Shown piece by piece: positions 1-64,000 of a stretch of 64,000 nucleotides of DNA. Made by a program: the position numbers and the translations under genes. The stretch lies in NCBI RefSeq assembly GCF_000092405.1, contig NC_014220.1, forward strand, positions 1,922,001 to 1,986,000, in the 5' to 3' direction. A model generated the notes under the pieces. It saw only the letters and a program-made list of their open reading frames with translations. It had not been told where the DNA came from and made no database searches. The stretch comes from Syntrophothermus lipocalidus DSM 12680. Its GTDB lineage: Bacteria; Bacillota; Syntrophomonadia; Syntrophomonadales; Syntrophothermaceae. The first letter of the stretch is position 1. Each line of letters begins with the position of its first letter.

Positions 1-108
1 GGGAATAGTAACGTCTATGTTTTTTAAGTTGTGTTCCCGTGCTCCTTTAACGACTATACAGTTCTTCACCATTCCCACCTTGTCTAGTAGCCACAGATGA
101 ACACAGAC

Positions 109-194
109 CTGGCACTCAGCTCAAGTCTTTGGTTAGCGGCTAGCGTTTTAGGGTCCTACCGGCATGTTACAATTTCAGTCAGCTGAGTGCCGGG
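109..194. repeat. TIR element copy A (GGCACTCAGC ... GCTGAGTGCC)
   Basis: 86-bp element with terminal inverted repeats GGCACTCAGCT and AGCTGAGTGCCGGG, inserted in the left CACAGAT arm. Its interior differs from that of copies B, E and I, while the ends are the same. Confidence 0.7.
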
Positions 195-424
195 CTGATA
201 AACACAGATGATTTTGCAATTGGGTGTTTAACAAGGCCTATTCAGAAAAGTCCTTCTATGGCATATTACCTAGTGCTATCAAAAATCTTTCCTAATTTTG
301 TTTATTATGTCTAGTATTGTTTGGGTTGAGGTAATACTTGTAAAATATAGCATACCCGTGCAAAAAGATATGGCTATTATTACCAAAAATATCTGTGTAA
401 ATCTGTGATAATCAGTGTTCATCT

Positions 425-510
425 CCCGGCACTCAGCTAAACCGTAACACATAGCTCCTAGCGAATTGCAATCCGCCCGTCACTAACCCAGATTTAGGCT
501 GAGTGCCGGG
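425..510. repeat. TIR element copy B
   Basis: 86-bp element beginning CCCGGCACTCAGCTAAA and ending TTTAGGCTGAGTGCCGGG. It is flanked on both sides by TCT (422-424 and 511-513), which looks like a target duplication in a CATCTGTGG word. Its interior closely matches copies E (10489) and I (42955). Confidence 0.8.
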
Positions 511-546
511 TCTGTGGCTTAATTATAAATCAGCGTAAATCAGCGT

Positions 547-2550
547 CTAATGAATTCTAGTTTTCGTTTTTCCCCGCTTCTTCCCACGGGTTCCCTCGGC
601 TTGTCTTATGAGATCGCGCAAGTAGGCTGCCCGTTCGAATTCCAGCATCTCTGCTGCTCTCCTCATTTCCAGTTCCAGCTCGGTCAGCAACCGTTTTCGT
701 TCTCTGGCGTTCAATCCCTCAAATGTCGAGCTCCTGTATTCCTCAGGCTCTTCGGCAATCGTAGCCTCTATGGGGGGCCGTATGCTTTTAGTAACTGTTC
801 GGGGTGTGATCCCGTGCTGGTGGTTGTACTCCAGCTGGATGGCCCGGCGCCGGTTGGTTTCGTCGATTGCCGCCTTCATAGCGGAGGTGACGTGGTCAGC
901 GTACATTATAACCTTACCTTCCACGTTACGGGCAGCTCTCCCGATGGTCTGAACCAGCGACCGCTCCGAACGCAAGAACCCCTCTTTATCGGCATCAAGT
1001 ATAGCTACCAAAGCCACCTCGGGCAGGTCCAGCCCCTCCCGGAGAAGGTTAATTCCAACGAGTACGTCGAATTCTCCCAGTCTCAGGCCCCGCAGTATAT
1101 CCATTCTTTCAAGGGCGTCGATCTCGGAGTGCATGTACCTAACCCGGAATCCGGCATCGCTCAGGTAATCCGTAAGCTCCTCGGCCATCCGTTTAGTCAA
1201 GGTCGTCACCAGCACCCGGTAGCCTTTGTCCACCTTCAGCCGTATCTCCTTCATCAGGTCGTCTATCTGGTTTTGGGTGGGTCTTACCTCCACCTCCGGG
1301 TCGACTAGGCCGGTAGGCCTGATAATCTGCTCCACTACCTGGCTGCTGTTTTCCAGCTCATAAGGCCCGGGGGTAGCGCTGACGTAAATACACTGCTTAA
1401 CCTTGGCCTCGAACTCCTCAAACGTAAGCGGGCGGTTGTCCATAGCCGAAGGCAAGCGAAAACCATAGTCCACCAGGGTCTGCTTGCGCGAGCGGTCCCC
1501 TTCGTACATCCCGCGCAACTGAGGTATTCCTATGTGAGACTCATCGATAAAGACAATGAAATCCCGGGGGAAAAAGTCGATCAAGGTATAGGGCGGTTCC
1601 CCCGGCTGTCTTCCTGTAATATAACGGGAATAGTTTTCTATCCCCTTGCAATAACCGATTTCCCTTATCATCTCCAGGTCATACCGGGTGCGGTGGGCCA
1701 GGCGCTGAGCCTCCAAGAGCTTACCTTCCTTTTTGAGGAGCTCCACCCGTTCCTCCAATTCTTTTTCAATCTCTGCCGCCGCCCTCAGCATCTTTTCCCG
1801 GGTAGTGATGTAATGGGAAGCCGGGAAAATCGAAACGTGAGTCCTCCTGCCTAATATCTCCCCCGTCAGGGGATTGAACTCCAGTATCCTTTCGATCTCA
1901 TCCCCGAAAAACTCTATACGGATGGCATTTTCCCCGGCAGATACCGGCATCAGCTCTACCACGTCCCCGCGCACCCGGAATTTGCCCCGGCTGAAATCGA
2001 TTTCATTTCGCTCGTACAGGTTCTCCACCAGTCTCTTCAAGAGCTCGTCGCGCCCTGTTTCCATGCCTGGACGCAGGGAAATCACCATTTCCCCGTAATC
2101 TTCGGGGGACCCTAACCCGTAGATACAAGAAACGCTGGCCACGATGATCACGTCTCGCCTTTCCAGCAAAGCTGCGGTAGCGGAGTGGCGCAGCTTGTCT
2201 ATTTCGTCATTTATGGAAGAGTCCTTTTCAATATAAGTATCAGTCTGGGGAACGTACGCCTCTGGCTGGTAGTAGTCGTAGTAACTGATAAAGTACTCCA
2301 CGGCGTTCTCCGGGAAAAACTCCCGGAATTCGGCGTAAAGCTGCCCGGCCAAGGTCTTGTTGGGAGCAATAACCAGAGCCGGCCGCTGCAGCTCGTTTAT
2401 TATGTGGGCCATGGTAAAGGTCTTCCCGGACCCGGTAACCCCCATCAAGGTCTGGTGCCTGTACCCCCGCCTCACGCCTTCTACGATGGCTTTTATAGCT
2501 TGCGGCTGGTCGCCAGTCGGCTTGTACTCCGAACGAAGCTTGAACTGCAC
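547..2550 (-). CDS. uvrB: UvrABC excinuclease subunit B
   Basis: Damage-verification helicase-like subunit of nucleotide excision repair; it is loaded by UvrA and recruits UvrC. Visible are Walker A GVTGSGKT (about residues 37-44), the beta-hairpin [12 protein letters not shown] that clamps DNA, a DESH Walker B, the C-terminal helicase half, and a final UVR motif ([21 protein letters not shown]). The GTG at 2550 was chosen because GGGAGG precedes it and the protein then starts [16 protein letters not shown] as in the family, giving the usual length of 667 aa. An upstream in-frame extension to 2643 falls in repeat DNA and was rejected. uvrA, its usual downstream neighbour, would lie beyond the left edge or elsewhere. 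The stop codon is the start of a CACAGAT-type repeat. Confidence 0.97.
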
Positions 2551-2577
2551 CGCGCAACCTCCCAAGTGAGTAATTAT

Positions 2578-2818
2578 AGCCACTGATAAACACAGATAAG
2601 CACCGATGAACACAGATTCCCATAACACGTGCAGGCGTATCATCAGTAGAAAATGAAAATGCCCACACAGAAGCTTTTCCTGAGGAGTGTTAGCCGGCTC
2701 GCTCCAAGACTTCTCTAAGATCCTATTTTCGGAGCAGGCTAATCTTCATATAGTATGTTTTTTTATTTTATAAATCAGTGTAAATCTGTGCTAATCTGTG
2801 TAAATCTGTGGCTCAAAT
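2578..2818. repeat. Inverted CACAGAT-arm element, copy 2
   Basis: Left arm 2580-2621 (CACTGATAAACACAGATAAG and similar) faces right arm 2768-2814 (AAATCTGTGCTAATCTGTG and similar). The loop between them holds a partial copy of the ATGAAAATG family (about 2645-2662) and the GAGGAGTGTTAGCC element. It fills the gap between uvrB and the upstream ATPase gene; no gene is seen. Confidence 0.65.
2682..2715. repeat. GAGGAGTGTTAGCC ... short inverted element
   Basis: 34-bp sequence starting GAGGAGTGTTAGCCGGCTCG and ending ACTTCTC. A nearly identical copy lies in reverse orientation at 51078-51111, and a related piece near 50774. The ends pair as GAGGAGT/ACTCCTC in the better-preserved copy. Function unknown. 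Confidence 0.6.
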
Positions 2819-3880
2819 TTATTGAATCTCCTCGATTATCTGGGCCTGGATGCGTTCGATCTCGCTGAAATCCATGGCCCGGCTGTAGATCTTCTGCAAA
2901 CGCTTCCGGCAAAACTCGGCCTTAGAGAGAACAGCACTCGCTTCCTCTACCAGCGCGTCCAGCCGGCGCTGGGCTTCGTTGATTTCGTGTTCGAAAAAAT
3001 CTTCTGGCTCTGACTCAATACACTCCCGGGTATCTATAATTATATCACCAGGCCTGGCGGTTAGAGTAAGCCCGCTGGCATCGACCACGGCCACGCCGAG
3101 ACTGGTCATTATGATCATGTTCAGACTGTCGGGGTTTAACCCGTCGTGGTAAAACTCCACCTGACACCCCCTAGCCAAAGCTCGTTCACCTAAAGCCAAC
3201 AGAACCGTTGACTTGCCGCTGCCAGGTGGTCCCTGTAAGACATACCTGCAGGCACAAGACCCGCTAAGCTGGTCGATATAACTGACAAACCCCTGGGGGC
3301 TAAGTGTAGACCCAAAGTAATGCCTTTCGGTAGGAATCCGGTCGAGTATTTCCGTCACCAGCCGCGTAACCAGGGCCTCCACTCGTTCCAGATTGAGCCC
3401 AGTTACCCAGAAACTTTTCAGCCCTTCCTTTACCCGGCTCGCCTCTTTAAGTAGGCCCCGGCTGAGTTCAACATGTTTCTGTATCTCATTTACCAAGTCT
3501 CTTATCTCCTGCTGGTGTTCTACCAACTGTTCACGGTCCCAATGCTCGCCCAGATTTATGACCTCCCCTGCAATTCCCGGGTATCTGGCCTCAATTTTGC
3601 ATTCGAGATCCCCATTTACAACCCCTAGCCCTAACTGCGGAAAAATAACGCCCTCTAGCGATGAAGCGTTGAAAGGAGAAACGAAAAAGTCCGTTTCGTA
3701 TCCCTTAGTCGCCAGGGCCAAACCCACCTGCCTGATAAAAGTGGATCTGCCTGAGCCTGGTGCTCCCTTAAGGATGTAAACCTTGTTCAGCTCATTTATC
3801 AAAGCCGGCAGAAACGAGCTGTAGCCCTGCCCTGTGTTACTGCTGGCCAACAAGTACCTTATTCGTCCCCGCTTATTCAC
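2819..3880 (-). CDS. Double P-loop ATPase of the PRK06851-like family
   Basis: 353-aa soluble protein with two related halves, each starting with a P-loop: GAPGSGRST near residue 40 and GPPGSGKST near residue 217. The halves also share NxxSLxxxI-type segments after the P-loop, suggesting an internal duplication. The family is conserved in Firmicutes; I know of no proven function. GTG 3880 is preferred because GGGGGGAGG sits six bases upstream and the product then starts VNKRGRIRYLL like its relatives; an ATG at 3934 lacks a good ribosome site. The stop codon abuts a CACAGAT repeat arm. Confidence 0.75.
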   Translation of the reverse strand: MNKRGRIRYLLASSNTGQGYSSFLPALINELNKVYILKGAPGSGRSTFIRQVGLALATKGYETDFFVSPFNASSLEGVIFPQLGLGVVNGDLECKIEARYPGIAGEVINLGEHWDREQLVEHQQEIRDLVNEIQKHVELSRGLLKEASRVKEGLKSFWVTGLNLERVEALVTRLVTEILDRIPTERHYFGSTLSPQGFVSYIDQLSGSCACRYVLQGPPGSGKSTVLLALGERALARGCQVEFYHDGLNPDSLNMIIMTSLGVAVVDASGLTLTARPGDIIIDTRECIESEPEDFFEHEINEAQRRLDALVEEASAVLSKAEFCRKRLQKIYSRAMDFSEIERIQAQIIEEIQ

Positions 3881-4063
3881 GATCTGCCTCCCCCCTAAAA
3901 CCTTTTCCCCTACAAGCAGCCTCGCCCCTCGCATCGGGCCCAGGCTACTATTATGCTATTCGGAGGGTAAGCAAAATGTAACCACTACCGAATCCTATCA
4001 GCCAACCGGCCATATCGGAATCTACGGAAAACTGAGCCAACTCAGCTCTTCGACCAACCCCTT

Positions 4064-5308
4064 TTAGCGCAAGAATCTTTTCAGCCAGTTCAAGAAGCGC
4101 TGAGAACGAAATGCAGCATGCCGTCTGCGCACGCCTTCTTCCCCAGGATCCGGTACTAGCACAATGCCAAGACTTTGCCCTGGCTTTCTCGCAAAGGAGG
4201 AAGAAAAAGCCTGCCCCTCGCGACAGATCTCTAGCTGCAGTTCGCCTCCGTAATACCGCAGCAAAGCCTCCATCTCTTCCCGGCTGTTAACCGTCAAACC
4301 GTTGACTCCCACCACCACGTCCCCTCTTTTTAGCCCGGCCTGCGCCGCCGTGGATCCAGGCAACACTTCCAGAATCATTACCCCTCGCTCGGGCATGACG
4401 TACGAAGGAGTAGCCTCCGATTCCGCCTTGATTCCCAACCATATAACGAGTTCATGCCCTAGAGGACCGAAAAGGGCCGGTAGGATGCAGAGATGCGGGT
4501 TACGTGAAGCCATGACCGACAGGATTAACAGCACAAGGCTGAAGCAGAACAAGTTACGCGCCGACACCTTGCTTTTTTGTCGGGGCGAAGCCGTAGTTGT
4601 AACTTCCCCGTATCCCAAAATAGCTATTATCGGCAGCAATACGTAGCTGACAGAGGAGGGAACGCCTGAACTGTCGTGAAAAAGTGCCCACCATCCGGCC
4701 CGCCACCAGTCAGGCAGTGTTATCCCAGTGCTGGCGGTTCTCGGGTCAACCACGCTCATCACGGCAACCAAAGGTATTGGCCAAAACTTCTGCAGGTTGA
4801 AGCCTCCCACAACACCGTGTCTCTCAGTCTGAACGTAGACCGGCATGGGGTCTATGTGCCCCGAAAAATAGATGAGCATGCTCTCTACCATGTGTAAGAC
4901 GGCTACTAGGCCCATAAGCTGGCCAACACTAACATCCGGCCATCCGAACACTAGATGGGAAACTGAAATTATACCCCCGGCATAGGCAAAACAAAGGAAC
5001 CGGGGGTGAATCAGCATCAGAAGAATTGCGGTAATGAACAGATAGGCTATCCCCATTCTGGCCAGGTCCACGCCTAATCCCAACAGGCCTGCACTGCCCG
5101 CAACACCGCCTGCGATTCCAACCAGAGTTGATAGCAAAGTCGAACGGATATACATATTCCTGTTCGTCGGGAACAGTCCCTGCGACATCCGTTGCATCCG
5201 CCGATACTGCCAGCCCACGACGATGATCAAAACCAGAAAGAGTGGGCTGAGAATAATCTGCAGCCACAGCTTTAGGACTACGACGACAAATGATCCCACT
5301 TCGCTCAA
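4064..5308 (-). CDS. MinJ-like polytopic membrane protein with PDZ domain
   Basis: About 414 aa: several hydrophobic segments over the first 270 residues, then a PDZ-type domain (VLPGSTAAQAGLKRGDVVVGVNG, roughly residues 300-370) and a basic tail. In B. subtilis, MinJ (a topological relative) bridges DivIVA to MinCD and sits next to the ctpB protease gene; here too the next gene upstream is an S41 protease. The MinJ role is inferred from topology plus synteny. The start is taken as TTG 5308, eight bases after GAGGAG; a GTG at 5317 overlaps that ribosome site. Confidence 0.6.
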   Translation of the reverse strand: MSEVGSFVVVVLKLWLQIILSPLFLVLIIVVGWQYRRMQRMSQGLFPTNRNMYIRSTLLSTLVGIAGGVAGSAGLLGLGVDLARMGIAYLFITAILLMLIHPRFLCFAYAGGIISVSHLVFGWPDVSVGQLMGLVAVLHMVESMLIYFSGHIDPMPVYVQTERHGVVGGFNLQKFWPIPLVAVMSVVDPRTASTGITLPDWWRAGWWALFHDSSGVPSSVSYVLLPIIAILGYGEVTTTASPRQKSKVSARNLFCFSLVLLILSVMASRNPHLCILPALFGPLGHELVIWLGIKAESEATPSYVMPERGVMILEVLPGSTAAQAGLKRGDVVVGVNGLTVNSREEMEALLRYYGGELQLEICREGQAFSSSFARKPGQSLGIVLVPDPGEEGVRRRHAAFRSQRFLNWLKRFLR

Positions 5309-5329
5309 CCGGATCACTCCTCAAACGGA

Positions 5330-5797
5330 ACCACAGATTAACACAGATTTGCACTGATTAACACAGATGTTATTTGAAACGCAGAATTACGCAGATTATT
5401 TCAGATTATTCTACTAGATGAATTTGCTGCTTGGTACAAAAAACAGAACTTTGGTTGCATAATTCGCTTGTATGTAGCGGAGACATTCCCGGCTGTTTAC
5501 CATATGCTGGTTTTCACTATTAGCGGGTCTGGGTTTTCTAAGCGACATAGCAAATAAAGGATATTATGTTGTATGCTGGCAGTGCCGGAGTCTGGTAATT
5601 TTATTGTTTACTGTATAATATTTGTTTTTATCTTATCTTTTCTATTTCTGCGTAAATCAGCGTCTAATTAAATATCAGTGTTCATCTGCCCGGCACTCAG
5701 CCGGATGAGCAGAAAACGTGTCCAAATAGAGCAGGATGGCCATTTCGGGCGTAGTGTCCACGGTCCTCGATGCGCTGAGTGCCGGGTCTGTGGCTTC
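5330..5797. repeat. Inverted CACAGAT-arm element, copy 3 (gene-free gap)
   Basis: Left arm 5330-5405 (CACAGATTAACACAGAT, then GCAGAATTACGCAGATT) is complementary in style to the right arm 5645-5688 plus 5787-5797 (TCTGCGTAAATCAGCG, CAGTGTTCATCTG, TCTGTGG). The AT-rich loop 5406-5644 has no gene. The right arm is split by a TIR element at 5689-5786. Confidence 0.65.
5689..5786. repeat. TIR element copy C
   Basis: 98-bp element with CCCGGCACTCAG and CTGAGTGCCGGG ends and an unrelated interior. TCTG occurs immediately on both sides (5685-5688, 5787-5790), as expected for a duplicated target. Confidence 0.75.
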
Positions 5798-5800
5798 GGT

Positions 5801-6955
5801 TTAGGGGTTGCGGGATGAAATCTCCTCTAGCAGGATAGATTTGGCTCTTGCCAACTGTTGGTCCTCGCCGTTTTTGCCGGCCGGTACCGTGTAATCCGGT
5901 GCAATCCCAACATGGTCTATATCAGTCCCCTTAGGGGTAAAATACTTATCCGTTGTCAGCTTCAAAGCATCGCCCGCGGCCAGAGGATATACCGTCTGTA
6001 CTAGCCCTTTACCAAAGGTTTTCTCTCCCACCAGGGGTGCTACCCCGTGATCCTTCAGGGCCCCTGCTAAAATCTCGGAAGAGCTAGCACTCCCCCCGTT
6101 TACGAGCACAACAAACGGCATGTCAAAAGCTCCAGCATGAGCTTCGTGTACCACCTCCCGTCCATAACGGTTACGGACCTTAACGATAACCCCATCATTT
6201 AGGAACAGATCAGCAATATCAAGGGCCGCTTGGAAATCACCCCCAGGGTTATCCCTTAGATCGAGTATGAGTCCCCTGGCTTTTTGCTCTACCAAGGCGT
6301 GTATAGCTTTTTCCATCTCGCTAGCAGAAGTGGCGGTAAACTGAAGCAGGTGTACGTATCCTACAGGCACGTCTCCTTGCAGCAACCTTGACTCCACCGA
6401 GGGAACATTGATTATTTCTCGGGTTATCGTGAACTCATACTCCCTCCGTTCGCTTTCTCTGTAGATACCGACTGTAACCTGCGTCCCTGGTTCTCCTCGC
6501 ATCAGCCGCACCGCATCGTCCAAACTCATGCCCTGAGTAGAGTCCTCGTTTATGCGGGTAATTACATCGCCCGATTTTATCCCAGCTCGCTCGGCAGGCG
6601 TATTTTTAAGAGCTGATACCACCTTCAACCGGTTCTCCTCATCGGCTCCCACAACGATACCGATGCCCCCGAACGTCGCTTGTATCTTTATAGTCAAGTC
6701 GCGATACTGGTTAGGATCCAAGTAAGCAGAGTAAGGATCATTCAGGGAATCCACCATACCCCTCATCGCGCCTCTGATGAGCCCCGGAGTATCGGCTGGC
6801 TTTAATGCCTTTGTCTTCAATAACAAGGTTTCGGTCGCTAGACTGGTTAAGCTACCTCGATACGTGATGAATAGGTAAGATGTAGTCAAAGTAACAAGAA
6901 AACCTATGATGGCAAAAAATATCACACATCCCTTGATAAACCTGTTATTCTTCAA
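5801..6955 (-). CDS. S41 family C-terminal processing peptidase (CtpA/CtpB-like)
   Basis: Membrane-anchored serine protease with one N-terminal transmembrane segment, a PDZ domain (GGIGIVVGADEENRL through GDVITRINEDS) and the S41 catalytic domain. The nucleophile Ser lies in GGSASSSEIL (near residue 290) and the general base Lys in GEKTFGKGLVQT (near 312). Length (about 384 aa) is normal. In B. subtilis CtpB trims SpoIVFA during sporulation, but other family members act on the envelope, so the substrate is open. TTG 6955 follows GGAAGGGG at good spacing; ATG 6973 is an alternative. Next to the MinJ-like gene, as in Bacillus. Confidence 0.9.
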   Translation of the reverse strand: MKNNRFIKGCVIFFAIIGFLVTLTTSYLFITYRGSLTSLATETLLLKTKALKPADTPGLIRGAMRGMVDSLNDPYSAYLDPNQYRDLTIKIQATFGGIGIVVGADEENRLKVVSALKNTPAERAGIKSGDVITRINEDSTQGMSLDDAVRLMRGEPGTQVTVGIYRESERREYEFTITREIINVPSVESRLLQGDVPVGYVHLLQFTATSASEMEKAIHALVEQKARGLILDLRDNPGGDFQAALDIADLFLNDGVIVKVRNRYGREVVHEAHAGAFDMPFVVLVNGGSASSSEILAGALKDHGVAPLVGEKTFGKGLVQTVYPLAAGDALKLTTDKYFTPKGTDIDHVGIAPDYTVPAGKNGEDQQLARAKSILLEEISSRNP

Positions 6956-7039
6956 TACCACTACCCCTTCCATTTCCCCTTAAGTTTATTACCGGTCAAC
7001 AACTAATATGTTAACCCAAGTGTTGCCATTTAACAAAAC

Positions 7040-7063
7040 AAAAAATCGCCCCTCCCAGGCGAT
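7040..7063 (-). terminator. Intrinsic terminator after the M23 hydrolase gene
   Basis: On the minus strand ATCGCC-TGGGAGG-GGCGAT is followed by a run of T (7040-7045). It lies downstream of the 7211-8344 gene and would end the ftsEX-hydrolase transcript. Confidence 0.75.
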
Positions 7064-7070
7064 CTCTTCA

Positions 7071-7208
7071 GCCTCTAACTTCCACATTTCCAACTTCCTA
7101 CTTCCGGCCTCCAACTTCTATTCTGGCTTCCTACTTCCTACTTCCGGCCTCTAACTTCCATTCTGGCCTCCAACTTCCAACTTCCTACTTCCAACTTCCA
7201 ACTTCCAT
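7071..7208. repeat. Degenerate CTTCCAA heptamer array
   Basis: About 20 units of a 7-bp word (CTTCCAA, CTTCCTA, CTTCCGG and variants) all in one orientation. It begins exactly at the stop codon of the neighbouring hydrolase gene: TGAGAATGGAAGTTGG on the coding strand contains that stop. Same style as the GAATTAA arrays elsewhere in the window but a different word. Confidence 0.8.
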
Positions 7209-7210
7209 TC

Positions 7211-8344
7211 TCATATCCATCCCCTCGGATCGACCGGGGTACCGTTCTTCCGCACCTCAAAATGTAGATGCGCTCCGGTGCTCCAACCCGTAGAACCGAC
7301 CAGTCCTATCGTATCCCCTTTATCGACCCTCGCTCCGGTCGAAGTCCTGTAAGCAGACAAGTGAGCATACAGGGTAGACACGCCTCCCCCGTGGTCGACA
7401 ACTATCGTGTTGCCATATCCCCCCATCCTACCGGTATAGATAACCGTCCCTCCATCCGCGGCCACCACCCGAGCCCCGTAGGGAGCCCCGATGTCAATCC
7501 CGGTGTGAAGTTTGCGGATCCCCAGGATGGGATGGTAACGCATTCCGTACTCTGAAGTTACCCTGGTGTAGCCAGGTGCCGGCCAACAGAAGATTCCGGT
7601 TCCCTGATAAGCACTTTCCGGTTTCTGCAGCGAGCGGATCAAGCGTTCCAGCTCGCGGGAGGTTTCTTCTAATTCTTCCAGTGCCTTTTCGTATTGTTCC
7701 CTCTGGTTCTGGACCTGGTTTAAGACCTCCTGCTTCATGCCGGCCTGCTCTTCCAAAAACTCGGCCTGGGCTTCGCGTTTCTGCTTGGTGTACAAGAGGT
7801 CGCTTTTCTTGGCCTCGAGTAATTTCTTTTTCTGCTCCAGGTCCGCGCGTTCAGCCTGTATCTCCTCTATGAGCTGCATGTCTTGGCTCACTATCTCTTT
7901 CAGCAGGTCATAACGGGTCAGAAAATCCACGATATCGGTAGAATCGAGAAGCACCTCCAGGTAAGACACGTCCCCGGTCTCGTACACCGTAACCAGCCTC
8001 TGAGCTAGGTAGTCCGTTTGCTCATTCAAATGAGCCTCAGCCTTCTGGATGTCCCGCTGAATAGAATCTATGTCTCCTTCCACTACCGATACCTGCTTAT
8101 CGAGGCTCTGAATCTCTTTCCTGGTTTCTTCCATCCCGTTCTCAATAACCTCGATCTGTTTCATTATGTCCTTTTCCTGCTGTTTAGCCTTCTTAATCTG
8201 ATCCCTGCGTTTGGCTATCTCTTGCTGAATCGAACGCAGTTCTTTCTGTTTCTCCTCGAGTTGGCCAGCGTAAGCCGGAAAAAGCGCTGCCAAGAAAAAC
8301 ACCAAAGTGAGACACGCGATAAGCCCCTTGGCATGCTCCTTCAT
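7211..8344 (-). CDS. Murein hydrolase activator-type protein: coiled coil plus M23 peptidase
   Basis: 377 aa with a signal peptide (residues 1-26, ending AYAG), a long charged coiled coil (about 28-245) and a C-terminal LytM/M23 domain. The zinc ligands are visible in LHTGIDIG (H...D) and in AHLHFEVR (HxH), so the peptidase appears catalytically competent, unlike EnvC-type activators. Its place directly after ftsE-ftsX suggests it is the cell-wall hydrolase gated by FtsEX during division or elongation. Context plus family support this; the exact wall bond is not predictable. Confidence 0.88.
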   Translation of the reverse strand: MKEHAKGLIACLTLVFFLAALFPAYAGQLEEKQKELRSIQQEIAKRRDQIKKAKQQEKDIMKQIEVIENGMEETRKEIQSLDKQVSVVEGDIDSIQRDIQKAEAHLNEQTDYLAQRLVTVYETGDVSYLEVLLDSTDIVDFLTRYDLLKEIVSQDMQLIEEIQAERADLEQKKKLLEAKKSDLLYTKQKREAQAEFLEEQAGMKQEVLNQVQNQREQYEKALEELEETSRELERLIRSLQKPESAYQGTGIFCWPAPGYTRVTSEYGMRYHPILGIRKLHTGIDIGAPYGARVVAADGGTVIYTGRMGGYGNTIVVDHGGGVSTLYAHLSAYRTSTGARVDKGDTIGLVGSTGWSTGAHLHFEVRKNGTPVDPRGWI

Positions 8345-8484
8345 CTCCTGCCCTCCAACCTCACCATTTTCTACCCTTGTCCGGGCATCTTGGACTCTTT
8401 CGCCTTAACACAATTCCCCGAAGCGCCCTTCAAAACAGCCTAACCTGCATCCCGGCTCTTGTGTGGTTTCAATATGACTGAACT

Positions 8485-9375
8485 CTAGATATTCATATAC
8501 CGGTTCACCGAGATGTAGGTTCCAATAATCCCTAACGCTGCCCCCGTTGCCAGGAGCCCCCCGCCCAGTTTCCAAAGCAAAGACGTGTCCCGCACCAGAG
8601 GAATAAACGAAACCGCCAGGCCCAGGCTATTCACCAGATAATAATAGCCTACCGACAATACTAAAGCCGCGACCGCCGATCCCGCGATCCCCAAAATTAT
8701 CCCCTCGATGAAAAACGGCCACCGGATAAACCACCTAGTCGCTCCCACCAACTGCATCAGGTAGATCTCCTTGCGCCGGGAATAAACACTGAGACGGATG
8801 GTGGTGGCAATAAGGAAAACGCCTGCCCCGGCTAGGAGTACAGTCACCACAAGGCTCAGGTTCCTGACCCACCGGGTGGCAGCGAAGAGCTTTTCTACTA
8901 CTCCCTGCCCGTAACGCACCCGGTAAATACCAGGGATGCCCTGAATCTTGCGGGCCAAAGACGGGACCTGATGGGGATCGTTGGCTTTAATGCGGTAACT
9001 GTTGCGTAACGGGTTCTCGCCGCCCAGGGTTTGGATCAGCTCGCTTTCTTTCTTGCCAAATTTCTTGGCCAGTTGTTTCATGGCCTCGTCGCGGGAAACG
9101 TACCTGACTTCCTTAACCTCGGGGATGTAACTCAATTCTTTGCCGATCTCTGTTTCTTGCTGGTGGCTCAAGTCTTTCTCCAAAAAAGCTACTATCTCTA
9201 CGTCCGACTCCAGGTTCGACATAACCTGTTCGGCGTTCACTATCATCAAAACCGCCACCCCCAGGATCAATACACAAGCCGCCACCGTCGAAGCGGTGGC
9301 CAAGCTCAAGAGCCGGTTCCGGTACAGGGATCTCGCTGCCTCACCGAAGTAATAGCCTACATTACGCAGGCTCAT
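8485..9375 (-). CDS. ftsX: Cell division protein FtsX (ABC-type permease)
   Basis: 296 aa, four membrane segments: one near the N-terminus, a large extracytoplasmic loop (about residues 45-170) and three C-terminal segments within the FtsX core (RLSVYSRRKEIYLMQLVGAT). It partners FtsE to transmit ATP hydrolysis to an extracellular peptidoglycan hydrolase, most likely the product of the gene immediately downstream. ATG 9375 overlaps the ftsE stop by four bases (ATGA), indicating translational coupling. Confidence 0.96.
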   Translation of the reverse strand: MSLRNVGYYFGEAARSLYRNRLLSLATASTVAACVLILGVAVLMIVNAEQVMSNLESDVEIVAFLEKDLSHQQETEIGKELSYIPEVKEVRYVSRDEAMKQLAKKFGKKESELIQTLGGENPLRNSYRIKANDPHQVPSLARKIQGIPGIYRVRYGQGVVEKLFAATRWVRNLSLVVTVLLAGAGVFLIATTIRLSVYSRRKEIYLMQLVGATRWFIRWPFFIEGIILGIAGSAVAALVLSVGYYYLVNSLGLAVSFIPLVRDTSLLWKLGGGLLATGAALGIIGTYISVNRYMNI

Positions 9376-10055
9376 GCAATAAACTCCTCCGGTAAGGAAT
9401 CGTGAACCACGCTACCCTCTTTTAAGAACACCACCCGTTTTTGCATCCTTCTCACAATCTCCTGGGCGTGGGTAGCCATGATCACCGTTGTCCCGTTTTT
9501 ATTAACTTCCTGCAAAAGGTCCATGATCTCCCATGAAGTGTCGGCATCGAGGTTACCGGTGGGTTCATCCGCAATCACGATTAAAGGCCGGTTCACGATA
9601 GCCCGGGCTATCCCGGCCCTCTGCTGCTCGCCACCTGAAAGCTGTGAAGGATAACAGCCGGCCTTGTCCCTCAACCCCACCAACCTCAAGGTCTCCTCAA
9701 CCCTGCGGCTGATGTCGTGCCGGTTGCCCCCAACTACCTGCATAGCGAAAGCGACGTTTTCAAAAACCGTCTTGTTCTCCAGCAGCTTATAATCTTGAAA
9801 AACCACCCCAATGTTTCTTCGCAGCATAGGGATTTCTCCGGCCTTCATCCTGACCACGCTCCGCGACGCGATGAATATCTGCCCGCGGGTAGGTAATTCC
9901 TCACGGTACAAAAGCTTCAAAAGCGTGGATTTTCCGGCCCCGCTTTGCCCCATCAAAAACACAAACTCTCCTCGATCTATCTTAAGAGAAACGTCATTCA
10001 ACGCCTTAACCCCGTTGGGGTAGGTCTTGGAAACGTTATACAACTGCACTAGCAA
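9372..10055 (-). CDS. ftsE: Cell division ATP-binding protein FtsE
   Basis: 227-aa ABC ATPase with Walker A GQSGAGKST, Q-loop, signature LSGGEQQRAGIARA and Walker B IVIADEPTGNLD followed by a switch His in MATHAQE. All catalytic motifs are intact. First gene of the ftsE-ftsX-hydrolase set. Confidence 0.96.
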   Translation of the reverse strand: MLVQLYNVSKTYPNGVKALNDVSLKIDRGEFVFLMGQSGAGKSTLLKLLYREELPTRGQIFIASRSVVRMKAGEIPMLRRNIGVVFQDYKLLENKTVFENVAFAMQVVGGNRHDISRRVEETLRLVGLRDKAGCYPSQLSGGEQQRAGIARAIVNRPLIVIADEPTGNLDADTSWEIMDLLQEVNKNGTTVIMATHAQEIVRRMQKRVVFLKEGSVVHDSLPEEFIA

Positions 10056-10096
10056 GACTTATTCCCTCCCCGACTTTGAACCTCGCATTTACCAAC

Positions 10097-10122
10097 AAAA
10101 AACCACCTAATTATAGGTGGTT
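10097..10122 (-). terminator. Hairpin with T-run upstream of ftsE
   Basis: AACCACCTA/TAGGTGGTT stem with a four-base loop; on the minus strand it is followed by T residues (10097-10102). It could end transcripts from the transketolase genes before ftsE, or act as an ftsE leader hairpin. Confidence 0.6.
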
Positions 10123-10300
10123 CTACACCGCTCCTCAAAATCCTCCTAGTATTTGCCGGGAAAAATGGCCACAGATATACACAGATGAGCACTGATGAAC
10201 ACAGATGTGTTTTTTATTATTAGACGCAGAATGACGCAGACTCCCAATACACTAAGAGTGTCTCACCACTAGAGAATGAATCAGTTTCGCCATGTGTTGT

Positions 10301-10362
10301 CCGGCACTCAACGAGAATATTCAAATTTTACTCATATTGACGGCCCTTGGTTGAGTGCCCGG
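10301..10362. repeat. TIR element copy D (short)
   Basis: 62-bp element CCGGCACTCAA ... TTGAGTGCCCGG with an interior unlike the other copies. Confidence 0.65.
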
Positions 10363-10488
10363 AGTTCGTCATACGTCGCTTCGCCCGGCTAACAATCCCC
10401 TCAGGTTTATGCTCGGCGAAAATTATCTCCGTTAATCTGCGTCAAATAAACCCATCTGTGTCAATCTGTGTCAAATCTGTGTCCATCT

Positions 10489-10574
10489 CCCGGCACTCAG
10501 CTAAATCGCGATACACAGCTCCTCGCGAACTGCAATCCACCAGTCACTAGCCTACACCTAGCCTGAGTGCCGGG
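10489..10574. repeat. TIR element copy E
   Basis: 86-bp copy of the B/I subtype; flanked by TCT at 10486-10488 and 10575-10577 inside a CATCTGTGG word. Confidence 0.8.
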
Positions 10575-10582
10575 TCTGTGGC

Positions 10583-11527
10583 TCATGTTTTTTTCTTTAA
10601 ACGGACTGCCTTTTCCACCGCCTCCACCAAATGTTTAGCGGTTAACCCGTAATATTCCATAAGCTCGTCCGGGGTACCAGACTGACCGAACAGATCCTGT
10701 ATCCCGACCCTAACCACTGGAACCGGGCAGCACCCGGAAACGACTTCGCAAACTGCTCCCCCTAATCCCCCGATTATGCTGTGTTCCTCGGCCGTTACCA
10801 GGGCTCCGGTCTCACGCGCCTTGCGGCAAATCATATCCTCGTCCAAAGGTTTTACAGTAAACATGTCGACGACAGAAACCTCCAAGCCAGCGCCCGCCAG
10901 TATTTTGGCCGCCTCTAAGGCATGGTAAACCATTATTCCACAGGCGATGATAGTCGCGTCTTTACCCTGTCGTATTTCGATGCCCTGACCAATACTCATG
11001 TCCCAGCCCGGACCGTAAATGACTGGAACAGCCGGGCGTCCCAATCGCAGGTAAACCGGTCCCGGCTCCCGATAGGCGGCCATGACCAGTTTTTCGGTAG
11101 CGACCGCGTCTGCCGGCACCAAAACTTTCATACCGGGTATCGCCCTCATCAAAGCTATATCTTCTACCGACTGGTGCGAGCCCCCGTCTTCCCCCACGGT
11201 AATGCCGGCGTGGGAAGCGGCGATCTTGACATTAAGACCCGCGTAAGCGATGGAATTGCGCACCTGCTCCCAGGCCCTCCCCGTAGCAAACACCGCAAAA
11301 GAGCTGGCAAAAACCACCTTGCCCATAGCTGCCAGGCCGGCTGCTGTACCCATCATATTCTGCTCGGCGATGCCCATATTGAAAAACCTGTGTGGAAACG
11401 TTGTGCCGAACTCCGAGGTTTTGGTGGATTTGGATAAGTCGGCATCCAAAACTACTACATTTTCGTGTAAATGCCCCAGCTTAACCAAAGCCTGCCCGTA
11501 TGCATCTCTAGTCGCTATCTTCTCCAC
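10583..11527 (-). CDS. Transketolase, C-terminal subunit (pyrimidine-binding and C-terminal domains)
   Basis: 314 aa covering the second half of transketolase: the pyrimidine-binding domain with FFNMGIAEQNMMGTAAGLA (catalytic Glu) and the C-terminal domain (VDMFTVKPLDEDMI). Split two-subunit transketolases are common in Clostridia and archaea and work in the non-oxidative pentose phosphate pathway; a DXS-like sugar donor role is less likely because the partner is transketolase-like. The stop codon leads straight into a CACAGAC repeat word. Confidence 0.92.
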   Translation of the reverse strand: MEKIATRDAYGQALVKLGHLHENVVVLDADLSKSTKTSEFGTTFPHRFFNMGIAEQNMMGTAAGLAAMGKVVFASSFAVFATGRAWEQVRNSIAYAGLNVKIAASHAGITVGEDGGSHQSVEDIALMRAIPGMKVLVPADAVATEKLVMAAYREPGPVYLRLGRPAVPVIYGPGWDMSIGQGIEIRQGKDATIIACGIMVYHALEAAKILAGAGLEVSVVDMFTVKPLDEDMICRKARETGALVTAEEHSIIGGLGGAVCEVVSGCCPVPVVRVGIQDLFGQSGTPDELMEYYGLTAKHLVEAVEKAVRLKKKT

Positions 11528-11595
11528 TCGCCACTTCTCCCTTCATGCAAACCGGGGACGGTTCTGGATTTGCATTCCTGTCCCTCAGTATATAC

Positions 11596-12429
11596 TCAAT
11601 TGACTGCCAGTTCGGCCAAGGCTCTTTCCACCTGCTCCGTATTGGGAGCCTTGCCGTGCCAGTCGACCCCGTTCTCCATAAATGAGACTCCCTTGCCCTT
11701 AACGGTACGGGCCACGATAGCCGAAGGTCTTCCCTTGTGGCCCCGCGCTGCCTCCAAAGACTGCATGATCTGCTGAAAATCGTGACCGTCAATCTCCTGC
11801 GTGTTCCACCCGAAGGCTTCGAATTTGGCAGCAATAGGCAGGGGAGACATTACCTTATCTACAGCCCCGTCAATCTGCAACCCGTTGTAGTCGACAATAG
11901 CCACTAGGTTGTCCAGCCGGTAGTGGGCGGCAGCCATCACGGCTTCCCACACCTCTCCCTCTTGTATCTCCCCGTCTCCCAACAGGGTGTAAACTCGATA
12001 ATCCTTGGCATCCAAACGCCCTGCTAGGGCCATACCCACTGCCCAGGCTATTCCCTGGCCCAGGGAACCGGTCGAAGCTTCCACCCCAGGAACTTTTCGC
12101 ATGTCAGGATGACCCTGCAGCCGGCTGCCCAAGCGGCGAAGACTTTGCAATTCTTCCTTGGGGATAAAACCTTTTTCCGCCAGAGCCGCATACAGCAAAG
12201 GAGCGGCATGTCCTTTACTGAGTACAAAACGGTCCCGCTCTGGCCAACCCGGGTTGGCATTATCGAGCCTCATCTCCCAGAAATAGAGGCAAGCCACGAC
12301 ATCGGCTGCAGAAAGCGAGCCCCCCGTGTGCCCGGAGCCGGCTTTTCCCAGCATTTTAATCACCTCGCACCTCAGGCTCCTGGCCCGCTCTTTCAGTTCT
12401 GTCACGGCTTGTTGGCTAATTTCCCGCAT
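11596..12429 (-). CDS. Transketolase, N-terminal subunit (thiamine diphosphate-binding)
   Basis: 277 aa with the thiamine diphosphate/Mg motif [13 protein letters not shown] through VAIVDYNG and conserved SGHTGGS and SKGHAAP segments. Lies 68 bp upstream of the C-terminal subunit gene; the two products form one active site. The short gap (about 11543-11582) contains a degraded piece of the GGGGACGGTTC hairpin family. Confidence 0.93.
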
Positions 12430-12480
12430 CCTCAGTTAACTCCCTCTCTATAAATTCTTCGACGCCGATTAACCCCGAAT

Positions 12481-12541
12481 TCACTCTTCATTCTTCATTC
12501 TTCATTCTTCATTCTTCATTCTTCATTCTTAATTCTCAATT
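12481..12541. repeat. GAATGAA heptamer array at the end of prfB
   Basis: Roughly eight units of ATTCTTC/GAATGAA in one orientation. It overlaps the last codons of prfB: GGAATTGAGAATTAAG encodes the final Gly-Ile-Glu-Asn and stop. Confidence 0.85.
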
Positions 12542-13645
12542 CCCGCTCCGTACTTCTGCCCCAGATACGCGGTAATAAAATCGTTAATGTCTCCGTCCAG
12601 GACAGCATTAACGTTGCCTACCTCGAGCCCTGTACGGTGGTCCTTCACCAGGGAAAACGGGTTCAATACGTAAGTCCTTATCTGGTTGCCCCAAGCTATC
12701 TCCTTGTACTCCCCTTTCAGCTTCTGCAGGCTCTCTTCCTGCTCTCGCTGTTTCAGTTCGTACAATTTAGCCCGCAATATCTTCATGGCCGCTAGTTTGT
12801 TGGCGTACTGGGACCTCTCGTTCTGGCACTGCACCACGATGCCTGAAGGCAGGTGCGTGATACGTACGGCAGAGTCCGTCTTGTTCACGTGCTGGCCCCC
12901 GGCACCCCCGGCGCGGAAAGTATCTATACGCAGGTCATCGGAAGAAATGGTAACCTCCACATCATCCTGAATTTCCGGCAGAACTGAAACCAAGGCAAAA
13001 GAAGTATGCCTTCTTCCCGAGGCGTCGAAGGGAGATACCCTGATAAGTCTATGCACCCCAGCCTCGGCTCTCATCTTGCCATAGGCGTATTTCCCTTTTA
13101 TCAGCAAGGTCACGCTCTTAATCCCTGCTTCTTCCCCCGGCAGGTAATCCATTATGTCAACCTCATACCCGTTATCCTCAGCCCAGCGGGTATACATGCG
13201 CAAAAGCATCTCCACCCAGTCCTGGGCATCGGTACCTCCTGCCCCGGCGTGCAGAGAAACGATAGCATTGCTGTCGTCGTGTTCTCCCTTGAACATGATA
13301 GAGAGTTCGTATTCGCGAAACCGGCGGTTAAGCCGGGCCAACTCAGCCGCTGCTTCGCGGTAAAGCTCCTCGTCTTCCTCGGCCTCCGCCAATTCCAAAA
13401 GTGCTGAGATGTCCTCTATCTCGCGGACAAGTGATTCATAACTGTCTACCCGTTCCTTGAGCCCGCTCATCTCCTTAACGACCTTCTGGGCCTCCTGATT
13501 GTCGTCCCAAAAACCGGGTTGGCAGGTTTTGTCCTCCAGTTTTTTTATCCTGTGCTTCAGTCCCTCTACGTCAAAGAGAACCTCCGATTTCTTCAAGTCT
13601 CTTTTTAATTTCGCAAGCCAGGTTTAAGGCGTTTTCTGAAAGCAT
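12529..13645 (-). CDS. prfB: Peptide chain release factor 2, expressed by programmed +1 frameshift
   Basis: RF2 recognises UGA and UAA and releases the peptide through the GGQ loop, visible as [19 protein letters not shown]; the UGA-reading SPF motif is present as SPFDASGRR. The coding sequence is in two frames. A short first frame from ATG 13645 (AGGAGG upstream) runs to an in-frame TGA at 13573-13571; ribosomes slip +1 at CTT-TGA-C to continue as DVEGLKHRI. The total is about 371 residues. Taking the second frame alone from TTG 13596 would lose the normal N-terminus. The C-terminal GIEN and stop are made of an intergenic heptamer repeat. Confidence 0.97.
13571..13585 (-). promoter_or_regulatory. 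prfB autoregulatory +1 frameshift site
   Basis: Internal Shine-Dalgarno-like GGAGG (13585-13581), four bases, CTT (13576-13574), stop TGA (13573-13571), then C. This matches the known RF2 feedback site, where low RF2 leaves UGA unread and promotes slippage. Confidence 0.95.
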
Positions 13646-13663
13646 TTATAGGCCCCTCCTTCC

Positions 13664-14440
13664 CTACTCTCCGCTCTGAGGCGGTTCAAAGTAATCGTAT
13701 TTCTGTTTCAGTATTACTATATCCACTCGACGGTTCATGGCCCGGTTGGGCTCGCTGTCGTTGGGCATCAAAGGCCGATACTCTCCGTATCCCGTAGCAG
13801 AAAGACGATCGGGAGGAATACCCACCTCCCCGGCCAGCACATGCACCACATTGGTGGCCCGTAAGACCGAGAGTTCCCAGTTAGAAGGAAACTTTGGCGT
13901 ATTGATAGGCAGATCATCGGTGTGTCCTTCTACCCTTACGTAGTTAGGTATGGTTTTCAGGCTCTCGCCCACTTTACGTATTATTTCATGTGCCCGGGGA
14001 GTCAAAACATCTGATCCTTTAGGAAAAAGCAGAGTATCCTTCAAGCTTATGACCAGGCCCCGCTCCTGCTCCATCAGAACGATGTTTCCCGCCAGGCCTT
14101 CTTCGCTTTTGATGTATTCGGCAAGCTGCTTTTCAATGGCCTCGAGGTTCCCCTGCAGGGTAGGGGTATCGCCCTGCCCCTCGCGTATGATCTGCCCGCT
14201 TCTCCCTTCTACCACAGAAGGGCCAGGCGTTTCCATAATAGAAATCGACTTTCCGGATAGGACCATGCTCAGAGAATTGGCTAAAGCCTGAAACTTTTGG
14301 GCATCTACCTGGCTCATGGTGTACATTACAACGAAAAATATCATCAACAAAGTTATGAGGTCAGAATAAGTGAGTAGCCACCGCTCCATGCTGGGGCCAC
14401 CCTCACCACCTTCTTGTTCTTTCTTAGAATTTCGGGCCAT
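13664..14440 (-). CDS. motB: Flagellar motor stator protein MotB
   Basis: 258 aa: short cytoplasmic N-terminus, one membrane helix with the ion-binding Asp in TYSDLITLLMIFF, a plug/linker, and an OmpA-like peptidoglycan-binding domain (VEGHTDDLPINTPKFPSNW). It anchors the stator to the wall. ATG 14440, one base after the motA stop, is preferred over ATG 14473, which would overlap motA. Proton versus sodium use cannot be decided from the sequence. Confidence 0.94.
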   Translation of the reverse strand: MARNSKKEQEGGEGGPSMERWLLTYSDLITLLMIFFVVMYTMSQVDAQKFQALANSLSMVLSGKSISIMETPGPSVVEGRSGQIIREGQGDTPTLQGNLEAIEKQLAEYIKSEEGLAGNIVLMEQERGLVISLKDTLLFPKGSDVLTPRAHEIIRKVGESLKTIPNYVRVEGHTDDLPINTPKFPSNWELSVLRATNVVHVLAGEVGIPPDRLSATGYGEYRPLMPNDSEPNRAMNRRVDIVILKQKYDYFEPPQSGE

Positions 14441-14441
14441 G

Positions 14442-15233
14442 TTACATTTCCACCCCTGCCTTTTGGGCTTCAAACATAGCTTGTTTTTCCGCAGGCGCCA
14501 GGAAAGTCATGAGTTTCTCCCTGATAACCCGGGGATTCTCCCCCGCCTGCACCGAAAGCACGCCCTCAAGAACCAACTCCATGAGCTTGACTTCTTTTTC
14601 CGTCTTGACCTTTATCTTGCCGGCAAACGGAATCCATAAAATGTTGGCGGAAAAAATACCGTACAGGGTGGCGATGAAAGCCACCGCAATGGCTCCTCCT
14701 AGTTTGTCTGGCTCGCTGACATTACTCAAGACCTGCACCAGTCCCATGACCGTTCCTATTATTCCCATAGTCGGAGCAAAACCTCCGGCGGCGTTGAAAA
14801 TATCGACCCCGAGTTTTTGCCGCTTCTCGAAGGCCTCGATTTCCATCTCCAACATGTTGCGGGTAAGCTCTGGATCAGTGCCATCGATGACCAGCTGCAG
14901 CGCGCGGCGCATAAACTCGTTTTCCAATTCCTCGAGCTGGGTTTCGAGGCTCAAAAGTCCTTCTCGCCGCGCTTTATCCGCTACCTGTACCAACTGGTCG
15001 ATGGTTTCTCCAAATTCTATTTTTTTATTGGTAAACACAACCTTCAAAAAATACGGAATGGTCTTTAACTCCTCGGAGCTGAAGCTGACGGTGACTGCGC
15101 CTATGGTACCGCCAAAGACGATGAGAGCAGCGGTCTCCTTCAGCAACATCCCCACTTTTCCCTCTTCTAAAACGAACCCTAGGATAAGACCGGCAAGGCC
15201 TATAATAAGTCCGATCAGCGAAGTGAGATCCAT
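14442..15233 (-). CDS. motA: Flagellar motor stator protein MotA
   Basis: 263 aa with four membrane helices and the cytoplasmic loop that contacts FliG; FAPTMGIIGTVMGLVQVL is the conserved TM3 region with its Pro. ATG 15233 overlaps the secA stop (TGATG) and follows GAGAGGAG, so motA is translationally coupled to secA. Placement between secA and prfB differs from B. subtilis. Confidence 0.95.
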   Translation of the reverse strand: MDLTSLIGLIIGLAGLILGFVLEEGKVGMLLKETAALIVFGGTIGAVTVSFSSEELKTIPYFLKVVFTNKKIEFGETIDQLVQVADKARREGLLSLETQLEELENEFMRRALQLVIDGTDPELTRNMLEMEIEAFEKRQKLGVDIFNAAGGFAPTMGIIGTVMGLVQVLSNVSEPDKLGGAIAVAFIATLYGIFSANILWIPFAGKIKVKTEKEVKLMELVLEGVLSVQAGENPRVIREKLMTFLAPAEKQAMFEAQKAGVEM

Positions 15234-17728
15234 CAGCCAACTCCTCTCCCGCAACACTTCTTATACTTTTTACCGCTGCCGCAAGGGCACGGGTCGTTGC
15301 GCCCGATCTTCGAAGACCGCACCGGCTTACGGCCGCCCTCCTGCTCCCGGCTTTCAACCGTCACCCTTTCCCGGGGCTGGCTGACCACCTTGACCCGGAA
15401 CACATACCTGACAACATCTTCTTTAATACTGGCAACCATATCCTGAAACGCGTTATAAGCTTCGAATTTATACTCAACCAGCGGATCCCGCTGCCCGTAA
15501 GCCCTGAGACCTATACCGTGCCGTAGCTGGTCCATGGCATCGATGTGGTCCATCCACTTGTCGTCGATTATGCGGAGCAACAAAACCTTTTGCAGAGCCT
15601 GCATGGTCTCGTCGCCCATCTCGGACCGGCGCTTTTCGTAAAACAGGCGTCCCTTTTCCTTTAAGAACGAAACCACGTCATCCCGGGTCATGCCCTTAAA
15701 TTCCTCGGGTCCAAAATCCGGTTCCGGGATGTAGTTGCGCTCCACGTAATTAAAGAGCCCCGCTAAATCCCACCCGTCCGCGTATTTCTCCTCACCCGCG
15801 AATCGGTCCACAATCAGCTCAGCCACGTCTTCCATCATAGATATCACGGTTTCGGTCAGGTCTTCTCCATAGAGCACCTTGTCGCGTTCCGCGTATATAA
15901 CTTCACGCTGCTGGTTGATGACATCATCGTACTCCAGAACATGCTTACGGATCTCGAAATTCCGGCTCTCCACTTTCTTCTGAGCGTTCTCAATAGCCCT
16001 GGAAACCAGTTTGTTTTCAATAGGTACGGAATCATCCATCCCCAGCCGGTCCATTAAGCCCTCGATGCTCTCCGAACCGAAAAGACGCATCAGGTCGTCC
16101 TCCAGGGAGACGTAGAACCGCGATTCCCCCGGGTCTCCTTGGCGCCCGGAACGACCCCGCAGCTGGTTGTCTATGCGGCGGGCTTCATGCCTCTCGGTCC
16201 CCAAAACGTAGAGCCCTCCCAGCTCGGCCACGCCTTCTCCCAGCACGATGTCCGTCCCTCGACCAGCCATATTGGTTGCAATGGTTACGGTCCCTTTCTG
16301 CCCGGCCCGGGCGATGATCTGGGCCTCTTTTTCGTGGTGTTTGGCGTTTAAAACCTGGTGGGGGACCCCGCGCCGGGATAGCATACTGCTGAGCCTTTCC
16401 GATTTTTCAATTGAAATGGTCCCTACCAGCACCGGCTGCCCTTTTCGGTACCGCTCGACAATATCTTCTACGACTGCCTGGAATTTACCTTCTTCAGTAC
16501 GGTAAATAAAGTCAGGAAGATCGACGCGAATCATCGGCTTGTGGGTGGGAATCACCACCACGTCCATCCCGTAGATCTTGCGAAACTCTTCCTCTTCCGT
16601 AGCCGCCGTTCCAGTCATCCCTGCCAGTTTTTCGTACAGGCGAAAATAATTTTGGAATGTAATGGTAGCCAAAGTCTGGCTTTCCCTTTCAATCTTGACG
16701 CCTTCCTTGGCTTCGATGGCCTGGTGCAGGCCGTCGCTGTACCGGCGCCCGAACATCAACCTCCCTGTAAACTCGTCCACGATGATGACCTTGCCATCCT
16801 TCACGACGTAGTCCCGGTCCCGCTTCATCAAGGCGTGCGCCTTCAGTCCCTGGTTCACATGATGAGCCAGTTCCATGTACCTATCATCACCCAGGTTTTC
16901 GATGCCGAAGTATTTTTCGACCTTGGCCACCCCTTCGTCGGTCAAGGTTACCAGGTGAGCCTTTTCATCCACCTTGTAATCTACCTCTGGCTTCAGCCTG
17001 GGCACAAATTTGGCGATTTTGTAATACAGATCAGTCGGCTTATCCGCTTCCCCCGAAATTATGAGCGGAGTTCGCGCCTCGTCGATGAGAATCGAGTCTA
17101 CTTCGTCCACGATGGCGTAATAGCGTTCCCTCTGCACCTTGTGTTCGGGAGTGGTAACCATGTTGTCCCGCAGGTAATCGAAACCGAATTCGTTGTTGGT
17201 ACCATAAGTAACATCGGCCTGGTATGCCCGCTGCTTTTCTTCATGGTTCAGTCCGTGGACCACTAATCCTACGGAAAGCCCGAGGCTGCGGTAAATTGGC
17301 CCCATCCACTCCGCGTCGCGAGAAGCCAAGTAATCGTTCACGGTCACTATGTGGACTCCCCGCCCGGTGAGGGCATTGAGATATGCGGGCAAAGTAGCTA
17401 CCAGGGTCTTACCTTCACCGGTTTTCATCTCCGCGATACGCCCCTGGTGCAGGACTATCCCGCCCAAAATCTGAACATCAAAGTGCCTCATCCCCAGGGT
17501 GCGCCTGGACGCCTCCCTCACTACCGCAAAGGCTTCAGGTAATATATCGTCAAGAGTATCTCCATTCTCCAGTCTCCTCTTAAAATCCAAGGTTTTAGCC
17601 GCCAGCCCCTCATCGCTTAAGGCCTGCACCTGAGGCTCCAGGCTGTTAACCTCCTCAACAATATGCCACAGCCGTTTGACCTCCCGTTCATTCGCATCTA
17701 ATACCTTCTTCAAAAAGCCCAAGACCAT
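15233..17728 (-). CDS. secA: Preprotein translocase ATPase SecA
   Basis: 831-aa Sec motor. Walker A MKTGEGKT near residue 100, [19 protein letters not shown] in NBD1, the preprotein cross-linking domain, NBD2 with [16 protein letters not shown], and the C-terminal zinc motif [13 protein letters not shown] that binds SecB or ribosomes. All catalytic elements are intact and the length is normal. Lies downstream of hpf as in Bacillus. Confidence 0.98.
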
Positions 17729-17756
17729 AATCCTCTACCTCACTTGAAATAAATGA

Positions 17757-17774
17757 GGAACCTGATCAGGTTCC
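17757..17774. terminator. 18-bp perfect palindrome between hpf and secA
   Basis: GGAACCTGATCAGGTTCC is a perfect palindrome 30 bases upstream of secA. A T-poor flank makes it a weak terminator; it could be an attenuator or a protein site. Confidence 0.4.
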
Positions 17775-17822
17775 CCGCTAGTAGCTATACAATTATATAC
17801 TATCACAATTCGGGCCCGGCAA

Positions 17823-18365
17823 CTACTCAAACTCGGGCTCGATCAGCCCGTAATTCCCGTCTCGCCTACGGTACAAGACATTCACTTCCGCAGACTCCAC
17901 GTTGAAAAACACGAAAAAGCTGTGCCCCAGCAGATTCATCTGCATAATCGCCTCTTCCACATCCATCGGCTTCAGCGCAAACCGCTTGGTCCTGACCACC
18001 TTAGCGGCTTCTCCTTTTTCCTCCTCTTTTACCGGTGGAGCCTCCCCCGTGGCCCCCTTCTTCAGTCCTACCTCCCGGTAGCGCCGGTAGATGCGGGTCT
18101 TGTACTTGTCAATCTGCTTTTCCAGCTTGTCAACCACCAGGTCGACCGAGCTGTACATGTCGTCTGTCTTCTCCTCCCCTCTGAGGATAACCCCGTTTAG
18201 CGGAATGGTCACTTCAACCCGGTGGGTATCTCCTTCGACCGACAAGGTCACCTGGGCCTCTTTGAGGTCGTCGATGAAGCGTTCCAGCTTGGACAACCTT
18301 TTCTCGACGTACTCTCGTAAGGCATCAGTTAGTTCGATGTTCTTGCCCCTGACCTCGATCCTCAT
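17823..18365 (-). CDS. hpf: Ribosome hibernation-promoting factor, long form
   Basis: 180 aa: N-terminal ribosome-binding domain (MRIEVRGKNIELTDALREYV) and a C-terminal dimerisation domain (RTKRFALKPMDVEEAIMQMNLLGHSFFVFFN) joined by a charged linker. Long HPF makes 100S ribosome dimers in stationary phase. Same position before secA as yvyD in B. subtilis. Confidence 0.95.
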   Translation of the reverse strand: MRIEVRGKNIELTDALREYVEKRLSKLERFIDDLKEAQVTLSVEGDTHRVEVTIPLNGVILRGEEKTDDMYSSVDLVVDKLEKQIDKYKTRIYRRYREVGLKKGATGEAPPVKEEEKGEAAKVVRTKRFALKPMDVEEAIMQMNLLGHSFFVFFNVESAEVNVLYRRRDGNYGLIEPEFE

Positions 18366-18439
18366 ACGACCACTCCCTTCCTTGCGTTACTAGATATTAT
18401 ATTCTACAATTACCGGTTAAATCCTCCAGACCCCAACTA

Positions 18440-18713
18440 AGAACCACAGATAAACGCAGACCTTTAAGACTCTCATCCGGGTCACCACTAGAGAATGAAA
18501 ATGTGACTGTGCACTCCTCCCACTAAGCGATTTTCGGGGCGGACCCTCACGACACTGGCAAGTGTCACCACTAGAGTACAAAAACTTGGTTTTCCAAGGG
18601 GAGAATCTAAAAATCTCTTAATATAAAGTCTGTGTTCATCGGTGACCATCTGTGCATATCTGTGGCTTATTCTCGGCACAGATTCAGGCTGAGTGCCGGG
18701 TCTGTGGCTATGA
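18440..18713. repeat. Inverted CACAGAT-arm element, copy 5, with TIR remnant
   Basis: Left arm 18442-18461 and right arm 18626-18666 are inverted. A half TIR element (GGCTGAGTGCCGGG ending near 18700, followed by TCTGTGGCT) remains at the right. No gene is seen between 18366 and 18930; 18714-18878 shows no recognisable feature. Confidence 0.6.
18481..18576. repeat. Two GTCACCACTAGAG repeat copies
   Basis: GTCACCACTAGAGAATGAAAATG at 18481-18503, and a second copy with its leading hairpin (CTCACGACACTGGCAAGTGTC, then ACCACTAGAG) at 18541-18576. Related copies lie near 10256, 34160 and 51132. Confidence 0.7.
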
Positions 18714-18878
18714 AATGAACACGCGAAAAATGTAGCCTAAGGCCCGCCCTTTCTGTGGATAACAGTGTTAATAACCCACCTCTGGCAAAAAACTCCTGTG
18801 GATAAAACTTCCTGTCGATCCTTTTGCCCATCGGTTGTTAGCGGAAATCATCGAAAAATAGAATCTCGTACAGAAACG

Positions 18879-18901
18879 AAAAACCCGGGGAATTCCCCGG
18901 G
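18879..18901 (-). terminator. Intrinsic terminator of the zinc-ribbon gene
   Basis: Perfect CCCGGGGAATTCCCCGGG stem-loop followed on the minus strand by five T, 30 bases past the 18931 stop. Confidence 0.85.
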
Positions 18902-18930
18902 CCTCGCTGTCACTTGTGTTGCTCGGAAAC

Positions 18931-19215
18931 CTAGATAGCTCTTTGTTTGGCAAAGCAGTCTTGACAGTACACCGGACGGTTTGCTACCGGTTTGAACGGA
19001 ACCTTGGCTTCTCCGCCGCACCCGGCACACACCGTTGTGTACATTTCCCGCGGTGCCCTGGCGCCCGTGTTTCTACCCTGCCGGTTCTGCCGACATACCC
19101 TGCACCGCTTCGGTTCGTTTTCAAATCCTTTTTCTGCGTAGAACTCCTGTTCTCCGGCAGTGAAAACGAACTCCTCACCGCAGTCCCTACACACTAAAAC
19201 CTTGTCTTGGAACAT
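18931..19215 (-). CDS. Small zinc-ribbon protein (CxxC x4)
   Basis: 94 aa with four CxxC pairs (CRDCG, CRVCR, CAGCG, CQDC), enough for two zinc sites, and the stretch CGEEFVFTAGEQEFYAEKGF typical of a conserved zinc-ribbon family in Firmicutes and other phyla. Function unknown; likely nucleic-acid or protein binding. ATG 19215 has GAGGGG at suitable spacing. Single-gene unit with its own terminator. Confidence 0.8.
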   Translation of the reverse strand: MFQDKVLVCRDCGEEFVFTAGEQEFYAEKGFENEPKRCRVCRQNRQGRNTGARAPREMYTTVCAGCGGEAKVPFKPVANRPVYCQDCFAKQRAI

Positions 19216-19390
19216 GTTAAAAAAACCCCTCACTTTTTGGATATTCTGCTCCGGCTCCTCCCGAACCGGCAAAGTTGGTAAGACCGCCTTGCCTGAGTGA
19301 ATTCCCCGAGCAGTTAATGTCATTATACTCCCCGCAAATCATAATAGCAAGCAAAATAACCGGTCTGCTCTAAACTCGCCCCGATAAAAC

Positions 19391-19413
19391 AAAAAAAGGC
19401 GGTATATCCCGCC
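19391..19413 (-). terminator. Terminator of the flaG-fliS-fliT operon
   Basis: GGCGG/CCGCC stem with a six-base loop followed by seven T on the minus strand, 23 bases after the last flagellar gene. Confidence 0.85.
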
Positions 19414-19435
19414 GTTATCGTCCCCGGTTAAGGGG

Positions 19436-19888
19436 TTACCTTTTTTTGTCGATGAACCATGCCGGATTGGTGCCCGGCGGCAAGCGGTAAGCCTGGTTGG
19501 CCTTGCGGCTGGTCCGCACCTCTCCCAGCTTCTCTTCCAGCCCTTTAAGCCTGGCCTGCATTATTTCCTGACAGGTCGTGTCCTTGGCCTGTATCTGGGC
19601 TATCAGACCCTTAATCTCGTCTACCAACGTCCGGTACTTTTCTCTTACCTCTCCAGTCTCCTCATAAGACCCCGGTCTCGCCCTTACGGCTTCGACCTCT
19701 TTGGTCAACTGGTCTACTTCCTGCATCAAGCCCTGGCGCAGCTCCAAAAGCCTCAGAAACTCGTCCAACCAGCTTTCATCCTCCGCCCCTCGGGCGAGCT
19801 GCAATTGCCGGTCAGCTATTTGTAACATCTCGCTGAAAATATCTTTTTCCCGCCTGAGCTTTTCCACCACTTCTTCCAAAACACTCAT
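19436..19888 (-). CDS. FliT/FlgN-like flagellar chaperone (tentative)
   Basis: 150-aa mostly helical, charged protein; ATG 19888 lies five bases after the fliS stop. The position after fliS is where fliT sits in Bacillus, and FliT-type proteins are small helical chaperones for FliD. Sequence conservation in this family is too low for certainty. Ends in a basic tail (WFIDKKR). Confidence 0.6.
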   Translation of the reverse strand: MSVLEEVVEKLRREKDIFSEMLQIADRQLQLARGAEDESWLDEFLRLLELRQGLMQEVDQLTKEVEAVRARPGSYEETGEVREKYRTLVDEIKGLIAQIQAKDTTCQEIMQARLKGLEEKLGEVRTSRKANQAYRLPPGTNPAWFIDKKR

Positions 19889-19893
19889 CACTT

Positions 19894-20319
19894 CTACCCT
19901 TCCATGCAAATGCCTTGGGACTTGCCGCCACTCACTGCCGCTGTTCGTCCCGCTTTTCTAACTGCCTCCCGCCAGGTGTCCCTGAGTTCGGTCATAAAAC
20001 CGTATACTTCTTCGACCAGCTCCACGCTCTTTTTCACGTTGGCCTGAACCAGCTGCCGGTACAGGTAGTCGTATAGGCTCCACAGGCTCTTCGATATCTG
20101 ATACTCCATGTTCAAGGTGCTCATCAGTTCCAAAACGATGTCCTGGGCCCGGGTCAGGTAATTGTGAGCCCCGGCCATATCGTTACCCTCTATGGCCCGC
20201 TTGGCTCCTTCCAGATTCTGAATCGCGGCGTCGTACAGCATGAGAAGAAGCGCTCCTGGGCTCGCCGTTTCGACCGTCGAGTTCCTGTATTGTTGATAAG
20301 CGTTAATGTTCACACTCAT
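19894..20319 (-). CDS. fliS: Flagellin export chaperone FliS
   Basis: 141 aa; begins with the typical NAYQQYRNSTVETASPGALLLMLYDAAIQNLEGA and is helical throughout. FliS binds the C-terminus of flagellin before export and, in Firmicutes, forms a three-way switch with flagellin and FliW/CsrA. Middle gene of flaG-fliS-fliT. Confidence 0.94.
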   Translation of the reverse strand: MSVNINAYQQYRNSTVETASPGALLLMLYDAAIQNLEGAKRAIEGNDMAGAHNYLTRAQDIVLELMSTLNMEYQISKSLWSLYDYLYRQLVQANVKKSVELVEEVYGFMTELRDTWREAVRKAGRTAAVSGGKSQGICMEG

Positions 20320-20335
20320 GTTACCCCTCCCTGCC

Positions 20336-20749
20336 TCACACCAATTCGTCTACCATTAGTCCTACCATCTTATGGAAGTTCTCGAGCATTTCCATTATAC
20401 TGGCAGAGAGCCTCAACATCTGTTCCGGGGGAATCTCCCTGATGACCTCCTGGGTTTCGGCATCCACCACTTTCACCTGAACCCTTCCGCTCTCTTTGTG
20501 TATACGAAACTGCAGGTTATAACCGGAAATTTCCATGGCCTTATTGGCAATGTCTACCGCCCGGTCCAGGCTCTCAGGTTCCCTCGTTGCCTTTTCTCCG
20601 TCCGCTTCTTTCGAAATTTTCAATCTGTTTTCATCCTCGGTCTTCTCCAAAACCCGCTTTTCCCTGATCATATCGACCGATACCGGACGGACCGGTTCGA
20701 TCTTTGCGGTGCTCACATCGCTCGCCGTCCCTGGCCCCTCGATCCGCAT
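20336..20749 (-). CDS. flaG: FlaG family flagellar protein
   Basis: 137 aa; variable N-terminus, then the conserved FlaG core NLQFRIHKESGRVQVKVVDA and VIREIPPEQMLRL. FlaG influences filament length in other bacteria. ATG 20749 follows GGGAGG. First gene of the operon; in B. subtilis its homologue yvyC directly follows hag, but here an accessory island lies between them. Confidence 0.9.
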   Translation of the reverse strand: MRIEGPGTASDVSTAKIEPVRPVSVDMIREKRVLEKTEDENRLKISKEADGEKATREPESLDRAVDIANKAMEISGYNLQFRIHKESGRVQVKVVDAETQEVIREIPPEQMLRLSASIMEMLENFHKMVGLMVDELV

Positions 20750-20997
20750 CCGTTTCGCCTCCCTGCTGTCTTCCTGCTTAGTCTCATATTAAACATATCG
20801 GAAACAACCAATGCTCACTTTAACCAATTCCATCGAAAGCAGCAAACGACACAACTCCCATTGTATTCTTCTTTATGCAAGCATCCAGCAGCAAGCAAAA
20901 TCTGGCCAGAAACTAACCGATCCACTAGCCGGTTTTCCAGACGGCGCTGATGATGGGGACGTGCCGAGTGCCGGCTTACCGTGTATGCGTGGCAGTA

Positions 20998-21100
20998 TTG
21001 ACAGTAATTTTCCTAATTCTTTCGATTTCTGTTCACAGAATCGTAAAACTTTCGGGATAGACTCTAGTTAGGAAGCGGCTCTCGGTTTGAGCCGGCTTCC
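20998..21100 (+). promoter_or_regulatory. Possible promoter and leader hairpin of the LTXXQ-like gene
   Basis: In the 378-bp divergent gap after flaG (20750-21127), TTGACA at 20998-21003 could be a -35 box, although a clear -10 is lacking. A strong bulged hairpin, GGAAGCGGCTC paired with GAGCCGGCTTCC (21071-21100), lies 15 bases before AAAGGAGGTG. No T-run follows, so it is more likely a leader structure than a terminator. Confidence 0.35.
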
Positions 21101-21127
21101 CAGACTGCCGATAAAGGAGGTGAAGAT

Positions 21128-21637
21128 TTGAAGAAAAAAGTCCTGTTTCTAGTCTTGAGTTTGGTACTGGTATTCGGCGTAACCTCGGTGGCGTCTGCTG
21201 CCGGCTTGGGCCTGGGATTCGGCGGGCTTCGCGGTCAGCTCAGTATCGACAACTGGACCCCTCTGTCGCAGAAGCTCAATCTGACCGAGGATCAGAGCCA
21301 AAAACTAAAAGAGCTCAACCAGAGCACCTATGAAGCCACCAAGGAGCTGCGCCAAAAACTGGCAGACGCCATGTTCGAGCTGAAGCAGATGGAGCTCGAC
21401 ACCAACCCGGACAAATCGGCAGTTGAAGCCAAGATGAAAGAAATCAACGAACTCCGTGCCCAGCTTCAAGAGCTGATGCAGAAACAACGCGACCAAATGA
21501 ACCAGATCTTAACCGATGAACAAAAGCAACTCATGAAGAACTGGCACGGCAAAGGCAAGGGACTCAGGCATGGTTTCGGTCAAGACACCGGTAATCAAAA
21601 CGGCCAGTCTAGTACCGAAAACAGCACCCAGTCCTAG
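21128..21637 (+). CDS. Secreted Spy/CpxP-like helical protein
   Basis: 169 aa with a signal peptide (VASAAG cleavage near residue 25) and a long helical region with two LTxxQ-type motifs (LTEDQSQKLKEL and LTDEQKQLMKNW) typical of Spy/CpxP-like extracytoplasmic chaperones or metal-sensing proteins. TTG 21128 follows AAAGGAGGTGAAGA. It is one of few plus-strand genes before 58 kb. Family assignment rests on motif and architecture only. Confidence 0.6.
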   Translation: MKKKVLFLVLSLVLVFGVTSVASAAGLGLGFGGLRGQLSIDNWTPLSQKLNLTEDQSQKLKELNQSTYEATKELRQKLADAMFELKQMELDTNPDKSAVEAKMKEINELRAQLQELMQKQRDQMNQILTDEQKQLMKNWHGKGKGLRHGFGQDTGNQNGQSSTENSTQS

Positions 21638-21641
21638 GTCG

Positions 21642-21709
21642 ATCAGGGGGACGGTTCCTGCGGTTTATTTCAAAAAATAAACCGCAGGAACCGTCCCCCT
21701 GATTTTTTC
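21642..21709. terminator. Perfect 29-bp stem hairpin of the GGGGACGGTTCC family
   Basis: Arms 21642-21670 and 21675-21703 are exactly complementary over 29 bp with a four-base loop, followed by TTTTTT on the plus strand. It would terminate the 21128 gene and, read in reverse, the 21718 gene's transcript. Related stems at 26126 and 27101. Confidence 0.85.
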
Positions 21710-21717
21710 AGATTTTT

Positions 21718-22773
21718 TCACGCTTTCAAATCAACCATGTCTACCTTTCCCACAAACCCGGCCTGGCCGTTTTCTTTGAAGTAAATCCCCCCGCTTCTCA
21801 AGAAAGCCAGGTCGGAATTCGCTGGCGAGCGGAAGGAGAAGGGAGTCGAAACCCGGCCCAAGAAAACGGCGCCTACGGAAAGCTCCGACAAGCTGAACAT
21901 TACCTCGCTGCCTCCGGCCGGTACCAGGACCCGCAGTTGGGAGTAGACGGAGTCACCTTCGTCGATCCATCCGTTTCCGTCGCTGTCATACGCCGCTAGT
22001 TCGGCCCAGCCGTCGCCGATAGAGGGACCGAACATCTCCCGCCCATCGTTTATAACCCCATCGCCGTTTCGGTCCAACACCAAAAATCCAGCCCCCGGAG
22101 CAAGAGTTGCCAGTTTTTCTTTCACCCCGTCACCGTTCAGGTCAAACTCCCAGGGCTCGGTGGTAAACGAGATGCCGTTATCGCCGAAGCTTATCACCAA
22201 AGGATCTACCGCCGCGTCCCCCAAACGCAGGCTCAGCCTCTCCTCAGCCGCGAACGAACGGCTCATGTCCAGTTGGAAATCGAAGTTAAGCACCCGCCCG
22301 TCCGCGGTCTTGACCACGCCCTGCCCGGAGAAGGACAGCCTCTCCTCTTCACTGTAAGAAAAGCGGTATTCGTAGGCGAGACCCCACCCCCGCCTGACCT
22401 GCCCGCTGCCGGCAGGAACGGTCACCGCCGGTTCTCCTGCCTCGGTTTCACCGTTCAACTTCCGCAGCTTCAGTTTGTTAACCTCCACCTTGCGTCCGGT
22501 AAACATCTCCACCAGCAGAGCCACTACTCTAACTTTTTCTTCTAGCTCAGATGGTAACTCCACATCGTCCGCACTCTCGGTATCGTTCGCGGCTTTGGCC
22601 TTTTGCAGGGCTGTTGTCGAAAGCTCCACCCTGTCAGCCTGGAGCCACTCACCCGCAGGCCCGCCGCCCCTGCCCGCGCCACCATCCCAGACTTCCAACC
22701 GTTCCTCTATCACCTGCGTCTTCTTTTCCTGCCAGGAACTCGTAAGGCTTACCTGATAACCTTCCACGCGCAT
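21718..22773 (-). CDS. EF-hand-like calcium-binding protein, function unknown
   Basis: 351 aa. Three acidic loops in the C-terminal half (DLNGDGVKE, DRNGDGVINDG, DSDGNGWIDEGD) look like EF-hand/dockerin-type calcium sites spaced about 25 residues apart. The N-terminal half is acidic without a recognised domain; no signal peptide. ATG 22773 (RVEGYQVSLTSSW) is preferred to 22824. Similar proteins occur near flagellar or surface loci in other Firmicutes as I recall, but no function is established. Confidence 0.6.
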   Translation of the reverse strand: MRVEGYQVSLTSSWQEKKTQVIEERLEVWDGGAGRGGGPAGEWLQADRVELSTTALQKAKAANDTESADDVELPSELEEKVRVVALLVEMFTGRKVEVNKLKLRKLNGETEAGEPAVTVPAGSGQVRRGWGLAYEYRFSYSEEERLSFSGQGVVKTADGRVLNFDFQLDMSRSFAAEERLSLRLGDAAVDPLVISFGDNGISFTTEPWEFDLNGDGVKEKLATLAPGAGFLVLDRNGDGVINDGREMFGPSIGDGWAELAAYDSDGNGWIDEGDSVYSQLRVLVPAGGSEVMFSLSELSVGAVFLGRVSTPFSFRSPANSDLAFLRSGGIYFKENGQAGFVGKVDMVDLKA

Positions 22774-22897
22774 CCTTGCGCCCCCTTCCCCAAATCCGTT
22801 TGGCCTCATTAAGGTTATCGTCAAAACCCCTACCCGTCTTTAGCCAAGCAGGAAGCGGCTTTTTCGCTGAACATGTTGACAGAATGCCATCTGTAGT

Positions 22898-23338
22898 TCA
22901 TCCCGGTCTCACTTCCGGGACTACCTCAAACCCCGAACTGAGAAAAGCGTCCCAAAGCCTGGCATCGAAGCACACTGCTCGGACCGGGCTTTTGGCCATT
23001 CCCTTTAAAGTCATCGCGGAAGCCAGGTGAATCGAATCAAACCCCCGCAGCCGGTAACGCTCTGCCAACTCTCCTGCTAGCCACACCAGAGAATCAGAAA
23101 CCGCCAGGGTCAGGTACCGCGGCCAATCGGACTGCAGGGACGCAACCACCTGAAGGTAGCCTTCCTCTCCCAGAACCCCCTCGCGGAAAGCCCTGGCAAA
23201 AGCTGCCCGCGCCTCGGCATAAGCTACTTTGCTGGTAGCAACTAAAGACGCACTGTCTACAAATGTCCGCACCGTTTCGGACCCTGCTTCTCGAACATAA
23301 AGCTTTACCAGCGCGCTCGTGTCCAGGTACAGAATCAC
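22898..23338 (-). CDS. vapC: PIN-domain toxin VapC
   Basis: 146-aa ribonuclease of the VapC type: YLDTSALVKLY carries the first metal-binding Asp, further acidic residues lie at YAEARAAF, and GFDSIHLASAM supplies the distal Asp. GTG 23338 overlaps the antitoxin stop by four bases (GTGA). VapC toxins cleave tRNA or rRNA; the target is unknown. Confidence 0.88.
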   Translation of the reverse strand: MILYLDTSALVKLYVREAGSETVRTFVDSASLVATSKVAYAEARAAFARAFREGVLGEEGYLQVVASLQSDWPRYLTLAVSDSLVWLAGELAERYRLRGFDSIHLASAMTLKGMAKSPVRAVCFDARLWDAFLSSGFEVVPEVRPG

Positions 23339-23601
23339 CGCCGGTCCTCCGACACCAGTGCTTCGATGGAAGCAGGTCCGCTTATCTCTGGCCCGTTGGG
23401 AATCCCCGCCGGTTTCCCTCCGTCCCAAGAAGCCAATCCCCGTTCAACCATATCCAGCACTTCTTCCTTCACACTCTCTTCAACGGGGACAATCTTGGCT
23501 ACCGGAACGTTCCTTTCGGTGATGTAGATGATTTCCCCCTGCTTTACCCGCCGAAGGTATTCACTCAAACGATTTTTCACCTCGCGAACGCCCGCCTTCA
23601 T
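23335..23601 (-). CDS. Phd/YefM-type antitoxin (VapB)
   Basis: 88 aa. N-terminal Phd/YefM fold (VREVKNRLSEYLRRVKQGEIIYITERNVPVAKIVP) for DNA binding and a disordered C-terminus that would wrap the PIN toxin encoded just downstream. First gene of the TA operon; AGGAGGTGG precedes ATG 23601. Confidence 0.88.
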   Translation of the reverse strand: MKAGVREVKNRLSEYLRRVKQGEIIYITERNVPVAKIVPVEESVKEEVLDMVERGLASWDGGKPAGIPNGPEISGPASIEALVSEDRR

Positions 23602-23623
23602 TCGACCACCTCCTGGTAGCTAC

Positions 23624-23653
23624 ATGATAACAGATTTGAGGCTACGTTGTAAA
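23624..23653 (-). promoter_or_regulatory. Promoter of the vapBC pair
   Basis: Minus-strand TTTACA, 18 bases, TATCAT, ending 22 bases before the antitoxin ATG. A palindrome GTAGCTAC (23616-23623) right after the -10 box is a candidate operator for the antitoxin. Confidence 0.55.
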
Positions 23654-23683
23654 TTGCGGGGGAAAAGAGGAATCGCCTGCGGT

Positions 23684-24202
23684 CTACGCTTCTTCCAGCA
23701 GCAAACGGTCCATCTGCTGAAAAAACTTCGCCAAGTCTTTCTTGGCCGCGGACGATATTGCAGGCAACTTGGTGAGCAGTGCCCTTAACTTTTCCGGGTC
23801 TAGGTTAAAACCGTACATGTTGCGGAAAACATGCCTGAATCCTCGAAGCTCGTCAAGTTTACCCTTTGTCTGCTTGCTTATCACCGCTACTCGAACCCCC
23901 GGGATGGCCAAAGCCATCTCGTCCAACAATTCCTTGTGCCACTGTGACCCGTCAGGTACACGCTCGCCGAAGCTGCGGGCAACATGCACAAAAACCCGCT
24001 CCAGGTAGCAATAATAATCGTGGAGATACGAACCTAACACCCGACATGAAATCTCGTCATCCAGCAGCAGTCCACTGATGTTATCGGTAGCTATCCTCGG
24101 AAACACCCGCAACTTCTTAAGCGATGTCTCCAGACGCCGGATGTTCTCTAACTCTTCTTCCACTCTGGCCTTCAAAGCCAAGTATTCGACCGGCGTGATC
24201 AC
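23684..24202 (-). CDS. HepT-like HEPN toxin
   Basis: 172-aa helical protein. RGFRHVFRNMYGFNLDPEKL carries Arg/His residues in the arrangement of HepT-like ribonucleases. It follows a nucleotidyltransferase gene with a four-base overlap (GTGA), the standard MNT-HEPN toxin-antitoxin layout, where the antitoxin AMPylates the HEPN protein. Assignment by motif and pairing. Confidence 0.72.
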   Translation of the reverse strand: MITPVEYLALKARVEEELENIRRLETSLKKLRVFPRIATDNISGLLLDDEISCRVLGSYLHDYYCYLERVFVHVARSFGERVPDGSQWHKELLDEMALAIPGVRVAVISKQTKGKLDELRGFRHVFRNMYGFNLDPEKLRALLTKLPAISSAAKKDLAKFFQQMDRLLLEEA

Positions 24203-24594
24203 AGCCGCACCCCCTTTTCTTTAACCTTTGCCTTCAGACTCTCCGTACAGTCTTCTGCACAGGCCACGCTAACCAGAAAGGGACTGGCTGCGGCTTCGGC
24301 ATCAATGTAAGCCTGCCAATATTCTCCCGCAAGCCCTACCACGAAGAGATCGATGTCGGAATGCTCGTCGAACCCGCCCCAGGCTAAAGAACCGTAAAGG
24401 TATACCTCTCCTGCCCCGTATCGCTCCTTCAGCATAGTTGCTACATCCACAGCCCTCTGCCAAGCGAGCCGGTACAAGCGCTCTTTCTTTCGTTCCTCCA
24501 GTCCCAGCAAGCGCCGCCGCAAGACCCTGTAGTCGCTGATATCAGCTCTCCCTTTTCCTTCAGCCATTCCTGATTCCGCCTTTTTAATACGCAT
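24199..24594 (-). CDS. MNT-type nucleotidyltransferase antitoxin
   Basis: About 131 aa. The signature GSLAWGGFDEHSDIDLFVVG (GSx9-11DxD) marks a minimal nucleotidyltransferase. Partner of the overlapping HEPN gene. ATG 24594 and GTG 24606 are both possible starts. Confidence 0.78.
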   Translation of the reverse strand: MRIKKAESGMAEGKGRADISDYRVLRRRLLGLEERKKERLYRLAWQRAVDVATMLKERYGAGEVYLYGSLAWGGFDEHSDIDLFVVGLAGEYWQAYIDAEAAASPFLVSVACAEDCTESLKAKVKEKGVRL

Positions 24595-24624
24595 ATCCGC
24601 CTGCACCTTACATCCGGTGTTAAG

Positions 24625-24825
24625 TCACCGCCAAGTAAAATCCCCCGCTTTGCACGCGGTAACGTACTCGCCCCTGGTGTATACCTCCACGGCCATGCCG
24701 CCTACTATGACAGGAGTCACCCCGAACCGCTCTTGGGATATGCCGGTAAACACTTCGGCCACTCCCAGCATGCGCTCAAACTTGGACTTATTTCGAAGCT
24801 TTTTCAGCTTATTCATCCAATTCAT
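24625..24825 (-). pseudogene. Truncated nucleotidyltransferase fragment
   Basis: 66 residues ending abruptly. PVIVGGMAVEVYTRGEYVT matches the N-terminal core of larger nucleotidyltransferases (GG-A-x-Y-x6-T-x-DID), but the DxD and everything after are missing and replaced by ACKAGDFTWR. A similar tail (VTTYRTGDFNLW) can be read in the gene-free DNA at about 25098-25140, suggesting two decayed pieces of related sequence. Confidence 0.55.
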
Positions 24826-25048
24826 AATACCACTCCGTGGGTGATAAGTAGGCTATTTTCCCCTCTTTCTCAGCCCGTTCCCACTTCTTCTTAGCAATTA
24901 TGGTCAGTATCCTCCTTTCTTCTTCGTCACGCGGCTTGCGGCGGTAGGGTTTCTCCCGACACTCGCGCCTTCTTAATATCTCTCTATCAACTTCACGTCT
25001 GCCCAAAGCAATCGTGCGCTCGAGATCCTCAAAAAAAATTTCAGCCAT
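24809..25048 (-). CDS. Small charged protein upstream of the NTase fragment
   Basis: 79 aa, very rich in Arg, Lys and Glu, no recognised domain. GAGAGGTGATG precedes ATG 25048. It overlaps the start of the truncated nucleotidyltransferase by 17 bases, so it was probably the first gene of a two-gene unit now decayed. Confidence 0.45.
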   Translation of the reverse strand: MAEIFFEDLERTIALGRREVDREILRRRECREKPYRRKPRDEEERRILTIIAKKKWERAEKEGKIAYLSPTEWYYELDE

Positions 25049-25427
25049 CGTATCATCACCTCTCAACCGGCCTCTCTTCTGAAGACATTAGCCCGATCCA
25101 CAAATTAAAATCCCCGGTTCTGTACGTAGTAACAACCTCTTTCACCCGCGAAACCTTCTCCCCGTATGTCCCGTATGTTAATTATATCCATTCATCCTGC
25201 CCCAAAACAATCATTGCCTAACGATAACGCGGTGCTTGCCGGTGGTATTGCCATTGCTAGAATTTGTATGTATACTGATTGTATCGTTATCGCGAACGCC
25301 AATCATATCTTCGCCTCTTTCGATGGCTCTTTCTCGCCGCTAAAACACGTCCAGGCGTTCCACAGATGCTTTGCATTGCATGTTCTGTAATGCAGATCCA
25401 ACATTATTCTCAAGGGGGTTAGCTACC

Positions 25428-25829
25428 ATGAAGCGGCTGCATCAACTTAGGACAAGACTGGAACGGGCGCAAAAGGCACTGGCCACCCTGGAAGAACTCC
25501 TCGAGCTGCCTGCCCCGTCGGCCGTCGAAAGGGACGCAGCTATCCAGCGCTTTGAATACACATTTGAGACGTTTTGGAAGGCCGCTCGACGGTATCTCTT
25601 GGAAATCGAGGGGCTAGAAGCCGGATCACCCAAACAAGTAATGCGAGGACTCAACCAATCCGGCATCGCAGATGATACGGAAACCATTCAAGCCATGGAC
25701 ATGGTTGACGATCGGAACCTAACCGTACACACTTACGACGAGTCGACAGCTAACGAGGTGTTCCAGCGCATCCGACTTTATGCTCCACTTATGAGAACGA
25801 TACTCGCGCGGATGGAGGAGCGGGCGTGA
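25428..25829 (+). CDS. HEPN protein of the HI0074 type
   Basis: 133 aa, helical, with the HEPN motif RNLTVH (RNxxxH) in DDRNLTVHTYDE and the typical FEYTFETFWKAARRYL segment. Known as nucleotidyltransferase substrate-binding or HEPN toxin subunit; the next gene (GTGA overlap) is its MNT partner. ATG 25428 has AAGGGGG upstream. Gap 25067-25427 otherwise shows only the decayed fragment noted above. Confidence 0.85.
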   Translation: MKRLHQLRTRLERAQKALATLEELLELPAPSAVERDAAIQRFEYTFETFWKAARRYLLEIEGLEAGSPKQVMRGLNQSGIADDTETIQAMDMVDDRNLTVHTYDESTANEVFQRIRLYAPLMRTILARMEERA

Positions 25830-26119
25830 GCATAAGCATTGAATTCATAAGACAAGAAATCCAGGAAGCTGCTAAGAAGACCGGTCTAAAAAACTGCCGG
25901 CTGGTTATCTTCGGGTCGCGCGCGTCCGGAACTGAAACGGTAGGTTCGGACCTGGATCTGGGCGTTTGGTTCTATGCACCCCCAACCCCTCGCGAGCTCT
26001 CCCTGTTCAAGGAGGCCCTGGAAGACTCGCGCATCCCCTGCCGCGTCGACCTGGTCATCTTAAACGATGCCGCTCCCGAGTTCGTTAAAACCGTCCTCGA
26101 GGAAGCCATCCCCGTCTAG
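25826..26119 (+). CDS. MNT-type nucleotidyltransferase, partner of the HEPN gene
   Basis: 97 aa, minimal nucleotidyltransferase with GSRASGTETVGSDLDLGVWF and a distal Asp in RVDLVIL. Overlaps the HEPN stop by four bases. Second complete HEPN/MNT pair in 3 kb, with gene order opposite to the first. Confidence 0.86.
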   Translation: MSISIEFIRQEIQEAAKKTGLKNCRLVIFGSRASGTETVGSDLDLGVWFYAPPTPRELSLFKEALEDSRIPCRVDLVILNDAAPEFVKTVLEEAIPV

Positions 26120-26120
26120 G

Positions 26121-26181
26121 CACAAGGGGACGGTTCCTGTGTGCTCGCTAACATTTAGCACACAGGAACCGTCCCCCTGTC
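26121..26181. repeat. GGGGACGGTTCC hairpin element
   Basis: 20-bp perfect arms (26126-26145 and 26157-26176) around the 11-base loop CGCTAACATTT. The same loop occurs in the copy at 27101. It lies directly after the MNT stop and may act as a terminator despite lacking a long T-run. Confidence 0.8.
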
Positions 26182-26213
26182 CTGCGAACTTCCGGACGTT
26201 GAGCCTGTGTATA

Positions 26214-26243
26214 TTGCACCTGTCTGGCAGGCTGGGCTACAAT
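26214..26243 (+). promoter_or_regulatory. Promoter for the NTase/partner pair
   Basis: TTGCAC, 18 bases, TACAAT, 45 bases before the TTG start at 26289. Confidence 0.5.
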
Positions 26244-26288
26244 TAACTCAGGCTCGAGCTGCGAGCTTGGGAAAGAGAGGAGTTTGGT

Positions 26289-26858
26289 TTGACCTATCCT
26301 ACCGAGATTGAAGTTCTTAGAACGGTGACGGAGCGATTGGAACAAGGCGAAATACCGTATATGCTCTCGGGCTCTATGGCCTTAAGCTTCTACGGTCGTC
26401 CCCGGATGACAAGAGACATAGACATAGTAGTGGAACTACGCAGTGATGATGTTGATCTTCTCGTTGGCCTATTCGAGAAAGACTTTTACATAGATGCGGA
26501 TATGGTGCGAGAAGCTATCGCCTGCCGAGGTTTGTTCAACACAATACATTACGATGCCGTCGTAAAGGTTGACTTTATCGTGCGGAAAGATACCCCGTAC
26601 CGGGCAACCGAATTCGCAAGGAGAAAACGTGTCAAAATTGGCACTTTCGACGTATGGATAGTTACACCCGAAGACTTGGTATTATCGAAACTCGAATGGG
26701 CTAGAGCTTCTCGTTCAGAAATTCAGATACGAGATATAAAGGATTTGTTGGACTCGCTCCACGGGCAGATAGACATGGACTACCTAAGATACTGGGCCAA
26801 GGAACTGGCGGTTGACGCATTCTTGGAGGAGATACTCCGTGAACGATACTCACCCTGA
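26289..26858 (+). CDS. Nucleotidyltransferase-fold protein (DUF6036/AbiEii-like)
   Basis: 189 aa; MLSGSMALSFYGRPRMTRDIDIVVEL has the GS...DxD core, followed by conserved IVTPEDLVLSKLEWA. Such proteins act as nucleotidyltransferase toxins or antitoxins in AbiE-like systems. TTG 26289 follows GAGAGGAG. The downstream gene overlaps by 20 bases and is probably its partner. Confidence 0.7.
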   Translation: MTYPTEIEVLRTVTERLEQGEIPYMLSGSMALSFYGRPRMTRDIDIVVELRSDDVDLLVGLFEKDFYIDADMVREAIACRGLFNTIHYDAVVKVDFIVRKDTPYRATEFARRKRVKIGTFDVWIVTPEDLVLSKLEWARASRSEIQIRDIKDLLDSLHGQIDMDYLRYWAKELAVDAFLEEILRERYSP

Positions 26859-27132
26859 GATCGAAAATCTCATAGATACCTTTATGAAAGCAAAGTCCGG
26901 CGAACAGAAACTGCTGATGGCGGCTTCCATGTTCGACGCCTCGAGAATGATGGCGATGAACTCAATTCTGGCTCGTCATCCCGATATCACACCGGGCAAA
27001 CTGCGAGCAGAACTCCTTAAACGAACCTACAGCGGGGATATCGCCCCTTTTCTACTGGCAAAGATAGCCTCCCAGTTAGAGATGAGGGACAACCCTGGAG
27101 ACACAAGGGGACGGTTCCGGTGTGCTCGCTAA
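26839..27132 (+). CDS. Small helical partner of the NTase; tail made of a repeat
   Basis: 97 aa from GTG 26839 (GGAGGAG upstream). LLMAASMFDASRMMAMNSIL is a conserved helical segment I associate with small genes next to nucleotidyltransferases. The last eleven residues (GDTRGRFRCAR) and the stop are encoded by an inserted GGGGACGGTTCC hairpin, so the natural C-terminus has been replaced. Confidence 0.55.
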   Translation: MNDTHPEIENLIDTFMKAKSGEQKLLMAASMFDASRMMAMNSILARHPDITPGKLRAELLKRTYSGDIAPFLLAKIASQLEMRDNPGDTRGRFRCAR

Positions 27133-27163
27133 CATTTAGCACAGCGGAACCGTCCCCTTGTGT
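27101..27163. repeat. GGGGACGGTTCC hairpin overlapping a gene end
   Basis: 26-bp arms (27101-27126 and 27138-27163) with one mismatch and loop CGCTAACATTT. It supplies the stop codon of the plus-strand gene and lies 17 bases from the fliB stop on the other strand, so it can serve as a bidirectional terminator. Confidence 0.85.
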
Positions 27164-27179
27164 CAGTTGTGCCACAGGC

Positions 27180-28391
27180 TCAGTTCTTCATCAGTATGGC
27201 CATCCAGGGCAAGGTGTTGTAGCCGCCGGCAGTCAGAAGCTCGATTATGCGGGTGAGGTAGGCCGTGTTGTGCTCCACCGTCTTGGCAAAGGCCTGGATG
27301 ACGCGAAGCGCCAGTTTTTGAGTCAGCCCTTTATGAAAAGCCCCTACGCCGACCAGCTGCAGCTTTATCATTGCGTAATGCACAGCCAGCATCACGAAGG
27401 CGTCAAAGATATCCTTCTGGTCGAAGGGAAACAGGCTGCGGAATACGTAGTTAACCAGGTAATTTTCTAGGATGTAGCCGTGTTCCCTGACAAACGGCAC
27501 GAAGTAGTCCTCGTAAGCCGACCGGTAGCGGACCGCCACGTCCTCAAACGAAGCCCCCTTCACGCATCCCACCCCTGCCAGGAACCAGGCGAAGTTCTCC
27601 AGATACCTGGCACTGCTTATGCCCTCGGCAAATCGCTCGTCAGCAAGTTCCTTAGCCAGCTTAACCTGCAGCTCCACCTGGGTCGGCACACCAGCCAGCA
27701 TCTCCGCCGTTGCCTTATCGTTCTGCACGCGGCGGTACTCGTCCACAATGCCGGGGATCTCCTGTACCTGCCCCCCCTCAACCGCCTCGCCCAGCCTGCG
27801 GCAAAACATGCCTAAAAGCACCATCCGGTCGTCCAAAGGCAAAGCCCTGTTCTGCAGGATATCGACAGCCAGCTCCCGTATCTCCCAGAAATACCGCACC
27901 GGTCGGTTGGCAGCCGCAAGAGCCCTGCTGTCCACCTTGGTCTTGATCTGCGTCCGCTCCGGTACCATTTCTTCGACAAGATCAAACTCCATCGGTTCCG
28001 GGTTCAAAAGCGCGAGCCGCGCCGCTTCCGGACAGGACATGGTCGCCGACCTCTCCAACACCCCGTTCACTTCGTTGACAGTACGAGGGTACGTGTAGCA
28101 GGTGTTCGAAAGATACTCCTCCCCGAGCCTAAGCTGGATGAGGCAGAGCGACTCACCGGTCAAAAAGGGGCAGCGACCGTCTTTTTTCATCCTCACCCGC
28201 GCGTGCTCAGCAGGCGACGGCTGGGAGCGGTTGCGCCCCACGTGCTTCGCAAACATACCGGCCAGTTCGGGCTCTTTCACCCGCCGGTACTTTTTGTAGG
28301 TCTCTTCGTCAATCGTCACCCTCCAGCCCACGCAGCAGCTGTCTTCGCACTCATTACCTATACACCTGAACTTCGCCATATACTGAGGCAT
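27180..28391 (-). CDS. fliB: Flagellin lysine-N-methylase
   Basis: 403 aa. The N-terminal Cys-rich motif CIGNECEDSCCVGW and further Cys in CPFL, CLIQL, NTCYTYPR are characteristic of FliB, a radical-SAM-like enzyme that methylates surface lysines of flagellin. ATG 28391 (PQYMAKFRC) has GCGGAG upstream and was preferred to ATG 28433. It lies beside flagellin genes, which fits its substrate. Confidence 0.88.
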   Translation of the reverse strand: MPQYMAKFRCIGNECEDSCCVGWRVTIDEETYKKYRRVKEPELAGMFAKHVGRNRSQPSPAEHARVRMKKDGRCPFLTGESLCLIQLRLGEEYLSNTCYTYPRTVNEVNGVLERSATMSCPEAARLALLNPEPMEFDLVEEMVPERTQIKTKVDSRALAAANRPVRYFWEIRELAVDILQNRALPLDDRMVLLGMFCRRLGEAVEGGQVQEIPGIVDEYRRVQNDKATAEMLAGVPTQVELQVKLAKELADERFAEGISSARYLENFAWFLAGVGCVKGASFEDVAVRYRSAYEDYFVPFVREHGYILENYLVNYVFRSLFPFDQKDIFDAFVMLAVHYAMIKLQLVGVGAFHKGLTQKLALRVIQAFAKTVEHNTAYLTRIIELLTAGGYNTLPWMAILMKN

Positions 28392-28473
28392 CAGTAATCT
28401 CCGCTTCTTCTCCCCCAACTTCCAATCCCCCATTCTCCTTTTTCACCTGCGCCTCCCCCTGGTTAAGGTATAA

Positions 28474-28508
28474 CAAAAGCTCTGGAGCAAAACAAGCACT
28501 CCAGAGCT
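28474..28508 (-). terminator. Terminator of the 28556 gene
   Basis: AGCTCTGGAG/CTCCAGAGCT 10-bp stem with an 11-base loop, TTTT after it on the minus strand. Confidence 0.75.
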
Positions 28509-28555
28509 GTTGTCTAACCCGGGAAGCGCGGGAAGAAAACCCTCAGCCGCCCGCC

Positions 28556-28924
28556 TTAACAAAGAACACAAGGCGCAAGAATCTTGCCCGTCTCCTCTTT
28601 CCATCCCTCAAAAGCAGGTATGAGCTGCCCCTCCAGTATCTCCCGGGCCCTTTCCCACTCTTCTTCCACGCAGGCCCGGGCTGCCCGGTCCAGGACCTCC
28701 CACAGCCAGTCAGACCATTCCTGCCAGAGGGTAGTCTTGCATTCGATTCCTACTGCCTGAAACGCCCGTTCTATCGCTACCAGCGCCTCGCCTACATCGC
28801 ATATGGTGTTCACCGTCCAGAACGTGTCCTCATCCTGGGCCCGTTCCGAGGCAAAAACCAGCGCTTCTCCCATGGTTTCCACAAGGCCTAACGCCCGGTT
28901 CGCCACCTCATGGGTCATGCTCAT
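28556..28924 (-). CDS. Conserved-looking protein of unknown function
   Basis: 122 aa, helical, acidic and Trp-rich (FWTVNTICDVGEALVAIERAF, WQEWSDWLWEVLDRAARA). No domain recognised. GGAGGTGG precedes ATG 28924. It sits between the flagellin remnant and fliB and has its own terminator; a role with flagellin is suggested by location only. Confidence 0.55.
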   Translation of the reverse strand: MSMTHEVANRALGLVETMGEALVFASERAQDEDTFWTVNTICDVGEALVAIERAFQAVGIECKTTLWQEWSDWLWEVLDRAARACVEEEWERAREILEGQLIPAFEGWKEETGKILAPCVLC

Positions 28925-28959
28925 TGCCCGACCACCTCCACCACTGGCGTTGTTGCAGC

Positions 28960-29357
28960 CTACCTTCCTAAGAGCTGCAAAACCGACTGCGGCTGCTGGT
29001 TGGCTTGGGCAAGCATCGCCGTGCCTGCCTGCTGCAGGATATTGTTCTTTGTGAACTCCATCATCTCTCTCGCCATGTCCACGTCCCTTATGCGCGACTC
29101 CGCTGCCGTCAGGCTTTCCAGAGCAGTACCCAAGTTATTGATGGTGTGCTCCAGGCGGTTCTGGATAGCTCCCAGCCTGGCCCGCTCGGCTGAAACCAAA
29201 CCTATAGCTCGACTGATCACAGTTATGGCAGCGCTTAGTTGCAACGGTTGATACGAAGGCCGGAAGAGAGCTTCTCGAGGGATTTGGAGATTAGAATGTT
29301 ACTAAGGGAAAGCTGGTGGTAGGTATTAAGCGACGCGATGTTGTGGTTGATCCTCAT
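28960..29357 (-). pseudogene. Mini-flagellin: central region deleted and frame broken
   Basis: From ATG 29357 the frame reads the flagellin D0/D1 N-terminus ([13 protein letters not shown] ... [13 protein letters not shown]) and stops at TAA 29237-29235 after 40 residues. A second frame from TTG 29244 to 28960 encodes 94 residues of the flagellin C-terminus ([17 protein letters not shown] ... [14 protein letters not shown]). About 500 residues of the middle, compared with the intact gene at 31702, are gone. AAGGAGG and a sigma-28-like promoter remain. Most likely a deletion remnant; coupled translation of two halves is possible but unproven. Confidence 0.8.
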
Positions 29358-29445
29358 GGACAAACGACCTCCTTGCACGTTGATTTTGGTCTATACCATA
29401 ATCACCGCGCTCCCAACACCGCCTCGCGCGCGTACCCGATGTATA

Positions 29446-29472
29446 TTATCGTCATCCCTGAAAAATCGTTAA
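29446..29472 (-). promoter_or_regulatory. Sigma-28-type flagellar promoter of the mini-flagellin
   Basis: Minus-strand TTAA, exactly 15 bases, GACGATAA: two mismatches from the TAAA-N15-GCCGATAA consensus. It lies 89 bases before the mini-flagellin ATG. The rest of 29473-29795 shows only a short hairpin (ACTTGGAC/GTCCAAGT at 29606-29626). Confidence 0.6.
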
Positions 29473-29795
29473 CAGGCTTTTTGAGACATTGAAGCGAATT
29501 ACGTCCTGCTATCTCCTGCTTTCTTTTATTTTCTGCCCAAAATATATTCTCATAAACAGTCACACGGGGAAGGTTCTCGTGCACGCTCCCGGTTAGAACG
29601 AAATAACTTGGACAAATGGTCCAAGTGTTTACACAGAAGAACCGTCAGACTGTGTGAGAACTGGCTGGCTACAGCATAAATATACACTCTAGGCACTGCT
29701 GGTTTCGCAAGCGAGTGGATATTATACAACTAGAGGTATGATTACGCATCACAATTTCGTTTTCACACAGTTTGCCGTCCCCTTGAACTGTTTGG

Positions 29796-29823
29796 TTCGC
29801 AAAGCTTGCGCAAGTGGTATAAT
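29796..29823 (+). promoter_or_regulatory. Extended -10 promoter of the DUF488 cassette
   Basis: TGGTATAAT (29815-29823) is a perfect TATAAT with an extended TG; TTCGCA at 29796-29801 is a weak -35 with 16-base spacing. Drives the three plus-strand genes at 29854-31433. Confidence 0.6.
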
Positions 29824-29853
29824 GTCAACAGAAGCAACACGCTGACGGATGTG

Positions 29854-30297
29854 ATGATTATGGCTGGCCAGCTGATTACGGTGTCTCTAACTCGATGCAG
29901 GCAAGTCTCATGTGACGAACGCTGGCAGATAACTAGGTCGTATACGCCTTCCAGCAGCCTGCTCTGGGTACCAGAACTTGCTCCGAGTCCCGGGCTTTTT
30001 AATCAGTTCATAAGCCGTTGGAAAGACCAAGATCCGCAAATGTGGTGGCCCATTTACAAAGAACAGTTCGTTGGGGAATTAGAACAAGAAGAAAAGAAGT
30101 CAGCCCTTCGGCGGCTATGGAAAAAGCTAAAGGCCGGTAAGTCTATAGCGTTGGTCTGCTTTTGTCCCGACGCCAGCATTTGTCATCGTTCATTGGTAGC
30201 AGAGTTCATGAGGCAGTATGGCATCGAAGCCTTTGAGTACGAGCCCCCTAGTCAGCGCGAGGAGGTAGATAGCCCCTACGTTACAACCCTATTTTGA
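29854..30297 (+). CDS. DUF488 family protein 1
   Basis: 147 aa. LITVSLTRCRQVS and the Cys/His cluster CFCPDASICHRSLVAEFM define DUF488, a family of unknown biochemical function recurrent in defence or stress contexts. ATG 29854 (or 29860) is used because an in-frame start at 29806 lies inside the promoter. First of three co-directional genes. Confidence 0.78.
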   Translation: MIMAGQLITVSLTRCRQVSCDERWQITRSYTPSSSLLWVPELAPSPGLFNQFISRWKDQDPQMWWPIYKEQFVGELEQEEKKSALRRLWKKLKAGKSIALVCFCPDASICHRSLVAEFMRQYGIEAFEYEPPSQREEVDSPYVTTLF

Positions 30298-30306
30298 GGT
30301 GATATT

Positions 30307-30741
30307 GTGGTAATTTATACCATTGGTTTTAGTAAGAAAAACCTGCGGGAATTCGTAGCTCGCTTGAAGAGCGCCGGAGTTAAGAAAGTCATAGACATAA
30401 GATTAAACAACACTTCGCAGTTGGCGGGCTTCGCTAAGAAAGATGACTTGGCATACGTGCTAGGGTTGGTAGGTATCGAATATGAACACCTGACCAACTT
30501 GGCTCCTACCCAGGATTTGTTGGGCAGCTATAAAAAGAAAGCGATCTCCTGGCCAGAGTACGAAAAGCGATTCCTAAACCTCTTGCAAGAGCGAGAAGCA
30601 AGCACTTACACAGACCGAATTGCTGAATCCGATGCTGTGTGTTTCCTCTGCGCGGAAGATAAACCAAACTTTTGTCACCGACGCTTGGTCGCAGAGTACT
30701 TCGCCAGTCTAATCCCGGGAACGAGAATAGAACATCTGTAA
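30307..30741 (+). CDS. DUF488 family protein 2
   Basis: 144 aa. Starts VIYTIGFSKKNLREFVARLK and VIDIRLNN as typical in DUF488, and ends with CFLCAEDKPNFCHRRLVAEYF, the same C...CHRxLVAE motif as its neighbour. GTG 30307 follows GAGGTGATATT, nine bases after the first gene. The two are diverged paralogues, probably forming a complex. Confidence 0.85.
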   Translation: MVIYTIGFSKKNLREFVARLKSAGVKKVIDIRLNNTSQLAGFAKKDDLAYVLGLVGIEYEHLTNLAPTQDLLGSYKKKAISWPEYEKRFLNLLQEREASTYTDRIAESDAVCFLCAEDKPNFCHRRLVAEYFASLIPGTRIEHL

Positions 30742-30761
30742 AGTCCATGGGGAGGGGTTGA

Positions 30762-31433
30762 ATGCCGAGGAAAAAGCTCTTGTGTCTTGCCGTCTCACGC
30801 AAGATGAGAGGAACGTGCATTGCAGGTATAGACGCTGAAACTCGCACCTGGCTGCGACCGGTAAACGCGGGCGGAGCAGAACTTTATGAGAATGACATAA
30901 GATACCAAAGGAGGGGCGACTTACCGAAGCTTCTGGACGTCATCGAAATCGCGGTTACTCAGCCTGAGCCCCTGTATTACCAACCGGAGAATTGGGTAAT
31001 TGACAGAACTTTCCCGTGGAGAAAAACTTATAACCTTCTGGAAGGACAACGCACCGATAGGAGAAAAGTTCTCGATGGGCTTCTTAGCGATCAAGAATAC
31101 GTACTGGGGAATGCTAGTGATAGGCTGACACCAGAGGAATGCCGCAATCTGAAGTCGTCCATAATGCTAATCAAAGTAGCCACAGCTACCTTTGAAGTTA
31201 CTTTGAGTGTTCGTCATTCCCTGCAGGTAAGAGCCCATTTTACCTACCAGGGTAACGAATACAACCTGGTGGTTACAGACATCGCCTGGGAAAATGTAAT
31301 AAGAACAAACGCCTTGGGCCGTTACCAGTATGATACCCCTTTTTACCTGACAATCGGCTTGGGGCAGAAGCTTCCAGCACTGAACGCTCACTTCAAACTG
31401 GTCGCCGGAGTAATCCCTGTTAGCATCCTATGA
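30762..31433 (+). CDS. Dual OB-like domain protein linked to DUF488
   Basis: 223 aa. KLLCLAVSRKMRGTCIAGIDAETRTWLRPVN resembles the start of dual-OB domain proteins that I have seen annotated beside DUF488; the second half is beta-rich (FEVTLSVRHSLQVRAHFTYQGNEYNLVVTD). OB folds would suggest nucleic-acid or nucleotide binding. Third gene of the cassette, 20 bases after DUF488-2. Family name recalled, not verified. The 31434-31701 gap holds only a degraded GGGGACG piece. Confidence 0.6.
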   Translation: MPRKKLLCLAVSRKMRGTCIAGIDAETRTWLRPVNAGGAELYENDIRYQRRGDLPKLLDVIEIAVTQPEPLYYQPENWVIDRTFPWRKTYNLLEGQRTDRRKVLDGLLSDQEYVLGNASDRLTPEECRNLKSSIMLIKVATATFEVTLSVRHSLQVRAHFTYQGNEYNLVVTDIAWENVIRTNALGRYQYDTPFYLTIGLGQKLPALNAHFKLVAGVIPVSIL

Positions 31434-31701
31434 CCCAGGTCAATATTCCCTGGGTTAATGTCTGCACAATATGACGCCACCTGCAAATACAAGGGGACGA
31501 CAGATTGCGTCAGCGTCAGCCCTGAAGTGTCCACTCATTCTCAGAATACCCTCATCGAATAACTCCGCAAAAACAGAAATCGCACACGCATTCGGTTGTC
31601 TGACGTGTCATTGCCGTCCCACCCTTAAATCACACTCGTTATGCCTGGACAAAATAGGGGACTGAGAAGAAACTCCCAGCCCCCAGATAATTGACAACTT
31701 G

Positions 31702-33768
31702 CTATCTTCCGAGGAGCTGCAGGACCGACTGCGGCTGCTGGTTGGCCTGGGCCAGCATGGCGGTCGCGGCCTGGGTCAGGATGTTCATCTTGGTGAACTC
31801 CATCATCTCCTTCGCCATGTCCACGTCTCTGATGCGGGACTCGGCAGCGGTCAGGTTCTCGGCCGAGGTTCCCAGGTTGTTGATGGTGTGCTCGAGGCGG
31901 TTCTGATAAGCACCCAGCTTGGAGCGCTCGGCGGAAACAGTTTCTATGGCGTCGTTAATTACGCTGATGGCCGCCGTAGCCGTGTCGTAACTGGACACGT
32001 CCAGGGCGTACTCCACCGCTTCATTGGTGGTGCCGTTGGTGACCACCTTGGTGGTGGTCAGCTTGGCGATCTGCCCGTTGCCGGCCACCACGTCACCGCC
32101 CGCGGTGCGACCGGACACGTGCAGGGCCAGAGAGCGCATGTCGTTAATCTGAACCGTCATGCTCTGGGCGCTGTTGGCTCCCACCTGGAAGGTGGCCTCA
32201 AAGCCGTTGCCCGCCCGGTCCCAGAGGATCATGCTTACAGGGGTATCGGATTCAAAACCGGAGACCTGGGTGAAGGTCAAGGTACCCGAACTGTGCGATA
32301 CCGAATACTTGCCGTTGAGCCGGGTGTTGTTGGTTATGGCATCTTTCAGCTTTGACATTTGGGTTGTCGCGGTGTCCGTAGTCTCGTAAAGTATGGCCTG
32401 CCCGGCCGTAATCTCGGCAGCATACTTAACGGCGTCGTCCACCACCAGGATGTCCACGCCGTCAATGGTGAACTTCCCCCCGGCGGTGAGCATGTTTTGC
32501 GAAGTGTGAGTGTAAGTCATGACTCCCTGTACGGCGGTACTGGATACGCTCACTTTTTCCACGGCAATCTCGCTTATCTTGTTCGCCTTTTCCGTCAGGA
32601 TGACCTTGGTGCCGCTGTAAGAGACGTCGTAAAGGGTATTGACTGTAGTATTATTTGCCAGGGCGGTGGCGATGCTCTGCGCCTGCTGTTCGGCATTGTA
32701 CTTGTCGGCAGCGGTGCCGATGGTGAAGTCGATGTTGCCCGATGACCCATCTCCTATTAGCCTAGCCTGAAGCTTAATGGTCTGGTACCCGCCGATGACG
32801 CCGTCGCGGGCAATGCGCAGATCAAAGGTGTCGGTATTCTTGACAAACGCCTGGGTAATGTCGAAGGCGTACACACCGCGGGTAGGCGAGCTGGCCCCGC
32901 CGGTCATGGCCGCCGTGGTGCGGTTGTTTAAGGCCGTCGCTGAGTTGAGTCCCCCGGTGAAGGCCTGGCCGGCGTTTGTTCCGCTGGCATACACCACCTG
33001 GACGTCCACTTCTTTGGTCACCAACCCGGAGTTGTTGATGAGGTCTTCGATATTTTGCGCGGTTTTAGTTGAGAGGTCAGTGGTCACCGTGACCAGGTAA
33101 CCGGATCTCTCGACATTTTCATCCCCCGCGTCAGCATCGTGAACCAGCTTGAACATCCAGCCGTTCAGTTCCTCGCCGGTGTCCTTGGCCCGGATTATAA
33201 AGCGCAGGTCGTCGCCGCCGTCATTGGTGAAATAAAAGCTGGTCTCCGCCTTGGCGGTGTTGCTGGCAGCCAGCGTCTCGACAGGCGAGATATTGCCTGC
33301 CTTGCCGCCTTCAGTGGTGGTGAGCACCGTGCCTTCGGTGGCCTTCGAACCGCCGCCGTCCAGCAGCTTCTTGGTGTTGAACTCGGTGGTGTTGCCGATG
33401 CGGTTCAGCTCCGAGGTGAGCTGGTTCATTTCCTTCTGGATCTCGGCGCGGTCAACGTCGGTGTTGGTGTCGTTGGCCGCCTGCACCGCCAGCTCGCGCA
33501 TGCGCTGCAGGATGGAGTGGGCCTCGTTCAAGGCACCCTCAGCCGTCTGGATCATGGAGATGCCGTCTTGGGAATTGCGCACGGCCATGTCGAGACCCCG
33601 GATCTGGGCCCGCATCTTCTCGCTTATGGCCAAACCTGCGGCGTCGTCGCCGGCGCGGTTGATGCGAAGGCCGGAAGAGAGCTTCTCCAGGGACTTGGCG
33701 GTTAAGGTGTTGTTCAGGGTAAGCATGCGATAGGTGTTGAGAGACGCGATGTTGTGGTTGATACGCAT
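31702..33768 (-). CDS. fliC: Flagellin, long form
   Basis: 688 aa. Conserved D0/D1 N-terminus ([16 protein letters not shown] to about residue 140) and C-terminus (about 605-688, ending [14 protein letters not shown]) enclose a roughly 460-residue Thr/Ala/Gly-rich D2/D3 insertion exposed on the filament. Typical flagellins are 270-500 aa. ATG 33768 with AAGGAGG upstream. Export via FliS, translation probably limited by CsrA, methylation by FliB encoded nearby. Confidence 0.95.
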
Positions 33769-33777
33769 AAAAAATCT

Positions 33778-33815
33778 ACCTCCTTGTAACGTTCTCGGGC
33801 GGCGTCCATGCCGCC
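33778..33815 (-). promoter_or_regulatory. Candidate CsrA-binding leader of fliC
   Basis: Minus-strand hairpin GGCGGC-ATGGAC-GCCGCC (33815-33798) presents GGA in its loop; 12 bases further is ACAAGGAGGT, whose GGA is the ribosome site. Two GGA sites, one in a hairpin loop and one at the Shine-Dalgarno, are the arrangement by which CsrA represses hag in B. subtilis. Confidence 0.6.
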
Positions 33816-33822
33816 GGATCAA

Positions 33823-33960
33823 TTAAGAATTAAGAGTTTAGAATGAAGAATTATATCAGGAACGTGGAACTAAGTTATTGAAGGTGGAGAATTAAGAATT
33901 GGTTTGCGTTCTGGCACTGATTGTTAATTCTTAATTCTCAATTCTTCATTCTTAATTCCT
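33823..33960. repeat. Inverted GAATTAA heptamer arms in the fliC leader
   Basis: Left arm 33823-33857 (GAATTAAGAGTTTAGAATGAAG and similar) and right arm 33922-33958 (TTAATTCTTAATTCTCAATTC and similar) around a 65-bp loop. Heptamer period with substitutions. Confidence 0.8.
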
Positions 33961-34028
33961 CTCTACCCCTCCTTTCCTGTTTTCCCGGAGTCCCGGGCAC
34001 GGGCCCGGCTCCGGTGCTGTTACGTAAA

Positions 34029-34056
34029 ATATCGAAAAATCCACCCCAGAGGTTTA
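34029..34056 (-). promoter_or_regulatory. Possible sigma-28 promoter for fliC
   Basis: Minus-strand TAAA, 16 bases, TTCGATAT, about 260 bases before fliC. It is a weak match and overlaps the fliD terminator hairpin. Confidence 0.25.
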
Positions 34057-34075
34057 ATCTTTTCAGGGTGGATTT
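34035..34075 (-). terminator. Terminator of fliD
   Basis: AAATCCACCC/GGGTGGATTT 10-bp stem, 19-base loop, followed on the minus strand by five T. Confidence 0.7.
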
Positions 34076-34137
34076 CGAACTTTCTATGGCATTTTTCGCG
34101 CGATTGCATTCCGTTTCTCGCGATTTCCTTCTTTTGA

Positions 34138-34290
34138 GCCACAGATTTTTGAAAGACGCAGACCCTCACGACACCTGATGGCGTCACCACTAGAGAATGA
34201 AAATGCCGGTGCATTTTTAGGGCAGATTGACGCAGACGTTATTATTAATTCTTTTATTTTAATTTATTCCTGCGTCGTTCTGCGTCTAAA
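34138..34290. repeat. CACAGAT/GACGCAGA arms with a CACTAGAGAATGAAAATG copy
   Basis: GCCACAGATTTTTGAAAGACGC at 34138 faces TCCTGCGTCGTTCTGCGTCT at about 34268-34287. Between them is a full GACCCTCACGACACC...GCGTC-ACCACTAGAGAATGAAAATG copy (34159-34205). Confidence 0.65.
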
Positions 34291-34296
34291 CAATTT

Positions 34297-35802
34297 CTAC
34301 TGCTGCTGGCTAGAGCCGCCGAACTGCATGGCCAGCCACATGCTCTGCTGGTTCATGCGCTGGATGGCCTGCTCCATGGCCTCGAACTGGCGGTAGTACC
34401 GGTCCTCCATGTCTTTCAAGCGGTCTTCCAGCTTGTCGATGGTGGTGTTGATGCGCGAGATTTCCCGGCCGATGGTGCTCGAGTCGTAGTAGCCGGTACC
34501 GGAGCCGGCTTTGTCAGTGATGAGCTTCATGCTCTTGGTCAGCTCGTCGTAGAGCCGCACGGCGAGCCCCTGACCGGATGAGGTCTCGCTGGTCTTCGTA
34601 AAGAGGTTCATGACTCCCTCCGTATCCTGGGCTAGGGCCTGGCGGAGCTTGGACTCGTCGAGGTAGAGCTTGCCGCCTTCCCGGTAGGAACCGGTGGTGA
34701 TGCCGACGGCGCTCAAAGAGGTGTAGCTCCCGGACAGGCCCTCGACTCGGGCCATGGCGGCAGAACGCACGCGGCTGTATACACCGTAGAGGAGAGAATC
34801 TCCTCTCAAAAGCCCGCTCCTCGCCTTCGCCTCCCACTTCTCTATGTCAGACTCCTTCATCTCTTTTTTCTGGTCGTCGGTCAGGGGCTGGTAGTCGCGG
34901 TAGCGCTCCTCGTTCAGCTCGGTAAACATGAGTCCCACCGCGTCGTTGTAAGCGTTGACCCAGGCCTTTATCTTCTCGACGACCGCCTCGGTGTCGTTTC
35001 CGACACTGACCGTGACCGTGCTGGCGGACGTGCTCTTCAGGTTGAAGGTGATGCCGGCGACCGTGAACTGGTTGGTAGAAAACTCCAGACCTGTCAGGTC
35101 GTTAAAGTCGATGCTGGCGTTAGTCCCTTGATAAGTAGTGTTTAGTTCGACACCGAGCTTCAGCTTGTCCCTGAGGAAACCCTGGTCGTCCGCCTTGACC
35201 GTGATTTTAGCCTGGCTGCCGGTGGAGCCGGTCACGAGAAAGAACCGGTTCAAGGTGCTGTCGTACGAAGCCTTGATGCCGATATTCGCCTTATTTATCT
35301 CGCTCACCACCGTGTATATGTTGGCGGTGGAGGTGTCGAACGAAAAATATTTAGAAACGGCCTCGCCGTTTACGGTTCCTTCCAGGGTAAATGTAACAGT
35401 GCCGCTCAACCCGAACTGTTCGGCCAGGGTCTTGGTCCCGCTGGTCCCCTGCTCGTCGGCAAGGGATTCGGTGCTAGACTTGTACACCCCGCTCGCCAGG
35501 CTGTTCACCTTCACGGTGTAGGTGCCGGCAACCGCAGACGTACCTGCCGACGCGGTGAGCACGCTGGTGTCGGAAGATGTCGCCGTTTTCGACTGGAAAC
35601 TTCCCTGGAGCTTGAGGTCGAAGGTAGCGTTCCTGAGAGCCAGGAGCTTGGTGTTTATATTGCGGTAGTCTTCTCGCTGCCATTCCAGTACCTGCCTCTT
35701 CTGGTACCAGGTGTCGACCCGGGTGCGCTCGGCCTTCATGAGGTCGCTGACCCACTGGTCGATGTCGATGCCGCTCGCTAATCCGGTTATCCTCGTGACC
35801 AT
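34297..35802 (-). CDS. fliD: Flagellar filament cap protein FliD
   Basis: 501 aa. N-terminal FliD domain (TRITGLASGIDIDQWVSDLMKAERTRVD), a variable central part, and a C-terminal coiled coil (INTTIDKLEDRLKDMEDRYYRQFEAME) typical of the cap. The second of two adjacent ATG codons (35802) has better spacing to GGGGGTGG. Lies between csrA and fliC, whereas in B. subtilis fliD follows hag. Confidence 0.93.
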   Translation of the reverse strand: MVTRITGLASGIDIDQWVSDLMKAERTRVDTWYQKRQVLEWQREDYRNINTKLLALRNATFDLKLQGSFQSKTATSSDTSVLTASAGTSAVAGTYTVKVNSLASGVYKSSTESLADEQGTSGTKTLAEQFGLSGTVTFTLEGTVNGEAVSKYFSFDTSTANIYTVVSEINKANIGIKASYDSTLNRFFLVTGSTGSQAKITVKADDQGFLRDKLKLGVELNTTYQGTNASIDFNDLTGLEFSTNQFTVAGITFNLKSTSASTVTVSVGNDTEAVVEKIKAWVNAYNDAVGLMFTELNEERYRDYQPLTDDQKKEMKESDIEKWEAKARSGLLRGDSLLYGVYSRVRSAAMARVEGLSGSYTSLSAVGITTGSYREGGKLYLDESKLRQALAQDTEGVMNLFTKTSETSSGQGLAVRLYDELTKSMKLITDKAGSGTGYYDSSTIGREISRINTTIDKLEDRLKDMEDRYYRQFEAMEQAIQRMNQQSMWLAMQFGGSSQQQ

Positions 35803-35819
35803 CATTCCACCCCCATCTG

Positions 35820-35912
35820 TAAATTAAGAATTCAGAATGCAGAATTAAGAATTAATTTCCTAATTCTTCATTCTTCATTCTTCATTCTTAATTCTTAACT
35901 CTTAATTCCTTT
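35820..35912. repeat. Inverted heptamer arms overlapping the csrA 3' end
   Basis: Left arm 35820-35855 and right arm 35862-35912 of GAATTAA-type words, loop only a few bases. The right arm encodes the last seven residues and stop of csrA. Confidence 0.85.
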
Positions 35913-36118
35913 ATCAGTCCTTCTATGCCTGTGGCGGTCTGGGCTGCCAGGCGGTTCTCCTCGCGGATGGCGTCGTAGATCTCCTGGCGGTACACCGCGA
36001 GCTCGCGCGGCGCTTCGATGCCCAGCCTCACCTTGTCCCCCTGAATCTCGATTACCGTAATGCGGATGCTATCTCCGATGACTATGGCCTCGTCTTTTTT
36101 TCTGCTCAATACAAGCAT
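35888..36118 (-). CDS. csrA: Carbon storage/translational regulator CsrA
   Basis: 76 aa; [20 protein letters not shown] and the RNA-binding [12 protein letters not shown] are canonical. It represses flagellin translation and is sequestered by FliW, encoded just upstream. The C-terminal KELRVKN and stop come from a GAATTAAGAGTTAAGAATTAA repeat arm, lengthening the usual tail. Confidence 0.96.
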
Positions 36119-36121
36119 ACT

Positions 36122-36589
36122 CTACAACCCCTGCCCGGCGGAAGCCGCTTTTTTTGGTTCTTGCGGGTTGAACAGGCGGTGACGGGTGCTGTAGGGGGAC
36201 TGCACCGGCACATACTGCACTCCCTTTTGCTTATCCAGGTTAACGACTACCGGGGCGAGGAGATTGGCAGTCGTATCTCTGAAGTCGTCGGGTATAGTCA
36301 ACACCACAAAAACCGCCAGTCCTTTTGCGTCTTCCTCTGCGGCTAGCTTCCCCAGTTCCTCCTGGGGTAGGTCAACCGCATAGTCGGGGAAGAACATGAA
36401 AGGCACCGCCAGGACGAGGCAGAGGTCAGGGCTCTGGACCGAGTGCATGTAGTAGAACGGGGCGTCCGGTGCCAGAGAAAAAATGGCGAATTTCTTTTCC
36501 GATTCGAAGCCGGGAATGCCGTCCGGGAAGTCGATGACCTGCTTATCATCTATTTCGATCTCGCCCAGGCGGCTGCTTTTTAGCAACAA
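36122..36589 (-). CDS. fliW: Flagellar assembly factor FliW
   Basis: About 155 aa; IDFPDGIPGFESEKKFAIF and the following beta-rich core are typical. FliW binds CsrA allosterically and flagellin competitively, coupling flagellin export to synthesis. Stop lies three bases before csrA. The start is ambiguous among clustered TTG/GTG codons; TTG 36589 has eight bases to GGGGG. Confidence 0.93.
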   Translation of the reverse strand: MLLKSSRLGEIEIDDKQVIDFPDGIPGFESEKKFAIFSLAPDAPFYYMHSVQSPDLCLVLAVPFMFFPDYAVDLPQEELGKLAAEEDAKGLAVFVVLTIPDDFRDTTANLLAPVVVNLDKQKGVQYVPVQSPYSTRHRLFNPQEPKKAASAGQGL

Positions 36590-36615
36590 AACCAACACCC
36601 CCAAATCGACTGAAC

Positions 36616-36716
36616 GAATTAAGAATTAAGAATGCAGAATTAAGAATTACCGTTTGGTCGCACCCGTCGCCAATTCTTAATTCTAAATTCTGAATTCTCA
36701 ATTCTAAATTATGTTA
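36616..36716. repeat. Inverted heptamer arms between DUF6470 and fliW
   Basis: Left arm 36616-36649, right arm 36671-36716, loop about 21 bases. The right arm provides the TAG stop of the DUF6470 gene. Confidence 0.85.
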
Positions 36717-37261
36717 TCGTAGTTTCTGCCGACGTACTGAATATCGAGCTGCGGTGGCTGTAGGAGGTAGGCTCTCACCTGCCCCCAGTCGAGATTCCCG
36801 CGCACCGCTCCCGGTTCCAGGTCGGCCTCGACTGTTCCCGGCTCTACCTTGATATTGACCGGGTATACGGCGAAGCCGATTTCGGGCGGGTGTGACGGCA
36901 CCGCAGCCACGTCGTACTCCTTTATGTCGAACGAGTTTTCGAAGGCGATGTCGGAAACGGTCACCCCATCTTCGATGGATGCCAGCATTTCGCCTTCTGC
37001 TGCTGTACGTTCGGTTCCCTGCTGTCCCGAAGCCCAGGCCAGGTTCGCCATGTAGCTCATAAACTCTACCGGGGTCCTTTTTCCCATGTCGGCAAAGCAC
37101 TGGGTCTGGTCGATGCTGATGTCCGGCAGGCGGCTCGTTATCTCCAGCCGCGGCGGATTCGACTTCACGTTCAGCCTGGGCGAAGTCACGTCTAGACGAA
37201 ACATTGGATCTTTGATGCTCAGCCCTATGCGGGCGAATACTTGGTCGATCCTAAGTTGCAT
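36704..37261 (-). CDS. DUF6470 family flagellar-locus protein (YviE-like)
   Basis: 185 aa, beta-rich, repeated short PRLxI/PxLxI phrases at the N-terminus (PRLNVKSNPPRLEITSRLPDI). Conserved between flgL and fliW in Firmicutes (yviE in B. subtilis); function unknown. GGGGTG precedes ATG 37261. Confidence 0.82.
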   Translation of the reverse strand: MQLRIDQVFARIGLSIKDPMFRLDVTSPRLNVKSNPPRLEITSRLPDISIDQTQCFADMGKRTPVEFMSYMANLAWASGQQGTERTAAEGEMLASIEDGVTVSDIAFENSFDIKEYDVAAVPSHPPEIGFAVYPVNIKVEPGTVEADLEPGAVRGNLDWGQVRAYLLQPPQLDIQYVGRNYDNII

Positions 37262-37274
37262 GGTGACACCCCAT

Positions 37275-37740
37275 GGAATTAAGAATTCAGAATTCAGAAT
37301 TAAGAATTTAGAATTAAGGATGCAGAATTTGGAATTAGGAGTCGTTTTTCTTGGATGTTTTGACGATGGCGGTTAGGATCTTGCGAAGCTCTATCGCATC
37401 CCTCAGTATGTCATTGGCATACTTCTGCTCGAGCCAGCTGCTGTCACGCAGAAGCCTCAACCAGTATATCGTCTCCCGTGTTTCTTTCAGAGCTATCGTC
37501 ATCTTAGCTATGAAATCCTTTTTCGAGTGAGCCGCTACGGCTTCCTCTACGTTAGCGCCTATACTGGTTCCCGAACGCAGCACCTGTTTCGCTATCGCAT
37601 AGTCCCTTCTTTCTCTCACCAAATACTGGTACACGCGGGCAACCCGCAGGGCGAAACGATAGCTCTTGTCCTGGATGAGATTATCCCTGTTCATCTAATC
37701 CTTCACTCATTCATTCTTCATTCTTAATTCTCAATTCTAC
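37275..37740. mobile_element. Heptamer-armed element carrying a four-helix-bundle gene
   Basis: Inverted GAATTAA-type arms at 37275-37338 and 37706-37740 enclose a single gene (37335-37694). Other copies of the same arms in this window have loops of 5-65 bases and no gene. The whole unit separates DUF6470 from flgL, which are adjacent in B. subtilis. Structure seen directly; mobility inferred. Confidence 0.6.
37335..37694 (-). CDS. Four-helix-bundle protein (S23/bAvd-like)
   Basis: 119 aa, all helical. SYRFALRVARVYQYLV, VLRSGTSIGANVEEAVAAHSKKDFIAKM and ETIYWLRLLRDSSW are the conserved signatures of the S23 intervening-sequence/four-helix-bundle family, whose Avd relatives assist diversity-generating retroelements. 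No reverse transcriptase or template repeat is seen here. Stop codon TAA abuts one heptamer arm and the ATG lies 12 bases from the other, with GAAGGATTAG as ribosome site. Confidence 0.88.
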   Translation of the reverse strand: MNRDNLIQDKSYRFALRVARVYQYLVRERRDYAIAKQVLRSGTSIGANVEEAVAAHSKKDFIAKMTIALKETRETIYWLRLLRDSSWLEQKYANDILRDAIELRKILTAIVKTSKKNDS

Positions 37741-38621
37741 CTTAAAAAGTCGGCCAGGCTAGGGAGAATGATGCGGGCGCCGGCAGCGAGCGATGCCCGG
37801 TAGACATTTTCCTGCATCTTCAGGTCCATTATCACCTCGGCCATGTCCGCGTCTTGATTCTTGCTCAAAAGCTCGGTGTAGTTGGTCCGGGTGGTTTCGA
37901 GCCGGTTCTGCTGGAGCTCCAGGCGGTTCACCTTAGCCCCGACGATGGCCCGTTCGGAGTTGCACTGGTCGAGCCGCTCCTGCACCAGCCCCAGGTCCTT
38001 CTGCAGCGCGGTAGTATCCCCGGTTTCAAGGTGGTCGGCTATCCCGTTCAAAAGCTGGAAAAGCCCGGGTTCGTCCGCATCCTCGTTGTAGAAAAACTTG
38101 CCCATTACGGAGTTAACCGGTATCTTAACCCCGGCCCCGATCTCAAGCTCCATCACCCTGTCGTTTCCTATCCACGAGCTTCCGGTAAACGGGGCTTCGG
38201 TGACGTTAGTTCCCGCGAATACATGTTTCGAACCGTATGTGGTGTTGGCGATGACCCCTATTTGGTCGGCCAACTGGCGCACCTCTTTGGCTATCGCTTC
38301 GCGCGAAGCTTCGGAGTTCGTCCCGTTCAGTCCCTGGATGGTGAGTTCATTGGCCCGCTGCAGGATATCGGTGATGTTGCCCAGGGCGCTGTCGGTGGTG
38401 TTCAGGAAGTTCTTGGCTTCGTCTATCTTCCCCAGGTATTCCTCGGCTTCCATTATGGTACTCGAGTAGCGCAGGGTGTTGATGACCGCCACCGGATCGT
38501 CGGAGGGCTTCCTTATCTTCTGGACGCTAGCCAGCATATTCTGGTATTTCTCCAGGGTTCTCATGTTGGTGGATAGGTCCCTTTTCAGGTTGGTTATCAT
38601 CATCGAATTCGTGACTCTCAC
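37737..38621 (-). CDS. flgL: Flagellar hook-filament junction protein FlgL
   Basis: 294 aa; flagellin-like N-terminus RVTNSMMITNLKRDLSTNMRTLEKYQNMLASVQKI and C-terminal helix ending DFLR. GTG 38621 follows GGGGTG at six bases. Second hook-associated protein after FlgK; its stop TAG is the first codon of a heptamer arm. Confidence 0.94.
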   Translation of the reverse strand: MRVTNSMMITNLKRDLSTNMRTLEKYQNMLASVQKIRKPSDDPVAVINTLRYSSTIMEAEEYLGKIDEAKNFLNTTDSALGNITDILQRANELTIQGLNGTNSEASREAIAKEVRQLADQIGVIANTTYGSKHVFAGTNVTEAPFTGSSWIGNDRVMELEIGAGVKIPVNSVMGKFFYNEDADEPGLFQLLNGIADHLETGDTTALQKDLGLVQERLDQCNSERAIVGAKVNRLELQQNRLETTRTNYTELLSKNQDADMAEVIMDLKMQENVYRASLAAGARIILPSLADFLR

Positions 38622-38635
38622 AGTAACACCCCATT

Positions 38636-38769
38636 TAATGAAGAATGTAGAATTAAGAATGCAGAATGAAGAATTGAACCATCACGCATTACTCTGATCA
38701 TCCCATCAGACCGTCTTCCCGATCGACAACCCCCTCATTCTTAATTCTTAATTCTCAATTCTTAATTCA
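38636..38769. repeat. Inverted heptamer arms between flgK and flgL
   Basis: Left arm 38636-38676, right arm 38735-38769, loop about 58 bases with no gene. The right arm begins inside the flgK stop (TGAATTAAG). Confidence 0.85.
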
Positions 38770-40623
38770 TCTTCCCACCACGCCCATGCGGTTGACGATG
38801 ACGTCGACGGCTTCGTCGATGACGGTGATGTAGCGGGCCGCGGCGTTGTAGGCGTGCTGGAACTTTATCATGTTCACCATCTCTTCGTCGAGCGAAACCC
38901 CGCTGGTGGCCTGGCGCTTGGCCTCGAGCTGGTCCAGAAGCACCTCCTGGTTCTCCACCATCCGGGTCGCCTCCTGCGAGATGACCCCGACGGAAGAGAC
39001 CTGGGAGCGCCAGTAGTCGTCTACCGTCACCTGCTGGATCATCGTTCGTGCAGCCACATTACTGAACCCGGAAGCCGGGAACGTCCCGCCTGTAACCCCC
39101 TGGAACTGGTCGCTTGACGAGTAGAAAACCAGCCTCTTGCCCTCGGCCCTCACCCCGACGTTCAGTCCCATCGCTTCCAGTTGGCCAGAGATAGCATTCA
39201 CTACCTCCTGGAAGTCCTGGTAGGGCTCGGCCGGAGCACTCATCGTAATTTCGTAATCGACCCCGCCATACCTCACCGTGAAATTCCCCTGAAACTGAGT
39301 ACTGTCGGGGAAAGTAACATCTATCTCGTCCGAGGCAGTCCAGTATTCATTCCGGTTCAGGGTGTGCTTGAGCTGGGCAATCTTTAAGGCATTGGCGCCG
39401 TCTCCGAAATTAACCGGGTTGCCGGTGTCGTCGCTGGTACGGTTCAGAGCAGCTGCGATGTTTTTGGGGTCTGATACTATCTCATCGGCCACCTGGATGT
39501 ATTTTGCCCATTCGGTGATGCTGTCCTCGTTCGCCTGTTTGAAGAAATCAAGCCCGTCGGGGTAGGGGGTGGTGTTATTCAGGCTGTAGCCGGCCCGGTG
39601 CAGGGCGTTGGTGGTCATGACCACGGTTTTCGCCATGAGGTTAAGCCGGTTCATGAGGTCTGGCACCAGGTTACGCTCGCTGCCCAGAGTTGAGTGATCC
39701 GCCGGGCCCCGGGCTTCAAGCAGGCCCAGAAGCTCGCCCGATTTGAGATGCAGCTCGGTGTATCCCGGGTCGTCAGCCGGGTCCCCGGTAATCGAAGTTC
39801 CCGGGTGTCCGGACGGGTCCGGGTCCCACACAACTTTGTAAATTCCGTTGGTGTCGGCGTTAAGCCCGACTTTCATGGTGGTTATCCCCTGGACCAGCGG
39901 AGTGCCGCCCACCATCACCGTAACCATCCCGTCCAGTTCATATACAATCTTGGCGTCCACTATCTTGGCCAGCTGGTCCAAAAGGAGGTCCCGCCGGTCT
40001 TTCAGGTCGTTAGGCTCCTTGCCGGCGATGGTTATGGCCTGTATCTGCAGATTCAAGTCAGCTATCTGGGTCGCGTAGGAGTTCAGCTCGTCCACCTTGG
40101 CCTTAACCTGGGAATTCAAGTCTTCTCTCAGTTCCTGAAGCTGGTTGTAAATGTGGTGGAAGGTGTCGGCTACCGCCATCCCCCGCTGGGCCACGACCTG
40201 CCTGACTGATTCGTTTTCAGGAGACTCGCTAAGATCCTGCCAAGCCTGCCAGAAGTTGTCGAGCACCCCACGAAGTCCCTCGTCGCTGGGTTCGTTTATC
40301 ACCGCTTCAATCTTGTCCAGGGCAGTTTGCAGAGCCTGCCAGTAACCGGTGGTATTCGTCTCGTCCCGGACCTGCATGTCCACGAACCCGTCGCGCAGGC
40401 GCCGGATCTCCGAGACTTTGACCCCTGTACCTATCTGCCCCACGCTCAGATTTTGGGTCAGGGCTGGGCTGTGGTAAGCGGGAGTGGTAACCATTACCGC
40501 TACCTGACGGGAATACCCCTCGGTGTTGGCGTTGGCCACGTTATGCCCGGTCACGTCCAGTGCCGTCTGCTGGGTCATGATGGCTCTTCTTCCTATTTCT
40601 AGTCCGAGAAACATCGAACGCAT
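38767..40623 (-). CDS. flgK: Flagellar hook-associated protein FlgK
   Basis: 618 aa. N-terminal rod/hook motif (ALDVTGHNVANANTEGYSRQ) and C-terminal SGVSLDEEMVNMIKFQHAYNAAARYITVIDEAVDVIVNRMG are diagnostic. ATG 40623 follows AAAAAGGAGC. Confidence 0.96.
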   Translation of the reverse strand: MRSMFLGLEIGRRAIMTQQTALDVTGHNVANANTEGYSRQVAVMVTTPAYHSPALTQNLSVGQIGTGVKVSEIRRLRDGFVDMQVRDETNTTGYWQALQTALDKIEAVINEPSDEGLRGVLDNFWQAWQDLSESPENESVRQVVAQRGMAVADTFHHIYNQLQELREDLNSQVKAKVDELNSYATQIADLNLQIQAITIAGKEPNDLKDRRDLLLDQLAKIVDAKIVYELDGMVTVMVGGTPLVQGITTMKVGLNADTNGIYKVVWDPDPSGHPGTSITGDPADDPGYTELHLKSGELLGLLEARGPADHSTLGSERNLVPDLMNRLNLMAKTVVMTTNALHRAGYSLNNTTPYPDGLDFFKQANEDSITEWAKYIQVADEIVSDPKNIAAALNRTSDDTGNPVNFGDGANALKIAQLKHTLNRNEYWTASDEIDVTFPDSTQFQGNFTVRYGGVDYEITMSAPAEPYQDFQEVVNAISGQLEAMGLNVGVRAEGKRLVFYSSSDQFQGVTGGTFPASGFSNVAARTMIQQVTVDDYWRSQVSSVGVISQEATRMVENQEVLLDQLEAKRQATSGVSLDEEMVNMIKFQHAYNAAARYITVIDEAVDVIVNRMGVVGR

Positions 40624-40642
40624 GAAGGACGCTCCTTTTTCA

Positions 40643-40874
40643 GCCACAGATGAACACTGATTGGCACAGATTAACACTGATAAAATACTGGTTTAAAACA
40701 TAACTCTATTTGAAAAGGACAACCCCCTAATAAAAGTCAGCCAGTCTCTCGAATAAATTCTCTCGGCGTTGCTGAAGTACAGCTCGGAATCATGAACCCT
40801 CTTGTAAACTGCCCAACACCATTTTATACTGTTATAATCTGTGTGCATCCGCGCCAATCAGTGTTTATCTGTGG
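40643..40874. repeat. Inverted CACAGAT-arm element, copy 7
   Basis: GCCACAGATGAACACTGATT at 40643 onward is inverted relative to CAATCAGTGTTTATCTGTGG ending about 40874; the roughly 130-bp loop has no gene. Confidence 0.7.
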
Positions 40875-40890
40875 CCCTATGGCTCTGCGG

Positions 40891-41391
40891 CTAGATCTTT
40901 CTGTCCACCAGGCTGGTCGGTGGCTGGTCGGACACGAGGCCTCCGCTACGCGTGTAAGTGGTAGCGCCGCCTCCAGTCAGTTCTCGCTCCACCGCCTGGA
41001 TAAAAGCGATAGACTGCTTAATGAGATCTTCGTTTTCCCGGTTCAAAAACTTTAGCGTAGTCACAGCCTGGTTAAGGGACTCAATACGCTCTTCCAGTTC
41101 CCGGGCCTGCTCCAGGCCGAGCTCTCGCGCTTTCTCTATAAGCTGGCCCCCACGCAAGTCAAGAGCGGTGCTGCCCCACTCCTGGGCTAAAGCTTCGTGC
41201 CTTTGGTGGCGCTCAGCCTCTGCCTTTTCCAGAGCAGTCACTGCCCGCGCCTCCCGGTTCAACAGTTCCTGTAGCTCCTTTACCTTCCCCAGCACTACCA
41301 GTTGCTTTTTCTCCCGCGCAATCGCGATCAGGTCTTCCAACACCTCGGTCTCTTCTTCCAACACCCTGAGAAAAGCATCCAATATTTCCAC
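40891..41391 (-). CDS. flgN: Flagellar chaperone FlgN
   Basis: 166-aa helical FlgN-type chaperone for FlgK and FlgL; VLEEETEVLEDLIAIAREKKQLVVLGKVKELQELL is the conserved N-terminal helix pair. Position between flgM and flgK matches yvyG of B. subtilis. Confidence 0.88.
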   Translation of the reverse strand: MEILDAFLRVLEEETEVLEDLIAIAREKKQLVVLGKVKELQELLNREARAVTALEKAEAERHQRHEALAQEWGSTALDLRGGQLIEKARELGLEQARELEERIESLNQAVTTLKFLNRENEDLIKQSIAFIQAVERELTGGGATTYTRSGGLVSDQPPTSLVDRKI

Positions 41392-41410
41392 CCCAATCCC
41401 TCCCTCTCTT

Positions 41411-41450
41411 CATTCTTCATTCTTAATTCTTAATTCTCAATTCTTAACTC
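41411..41450. repeat. Single heptamer arm upstream of flgN
   Basis: About five ATTCTTA/ATTCTCA units in one orientation only; the opposing arm is missing. Confidence 0.75.
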
Positions 41451-41458
41451 CCCCAAAC

Positions 41459-41481
41459 AAAAAGGGACCATGCGCAGTCCC
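41459..41481 (-). terminator. Terminator after flgM
   Basis: GGGAC/GTCCC stem with an 8-base loop then five T on the minus strand, 35 bases after the flgM stop. It would separate flgM from flgN-flgK-flgL unless read through. Confidence 0.65.
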
Positions 41482-41514
41482 CTGTTAACACCATCTCTCA
41501 GTTGTCGGTTGCAC

Positions 41515-41814
41515 CTAGACCAGCTTATCCACCAGCGACCGGTAGATTATCTTTTCCGCGACCTCTTCATTAGACACCGTGTAGGTGCCGGTAGCTATGG
41601 CCTGGCGCAGCTCGTTGACCTTCTCCTCCCTGACCTCGGGAGCAGCCTTCGCCGCCGCCACCGCCTTCTGTTTCACCCGGCTGTCACTGGATATGGTCAC
41701 CTGATCCGCCTGCACCGGAGCGTTTGCCTCGTTCTTGGGCTGGACCCGGTTGGCTTTGAACTGGCGACCGTATATTTTTAAGACGTTTTGCACTTGACTC
41801 GTACTTATGTTCAT
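41515..41814 (-). CDS. flgM: Anti-sigma-28 factor FlgM
   Basis: 99 aa. Disordered N-terminus and the conserved sigma-binding C-terminal half (EEKVNELRQAIATGTYTVSNEEVAEKII). Holds sigma-28 until the hook is finished. ATG 41814 has AGAGGGTG upstream. Confidence 0.93.
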   Translation of the reverse strand: MNISTSQVQNVLKIYGRQFKANRVQPKNEANAPVQADQVTISSDSRVKQKAVAAAKAAPEVREEKVNELRQAIATGTYTVSNEEVAEKIIYRSLVDKLV

Positions 41815-41834
41815 ACTTAACACCCTCTTTCCGG

Positions 41835-41872
41835 CCACAGACTAACACAGATTGGCACAGACCTGGCACTCA
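41835..41872. repeat. Half CACAGAT arm with half TIR element
   Basis: GCCACAGACTAACACAGATT followed by CTGGCACTCAGC, with no recognisable right halves. 41873-42134 has no gene that I can support. Confidence 0.5.
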
Positions 41873-42134
41873 GCCTGGTCAAAGCATGATTATCACTGCG
41901 GCGCGGGTTCTCCTGTACCTGGATACCCCGTCGTCTTTTGCGGTTTTGTTGAGTGAATAACCTTTCGTTGACTCGAATAAGCGTTCACCAACAGCTCTCA
42001 CACATAGTCTACGGATATTGATCTTTGTAATAGCTATTATGAGTTTCGTCATGCGCCAGCCAAACTTGAACCTTCTCAGAAGCCTTCTCTGCCGTTTTCC
42101 TCCGCCTATCTTCTTCCTGCTCCGGCTTTAGCCT

Positions 42135-42584
42135 TCAGTCGTCATCATCCGAACCCAGACGCGCGTCTTTTTCTTTTATGAACATGCGGTCCCTACCCCG
42201 ACTCTCTCCAGGTTCGCTGCGCTTCTCAGGCTCGCCTTTTAAAGCCTTTACGGTCTGGGTAACGGCCTTATTCAGTTCATCCAGACACCGCCTGCAGAAC
42301 CGCCCTTCCGATATGCGGGTCCCGCAACTCTCGCAATAAAACACCGCAGCCTTGGCCAGGCCCTTGGATATGAGGCGGCCTTCTTTCAGCCAATCCAGAA
42401 TCTTGAGCTCATCAACCCCGGTAGCTTCGGCCACTTCGATGACGGTGGCTCCGGGATACTTCCTAATGTACTCCTTCACCACCCTGAACTCCTCTTCGGC
42501 CTTTTCCGCGCACCGCGGGCAGAGGTTCCGCCCCATGTATACGAATAGGCGGTCACATTCCGGGCAGTTCCTCAGGTCCTGCAT
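42135..42584 (-). CDS. YvyF-like flagellar operon zinc-ribbon protein (TIGR03826 type)
   Basis: 149 aa with CPECDRLFVYMGRNLCPRC at the N-terminus, a helix-turn-helix-like middle (ATVIEVAEATGVDELKILDWLKEGRL), a second ribbon (CESCGTRISEGRFCRRC), and an acidic tail. Conserved between comFC and flgM in Firmicutes; in B. subtilis YvyF contributes to flagellar gene expression. Confidence 0.88.
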   Translation of the reverse strand: MQDLRNCPECDRLFVYMGRNLCPRCAEKAEEEFRVVKEYIRKYPGATVIEVAEATGVDELKILDWLKEGRLISKGLAKAAVFYCESCGTRISEGRFCRRCLDELNKAVTQTVKALKGEPEKRSEPGESRGRDRMFIKEKDARLGSDDDD

Positions 42585-42856
42585 TCTCTCACCTCTGCTT
42601 ACAAGCCACAGATTAACACAGATTTTTCACTGATGGACACAGATATTCATTAGACCCAGAATTATGCAGGTTTTGGACATTAATAAGTTATCATTAAGTT
42701 ATCACTATTAAATACACTCTGGCTGTTGTACATTACCATGATAATATATTAGCACACCAGCATATTATTCTTTGTGTATTATTTGTTATTATTGTTATTT
42801 ATTTCTATTCTGCGTTAATCAGCGTCTAATTAAATTAAAATATCTGTGTCAATCAG

Positions 42857-42941
42857 CCCGGCACTCAACTGAATGAAGTTGTAATACGACCATGGGTTCG
42901 AAGGCCTTGGTCGCTAGCCGGGATTTAGGTTGAGTGCCAGG
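42857..42941. repeat. TIR element copy H
   Basis: 85-bp element CCCGGCACTCAAC ... GGTTGAGTGCCAGG; the last bases carry one change. Interior unlike B/E/I. Confidence 0.7.
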
Positions 42942-42954
42942 TCTGTGTACATCT

Positions 42955-43040
42955 CCCGGCACTCAGCTAAATCGTAATACATAGCTCCTAGCGAACTGCA
43001 ATCCGCCAGTCACTAACTTAGACCTAGGCTGAGTGCCGGG
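42955..43040. repeat. TIR element copy I
   Basis: 86-bp copy nearly identical to B and E, flanked by TCT (42952-42954 and 43041-43043) in a CATCTGTGG word. Confidence 0.8.
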
Positions 43041-43058
43041 TCTGTGGCTGCGGTTCGC

Positions 43059-43778
43059 TCAGAATCCCTTGCCTGAGGCCCAAGTTATAACCGAAACCCG
43101 ATTGGCCCCGGCGTCCAAGAGAACCGTCGCGCACTCCTTAGCCGTAGAACCGGTAGTGTACACGTCGTCTACTAAAAGTATATTCTTTCCCCTGATCTTT
43201 TCGCAATCCCGAACATCAAAAGCTCCTTTCAAGTTCTGCTGCCGCTCTTCCTTGGTCAATTCCCGCTGGGAAGGGGTCTCCCTGACCCGCACCAATACGT
43301 CCGGCAGCATCTTAAGCCCCAGGGCTTTGGCCACGTTCCGCGCCAGTACCTCGGACTGATTGAACCCGCGTTTCATCAGGTTCGGCTGCGAAATGGGGAC
43401 CGGGATAACCAGGTCCAGAGGCCAATAGCGCGGCTCGTTCTTCACCACTTCCGCCATCATCCGCCCCATGCGGACGGCAATATAACCCCGGCACATGAAC
43501 TTTAAAAGCTTCACTGCCACCTTATAACACTTCTCATAAGGTCCCACGGCCCGGGCAATAAAAAATGGCGGAGCTTGTTCGCTACAATCCTGGCACTGAT
43601 TATCCCCGCCACACAGGTACTTTCCGCATCTATCGCAAACAGGCCGGTTCTCTCTCGTCGCCTCTAGTTTTCGGTCACACTCCTCACACCACGGCCTCCC
43701 AGTCCAGTAAAGGCCCGGTTTGCGGCAGAGGGCACAGGTGTTGTGAGGAAAAACCAGATCGAATAGGAACTCAAACAT
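43059..43778 (-). CDS. comFC: ComFC-type competence/phosphoribosyltransferase-like protein
   Basis: 239 aa. Zinc-ribbon N-terminus (CALCRKPG, CEECDRK, CDRCGKYLC, CQDC) and a phosphoribosyltransferase fold with the PRPP loop ILLVDDVYTTGST. ComFC/GntX proteins support DNA uptake. ATG 43778 follows GAGGTGGGG, ten bases after comFA. Confidence 0.92.
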   Translation of the reverse strand: MFEFLFDLVFPHNTCALCRKPGLYWTGRPWCEECDRKLEATRENRPVCDRCGKYLCGGDNQCQDCSEQAPPFFIARAVGPYEKCYKVAVKLLKFMCRGYIAVRMGRMMAEVVKNEPRYWPLDLVIPVPISQPNLMKRGFNQSEVLARNVAKALGLKMLPDVLVRVRETPSQRELTKEERQQNLKGAFDVRDCEKIRGKNILLVDDVYTTGSTAKECATVLLDAGANRVSVITWASGKGF

Positions 43779-43788
43779 AGGCCCCACC

Positions 43789-45648
43789 TCATGACTTCAG
43801 ATCACTGCGCTTCACGGCGCCGGTTTCGAGCAGCCCCTTCTTTTCCGCCTCCTCGTTCAACAGGTTAATCTTTCTTATAGCCCCCTCTATGGGGCGCGTC
43901 ATCCGCGAGGCTATGAACCATACCTTCCCGGTCGGGTAACTATCAGACCACCCCACTCTTCCGGCAAGCTGGAGCAGGGCACCCTCATCAAAAGTCGGGT
44001 TATCGGCGTAAACTACGATAACGTTGGTGTTAGGGGCCACGTCCCCTCGCCGGGTCAGGTTGGTCGTAACCAGGATTGGGAATTCTCCCCGCACCCAGCT
44101 GTTGACCTTGCGTTGCTGCTCCTCGTCCTGGCACCCGGTCGACATCAAAAGCCGGTCAGCATCGCCATACGCCATTTCCATGAACTTCTCCCGCAAAAAT
44201 GCGCCTATCCTCGCCGAAGTACCCTGGTCCGGCACCACCACTAGGAGCTGGGCCAGGTCCTCTTCGATAGTTTCCCGGACCAACCCAAACAGGCTGTCGG
44301 GAATCTTGCGTTCCCCCTGGATATCTTTCTCGACTATCATTTTTGGCACCGGCAGCGGAATCCCGTGCACCCGCAGAGGTATCATGATAACCTTGACCTC
44401 GCCGCGCTGGGCCCGGGCATACATAGCCGAGTCAGGCGTAGAGGTTATATAGACGTACTTGCCGTCTGTCTTCCTAGCCCGCCTCAGGGCATTCACCAGC
44501 ATATCACAAGCCCGAAACGGGAAAGCCTCTGCTTCGTCCAGGATGACCAGGTCGAAATTGCGGTAGTACTTGAGAGCATGATAGGCAGAAGCCAGAACGA
44601 TGTCCGGGTCCTTCACCGCCTTGGTCACCTTACCCCGTACCCCGGCCACTGTAACCCCGGGGAAAGCCTGGGTAAGGCGATAGTTCATCTCCTCCATGAT
44701 CTCTTTACGCGGTATACCAAAAAGCACCCTGCCTCCCCGCTTCAAAATCTCCCTGATAGCCCCGTAGGCAACTTCAGGACGGGCCGCACCGCTGGCCGCC
44801 CAGACCATGGCCTCCGACAAGCTATCCTTGCGTACAAAGCGTGCCAGTGCTTCAAACGCCTCATACTGTGGCAAGCTGAAAGCGATGTCCAGGTTCAGCC
44901 TTACGCTCTTCACATAATTCTCCTGCATCCGGGGACGGGCCGGAGCGGCGTACAGTGCCTCACAGGGTTTAGACTCACCTAGCATAAGGCAGCCTTCACA
45001 GAAATAGCACTCTCTCTTGCCTACGTTGCAGTACGCTTTCTTGATACGTTCGTGGTGACCACACCGGTTGCACACCATCCTGTCAGGTTCCGCTATCTTG
45101 ATCGATGGTACCTGCTGGACTTGCCCCCTCAGGGTCGAAAGATGAAGCAAAACATCCAAGTTATCTAGTTCAATTCCCCGCTCCTTCAAACGTCGCTCTA
45201 TCTCGCGACGGTAATAAATACGGCCCGCCAGAATGTCTTCGAGAGCATCCTCGTACCTGTGCAGGGAAAAATAGTCTATACTGATGGACTTACTGGAAAA
45301 ATGTAAAGGTTTTTCCAAAAAGCATTCTTCTTTAAGCTGTTCCAGCTCCTTCTTCACCTGCTTGAATTTGGCGTCTATAATGCGCTTCACACTTCTCGCC
45401 GGAGAACTAACAAGGGGCAGCTTGAGCCCGGAAGAATAGTCTTTACCTATCCGTTCCTGGGGTTTCGAAATGGTCGACAGCACATAGTCACTTACAGCCA
45501 GGGGTAGGGGAGACGAGATGTAGGCTATATGGTCGTATCCCTCATTACGGTTCAAGAAGGAAAGGTCGATCTGGGGATTGGCAGACATTCCCAGCTTGTA
45601 TTTCTTGTCGTTCCACGCCACGTAAATAACATACCTGCGGCATGGCAT
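43789..45648 (-). CDS. comFA: ComFA-like DNA helicase with degenerate ATPase motifs
   Basis: 619 aa. N-terminal extension, a Cys4-type zinc region (CNRCGHHE ... CYFCEGCLMLGESKPC, near residues 235-275) and two helicase lobes. ComFA normally powers single-strand DNA import. Here the Walker A reads WAASGAARPEV where relatives have GAGKTE, so the catalytic Lys and Thr are replaced; motif II DEAEAFPF is kept; motif VI reads QLAGRVGWS, losing the second Arg of GRxGR. ATP hydrolysis is therefore doubtful. ATG 45648 follows GGGAGGGG. Precedes comFC as in Bacillus. Confidence 0.8.
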   Translation of the reverse strand: MPCRRYVIYVAWNDKKYKLGMSANPQIDLSFLNRNEGYDHIAYISSPLPLAVSDYVLSTISKPQERIGKDYSSGLKLPLVSSPARSVKRIIDAKFKQVKKELEQLKEECFLEKPLHFSSKSISIDYFSLHRYEDALEDILAGRIYYRREIERRLKERGIELDNLDVLLHLSTLRGQVQQVPSIKIAEPDRMVCNRCGHHERIKKAYCNVGKRECYFCEGCLMLGESKPCEALYAAPARPRMQENYVKSVRLNLDIAFSLPQYEAFEALARFVRKDSLSEAMVWAASGAARPEVAYGAIREILKRGGRVLFGIPRKEIMEEMNYRLTQAFPGVTVAGVRGKVTKAVKDPDIVLASAYHALKYYRNFDLVILDEAEAFPFRACDMLVNALRRARKTDGKYVYITSTPDSAMYARAQRGEVKVIMIPLRVHGIPLPVPKMIVEKDIQGERKIPDSLFGLVRETIEEDLAQLLVVVPDQGTSARIGAFLREKFMEMAYGDADRLLMSTGCQDEEQQRKVNSWVRGEFPILVTTNLTRRGDVAPNTNVIVVYADNPTFDEGALLQLAGRVGWSDSYPTGKVWFIASRMTRPIEGAIRKINLLNEEAEKKGLLETGAVKRSDLKS

Positions 45649-45816
45649 ACTAACCCCTCCCCCCTTTTTCCTATCTTTATTCTTGCACCAAATGCCCGAA
45701 CTGTCAACGTTTTTACCTTGTTTATCAGAACCATCGACAGGGGTGGGTTTCCGCGACGCGCAACGCGAAAACATGACTATAGTCTCTCTGTTTGCAACAC
45801 GAAAGAAGTCCCTATT

Positions 45817-46179
45817 TTATAAAAAAATACCACCACTATTCTGCAGCATCAGCCTGTCGCCTGCCCGGGTTCCGGTACGGCTCACGACACCAGGCGGAAG
45901 CTCAATTACCAGCTTGGCACGTCTAACTACAGGACTAAAGCGAAACGGTTCCATTTTCTCAATGACGTGCACGACTAACCCGTCTGCGCTTACAAAAACG
46001 ACGTCGATGGGGAACCTCATCCAGAAAGTGTGCACGCTTCGACAGGGATCGAGTAAAAGCGCTTCCCCGAACTCCGCTGTTTTCTTGCCCATCCACCCGC
46101 GGAAACGGGACCAAAAGGTACCAGCGTAAACCGCCCGCTCCGCCAGCACCTGGTTTCGTGTAAGGTTTATAACCAGCAA
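45817..46179 (-). CDS. DUF192 family protein
   Basis: 120 aa with the family core GWMGKKTAEFGEALLL, PCRSVHTFWMRFPIDVVFVSADG and LELPPG-type end (VIELPPGVVSRTGTRAGD). Function unknown; often near Tad pilus genes. TTG 46179 follows AGGAGGACG, and tadC ends 12 bases upstream, so it probably is the last gene of the tad operon. Confidence 0.85.
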   Translation of the reverse strand: MLVINLTRNQVLAERAVYAGTFWSRFRGWMGKKTAEFGEALLLDPCRSVHTFWMRFPIDVVFVSADGLVVHVIEKMEPFRFSPVVRRAKLVIELPPGVVSRTGTRAGDRLMLQNSGGIFL

Positions 46180-46191
46180 GCAAACGTCCTC

Positions 46192-47079
46192 CTACTTGAA
46201 AACCTTGCCGATTTGAAGCAAAGCCGGGCCTAAAAGCACTATAAAAATAGTGGGAAATATAAAAAAGAGCATGGGTATGAGTATCTTTACCGGAGCTTTT
46301 TGCGCCTTTTCTTCCGCCCGCTGTCTCCTCTTCTGGCGAACCTGTTCAGCCTGCACCGTCAACACGTTGCTGATGCTGACCCCCAGGGTATCCGCCTGAA
46401 CTACCGCTCCCACGAAGGTCGAGACGTCATCCACTTCCACGCGCCGCGCCATGTCCCGAAGCGCCTCGCGCCTGGGCTTGCCCATCCTGATTTCGTTTAG
46501 GGCGGTGTCGAACTCGTCCGCCAGGGGGCCCTGGCTTTTTTCTACCACCTTCTGCAAGGCCGCGTCGAATCCCAGGCCGGCCTCCACGCTGACACTCAGA
46601 AGGTCCAACACGTCGGGGAGGCTTTTGAGTATGCCCTCCGAGCGCTGCCGCCGGCACAGGTTCAGATACATATCGGGCAGCAAAAGCCCGGCCATGCCCA
46701 GTAACACAAGCAGCCAAGGCGAGCGGGTCAAAAGCCCCAGCAGCACCGCAGCTGCAAACACCCCGTACTTGGCAGCCACGAAGGTCTCGGCTTCAAGCCC
46801 GTGCGGGTTGCCAGCCAGAGTCAGCCTGTGCTCGTAAGCCCGGGCCTTTTCCTTAGGAACGAACCGCTTCATGCCTCGCAATGCGGCTCCTATCAGGGGC
46901 TTGAAAACCCGCTGCGATAGCGGTTGGTTCAGCTCCTGGTAAATGGTCTTCTTGCGCTCCTCGGTGTAGTGCTCAAGTCTTTCCAAGACGGCCATCCGTT
47001 CCCAGAACAACGTGTACCCCACTCCCAAGGTCAGGCAAAACCCGGCAAGGAACACGGCACCGTAGACAGCCAGCTCCAC
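46192..47079 (-). CDS. tadC: TadC-like type II secretion F-domain membrane protein
   Basis: 295 aa. T2SSF domain (LPDVLDLLSVSVEAGLGFDAALQKV) between membrane helices at the N-terminus, middle (about 100-130) and C-terminus. Forms the inner-membrane platform of the Flp pilus with TadB. Confidence 0.92.
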   Translation of the reverse strand: MELAVYGAVFLAGFCLTLGVGYTLFWERMAVLERLEHYTEERKKTIYQELNQPLSQRVFKPLIGAALRGMKRFVPKEKARAYEHRLTLAGNPHGLEAETFVAAKYGVFAAAVLLGLLTRSPWLLVLLGMAGLLLPDMYLNLCRRQRSEGILKSLPDVLDLLSVSVEAGLGFDAALQKVVEKSQGPLADEFDTALNEIRMGKPRREALRDMARRVEVDDVSTFVGAVVQADTLGVSISNVLTVQAEQVRQKRRQRAEEKAQKAPVKILIPMLFFIFPTIFIVLLGPALLQIGKVFK

Positions 47080-47091
47080 CCCATATCCCTC

Positions 47092-48039
47092 CTACACGTC
47101 GATGTCGACGATTTTCTTGATAACATAGAGGCCGGCTAGTTCCGACACCGCAGCCCCGCTTAACAGGTATAGGCCTAAAGGATTCTGCAGGAACGGGGTC
47201 ATGTAACCCGGGTTCAGGATGAGGAGTATGAACAGAAGGGCAATCGGGAGAAGGCCGATAATGATTCCGGACAGTCGCCCCTGGGCGGTCAAGGTCCGTA
47301 TCTCTCCCTTGATGCGGGTTCGATCCCGGATAGTTCGGGAAATGTTGTCCAGTATCTGGGCCAGGTTGCCTCCTACCTGCCGCTGGATGAGTACCGCGGT
47401 CACCACCATGTCGAGATCATCGCTTTTCACGCGTTCGCAGAGGTTAAGGAGGCTTTCCTCGGTAGTCGAGCCCAGCTGAATCTCGCGCAGTGTCCATTCA
47501 AACTCGGTGGAAATCGGCGGGGGTAGTTCGCGTCTCACCGTTTCCATGGCCTGTTGAAAACCAAACCCCGCCCTGAGCGCGTTAGCCATAATAACCAAGG
47601 CATCTCCGAGCTGTTGGTTAAAAGTCTTCAGCCGCTCGCCCTTCTTGTGCTGGAGATAGAAACGGGGCCCAAAGACTGCCAGCAGTAGCACCAGGATGGC
47701 CAAAGGCCAGTTCCGGGTAACAAGCCAGGTCATCGCCGGAATCGCGGTCGCCAAGAGCACCCAGAGGGTAATGAATTCTTCTCCTTTCAAGGGTAGTCCG
47801 GCTTGCAGCAGTTCGACCTGGATTTTCTCGGTGTAGGACCTCGAAGCAAAAACCGAGGCCATTCTCTCGAACCCGGCCTTAAGAGCGGGGGTTGACTTTT
47901 CTTTTTTCTCATTCTCGGCATTTCCCGCGATGTACCGCTCTAGCCGGTCCTTAACTTCTGATTTGCGGTCGAGCAATCGGACCAGGGCCAGAGTAAAGAA
48001 CATCGCCGTAAAGAAAACCATGACCAGTACAAACCCCAT
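47092..48039 (-). CDS. tadB: TadB-like type II secretion F-domain membrane protein
   Basis: 315 aa with the T2SSF signature (LGDALVIMANALRAGFGFQQAMETV) and flanking helices. ATG 48039 follows GGGGGTGGGAAG, preferred to 48081. Twelve bases before tadC. Confidence 0.92.
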   Translation of the reverse strand: MGFVLVMVFFTAMFFTLALVRLLDRKSEVKDRLERYIAGNAENEKKEKSTPALKAGFERMASVFASRSYTEKIQVELLQAGLPLKGEEFITLWVLLATAIPAMTWLVTRNWPLAILVLLLAVFGPRFYLQHKKGERLKTFNQQLGDALVIMANALRAGFGFQQAMETVRRELPPPISTEFEWTLREIQLGSTTEESLLNLCERVKSDDLDMVVTAVLIQRQVGGNLAQILDNISRTIRDRTRIKGEIRTLTAQGRLSGIIIGLLPIALLFILLILNPGYMTPFLQNPLGLYLLSGAAVSELAGLYVIKKIVDIDV

Positions 48040-48077
48040 CTTCCCACCCCCAACACGCGCACAATCCATTTCCAATA

Positions 48078-49430
48078 TCATTCTCCCAAAAAAATCTCCG
48101 CTGAAAGGTTGATTCCGGCAGCGGCGAGTTTGTCCAGGAACCTGGGACGTATACCAGTGGCCCGGTGCCGTCCCAAAACCCGGCCCTTGGCATCCACCCC
48201 GGTCTGCTCGAAGACAAAGATGTCCTGCAATACCACTACGTCCCCTTCCATTCCGGTTACTTCGGTAATATGGGTTATCTTGCGGGTTCCGTCCTTCATC
48301 CGGGCCTGGTGCACGATGAGGTCGAGGGCAGATGCTATCTGTTCGCGAATCGCTTTCACCGGAAGCTCCATTCCCGCCATCAAGACCATGGTTTCCAAGC
48401 GGGAAATCATATCCCGAGGCGAATTGGAGTGCCCGGTCGTCAGAGAACCGTCATGACCGGTGTTCATAGCCTGAAGCATGTCCAAGGCTTCTCCCCCCCT
48501 CACCTCGCCCACAACTATCCGGTCCGGCCGCATCCTGAGAGCATTTCGGACCAGGTCGCGGATGGCAATGGCACCCTTGCCCTCAATGTTGGGCGGCCGG
48601 GTCTCCAGCGAAACCACGTGTTCTTGGGAAAGCTGCAGCTCCGCCGCGTCCTCGATGGTGATAATCCTCTCGTCCCCAGGAATAAAAGAAGAGAGAACGT
48701 TTAAGGTACTGGTCTTACCGGCTCCGGTTCCACCAGATACCACGATGTTCAGCCTGCCTTTGACACAGGCCTCCAGAAGCTTAGCCATAGCCGGGGTCAG
48801 AGTCCCGAAGCGAATCAAGTCTTCAATCGTCAAGGGATCTGACCCGAACTTGCGGATGGTAAGCACCGGGCCGTTTAAAGCCAACGGCGGGATGATGGCA
48901 TTTACCCGCGACCCATCCGGCAGGCGGGCATCCACCATAGGCATGCTCTCGTCTATTCTCCGGCCTAAAGGAGAAATTATCTTCTCGATGACGTGAAGCA
49001 CGTGCTCGTCGTCGCGAAAACCGATGTTCACCGGCTCCAGCTTGCCTTTTCGTTCCACGTAGACCTGGTGGGGCCCGTTGACCATGATTTCAGACACATC
49101 TTCGTCTTCGAGCAACGGGGTTATCGGCCCAAAGCCTAGTATTTCATCCAGAACCTGGGCCATTATCCTCTCCCGTTCCACCCTCAAAAGTACCCCGCCT
49201 TCGCGGTCAAGGACCGCCTCGGCTATCCTTTTCACTTCCTGTCGGATCTGCTCGTCGTCGGTTTCGCCGCCATTGCTCCGGGACTTCAAGAATTCGCTGT
49301 CGATTTCTTTTATCACTTCCCGGTGGATAAGCTGAACCAGGTCCTGGTGCGGGTCCCTGGTTTTTTCTTGCCGGTTGTCCAACTTGCGGGTCTCCGATTT
49401 CTCAGCTTCCAGCCTCTTCAACAGGGACAT
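48078..49430 (-). CDS. cpaF: CpaF/TadA pilus assembly ATPase
   Basis: 450-aa secretion ATPase: Walker A SGGTGAGKTSTLN, Asp box IITIEDAAELQL, Walker B VVGEVRGGEALDMLQAMNTGHDGSLTTGHSNS. Powers Flp pilus assembly; all catalytic motifs intact. N-terminal about 80 residues are charged and helical. Confidence 0.95.
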   Translation of the reverse strand: MSLLKRLEAEKSETRKLDNRQEKTRDPHQDLVQLIHREVIKEIDSEFLKSRSNGGETDDEQIRQEVKRIAEAVLDREGGVLLRVERERIMAQVLDEILGFGPITPLLEDEDVSEIMVNGPHQVYVERKGKLEPVNIGFRDDEHVLHVIEKIISPLGRRIDESMPMVDARLPDGSRVNAIIPPLALNGPVLTIRKFGSDPLTIEDLIRFGTLTPAMAKLLEACVKGRLNIVVSGGTGAGKTSTLNVLSSFIPGDERIITIEDAAELQLSQEHVVSLETRPPNIEGKGAIAIRDLVRNALRMRPDRIVVGEVRGGEALDMLQAMNTGHDGSLTTGHSNSPRDMISRLETMVLMAGMELPVKAIREQIASALDLIVHQARMKDGTRKITHITEVTGMEGDVVVLQDIFVFEQTGVDAKGRVLGRHRATGIRPRFLDKLAAAGINLSAEIFLGE

Positions 49431-49518
49431 AGTCTCTTCCCCCTACTTGACCTCCAATTTCTAACGCTTGCCGTCTTCCCAGCCCTTGCTGATACAAAAA
49501 GCCTTACCTTGTCCCTTC

Positions 49519-50739
49519 CTAGACCTCTACCGCTTGCCGGCTCCAGAAACCGCGGCCTTTGCTTGGCCTCGTTCTTGTGTGTCCATCTTGCCCTGCAGAA
49601 GACCCGGTTACCAACCCCAACATGGAATAAACTCCCCGGCTGAGAGGGGCAGCAGCATCCATCAGTACCAACGGTTGTCCCCGGTTCACTGATTGCAGGG
49701 CCAGCTTCCCCTCACTGGGCAGGTAAGCCTCAATCTTTATCTCCAAGACCCTTTCCACGTCTTCAGGTTCGATGCTCTGCGCCCCGGAAGCGCGGTTTAA
49801 CACCAGCTTCACCTTCGGCAGCAGCCCCAGGGTCTTTAGAATATCGACACTGCGCTTGATGTTCTTGACAGTAGGCAGATCCAGGGTAGCTACCAGAAGA
49901 ATCCGGTCCGATGCATCCAGGGCCACCAGGGTGGTGTCGTTAAAGACCGGGGGCGTATCCACGAGAACGTAGTCGTGGTTCTTCACAAACGCCTTCAATA
50001 CCCGGGCGACGCCGTCGGGAGTCACCAGTTCCGCCAGTTCCGGTTTGTTCGGAGCGGCTAGGACCTTGACACCGTGGCGTTCGTACAGGTAGTTCTCCAA
50101 AAGCTCGGCATCGATTTCGTACTGTTCCTGCATGAGTTCGGCTATGGTGCGTTTCGGATAGACGTTCATCATCACCGCCACGTCTCCGAACTGCAGGTCC
50201 AGGTCCACAAGCCCTACCTTCTCCCCGGTCTGCCGGGCCAAGGCCACCGCCAAGTTCGTGCAGATCAAGGTTTTACCCACCCCGCCTTTGGTGCTGAAGA
50301 CCGTGACTATTTTGGGTTGGTGGTTCTTGGCCTCGGCCTGGGCCTTCTGCCTTTCTCGCCGCTTGCGGTTCAACTCTACTACCCGTTTTACCGTGGAGGC
50401 GAGCTCATCTGCAGTAAAAGGCTTGATTAAATACTCCTGTGCCCCTGCCAGCATGGCCCGCTTGAGGTATTCCTGCTCCCCCTGCACCGAGATGATGATG
50501 ACCGAGATTTCGGGGAATTCCATGGAAATCAGTTCGGTGGCCCGTATCCCGTCCATTTCCGGCATGTTGATATCCATAAGGATAACATCCGGGGCCATCG
50601 CCCGTGCCAGTTCGACCGCCTCTTGCCCATTGGCTGCCTCGCCCACTACCTGTAAACCCGGGTCAAGTTCCAGCAACATGCGGATGTTCTGGCGAGTTTC
50701 TTTCACGTCATCGGCAATAGCCACCCTGATCCTGTTCAC
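49519..50739 (-). CDS. cpaE: CpaE-like response-regulator receiver plus ParA-type ATPase
   Basis: 406 aa. Receiver domain (residues 1-120) with intact phosphorylation Asp in DVILMDINMPEMDG, then a MinD/ParA ATPase with deviant Walker A FSTKGGVGKTLICTNLAVAL. CpaE localises the Tad machinery. The intact receiver is notable because many CpaE receivers lack the Asp. GTG 50739 follows GAGGTGATGG. Gap 49431-49518 shows nothing. Confidence 0.92.
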   Translation of the reverse strand: MNRIRVAIADDVKETRQNIRMLLELDPGLQVVGEAANGQEAVELARAMAPDVILMDINMPEMDGIRATELISMEFPEISVIIISVQGEQEYLKRAMLAGAQEYLIKPFTADELASTVKRVVELNRKRRERQKAQAEAKNHQPKIVTVFSTKGGVGKTLICTNLAVALARQTGEKVGLVDLDLQFGDVAVMMNVYPKRTIAELMQEQYEIDAELLENYLYERHGVKVLAAPNKPELAELVTPDGVARVLKAFVKNHDYVLVDTPPVFNDTTLVALDASDRILLVATLDLPTVKNIKRSVDILKTLGLLPKVKLVLNRASGAQSIEPEDVERVLEIKIEAYLPSEGKLALQSVNRGQPLVLMDAAAPLSRGVYSMLGLVTGSSAGQDGHTRTRPSKGRGFWSRQAVEV

Positions 50740-50772
50740 GTACCATCACCTCTGCCCCAAAAATGCGGTCCC

Positions 50773-50870
50773 CAGGAGTGTTAGCCAGGCGAGCGACGTA
50801 TGACGAGCTCCGGCACTCAACCCGACGGCTCAATGATAGAACGACGCTCGCTACTACCGTTGAGTGCCGG
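50773..50870. repeat. Repeat cluster: GGAGTGTTAGCCAG piece and TIR element copy J
   Basis: GGAGTGTTAGCCAGGCGAGCG at about 50775 is a partial copy of the 2682 element; TIR element J is 50810-50870 (CCGGCACTCAAC ... GTTGAGTGCCGG, 61 bp). No gene is supported in 50740-51249. Confidence 0.7.
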
Positions 50871-50943
50871 ACAACACACGGCGAAACTGAGGGCTGCGAA
50901 GTGGAGCGCGAAACAGGAGGTTTCGCGCAACGAGGGACTGAGT

Positions 50944-51025
50944 TCCGGCACTCAGGATGAGTGTAGCTTGGAAGCCCTTTCCGTAAGCAGCGATTTCCCG
51001 GAGCATGCCATTCCCTGAGTGCCGG
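50944..51025. repeat. TIR element copy K
   Basis: 82-bp element CCGGCACTCAGG ... CCTGAGTGCCGG with a private interior. Confidence 0.7.
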
Positions 51026-51077
51026 ACGAATCCCGAGTGGTCCACTTCGCACCGAAGTAAGCCGATGTGTTGCAGGC

Positions 51078-51180
51078 GAGGAGTCTTGGAGCGAGCTGGC
51101 TAACACTCCTCGAAATAACTCTGCTGCTGGTCATTTTCATTCTCTAGTGGTGACACCGAAAGGTGTCATGAGGGTCTGCC
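51078..51180. repeat. GAGGAGT element plus CTCTAGTGGTGAC hairpin element, reverse orientation
   Basis: 51078-51111 is the reverse-oriented match of the 2682 element; 51132-51180 is the reverse complement of the CTCATGACACC-GGTGTCACCACTAGAGAATGAAAATG family with a clean GACACC/GGTGTC hairpin. Confidence 0.75.
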
Positions 51181-51199
51181 CCAAAAATAGCCACTGAAT

Positions 51200-51242
51200 G
51201 AAATCTGTGGTCATCTGTGCTAATCAGTGTTTATCTGTGGCT
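51200..51242. repeat. Single CACAGAT arm at the end of cpaB
   Basis: AATCTGTGGTCATCTGTGCTAA-type words; on the coding strand GCCACAGATAAACAC starts seven bases after the cpaB stop. The opposing arm is missing. Confidence 0.65.
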
Positions 51243-51249
51243 GCGAAAG

Positions 51250-51978
51250 TCACTGCCCCCCGACAATATCGACAAGCCGTACGGGTGGAAGCATAACCCG
51301 GTCGTGATCGGCGGGAGCGCGCAAGGCCAACCGTATACTCCCCTGTTCTGAGGCTAACACCAAAGGCCGCGCCTCTTCTGGGGTTACTGCCAGGGTAACA
51401 GTCGTGGCCGGTGCGGCCTCTTCCTTCGCCGCCGGGACCGGTTTGGTCTCGTCCAGGTTCTGATCCACCGCCAGCACCTCCACATCCTGAAGGATGAAGC
51501 TGGTCACCGCGACATTCTCCTGCCCTGATGCAAGCTCGACGGTAGCTATAACGTCGACCCGGTCGCCGGGCCTGACTAAACCAGAAACCCCACTCACTGC
51601 ATTAACCGGAACTGAGACCGCCCGCTTACCCATGGGAACAGCGTAAGCCAGTTTGTTGGTCTTTTCAGCATCGGAGATGATCTTCGCGGACAGGATCTCT
51701 TCCCCAGCCACGATGTAGCTCGCGGCCACCCGACCCACCACCTCGTCTAGGTCCCGAACGGCGGCGGGATGGGCAAACTGGGCCGGAACAAGTTCCAGCT
51801 TGACCTTCTCGCGGGTAATGACGGAGTTCTTAGGGATGTCAGTAGCCGCAACCACCACTTGTACCAGGTTTTTCGGCTCGTAACGGGCCTTTACCCCTGC
51901 TATGTAACGGTAGGCCAGTACTGTCGCTGCTAGACCAAACAATATGGCCAGTATCCAGTACTTTTTGCTACCCTTCAT
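51250..51978 (-). CDS. cpaB: CpaB-like Flp pilus assembly protein
   Basis: 242 aa. One N-terminal membrane helix, then a SAF domain (VVAATDIPKNSVITREKVKLELVP) and RcpC/CpaB domain (RAVSVPVNAVSGVSGLVRPGDRVDV). Extracytoplasmic pilus component. ATG 51978 follows GGGGGGAAGAG; the frame extends upstream into tadG DNA but without a start signal. Confidence 0.93.
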   Translation of the reverse strand: MKGSKKYWILAILFGLAATVLAYRYIAGVKARYEPKNLVQVVVAATDIPKNSVITREKVKLELVPAQFAHPAAVRDLDEVVGRVAASYIVAGEEILSAKIISDAEKTNKLAYAVPMGKRAVSVPVNAVSGVSGLVRPGDRVDVIATVELASGQENVAVTSFILQDVEVLAVDQNLDETKPVPAAKEEAAPATTVTLAVTPEEARPLVLASEQGSIRLALRAPADHDRVMLPPVRLVDIVGGQ

Positions 51979-51991
51979 GCTCTTCCCCCCT

Positions 51992-52924
51992 CTACTCCAC
52001 CAGCTGCACTCCATACGCCCCGTACTCCGCGGTACCGTCGCCACCCGCTCCCGGAAACACGGTTTCCACGAAGTGACCCGTAACCTGGTTCTCGTGCCCG
52101 CAGCCCGGAGCTTCATCCACCAAGAAGGCTCCAAAGGCCACTACCTTTACGCTTTTGACCGAACCGCCGGGATTCGTTTCTTCTATCCTAACAATTGGAA
52201 CCAGCAAAACCCGCGGGCAGGTTCTTTCATAATGTTCGCCTGAACATTTCGGATAATGTGGGCACTGGTTCAACCGGTAGTCTATGCCTTCCGAGGTGGG
52301 GCCCGACATGTTGCCCGGTTCTACAGGTATCACGTCCCCGACCTTTATTTCACCCTGGTAACCGTATTTCAGGTTGTCCCGGTAAACCGAAGCCCCGGAC
52401 CCGCCTAACCGCAGGCAGCCGAACCACCCCTTGTGCTGCCCGTCCCCGGCCCCTTCTTTCAGCGTGTACTCGGCCCCGATCTCAAATTCGTCTTCCAAAA
52501 CCCCGAGCGGGGCACAGCCGGTTGCCGCCGTCAAAGCTCCCACCCGGGCCGCGGCCCTGGCTTTTACCTCGCCTTGGGTGAACCCCAGCACCCGGGCGAA
52601 GTACAGCCCGACCCGACGGGTGGCTTCACCCACGATCTGACGTCCGTCCTCCGACACGCTGAAAACCGCCTCAGCATCGGTCACCCCGTTGGCCTCAGCA
52701 TATGTTCGGGCCACCGCTAAGGCAGCGTCGGGATTACCTGGCAACTCCTGCGCTCCGGCCAGCACGGCGCTGTCTACCGCATTGGCCACTCTACTCTGGT
52801 TGAGAAACAAAAGGCCGCTGTCCGTGACCAGGGCGGTAAAACCCAGCAAAGCCGTCAAGCTCAGAGCGAACAGGACCGCAGCTGTACCTCCCTCACCGCC
52901 GATTAGTTTCCGCCATAGCTGCAC
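51992..52924 (-). CDS. TadG-like pilus assembly protein
   Basis: 310 aa. N-terminal Tad domain: GGTAAVLFALSLTALLGFTALVTDSGLLFLNQSRVANAVDSAVLAGAQEL with a transmembrane helix, then a long extracellular region with four Cys. GTG 52924 follows AAGGGGTG. A minor pseudopilin-like or anchoring subunit. Confidence 0.85.
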   Translation of the reverse strand: MQLWRKLIGGEGGTAAVLFALSLTALLGFTALVTDSGLLFLNQSRVANAVDSAVLAGAQELPGNPDAALAVARTYAEANGVTDAEAVFSVSEDGRQIVGEATRRVGLYFARVLGFTQGEVKARAAARVGALTAATGCAPLGVLEDEFEIGAEYTLKEGAGDGQHKGWFGCLRLGGSGASVYRDNLKYGYQGEIKVGDVIPVEPGNMSGPTSEGIDYRLNQCPHYPKCSGEHYERTCPRVLLVPIVRIEETNPGGSVKSVKVVAFGAFLVDEAPGCGHENQVTGHFVETVFPGAGGDGTAEYGAYGVQLVE

Positions 52925-52939
52925 TGTCCGTTCACCCCT

Positions 52940-53347
52940 TCATTCCAGCCGCATGGTACACGAAGCCACAACAGGGAAAGGGTCAGGCAGCAACGCCCCG
53001 ATAAACGGACCTATCAAATCCACCGTGTAGTCGATCTCAACCGTGAGCCCCTGTCCCCGGACTCGCTCTCCGTCGTTGGGGGTAACGTCTATCACCAGTT
53101 TCTCGGGGTCAAGAACACTCGCCATACCTTCAAGGTGCTCCACTATCTGTTGCTCCGTATGTCCTACCACTCCGTACCGGGCTCCCTCCCGCGCCAGCTC
53201 AGTGATTACCAGATAGGAAAAGAAAATGCGGCCGAACTCGATGATGCCCATAATCAAAACCAGGAGGATCGGCAGAATCAGAGCAAATTCCACCAGAGCC
53301 TGGCCTTCATTTCTCTCTACTGCCCGTCGCAATCGGTTCACCGACAC
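52940..53347 (-). CDS. tadE: TadE-like minor pilin
   Basis: 135 aa. NEGQALVEFALILPILLVLIMGIIEFGR is the TadE signature: a short leader ending near Gly-Gln-Ala followed by E5-type Glu and a hydrophobic helix, the prepilin peptidase recognition pattern. GTG 53347 overlaps the prepilin peptidase stop by one base. Confidence 0.88.
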   Translation of the reverse strand: MSVNRLRRAVERNEGQALVEFALILPILLVLIMGIIEFGRIFFSYLVITELAREGARYGVVGHTEQQIVEHLEGMASVLDPEKLVIDVTPNDGERVRGQGLTVEIDYTVDLIGPFIGALLPDPFPVVASCTMRLE

Positions 53348-53859
53348 TAGCACCAACCCCTGAACAACGCAGCTACCGCTCCCATGGCGATAGCGGCGGC
53401 ATACGGGAACGACACGGAAAACGGTTCGATGCTGGCGCTTGTCAGTAATAACTTGGCCCTTCCCCCAGTCAGGGCCAGGATCATCCCCCGCCCGATACGC
53501 ACCAGGAATTCGCCCAGGCGTTGTTCCCGGATCAAGACCGCCAATGCGATTAGTCCTCCGATGAGAGCCATCCACAGAAATGCGTTGAATACGAATACAA
53601 CGCCCTTAAAAGCCCCGACCATTCCCAAGAGCTTCACATCACCGGCTCCCATGCCTCCCATGGCAAAGGGCAGCATCAACAACAAGAGGCCAAGCCCCAG
53701 GCCTTTCAAGCTGAAGACCAATCCCGAAAACCCGCCCTGGTAAAGATGCCAGCCCAGGGCTGTTAATACTCCTGTCAGTACGAGCCAGTTAGGTATACGA
53801 CGTTCTCTAACATCGAAATACACTGCCAAGGCCAGCAACCCTACCATAATCCAAGTCAT
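53347..53859 (-). CDS. A24 prepilin peptidase (CpaA/TadV type)
   Basis: 170-aa membrane aspartyl protease. Catalytic Asp residues in YFDVRERRIPN and GMGAGDVKLLG; no N-methyltransferase domain, as in archaeal/Tad-type enzymes. Processes Flp and TadE prepilins. Confidence 0.92.
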   Translation of the reverse strand: MTWIMVGLLALAVYFDVRERRIPNWLVLTGVLTALGWHLYQGGFSGLVFSLKGLGLGLLLLMLPFAMGGMGAGDVKLLGMVGAFKGVVFVFNAFLWMALIGGLIALAVLIREQRLGEFLVRIGRGMILALTGGRAKLLLTSASIEPFSVSFPYAAAIAMGAVAALFRGWC

Positions 53860-53878
53860 GGCCTCGCCCCCAAAACCT

Positions 53879-53995
53879 CAATTTAGAATTCAGAATTAAG
53901 AATGAAGAATTGAGAATTAAGGGCTGAGAGTAAAGACCTGCAACGAGGAACAATTCTCAATTCTTAATTCTTCATTCTGCATTCTTAATTCTAAG
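53879..53995. repeat. Inverted heptamer arms between flp and the prepilin peptidase gene
   Basis: Left arm 53879-53921, right arm 53951-53995 of GAATTAA/GAATGAA-type words, loop about 30 bases without a gene. Confidence 0.85.
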
Positions 53996-54053
53996 GTTAA
54001 TGGAGGAGGGGAGCGGCATCAGCTCCCGCCCCCCGACAGACGCTGACCCGATA

Positions 54054-54215
54054 TCACAATGCGTCTATCACTTCCTGGAATTTGTCCTTTATGGAGCCAC
54101 CCATCAAACCGAGTACCGTTATAACCGCGATTGCCACCAACGCCAAAATCAGCCCATACTCGGCCATACCTTGGCCTTCTTCTTCCACCAGCAGACGCTT
54201 GACTAAGCTCAACAT
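54054..54215 (-). CDS. flp: Flp-type pilin
   Basis: 53 aa, too short for most gene callers. Leader MLSLVKRLLVEEEGQG, then the mature start MAEYGLILALVAIAV: a Flp prepilin with the conserved Glu5-Tyr6-like EY pair and cleavage predicted after Gly16. The hydrophobic helix is followed by a short GGSIKDKFQEVIDAL tail. GGGGGAAAACGGT precedes ATG 54215. Major subunit of the pilus built by the downstream tad genes. Confidence 0.92.
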   Translation of the reverse strand: MLSLVKRLLVEEEGQGMAEYGLILALVAIAVITVLGLMGGSIKDKFQEVIDAL

Positions 54216-54357
54216 ACCGTTTTCCCCCTTTACCTAAGATTTTTCAGAATAAATGCCCAAAACGTCTTATCCTGCTTTCATTCTACGTGGAGGTTAAACC
54301 TGGGGAAATCGGTCGAGGTTCTCAATTCGGAGGCGAAAAAGGCAGGAAGTTAATGTA

Positions 54358-54370
54358 GGACTTTAGTCCC
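54358..54370. promoter_or_regulatory. DosR-box-like palindrome upstream of flp
   Basis: GGACTTTAGTCCC matches the core of the GGGACTWWAGTCCC site bound by DosR/DevR, a NarL-family regulator. It lies 143 bases before the flp ATG, and a NarL-family regulator gene is 340 bases further upstream. Confidence 0.45.
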
Positions 54371-54430
54371 ACTAACAGAGGATGGCGGCTATTTTGGCCG
54401 CGGAAAACTCAAGGCGCGAACGGTACATGG

Positions 54431-54631
54431 TCATGCTCTAGGATAACCGGTGGCAAACTTTAGGTAACGGGCACGGTGGTAGGATCGCTTAAGCAGGCCG
54501 GTAATGCTGAAAAGCCAGCGACGGCCGAGCCTCCATTTCTTTCCGTGCTTCTCAGCACCCGGACGAAATACCAGGCAGGCCACCATGACCACCCATATGA
54601 CCAGGCTCACCCACTTGAGTATCAAAACCAA
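54431..54631 (-). CDS. Small one-helix membrane protein
   Basis: 66 aa. One N-terminal transmembrane helix (VLILKWVSLVIWVVMVACLVF) and a very basic tail. TTG 54631 follows GGGAGGGG at six bases. No family recognised; between degU-like and flp genes. Confidence 0.5.
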   Translation of the reverse strand: MVLILKWVSLVIWVVMVACLVFRPGAEKHGKKWRLGRRWLFSITGLLKRSYHRARYLKFATGYPRA

Positions 54632-54705
54632 AAAGAACCCCTCCCTCGGCCCTTTGTAATATAGATATGCCGGGGAAAAAGGGTTCTTGTTCTGGCAAAA
54701 AATCG

Positions 54706-55347
54706 CTACTCCGTCTTTACCACCTTGTTCTTGAGAGCGTAAATAACGGCCTGGGTCCGGTCCTTCACCTCCAGTTTCCGGAAGATGCTGGTAAGGTGAT
54801 TCTTCACCGTTTTCTCACTGATGAAGAGCGCGGCCGCTACCTCCTTGTTCGAGTAACCTTTAACCAGCAACTCCAGCACGTCCCGCTCGCGTTTGGTCAG
54901 CTTCATCTCATCTCTCCTACGGTTTTGACGTACCAGTTCTTTTGCCACTTGGCCTGCCACCCGCGGGTGGATGATGACGTTTCCTTCCCTCACCTTGAAT
55001 ATCGTGCTGGTAAGCTCGTCCGGACCCACGTCTTTCAAAACGTAGGCGGAAACCCCGGCTTTGACCATTTCCACTACCTGTTCGTCCTCGTAAACGGTCA
55101 AAGCGATGATATCGGTCTCGGGCATCTCCTTTTTTATGACTTGGGTGGCGGCGACGCCGTCGGTGCCGGGCATGTTCACGTCCATCAGAATTACGTCCGG
55201 CCGGTACTTCCGCGCCAGGTTGATGGCTCCTTGCCCGTCTCCGGCCTCTCCCACCACTTCAATGCGTTCATCCAGTTCCAGAAGCCTCCTTAAACCTTCC
55301 CGAACCAGGGCGTGGTCATCCGCGATAAGCACTCTTACCTTGTCCAT
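54706..55347 (-). CDS. DegU-like NarL-family response regulator
   Basis: 213 aa. Receiver with phosphorylation Asp in DVILMDVNMPGTDG and C-terminal LuxR-type helix-turn-helix (LTKRERDVLELLVKGYSNKEVAAALFISEKTVKNHL). Partner of the DegS-like kinase, whose 3' end it overlaps by 32 bases. Position before the competence/flagellar block matches degU, though here the tad cluster follows directly, making pilus genes a likely target. Confidence 0.9.
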   Translation of the reverse strand: MDKVRVLIADDHALVREGLRRLLELDERIEVVGEAGDGQGAINLARKYRPDVILMDVNMPGTDGVAATQVIKKEMPETDIIALTVYEDEQVVEMVKAGVSAYVLKDVGPDELTSTIFKVREGNVIIHPRVAGQVAKELVRQNRRRDEMKLTKRERDVLELLVKGYSNKEVAAALFISEKTVKNHLTSIFRKLEVKDRTQAVIYALKNKVVKTE

Positions 55348-56377
55348 TCCCTTCTCCCTCCCGTTCCAAAGGCACCTCGATTATTACCTGAGTACCCTGC
55401 CCTGGTGCCGACTTCACCCGGAACTTGCCCCCGAATAATCCTACCCTCTCCTGCATCCCCAAAAGACCGAAGCTTTCCTTTTTGCCTTCCCTTACAGCCT
55501 CCACGTCAAATCCGCACCCCTCGTCCTTGATCACCACCGTAACCTTCTCCGGAGCAATACCAAGTTTCACCTGAGCCCGGTCGGTCCCGGCATGCTTGCG
55601 GACGTTGGTTATTGCCTCCTGGATCAGCCGGAACACGGCTACTTCCCGGGCTAGATCCAGCCGCCGCTCTTCGCCAAAAAATAGGAAATCGATTTCCATG
55701 TCATATTTTTGGGCATAGTCGGCCAGGTATCGTTTTATCGCAGGGACCAAACCCAGGTCATCCAAAGCCATGGGTCTGAGATCGAAGATGACCCGTCTGA
55801 TGTCGCTCAGGTTCTGCCTTACCACTTCTTTAAGCTCGGCTAGTTCCCTTCTGACCCGCTCCCGATCCTTGTCCCACAGCCGTTCCATCAGCTCCAGCCG
55901 CATCACGATGTTGGCCAAGTTCTGGGCCGGGCCGTCGTGTAGCTCGCGCGAGATGCGTCGTCGTTCCTCCTCCTGGGCCTGGATAACCCACAGCCCCAGC
56001 TGTTGTTTCTTGTTGGCTTCTTCCAAGTGGCCTGTAATGACGCCTACATTGCCCTTCAGCATCTTCAGCACCATGTTGATGCGGTCTACCAGACCTTCCG
56101 CCTTCCGGGCTATGCTTTCCACCTGCTTCAGGTGCCTCTCCAGCTCGTCCCGGCGATGGCGCAGCTGCTTTTCTTTTTCACGCAGGGCCGAAAGCTGCAC
56201 CTGCAGCCTGTGAGCCTCCTCGTACGCCTGTTTAATATCTTCCTCGCTGTATGCCTGAAAGTCCCGGCTGACCTCCATCAACCTGACGCGAGCCATCCTC
56301 TCTTCCCGCTCGCACGATTCCACCTCGGCGATGGTAGACAATATCTCTGACTTGAGCTGTTCCAGTTCCCCCTGCAA
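55316..56377 (-). CDS. DegS-like sensor histidine kinase, N-terminus cut off by in-frame TGA
   Basis: 353 aa from TTG 56377. Long coiled coil (about 1-140), then HisKA_3 with the phosphoacceptor His in SRELHDGPAQNLANIVMRLELM and HATPase with EAITNVRKHAGTD and DEGCGFD. Cytoplasmic, no membrane segment. The N-terminal 39 residues expected for DegS (DVRQLEKIVNDIMTTIESGREEIYG...) are encoded upstream in the same frame but end at TGA 56380-56378. The truncated form would start right after that stop with a poor ribosome site. Confidence 0.75.
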   Translation of the reverse strand: MQGELEQLKSEILSTIAEVESCEREERMARVRLMEVSRDFQAYSEEDIKQAYEEAHRLQVQLSALREKEKQLRHRRDELERHLKQVESIARKAEGLVDRINMVLKMLKGNVGVITGHLEEANKKQQLGLWVIQAQEEERRRISRELHDGPAQNLANIVMRLELMERLWDKDRERVRRELAELKEVVRQNLSDIRRVIFDLRPMALDDLGLVPAIKRYLADYAQKYDMEIDFLFFGEERRLDLAREVAVFRLIQEAITNVRKHAGTDRAQVKLGIAPEKVTVVIKDEGCGFDVEAVREGKKESFGLLGMQERVGLFGGKFRVKSAPGQGTQVIIEVPLEREGEGNGQGKSAYRG

Positions 56378-56497
56378 TCAGGCCAGCTCATTCCGGGCGG
56401 TGTCGGCAATGCCGTAAATCTCCTCCCGCCCGCTCTCGATTGTCGTCATTATATCGTTAACTATCTTTTCCAGTTGCCTGACATCTATTGCTTTCAG
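56378..56497 (-). other. In-frame 5' part of the degS-like gene ending in TGA
   Basis: Reads 39 codons KAIDVRQLEKIVNDIM ... TARNELA then TGA. The position where DegS starts carries CTG (56497) after GGTGAGGTAGA, not ATG, GTG or TTG; an internal ATG lies at 56449. Single-base differences (CGA to TGA; ATG/TTG to CTG) would restore a normal gene. Confidence 0.7.
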
Positions 56498-56534
56498 TCT
56501 ACCTCACCAACTTTATGATAGTCCCAAAACCCGC

Positions 56535-56564
56535 AAAAAAAGAATTCGGCCAAGCGACCGAATT
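56535..56564 (-). terminator. Terminator of the phosphohexomutase-like gene
   Basis: AATTCGG/CCGAATT stem with an 8-base loop followed by seven T on the minus strand, directly at the stop codon of 56564-57994. The kinase gene therefore has its own transcription start in 56498-56534 or depends on read-through. Confidence 0.8.
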
Positions 56565-57994
56565 TATTGGGATGATAGTCCTAGCGCGTTTTGAATCTCC
56601 CGTTGGATATCGGCCAACCGCACCCGGTCTTGAGCCTCGATATAAACGCTTACAACAGGCCGGGTTTCCGGATTCCTGACCAGAACCCAGCTCCCGTCCT
56701 CCATGACGAACTTTTTCCCTTCCACGCTGAGCGTCTTTTCCACCTTGACCCCGGCGATGGCTTTAGGGCTGAATTCCTGCAAGCGGGCGGTGACGCGTTC
56801 CCTATCCTGTTCTCTGTAACAGAAATCTAACCGCTGGTTCTCGGTTCGCCCGTATTCCTCTGTGAACTGCCCGTAAATCTCGCTCAGGCTTTTCTGCGCA
56901 AAAGCCACCATTTCCGCCACCAGTAACCCGGCTAGTATGCCGTCCTTACACGGAACATGCCCTAGGACGCTTAGGCCCCCCTCTTCGTCGCCCCCCAGCA
57001 TGCACCCCCGTTCCCGCAGGCACTCGCCAATGTAGTGGAAGCCGAGTGGGGTTTCGTTTACCCCCAGGCCGTTTTTTTTCGCTATCCTGTCCAGCACCCG
57101 GGTGGTAGCTGCGGTCCTGGCTACCGGGCCACGGAAGCTACGGGTCTTTAACAAATGATCAAGAACCAGGCAGAGCACCCGGTTCGGGGTGAGAAACTCC
57201 CCCGTTTCATCTACTACCCCCAGACGGCCGCCCTCACCGTCCAAGGCCAGCCCTAGGTCCGCCTCGTACGCCCTCACCGCCCGTTTTAAATCATCCAGGG
57301 AGGTATCGACTGGTTCCGGCCTGAGCCCCCCAAATAGAACGTCCCGGTACCCATGCACGACCCTCACCTCGCAACCGAAGGCCTCCAGGCACCGATCCAG
57401 GCAGCCGACCGCGGCCCCGAACATAGGGTCCACCACGACCTTTAACTGCCCCTCTTTAAATATCTCGGGGTTTACCATCCTGCTCAGGTGCCGCAGGTAA
57501 TCATTCTCTACCTCGATCTCTTCGACCAATCCCAGCTTTCCCCCCTCTTCCAGGGATAGCTCGTACACCTTGCGGCACTCGAGCACGCGGTCGGTCTCCG
57601 CCTGAATCTCTTCAGCCACTGCTGGCATTGCCGCCCCGGCGTACTCGGGTATAAACTTCAAGCCCTGGTACTCATACGGACATGATCCGCCGGCAACCAC
57701 CAGAGCCCCGCCTGTCGCGCGTTCACGTACCGCGAAGGCGACTACCGGAGTCGGAACCGGTCGGCGCAAGAGAAAAACTTTAATGCCATTGGCCACCAGA
57801 ACCCTGGCTACCGCCCGAGCAATCTTATCTCCCAAGAAACGGCTGTCGTACCCTACCACCACTCCCTTTTTGCCCAGGTTGTTGCTGTTAAGGTAAGCGG
57901 CAATCCCCTGGGTCAGGGCCTTCACGTTGGCGAAGGTGAATTCCTCCGCCAGAACCGCCTTCCATCCTTCAGGGCCGAACCGTATGCGAGACAT
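56564..57994 (-). CDS. Phosphohexomutase-like protein with degenerate active site
   Basis: 476 aa, four-domain alpha-phosphohexomutase fold clearly recognisable (RIRFGPEGWKAVLAEEFTFANVK ... KDGILAGLLVAEMVA). All signature loops are altered: phosphoserine loop TASHNP reads AGGSCP; metal loop DGDxDR reads DGEGGR; sugar loop GEESGG reads GDEEGG; C-terminal phosphate loop RPSGTEP reads RNPETRP. It is therefore probably a pseudoenzyme, perhaps a binding or regulatory protein. ATG 57994 follows GGAGGTAAAA. Own terminator; upstream of degS-like kinase. Gap 58007-58279 shows nothing certain. Confidence 0.85.
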   Translation of the reverse strand: MSRIRFGPEGWKAVLAEEFTFANVKALTQGIAAYLNSNNLGKKGVVVGYDSRFLGDKIARAVARVLVANGIKVFLLRRPVPTPVVAFAVRERATGGALVVAGGSCPYEYQGLKFIPEYAGAAMPAVAEEIQAETDRVLECRKVYELSLEEGGKLGLVEEIEVENDYLRHLSRMVNPEIFKEGQLKVVVDPMFGAAVGCLDRCLEAFGCEVRVVHGYRDVLFGGLRPEPVDTSLDDLKRAVRAYEADLGLALDGEGGRLGVVDETGEFLTPNRVLCLVLDHLLKTRSFRGPVARTAATTRVLDRIAKKNGLGVNETPLGFHYIGECLRERGCMLGGDEEGGLSVLGHVPCKDGILAGLLVAEMVAFAQKSLSEIYGQFTEEYGRTENQRLDFCYREQDRERVTARLQEFSPKAIAGVKVEKTLSVEGKKFVMEDGSWVLVRNPETRPVVSVYIEAQDRVRLADIQREIQNALGLSSQ

Positions 57995-58279
57995 TTTTAC
58001 CTCCATATCAAGCCGTCAGCTCAAATAACGCCATTGTCCCTATTAACTTAACACACCGGCAAAGATGCGAAAACAGTCAATAGCAATTTCGCCAGTGATA
58101 ACTCACTTCTACTAGTATATTCAACGGAAAAGCCGGATCTCCTCTTAGTCCGAAACGTCAGTCATATGCGGCATTTTATCTCTTCGCTCAACGAACTAAT
58201 CTTGAATTTCCCTCAAGTATCGGTTTCCTGATTACCATTAAAGCAGCCTAATCATTCATTGCAAAGGAGGTGTTGTCAG

Positions 58280-59611
58280 ATGCCGTTCGATGGTTGGGTC
58301 GAGGAAAAAGTCAATACCGAATTTGGACCCGCAATTAAGCGATTTAACCCATCAACGGGCGAGACTGCTTTTTTCGCTCCTCACGGAGAGCAGATTGGCA
58401 AATCGTTTATTGACCCGCTTGCAAAACGCTCAATCAAGAAAAATGAGACCAGTACCAGCGACGTAGAAACCACCCGTAGAATAGCTCGGGAACAGCTGAA
58501 CCAATATCCGCAGGAAGATGCCTTCGTTAAGTACGTCAAGAGCAACTTGGAAGAAGCACAGACGATAGAGCGCATTGACAACCTGATGCGCTTGCTCTTC
58601 CAACATTTTACCACTAAAGCTGCTAATACCGCTACTACTTCCAAATCCCAAAAGGAGGGGGCAGGTATGTGGGATGAGGTAAGGAAGCGCTACGAAAAGG
58701 ATGAGATATTCCGCAAGAAGGTTGATAGGGTTGCTAAACAATGGCAAGTATTGAGGGGCAACCGAAGTTCCCTTGAAAACTACGTGGAAGTAGTGCTCCG
58801 TAACTACGAGGTATCGAAATCTATTACCAACGGGACATCTTTTGCTCGTTCCGATGATGAAATACTCCAGGGGCTATTAGATTCCGTTAAGGAGGAGGTC
58901 GTCCGAAAGAACTTCCGGCGAGCTACCGCTTTGCAGAGAGAGGTTAAGGAAGGAAGCTACGACTTGGAGCGCATTGGTCGCTTCCTCGAAGATACCTACG
59001 GGCTGAAACGCCCGCCGTTTGCTCCTAGTGACTTCACACGGTTCTCCAAGGACAATAAAGAACGTTACGAACCCTACTCGCCGAGCATGTACCGTGCGGT
59101 AACGTTGCAGGCCAAAGATTTGCAGGGACGGTTAAGCCAGTGGCTAAAGGAATTGCCGAATACCCTCAACTACCGGGACAGGCTCACGGATACAGCTAAG
59201 GAAAAGGTTACCAAACAGTTGACCGATATTTTCTCCATGCTGATGACCGCGGGCACTTTAGACGATGCCACCGTTGATAAGATTTCCACGCCCACCCGCA
59301 AATGTGAGGGCACCACGTACACGCAATTAGAGATGGAAGAATTCTTCAAACGAGGGCATGAACTTGCCAGCAATTGGTACACCTTTGTGAAGAGAGTTCA
59401 GGCTACCGTGGAAAAGGAAAAGGCTGAGAGAAGCTACCTCTCCGGTGACCTGAAAACTTTGTCCAACGTCGCACGCTGGCAGTATCCAGACAACATTCAA
59501 CCGGACGTTGAGAAGCGTGACGACAGCGGTTTCTGGAGCAGCCTGTTCAGGACGCTACCGCCCTCTCACGAACTCAGCAGGCTGATTAACCAGAAAATCT
59601 TTAACGAGTAA
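58280..59611 (+). CDS. Unknown protein, first gene of the plus-strand element
   Basis: 443 aa, charged, largely helical, no signal peptide or membrane segment and no domain recognised. Helical blocks: about 60-120, 140-180, 190-250 and 290-400. ATG 58280 follows AAAGGAGGTG. It opens the plus-strand block that looks like a mobile element. Confidence 0.7.
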   Translation: MPFDGWVEEKVNTEFGPAIKRFNPSTGETAFFAPHGEQIGKSFIDPLAKRSIKKNETSTSDVETTRRIAREQLNQYPQEDAFVKYVKSNLEEAQTIERIDNLMRLLFQHFTTKAANTATTSKSQKEGAGMWDEVRKRYEKDEIFRKKVDRVAKQWQVLRGNRSSLENYVEVVLRNYEVSKSITNGTSFARSDDEILQGLLDSVKEEVVRKNFRRATALQREVKEGSYDLERIGRFLEDTYGLKRPPFAPSDFTRFSKDNKERYEPYSPSMYRAVTLQAKDLQGRLSQWLKELPNTLNYRDRLTDTAKEKVTKQLTDIFSMLMTAGTLDDATVDKISTPTRKCEGTTYTQLEMEEFFKRGHELASNWYTFVKRVQATVEKEKAERSYLSGDLKTLSNVARWQYPDNIQPDVEKRDDSGFWSSLFRTLPPSHELSRLINQKIFNE

Positions 59612-59632
59612 CCACGAAGGAGGATGAACGTC

Positions 59633-59866
59633 ATGCTACCGATTGCTTACTGGAATAAGTGGGACGAACTAATGAAAGACGAGCTGGCTGAAAGGCTATC
59701 TCGCACCTGTTTTGGAAATTTCGGGTACGACTTTACCTGCGCCTTTGGTGACAACGAGTGGGAAGCTCTCTGCCACTGCCCGTTGGGAATGCAGTGCAGT
59801 GAAGCAACCTACCACTACGAGCTAGTACCGCGCCGTATCAAGAAGCAGTTGGAGAATGCCGGATAA
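59633..59866 (+). CDS. Small Cys-containing protein of the element
   Basis: 77 aa; CFGNFGYDFTCAFGDNEWEALCHCPLGMQC has five Cys and a His that could bind metal. AAGGAGG at ideal distance from ATG 59633. No family recognised. Confidence 0.6.
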   Translation: MLPIAYWNKWDELMKDELAERLSRTCFGNFGYDFTCAFGDNEWEALCHCPLGMQCSEATYHYELVPRRIKKQLENAG

Positions 59867-59879
59867 GGAGGTGCCAGGA

Positions 59880-59966
59880 ATGTTCTGGGTTATCTGGTCG
59901 CTGGTAACTTTGTCAGTAGTAGCAAACGGCTATCTTTACTTGAAAGAAAGTAAAATCGCGAGTTAG
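59880..59966 (+). CDS. 28-residue membrane peptide
   Basis: ATG 59880 follows AAGGAGGTGCCAGGA, 13 bases after the previous stop. One hydrophobic helix (FWVIWSLVTLSVVANGYLYL) and a short basic tail. Below usual length cut-offs; supported by the ribosome site and spacing. Could be a holin-like or assembly peptide; not assignable. Confidence 0.5.
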   Translation: MFWVIWSLVTLSVVANGYLYLKESKIAS

Positions 59967-60085
59967 CGCGTTAAAATATCGCTGCATTAACGTTTATAAG
60001 CCTCTATGCACCTCGGATCTTATTTCGTCAATATATTTTATACGTGGAAAGAAAAACCAACTTAAATCAAGGGGGTTTGACAGCT

Positions 60086-60406
60086 ATGAAACGAGAGCCT
60101 TTCTACACGAAGGACCTGCATTTCGCCGCTTACCTCTTGCTGGAAGGGTACCAGCCAGAAATTAAGGTACCCTTCCAGGGAGCGAAAAAAGTAATGTTCC
60201 TTTACCCGGAAGCGGACTTCTCTACCCTGCGGGACTTGCGGACAAGGTTCGAGGGTGACAAGAACCTGACCGTGAACCTGTTCGATTACGTTAGAGCGAT
60301 GCGAGAGCTTGGCGACCGCATTAACTACATCAAACGAGAGACATTGAAGAAGGAGGCTGGTCAAAATGACCGTAACGAGGCTACTGGACAGCAACCTACC
60401 ATCTAG
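60086..60406 (+). CDS. DUF5659-like protein
   Basis: 106 aa. FYTKDLHFAAYLLLEGYQP and KVMFLYPEADFSTLRDLRTRFE resemble DUF5659, a small family common in Clostridia mobile elements and phages. AAGGGGG precedes ATG 60086. Overlaps the primase gene by 41 bases. Confidence 0.65.
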   Translation: MKREPFYTKDLHFAAYLLLEGYQPEIKVPFQGAKKVMFLYPEADFSTLRDLRTRFEGDKNLTVNLFDYVRAMRELGDRINYIKRETLKKEAGQNDRNEATGQQPTI

Positions 60407-62444
60407 CCACGGTTGGGCAATCCATTTCGCAAAGGTGGCCCACCCTGAACCCTACCGGGAGTTTTACGAGCCGCATTTTCCGGAAATAGTCGGTAGGCAG
60501 CCTGACAGCAACGGGTTCATCTCCGCCCGCTGCCTGAACTCTCTAAACCACCAGCACGGGGACAAGAAGCCATCCGCTGCGGTCAACGTTAAAAGCGGCG
60601 TCTACCACTGCTCGGTTTGCGGCAGCTTCTCCCCTTTTCGATTCCTCACGGAAATCCTCGGGCTGCCGAAAGACGAGGCAAGCTTTACCCTTGACCAATA
60701 CCGTTTTGAACTGCGGTTTGAAGACAAGCCAGCTTTCGAAAAGGTGGACAACTACAGCAGCGCCTTTGTCATCCCGCCGAAGGGTTTCAACGAGTACGCA
60801 AGCGAAGCCGCTAAAATGCTCTCCCCGGATTTAGAAATCGTGCAGGAATACCTGGCCGCGCGAGGTATCAACTACGAACTTTTGACCCGCTACCGCTGGG
60901 GCTACGTTCCAGAAGGTTTTGTCCCCGGGCAGGAGGAGTGCATCGTTGTTCCCTTCATCGTCAACGGGCAGGTTGTCGGTATTCGCGGCCGGGCTAGAGA
61001 CGGCCGCAAGGGCGGGGCGAAGGGCTCCCGATTCGTTCTTTGGAATCTCGGCGCCTTGGAAGGTCACGACCAGGCGGTGATTGTGGAGGGCGAGAGCGAC
61101 GCCTTGCGGACTATCCAGGCGCTGGAAAGCTGCGGGATTGACGTGCCGGTCTTGAGCGTTCCCGGAGCTACCTTCCGTCGGGAGTGGGAGCGGGAATTTC
61201 AAGGCATCCACACGGTCTACCTCATCCCTCAAGCTGACGACCCATCGTGGAACAACTTTGTCGCTAACGCCGTTAAAGTCCTGGGAGACTACCGCTGCGT
61301 TGTGGTGAAGCTCCCCTGGAAGCGGGGCGAGGCCGGAAAAGACGTGTGCGACTGGCTCCGCCTTCACAGCGACGCGGAACTGGCCGAGCTAATTCCCTGG
61401 CGGAAAACCAGGAGCTTTTTTACCACCCACGAAGAAATGCTGGAACTGGCAGAGCAGGAGATACCGTGGCTCATCAACGGGTTGATTGCCAGGGGCGATA
61501 AGGTTTTGGTCGGCGGGCCGCAAAAGGCCATGAAAACCTTCTTCATCCTCAACCTGATTCGGGCGGCGGCCAGCGGGGAGGATTTCCTGGAATACCCTGG
61601 CTGGAGCGTCCACAGGCCGTGCAAGGTTCTCTGCGTCGAAGAGGAGGGCTCTCCCGTCGCCTTCGCGAGAAGAATAAAGCGCCTGCTGAGCGACATTCCT
61701 CCAGCTAGCGTCCGCTGGGTGCACCGCCAGGGCGTAAAGCTTGATAACCCCTACTGGGTGGACAAATTGATTGAGGCCTGCGAGGATTACCAGCCCGACC
61801 TGATTATTTTCGACCCGCTCCAGAGGATTCACAGCAAGGTTGAGGACCGGGCCTGGGAAATGGGTGAAGTGTGGGACCGCCTGCACGAGCTTGTCCTGCG
61901 GTTCCCTGACGCGGCGGTATTGGTTGTCCATCACTTCGGCAAGCGCCAGGGTGTAGACACCGGTTGGGACGCTTTCCGTGGTTCCAGCCGGAGCAGCGGG
62001 GAAGCTGACGTGGGCATTTTCCTGGAAAAAACGGACAAAACCAACGAAGCCACCGGCGACCGCATCCTTCTCTTGAGACTGGACGGTAGAGACATCCCGC
62101 CGCTGACCGACTCACGCGGGAGAGTCACGGACAGGGCCATCGAGGTTTACGTCAACCAGGAAACCTTCAAGATGACGACCACCGGCTTTGTGGTGAGGGT
62201 CGAGGATACCTCTACTCGCGGCAAAGTGCTGGAACTCATTAAGCAAAGCGGCGAGGGCGGCATAGCCTTCAAAGACATAGTCCAGGAACTGGGGGTGAGC
62301 GACGAAACCGTCCGGCGCTACATTCGCGAGCTTCAGGACAGGAACATGCCCGTAACGGAGGAAGGCGGTAAGGGGCAGAAACCCAAAATCTACCGCTGGG
62401 TCGGAAAGCAGGAGAAAGATACCGCGGCAACCGAAACTGCGTAA
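60366..62444 (+). CDS. Primase-helicase replication protein (zinc finger, TOPRIM, RecA-like ATPase, winged helix)
   Basis: 692 aa. CHC2-type zinc region (CLNSLNHQHGD ... YHCSVCG, about 55-87), TOPRIM primase core (VIVEGESDALRTIQAL, about 238-253), a RepA/AAA_25-type ATPase with Walker A GGPQKAMKTF (about 380) and Walker B DLIIFDPLQ (about 480), and a C-terminal winged helix (GIAFKDIVQELGVSDETVRRYI). Such fusions initiate replication of phages, plasmids and integrative elements. It defines the right-hand block as a replication module. Confidence 0.85.
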   Translation: MTVTRLLDSNLPSSHGWAIHFAKVAHPEPYREFYEPHFPEIVGRQPDSNGFISARCLNSLNHQHGDKKPSAAVNVKSGVYHCSVCGSFSPFRFLTEILGLPKDEASFTLDQYRFELRFEDKPAFEKVDNYSSAFVIPPKGFNEYASEAAKMLSPDLEIVQEYLAARGINYELLTRYRWGYVPEGFVPGQEECIVVPFIVNGQVVGIRGRARDGRKGGAKGSRFVLWNLGALEGHDQAVIVEGESDALRTIQALESCGIDVPVLSVPGATFRREWEREFQGIHTVYLIPQADDPSWNNFVANAVKVLGDYRCVVVKLPWKRGEAGKDVCDWLRLHSDAELAELIPWRKTRSFFTTHEEMLELAEQEIPWLINGLIARGDKVLVGGPQKAMKTFFILNLIRAAASGEDFLEYPGWSVHRPCKVLCVEEEGSPVAFARRIKRLLSDIPPASVRWVHRQGVKLDNPYWVDKLIEACEDYQPDLIIFDPLQRIHSKVEDRAWEMGEVWDRLHELVLRFPDAAVLVVHHFGKRQGVDTGWDAFRGSSRSSGEADVGIFLEKTDKTNEATGDRILLLRLDGRDIPPLTDSRGRVTDRAIEVYVNQETFKMTTTGFVVRVEDTSTRGKVLELIKQSGEGGIAFKDIVQELGVSDETVRRYIRELQDRNMPVTEEGGKGQKPKIYRWVGKQEKDTAATETA

Positions 62445-62469
62445 GTCCAAACCCAAGTTGAGTAGGCAC

Positions 62470-62526
62470 AAAGTAGGTCCATAGGCCCAAGGTATATATA
62501 TACCTTTGGGCCTTTGGGCCTACTTT
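62470..62526 (+). terminator. Large hairpin after the primase gene
   Basis: AAAGTAGGTCCATAGGCCC pairs with GGGCCTTTGGGCCTACTTT around TATATATA, with a few bulges, then TTTTCTGTTT. Likely terminator; it also contains the TTGGGCC words described separately. Confidence 0.6.
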
Positions 62527-62671
62527 TCTGTTTCCCGAAGGTCCAAATTTGGCCCAACGTTGGCCCAAACCTTGGCGCTACCTTTGGGTCTACTTTACAT
62601 TTCGTTTCATCACGCTACTGATGAGAATACCCCCAACTCAGATCCGCACCTGCCCAAACCGTTGGGCCTAC
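62484..62671. repeat. TTGGGCC/GGCCCAA word cluster, possible origin iterons
   Basis: Copies at 62484, 62506, 62514, 62551, 62562 and 62662 plus variants TTGGGTC (62584) and GCCCAAA (62652), in both orientations, within 190 bp just after the primase gene. Clustered short repeats next to an initiator-type gene are typical of replication origins. Confidence 0.5.
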
Positions 62672-62733
62672 TTGTTATCTTACTTTTCCTCGCTCACCTG
62701 GTACCATTGGAATTGGAAAGGAGGTGATACTGG

Positions 62734-63270
62734 ATGGCCGCTGAGATTGTAGGTACCTTCAGTCCTGTTGAAAGGAGGCGCAGCATAGTGAACAGGGCGC
62801 AGGAAAACCCTATCCATCCAGAAGATTGGACTTTCAAGGACAGCGTAGCGGCAATCTTCCAGCACGAAATCGACACGATTGATTCAGTTGTATCCTTTCA
62901 TAATGAGGGTGTTTTCCGCATCGTCCTTACCGACCCGAAGAACTTGAATTTCGGTATGGGCGACGAGGAGGAACTGGTTACCGCTTACTTCACGCTCTGT
63001 CATTTAAAGGCCCGATTAGAAATCTTGAACGCCGCGCTACCTCTCGTAGACGATGAAGCTACCCGGGGTGCTGCTGCTGAAGAGATTAACTTTTGGAACC
63101 GGCTCGTTACACTATTATTGGAAAGGGTTCAAAGGAAAATTGTTGAGGCCGGTCCAGAAAAAATACCGGCTGCAACCGAATTTGAACTACAGCAGCAAAT
63201 TCAGCGCCTGTGCACGCTGCGCTTTACAGGAGAGTTGCAGGGTAGCTGGTTTGACGGGAGTGGCAACTGA
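62734..63270 (+). CDS. Unknown protein, paralogue 1
   Basis: 178 aa, helical and acidic. AAAGGAGGTGATACTGG precedes ATG 62734. Residues 45-140 align with the next gene: EID near the start, YF/YL-HLKA-L in the middle, and W-R-V/I-LLLERV at the end. No known family. Confidence 0.65.
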   Translation: MAAEIVGTFSPVERRRSIVNRAQENPIHPEDWTFKDSVAAIFQHEIDTIDSVVSFHNEGVFRIVLTDPKNLNFGMGDEEELVTAYFTLCHLKARLEILNAALPLVDDEATRGAAAEEINFWNRLVTLLLERVQRKIVEAGPEKIPAATEFELQQQIQRLCTLRFTGELQGSWFDGSGN

Positions 63271-63302
63271 CGACATTTAGCAGCTTAAATGGAGGTGAGA
63301 TT

Positions 63303-63647
63303 ATGGCCACCGAAAAAGCATGGGAGGCGGAACGGCCAATAGAGGAAGCCATGATGTTTTCCGTCCTCCTTAATGAGATTGATGAGTTCGAGTTTCAATT
63401 GGATGAGGAAGCCATAACGATGGCGTTTGCCGCCCAAAAGGGCAATGACGGCGGAGAACGCTTGGGAGACACTTACCGTTATCTTCATTACCTGAAGGCT
63501 CAGTTGAAACTCATAGACGTTGGATTGGGGATACTGGGAGAACCCCCAAACTTGGAGCTTTATAATGATGTAGCTAGCAGGCTTCGTTTATGGAGAACCA
63601 TCGTCAACGCTGCATTGGAACGAGTAAGTACGGTTATCGCTGATTAG
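63303..63647 (+). CDS. Unknown protein, paralogue 2
   Basis: 114 aa, homologous to the central part of the preceding gene (NEIDEF ... YRYLHYLKAQLKLID ... LWRTIVNAALERV). AATGGAGGTGAGATT precedes ATG 63303. Tandem duplication followed by divergence. Confidence 0.65.
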   Translation: MATEKAWEAERPIEEAMMFSVLLNEIDEFEFQLDEEAITMAFAAQKGNDGGERLGDTYRYLHYLKAQLKLIDVGLGILGEPPNLELYNDVASRLRLWRTIVNAALERVSTVIAD

Positions 63648-63688
63648 GCCGGCAAACCTTTTCATGCGAAGAAGTCCTGTCAGTTAAG

Positions 63689-63715
63689 AGAGGCTCACCG
63701 GGGCCTCTTATTTTT
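63689..63715 (+). terminator. Terminator after the paralogue pair
   Basis: AGAGGC/GCCTCT stem, 8-base loop, then TATTTTT. Confidence 0.8.
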
Positions 63716-63829
63716 GTGCCGACAATTTCCGACAAAAATTTTAGTGGCCATCTTTTAAGTCCTTGGGAAGTACATTATAATTTTAACATAATTAGACAGA
63801 ATATTCCAACACAGGAAGGAGGTACTACC

Positions 63830-64000
63830 TTGACCAAACGAGAAACACTCAAAAGAGTGCGAGACATCATCCGATGTCTGGAACACCAACAAACGCTACC
63901 TACAGACACTTGTTCTGTGGTAGCTGCGAAGAAGCTGGAGATGCTCGTGAAAGAGGCTCCAGCTTCTCTCGTTTACGACCTTTCCTGCATTCACAGCCAG
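63830..64000 (+). CDS. Partial gene running off the right edge
   Basis: 57 codons without a stop from TTG 63830, which follows GGAAGGAGGTACTACC. Product starts TKRETLKRVRDIIRCLEHQQ; no family recognised. A TATAAT at 63776-63781 may be its -10 box, though no good -35 is seen. Confidence 0.55.
   Translation, partial: MTKRETLKRVRDIIRCLEHQQTLPTDTCSVVAAKKLEMLVKEAPASLVYDLSCIHSQ

Follow-up and report, generated by a model that had tools for sequence, protein, structure and literature searches.

A widespread candidate class of mobile hairpins in which an S23 gene is bracketed by inverted tandem heptamers

REP/BIME palindromes and the RAYT transposase together form the REPtron. Intervening sequences (IVSs) in 23S rRNA that carry an S23 open reading frame are found in Leptospira and in Coxiella, where tandem GACAGAT heptamers lie ahead of the S23 ORF and production of the S23p protein has been reported to be improbable (PMC4990558). 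The S23 family resembles Avd, a protein of diversity-generating retroelements, DGRs (PMC10053308). Tandem heptamer repeats have been described in several bacteria, including GGGAATC of Xanthomonas, with more than 180 sites per genome and at least 70 inverted pairs, the heptamers often forming convergent pairs directly after ORF ends, and GGGGA(T/C)T of Nostoc (both PMC4692102), TAACTGA of Beggiatoaceae (PMC4679880) and the heptanucleotide repeats of Geobacter (PMC2700814). S23 IVSs and heptamer repeats are thus already known, each separately; S23 is mentioned neither in PMC4692102 nor in PMC4679880, and no paper linking S23 genes to heptamers was found in the open-access literature that we searched.

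The window analyzed here is a stretch of 64,000 nucleotides (bases 1922001-1986000) of the closed genome of Syntrophothermus lipocalidus DSM 12680 (2,405,559 bases). Within a flagellar operon, outside the 23S rRNA gene, it contains a unit (positions 37276-37738) in which a pair of heptamer arms, forming terminal inverted repeats, encloses a single ORF. This ORF (37335-37694, minus strand, 119 aa) matches PF05635 with an E-value of 8.8e-25, which is its sole Pfam match, as well as TIGR02436, in each case exceeding the curated cut-off, and its product is predicted to form a four-helix bundle (pLDDT 94.8), in agreement with the initial annotation, in which exactly one S23/bAvd-like four-helix-bundle gene had been placed between such arms. 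The upstream arm (37710-37738, minus strand; GAATTGAGAATTAAGAATGAAGAATGAA on the coding strand) contains the stop codon of flgL (TIGR02550; 37737-38621, minus strand), and the downstream inverted arm (37276-37342, plus strand) contains the stop codon of S23 itself; beyond the latter arm lies a DUF6470 gene (PF20074; 36704-37261, minus strand).

Foldseek matched the predicted fold to solved S23 structures and, more weakly, to Avd (4dwl and 8ub7 chains, with Avd chains of DGR ribonucleoproteins included; TM 0.72-0.82, E 0.1-0.5). This Avd-like fold suggests that the arms are recognized as RNA or single-stranded DNA. Given the resemblance of S23 to the Avd subunit of DGR ribonucleoproteins (PMC10053308) and the presence of the units in transcribed operons, a unit might move by reverse transcription of its hairpin RNA, with the Avd-like S23 protein serving a reverse transcriptase in trans. 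However, a search of this hairpin-rich genome for the RVT_1 domain detected none, so host reverse transcription, one of the routes suggested initially, is disfavored here; even considering that the enzyme could have been lost or be external, we regard this reading as very improbable.

Inverted GAAT[T/G]NA arrays were sought by a periodic heptamer profile scan, with Markov shuffles of the window as the control; none of the 6 shuffles contained an array reaching the scan threshold. All six places where inverted GAATTAA-type arrays had initially been noticed were recovered, and the five array pairs that had been described as empty are gene-less hairpins that fold far more strongly than shuffled sequences (z -5.0 to -9.1). 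These hairpins are located between fliD and a flagellin gene (33821-33853, plus strand, with 33920-33958, minus strand), at the stop codons of csrA (35822-35855 with 35857-35908), DUF6470 (36616-36649 with 36672-36710) and flgK (38637-38677 with 38735-38768), and at 53880-53936 with 53952-53994. By coordinate comparison, the stop codons of csrA, DUF6470 and flgK, like those of flgL and S23, fall within an arm. The profile scan also found single heptamer arrays on the minus strand at 12480-12542 (GAATGAA/GAATTAA) and at 41407-41450. Numerous GAATTAA-type arrays occur beyond the window, elsewhere in the genome, and the rRNA operon 2 spacer contains two such hairpins that are missing from operon 1. 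In the operon 2 spacer (L035:6446-7243), GAATTAA and GGAAGTT hairpins flank two tRNA genes. A further short repeat set (GACGCAGA / CTGCGTC), at 34120-34290 in the gap between fliD and the flagellin gene, resembles repeats that lie beside PDDEXK_3 units of relatives (see below).

The genome encodes three S23 genes, and the two beyond the window unit both lie within 23S rRNA genes. The candidate view that the rRNA-borne copies lack arms was rejected: arms exist, as inverted arrays of a heptamer unlike that of the window unit, namely GGAAGTY (...GGAGGTTGGAGGCCAGAGGTAGGAAGTAGG ... CCGACTTCCGACTTCCGGCCTCCAACTTCC). GGAAGTY is also dispersed in the genome: the window has arrays at 7085-7206 (minus strand), the rRNA operon 1 spacer contains the heptamer as well, and it recurs at 500114-500289. 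The 23S rRNA S23 genes of three relatives have inverted heptamer arms as well, of the GACAGAG type in two loci (L081 and L085) and of the CGTCAGA type in the third (L096). Both 23S rRNA genes of the S. lipocalidus genome (L001:2612-2857 and the equivalent place in L003) additionally contain a second insertion that encodes an 82-aa GIY-YIG protein (PF01541); in L001, this insertion has 17-bp perfect inverted ends (CCGGCACTCAATGGTCT) and no heptamers.

The association between bundle genes and arms, a lack of which had been named in the initial annotation as a refutation, was examined in a first sample of 80 S23 loci from many phyla, obtained by an S23-alignment scan of GTDB genomes, and in a second sample of 258 unique S23 genes, after the addition of Bacteroidota, plasmid and relative loci; the sampling is skewed to high-scoring relatives. 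In the flanks of the 80 loci, tandem repetition is confined to period 7 and to 14, its multiple; the mean run is 21.8 at period 7 and around 5 when the period is 4-6 or 8-13. Arrays with a score of 12 or more were present in 64/80 S23 flanks versus 12/142 distal windows shifted 1.2 kb from the S23 loci (p = 5e-28); the shuffles and the distal windows rule out chance or AT-richness as the source of the arrays. The median inverted complementarity is 21 for the two arms of the same locus, compared to 11 for swapped partners, 10 for distal windows and 12 in direct orientation. Among the 258 unique genes, period 7 was found in 139 and period 8 in 19, all other periods except the multiple 14 being represented by 0-4 genes, and where both arms are periodic (n = 133), 6-7 of 7 bases agree in 70% of the cases versus 5% for arms from different loci. 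Direct repetition was ruled out because the match requires reverse-complementing one of the arms. No clear periodic array was detected around 71/258 genes, many of which have degenerate inverted arms. Some S23 genes, mostly from Bacteroidota, have octamer arms (CTTAGAAA, CAAAGGTT, AACTGGTC) in place of heptamers (L364, L303, L300, L359 and L236 are among these loci). Gene-less hairpins made of the heptamer of an S23 gene are often dispersed elsewhere in its genome. Thus, bundle genes and arms are strongly linked across many phyla, the arms being inverted, particular to each gene and inherited together with it, and we consider it virtually certain that S23 genes are associated with heptamer arms.

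The S23 family was matched in 298/395 sampled Bacteroidota genomes, often in multiple copies. In viral contigs, S23 relatives were looked for and none was confirmed; among phage records, S23 was found in only two, both unannotated.

Among 61 genomes of the order, arrays and S23 co-occur (p = 0.001), and three relatives (G003, G040 and G054) have arrays with no S23 gene, which under the explanation that we favor requires loss of the gene or incomplete assembly. These three genomes, the common occurrence of arrays with no S23 gene nearby, and a Nostoc arm whose start coincides with a CAATTCG that the target already had are the kind of evidence that would be expected if the arrays had arisen by themselves, as simple repeats or as ancient palindromes, with S23 merely preferring to insert there, as IVSs do at the tips of 23S rRNA hairpins. 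Under such a scenario, it is hard to see why the heptamer follows the S23 protein rather than the genome, why S23 genes of one genome differ in their heptamers, and why two empty sites were found that contain no arrays; we therefore regard it as very improbable.

The average arm heptamer in the 258-gene sample is A-R-T-K-N-N-N. In genomes with several S23 genes, nearly each gene has its own heptamer, shared by both sides (GGTCAGT, GCAAGTT, GGTTAGG and AATGCAA are among those of one genome), and up to ten S23 genes with differing heptamers were observed in a single genome. Between genomes, heptamer similarity correlates with S23 protein identity (Mantel r 0.46, 0/500 permutations), increasing from 0.45 at less than 20% identity to 0.56 at 45-50%, 0.68 at 60-70% and 1.0 at more than 90%, a correlation that could in part come from joint inheritance of the unit. 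That the host genome sets the heptamer was ruled out, given that S23 pairs from the same genome barely exceed the similarity predicted by their protein identity.

Covariation between residues and bases was analyzed in 88 genes with an A-R-T-K core (residues in window numbering). Asn5 is paired with A at base 2 in 46/46 genes, whereas with non-Asn residues at this position base 2 is mostly G (32/42, one of the 42 being a gap). When the tested columns were left out of the tree construction, 5-6 changes of position 5 and base 2 coincided versus 0.7-0.8 expected, the strongest signal among all columns. For base 4, covariation is moderate, and the top column is Arg73, with 13 coinciding changes versus 5.2 expected. 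Reading of base 5 by E50/A54 was considered and rejected: the contingency tables are favorable but the coinciding tree changes are not above chance. In 18 additional S23 places, by our reading of the arrays, base 2 is A in 4/4 Asn genes, and among the Ser genes, it is G in two and mixed in one. Judging from these sequence comparisons, it is likely that S23 would specifically recognize its own heptamer. S23 has been described as a homopentamer (Lin 2006, as cited in PMC4990558), and the S23 entries 2RLD and 2GSC of the PDB contain five chains each. The length of the arms peaks at 4.5-5.5 units, which together with the residue-base covariation suggests that one heptamer corresponds to one S23 subunit. 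In the literature that we searched, we came across no mention of the gene-by-gene specificity, of the residue covariation or of arms with about five units.

Two of the published orphan heptamers, GGGAATC and TAACTGA, can be traced to S23 genes. A GGGAATC array was found in 1/369 sampled gammaproteobacterial genomes, and the one S23 gene of this genome, apparently frameshifted, is flanked by inverted GGGAATC arrays and adjoins a biotin carboxyl carrier-like gene; the heptamer and the gene context are the grounds on which we call this genome Xanthomonas-like. Rotating AGTTATC and taking the complement gives TAACTGA; AGTTATC is the heptamer that makes up the arms of S23 genes in one Nostocales and one Shapirobacteria genome. 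An S23 gene on a Planktothrix plasmid has AATCCCC arrays on its flanks, which we take to be reminiscent of the cyanobacterial STRR repeats.

The separation of flgL from DUF6470 by the S23 unit, pointed out in the initial annotation, is confirmed by comparison of the orthologous junctions in relatives of the same order: the two genes have no S23 between them in 29/29 relatives examined, and the gap is shorter than 50 bp in 12/24 measured ones. In one relative (G014), this gap contains a gene-less array of the CCTTACC type, which is the heptamer of the stand-alone S23 genes of the same genome. In two others (G040 and G045), the gap contains an ORF with other inverted ends, of the AATCCGCGTG and TTCAGTGTC types; the G045 copy (L072:2059-2564), on which the family was tested, belongs to PDDEXK_3 (PF13366) and has a counterpart in G040 (L056:2020-2514). 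The PDDEXK_3 units may constitute another class of hairpin-bracketed genes, parallel to the S23 units.

Empty sites, for which a search in precise form was suggested in the initial annotation, were found for other S23 units. In two cyanobacterial plasmids, an S23 gene with AAGTAAA-type arms is located between cas2 and cas1, whereas in two related plasmids cas2 and cas1 are adjacent and heptamers are absent there. In these Nostoc and Anabaena plasmid CRISPR loci (L217 and L218), the S23 unit is antisense and the end of cas1 is replaced. A DNA cytosine methyltransferase gene is split by S23 with CAATTCG arms on a Nostoc plasmid and uninterrupted in related plasmids; this insertion has a left arm that starts at a CAATTCG that pre-existed in the target. 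Neither site is clean: about 65 and about 330 bp of target are replaced, and no target-site duplication was seen in the two pairs. Because of this target loss and the absent duplication, these are not clean transposition products, and the divergence of the pairs (14-26%) implies old events. Accordingly, the combination of a clean empty site and a target-site duplication that characterizes insertion sequences and MITEs was not observed. Nevertheless, S23 units in all probability reach new places over evolutionary time, although not via textbook transposition.

Movement bears directly on another explanation, under which S23 is a non-mobile RNA-binding regulator that binds the stem around its own message and treats the dispersed hairpins as a regulon, affecting mRNA stability or termination. 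Arms at stop codons and in transcribed operon gaps, gene-specific recognition and strong RNA hairpins all fit such a role. Conserved sites would be expected in this case, whereas the sites of the units differ between related genomes; moreover, units split a methyltransferase gene, replace the end of cas1 and occur within 23S rRNA, and one genome can have ten S23 genes with different heptamers. This explanation appears unlikely to us, although a regulatory role is compatible with mobility.

The explanation that we favor, with a probability of roughly 0.7, is that the S23 units are IVS-like hairpin elements, the pentameric S23 protein of which recognizes its own heptamers, and that the gene-less hairpins are their non-autonomous relatives. 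These elements would represent a very widespread hairpin class in which an S23 ORF is preceded by an arm of tandem heptamers and followed by an inverted one. The S23 homopentamer would bind the arms, one heptamer per subunit, probably as RNA or single-stranded DNA, and may help host processes to insert the unit. The whole unit would behave selfishly and come to rest in the gaps between genes, in many cases at a stop codon, and the gene-less hairpins would be derivatives mobilized by S23 in trans. Of the autonomous and non-autonomous mobile forms initially envisaged, movement over evolutionary time is supported, whereas the designation of the S23 units as autonomous is our inference. Insertion might proceed via host DNA processing of a hairpin or single-stranded DNA, with microhomology and local deletion, with no nuclease or reverse transcriptase encoded by the element; we put this route forward only tentatively. 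Overall, recognition appears well supported, by the covariation, movement moderately so, and the chemistry of transfer hardly at all. In a broader generalization, for which we see about even odds, most bacterial tandem heptamer repeats, and some octamer repeats, would be traces left by a single ancient class of selfish hairpins. Their only gene would encode a pentamer that reads one unit per subunit through a residue-base code, and they would spread themselves and their gene-less copies while encoding neither a transposase nor a reverse transcriptase, with the 23S rRNA IVSs as the special case in rRNA.

Several implications follow for known families. The very common, uncharacterized S23 family gains a candidate function, namely recognition of its own heptamer repeat; the orphan heptamers of Xanthomonas and Beggiatoaceae gain an owner and are united with the 23S rRNA IVSs; and a protein-nucleic acid code becomes testable on two proteins with solved structures (2RLD and 2GSC).

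To our knowledge, no described mobile element combines an S23-like gene as its sole gene with cognate tandem-repeat arms, and for this reason we judge the class to be new. The element is not as entirely new as the initial annotation proposed, given that the S23-bearing 23S rRNA IVS has an identical architecture in a different location, and if movement proves rare, the class would count as an IVS variant. Like the 23S rRNA IVSs of Leptospira and Coxiella, the window unit consists of an S23 ORF within stem-forming terminal inverted repeats; it differs in its non-rRNA site, its arm heptamer and the many gene-less copies in intergenic gaps. The orphan repeats GGGAATC and TAACTGA share with the S23 units the tandem heptamers, here found as S23 arms. 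With Avd of DGRs, the window S23 shares a subunit fold and family resemblance (PMC10053308), but its genome has no reverse transcriptase and the unit is therefore not a DGR. The REPtron comes close in organization: its palindromes are dispersed, inverted copies of them flank a gene, and the palindrome families are gene-specific, all of which is found here as well; in place of the HUH/Y1 tyrosine transposase, however, the S23 unit encodes a 119-aa helical protein whose only Pfam match is PF05635, with no match to a transposase family, and its arms are built of tandem heptamers.
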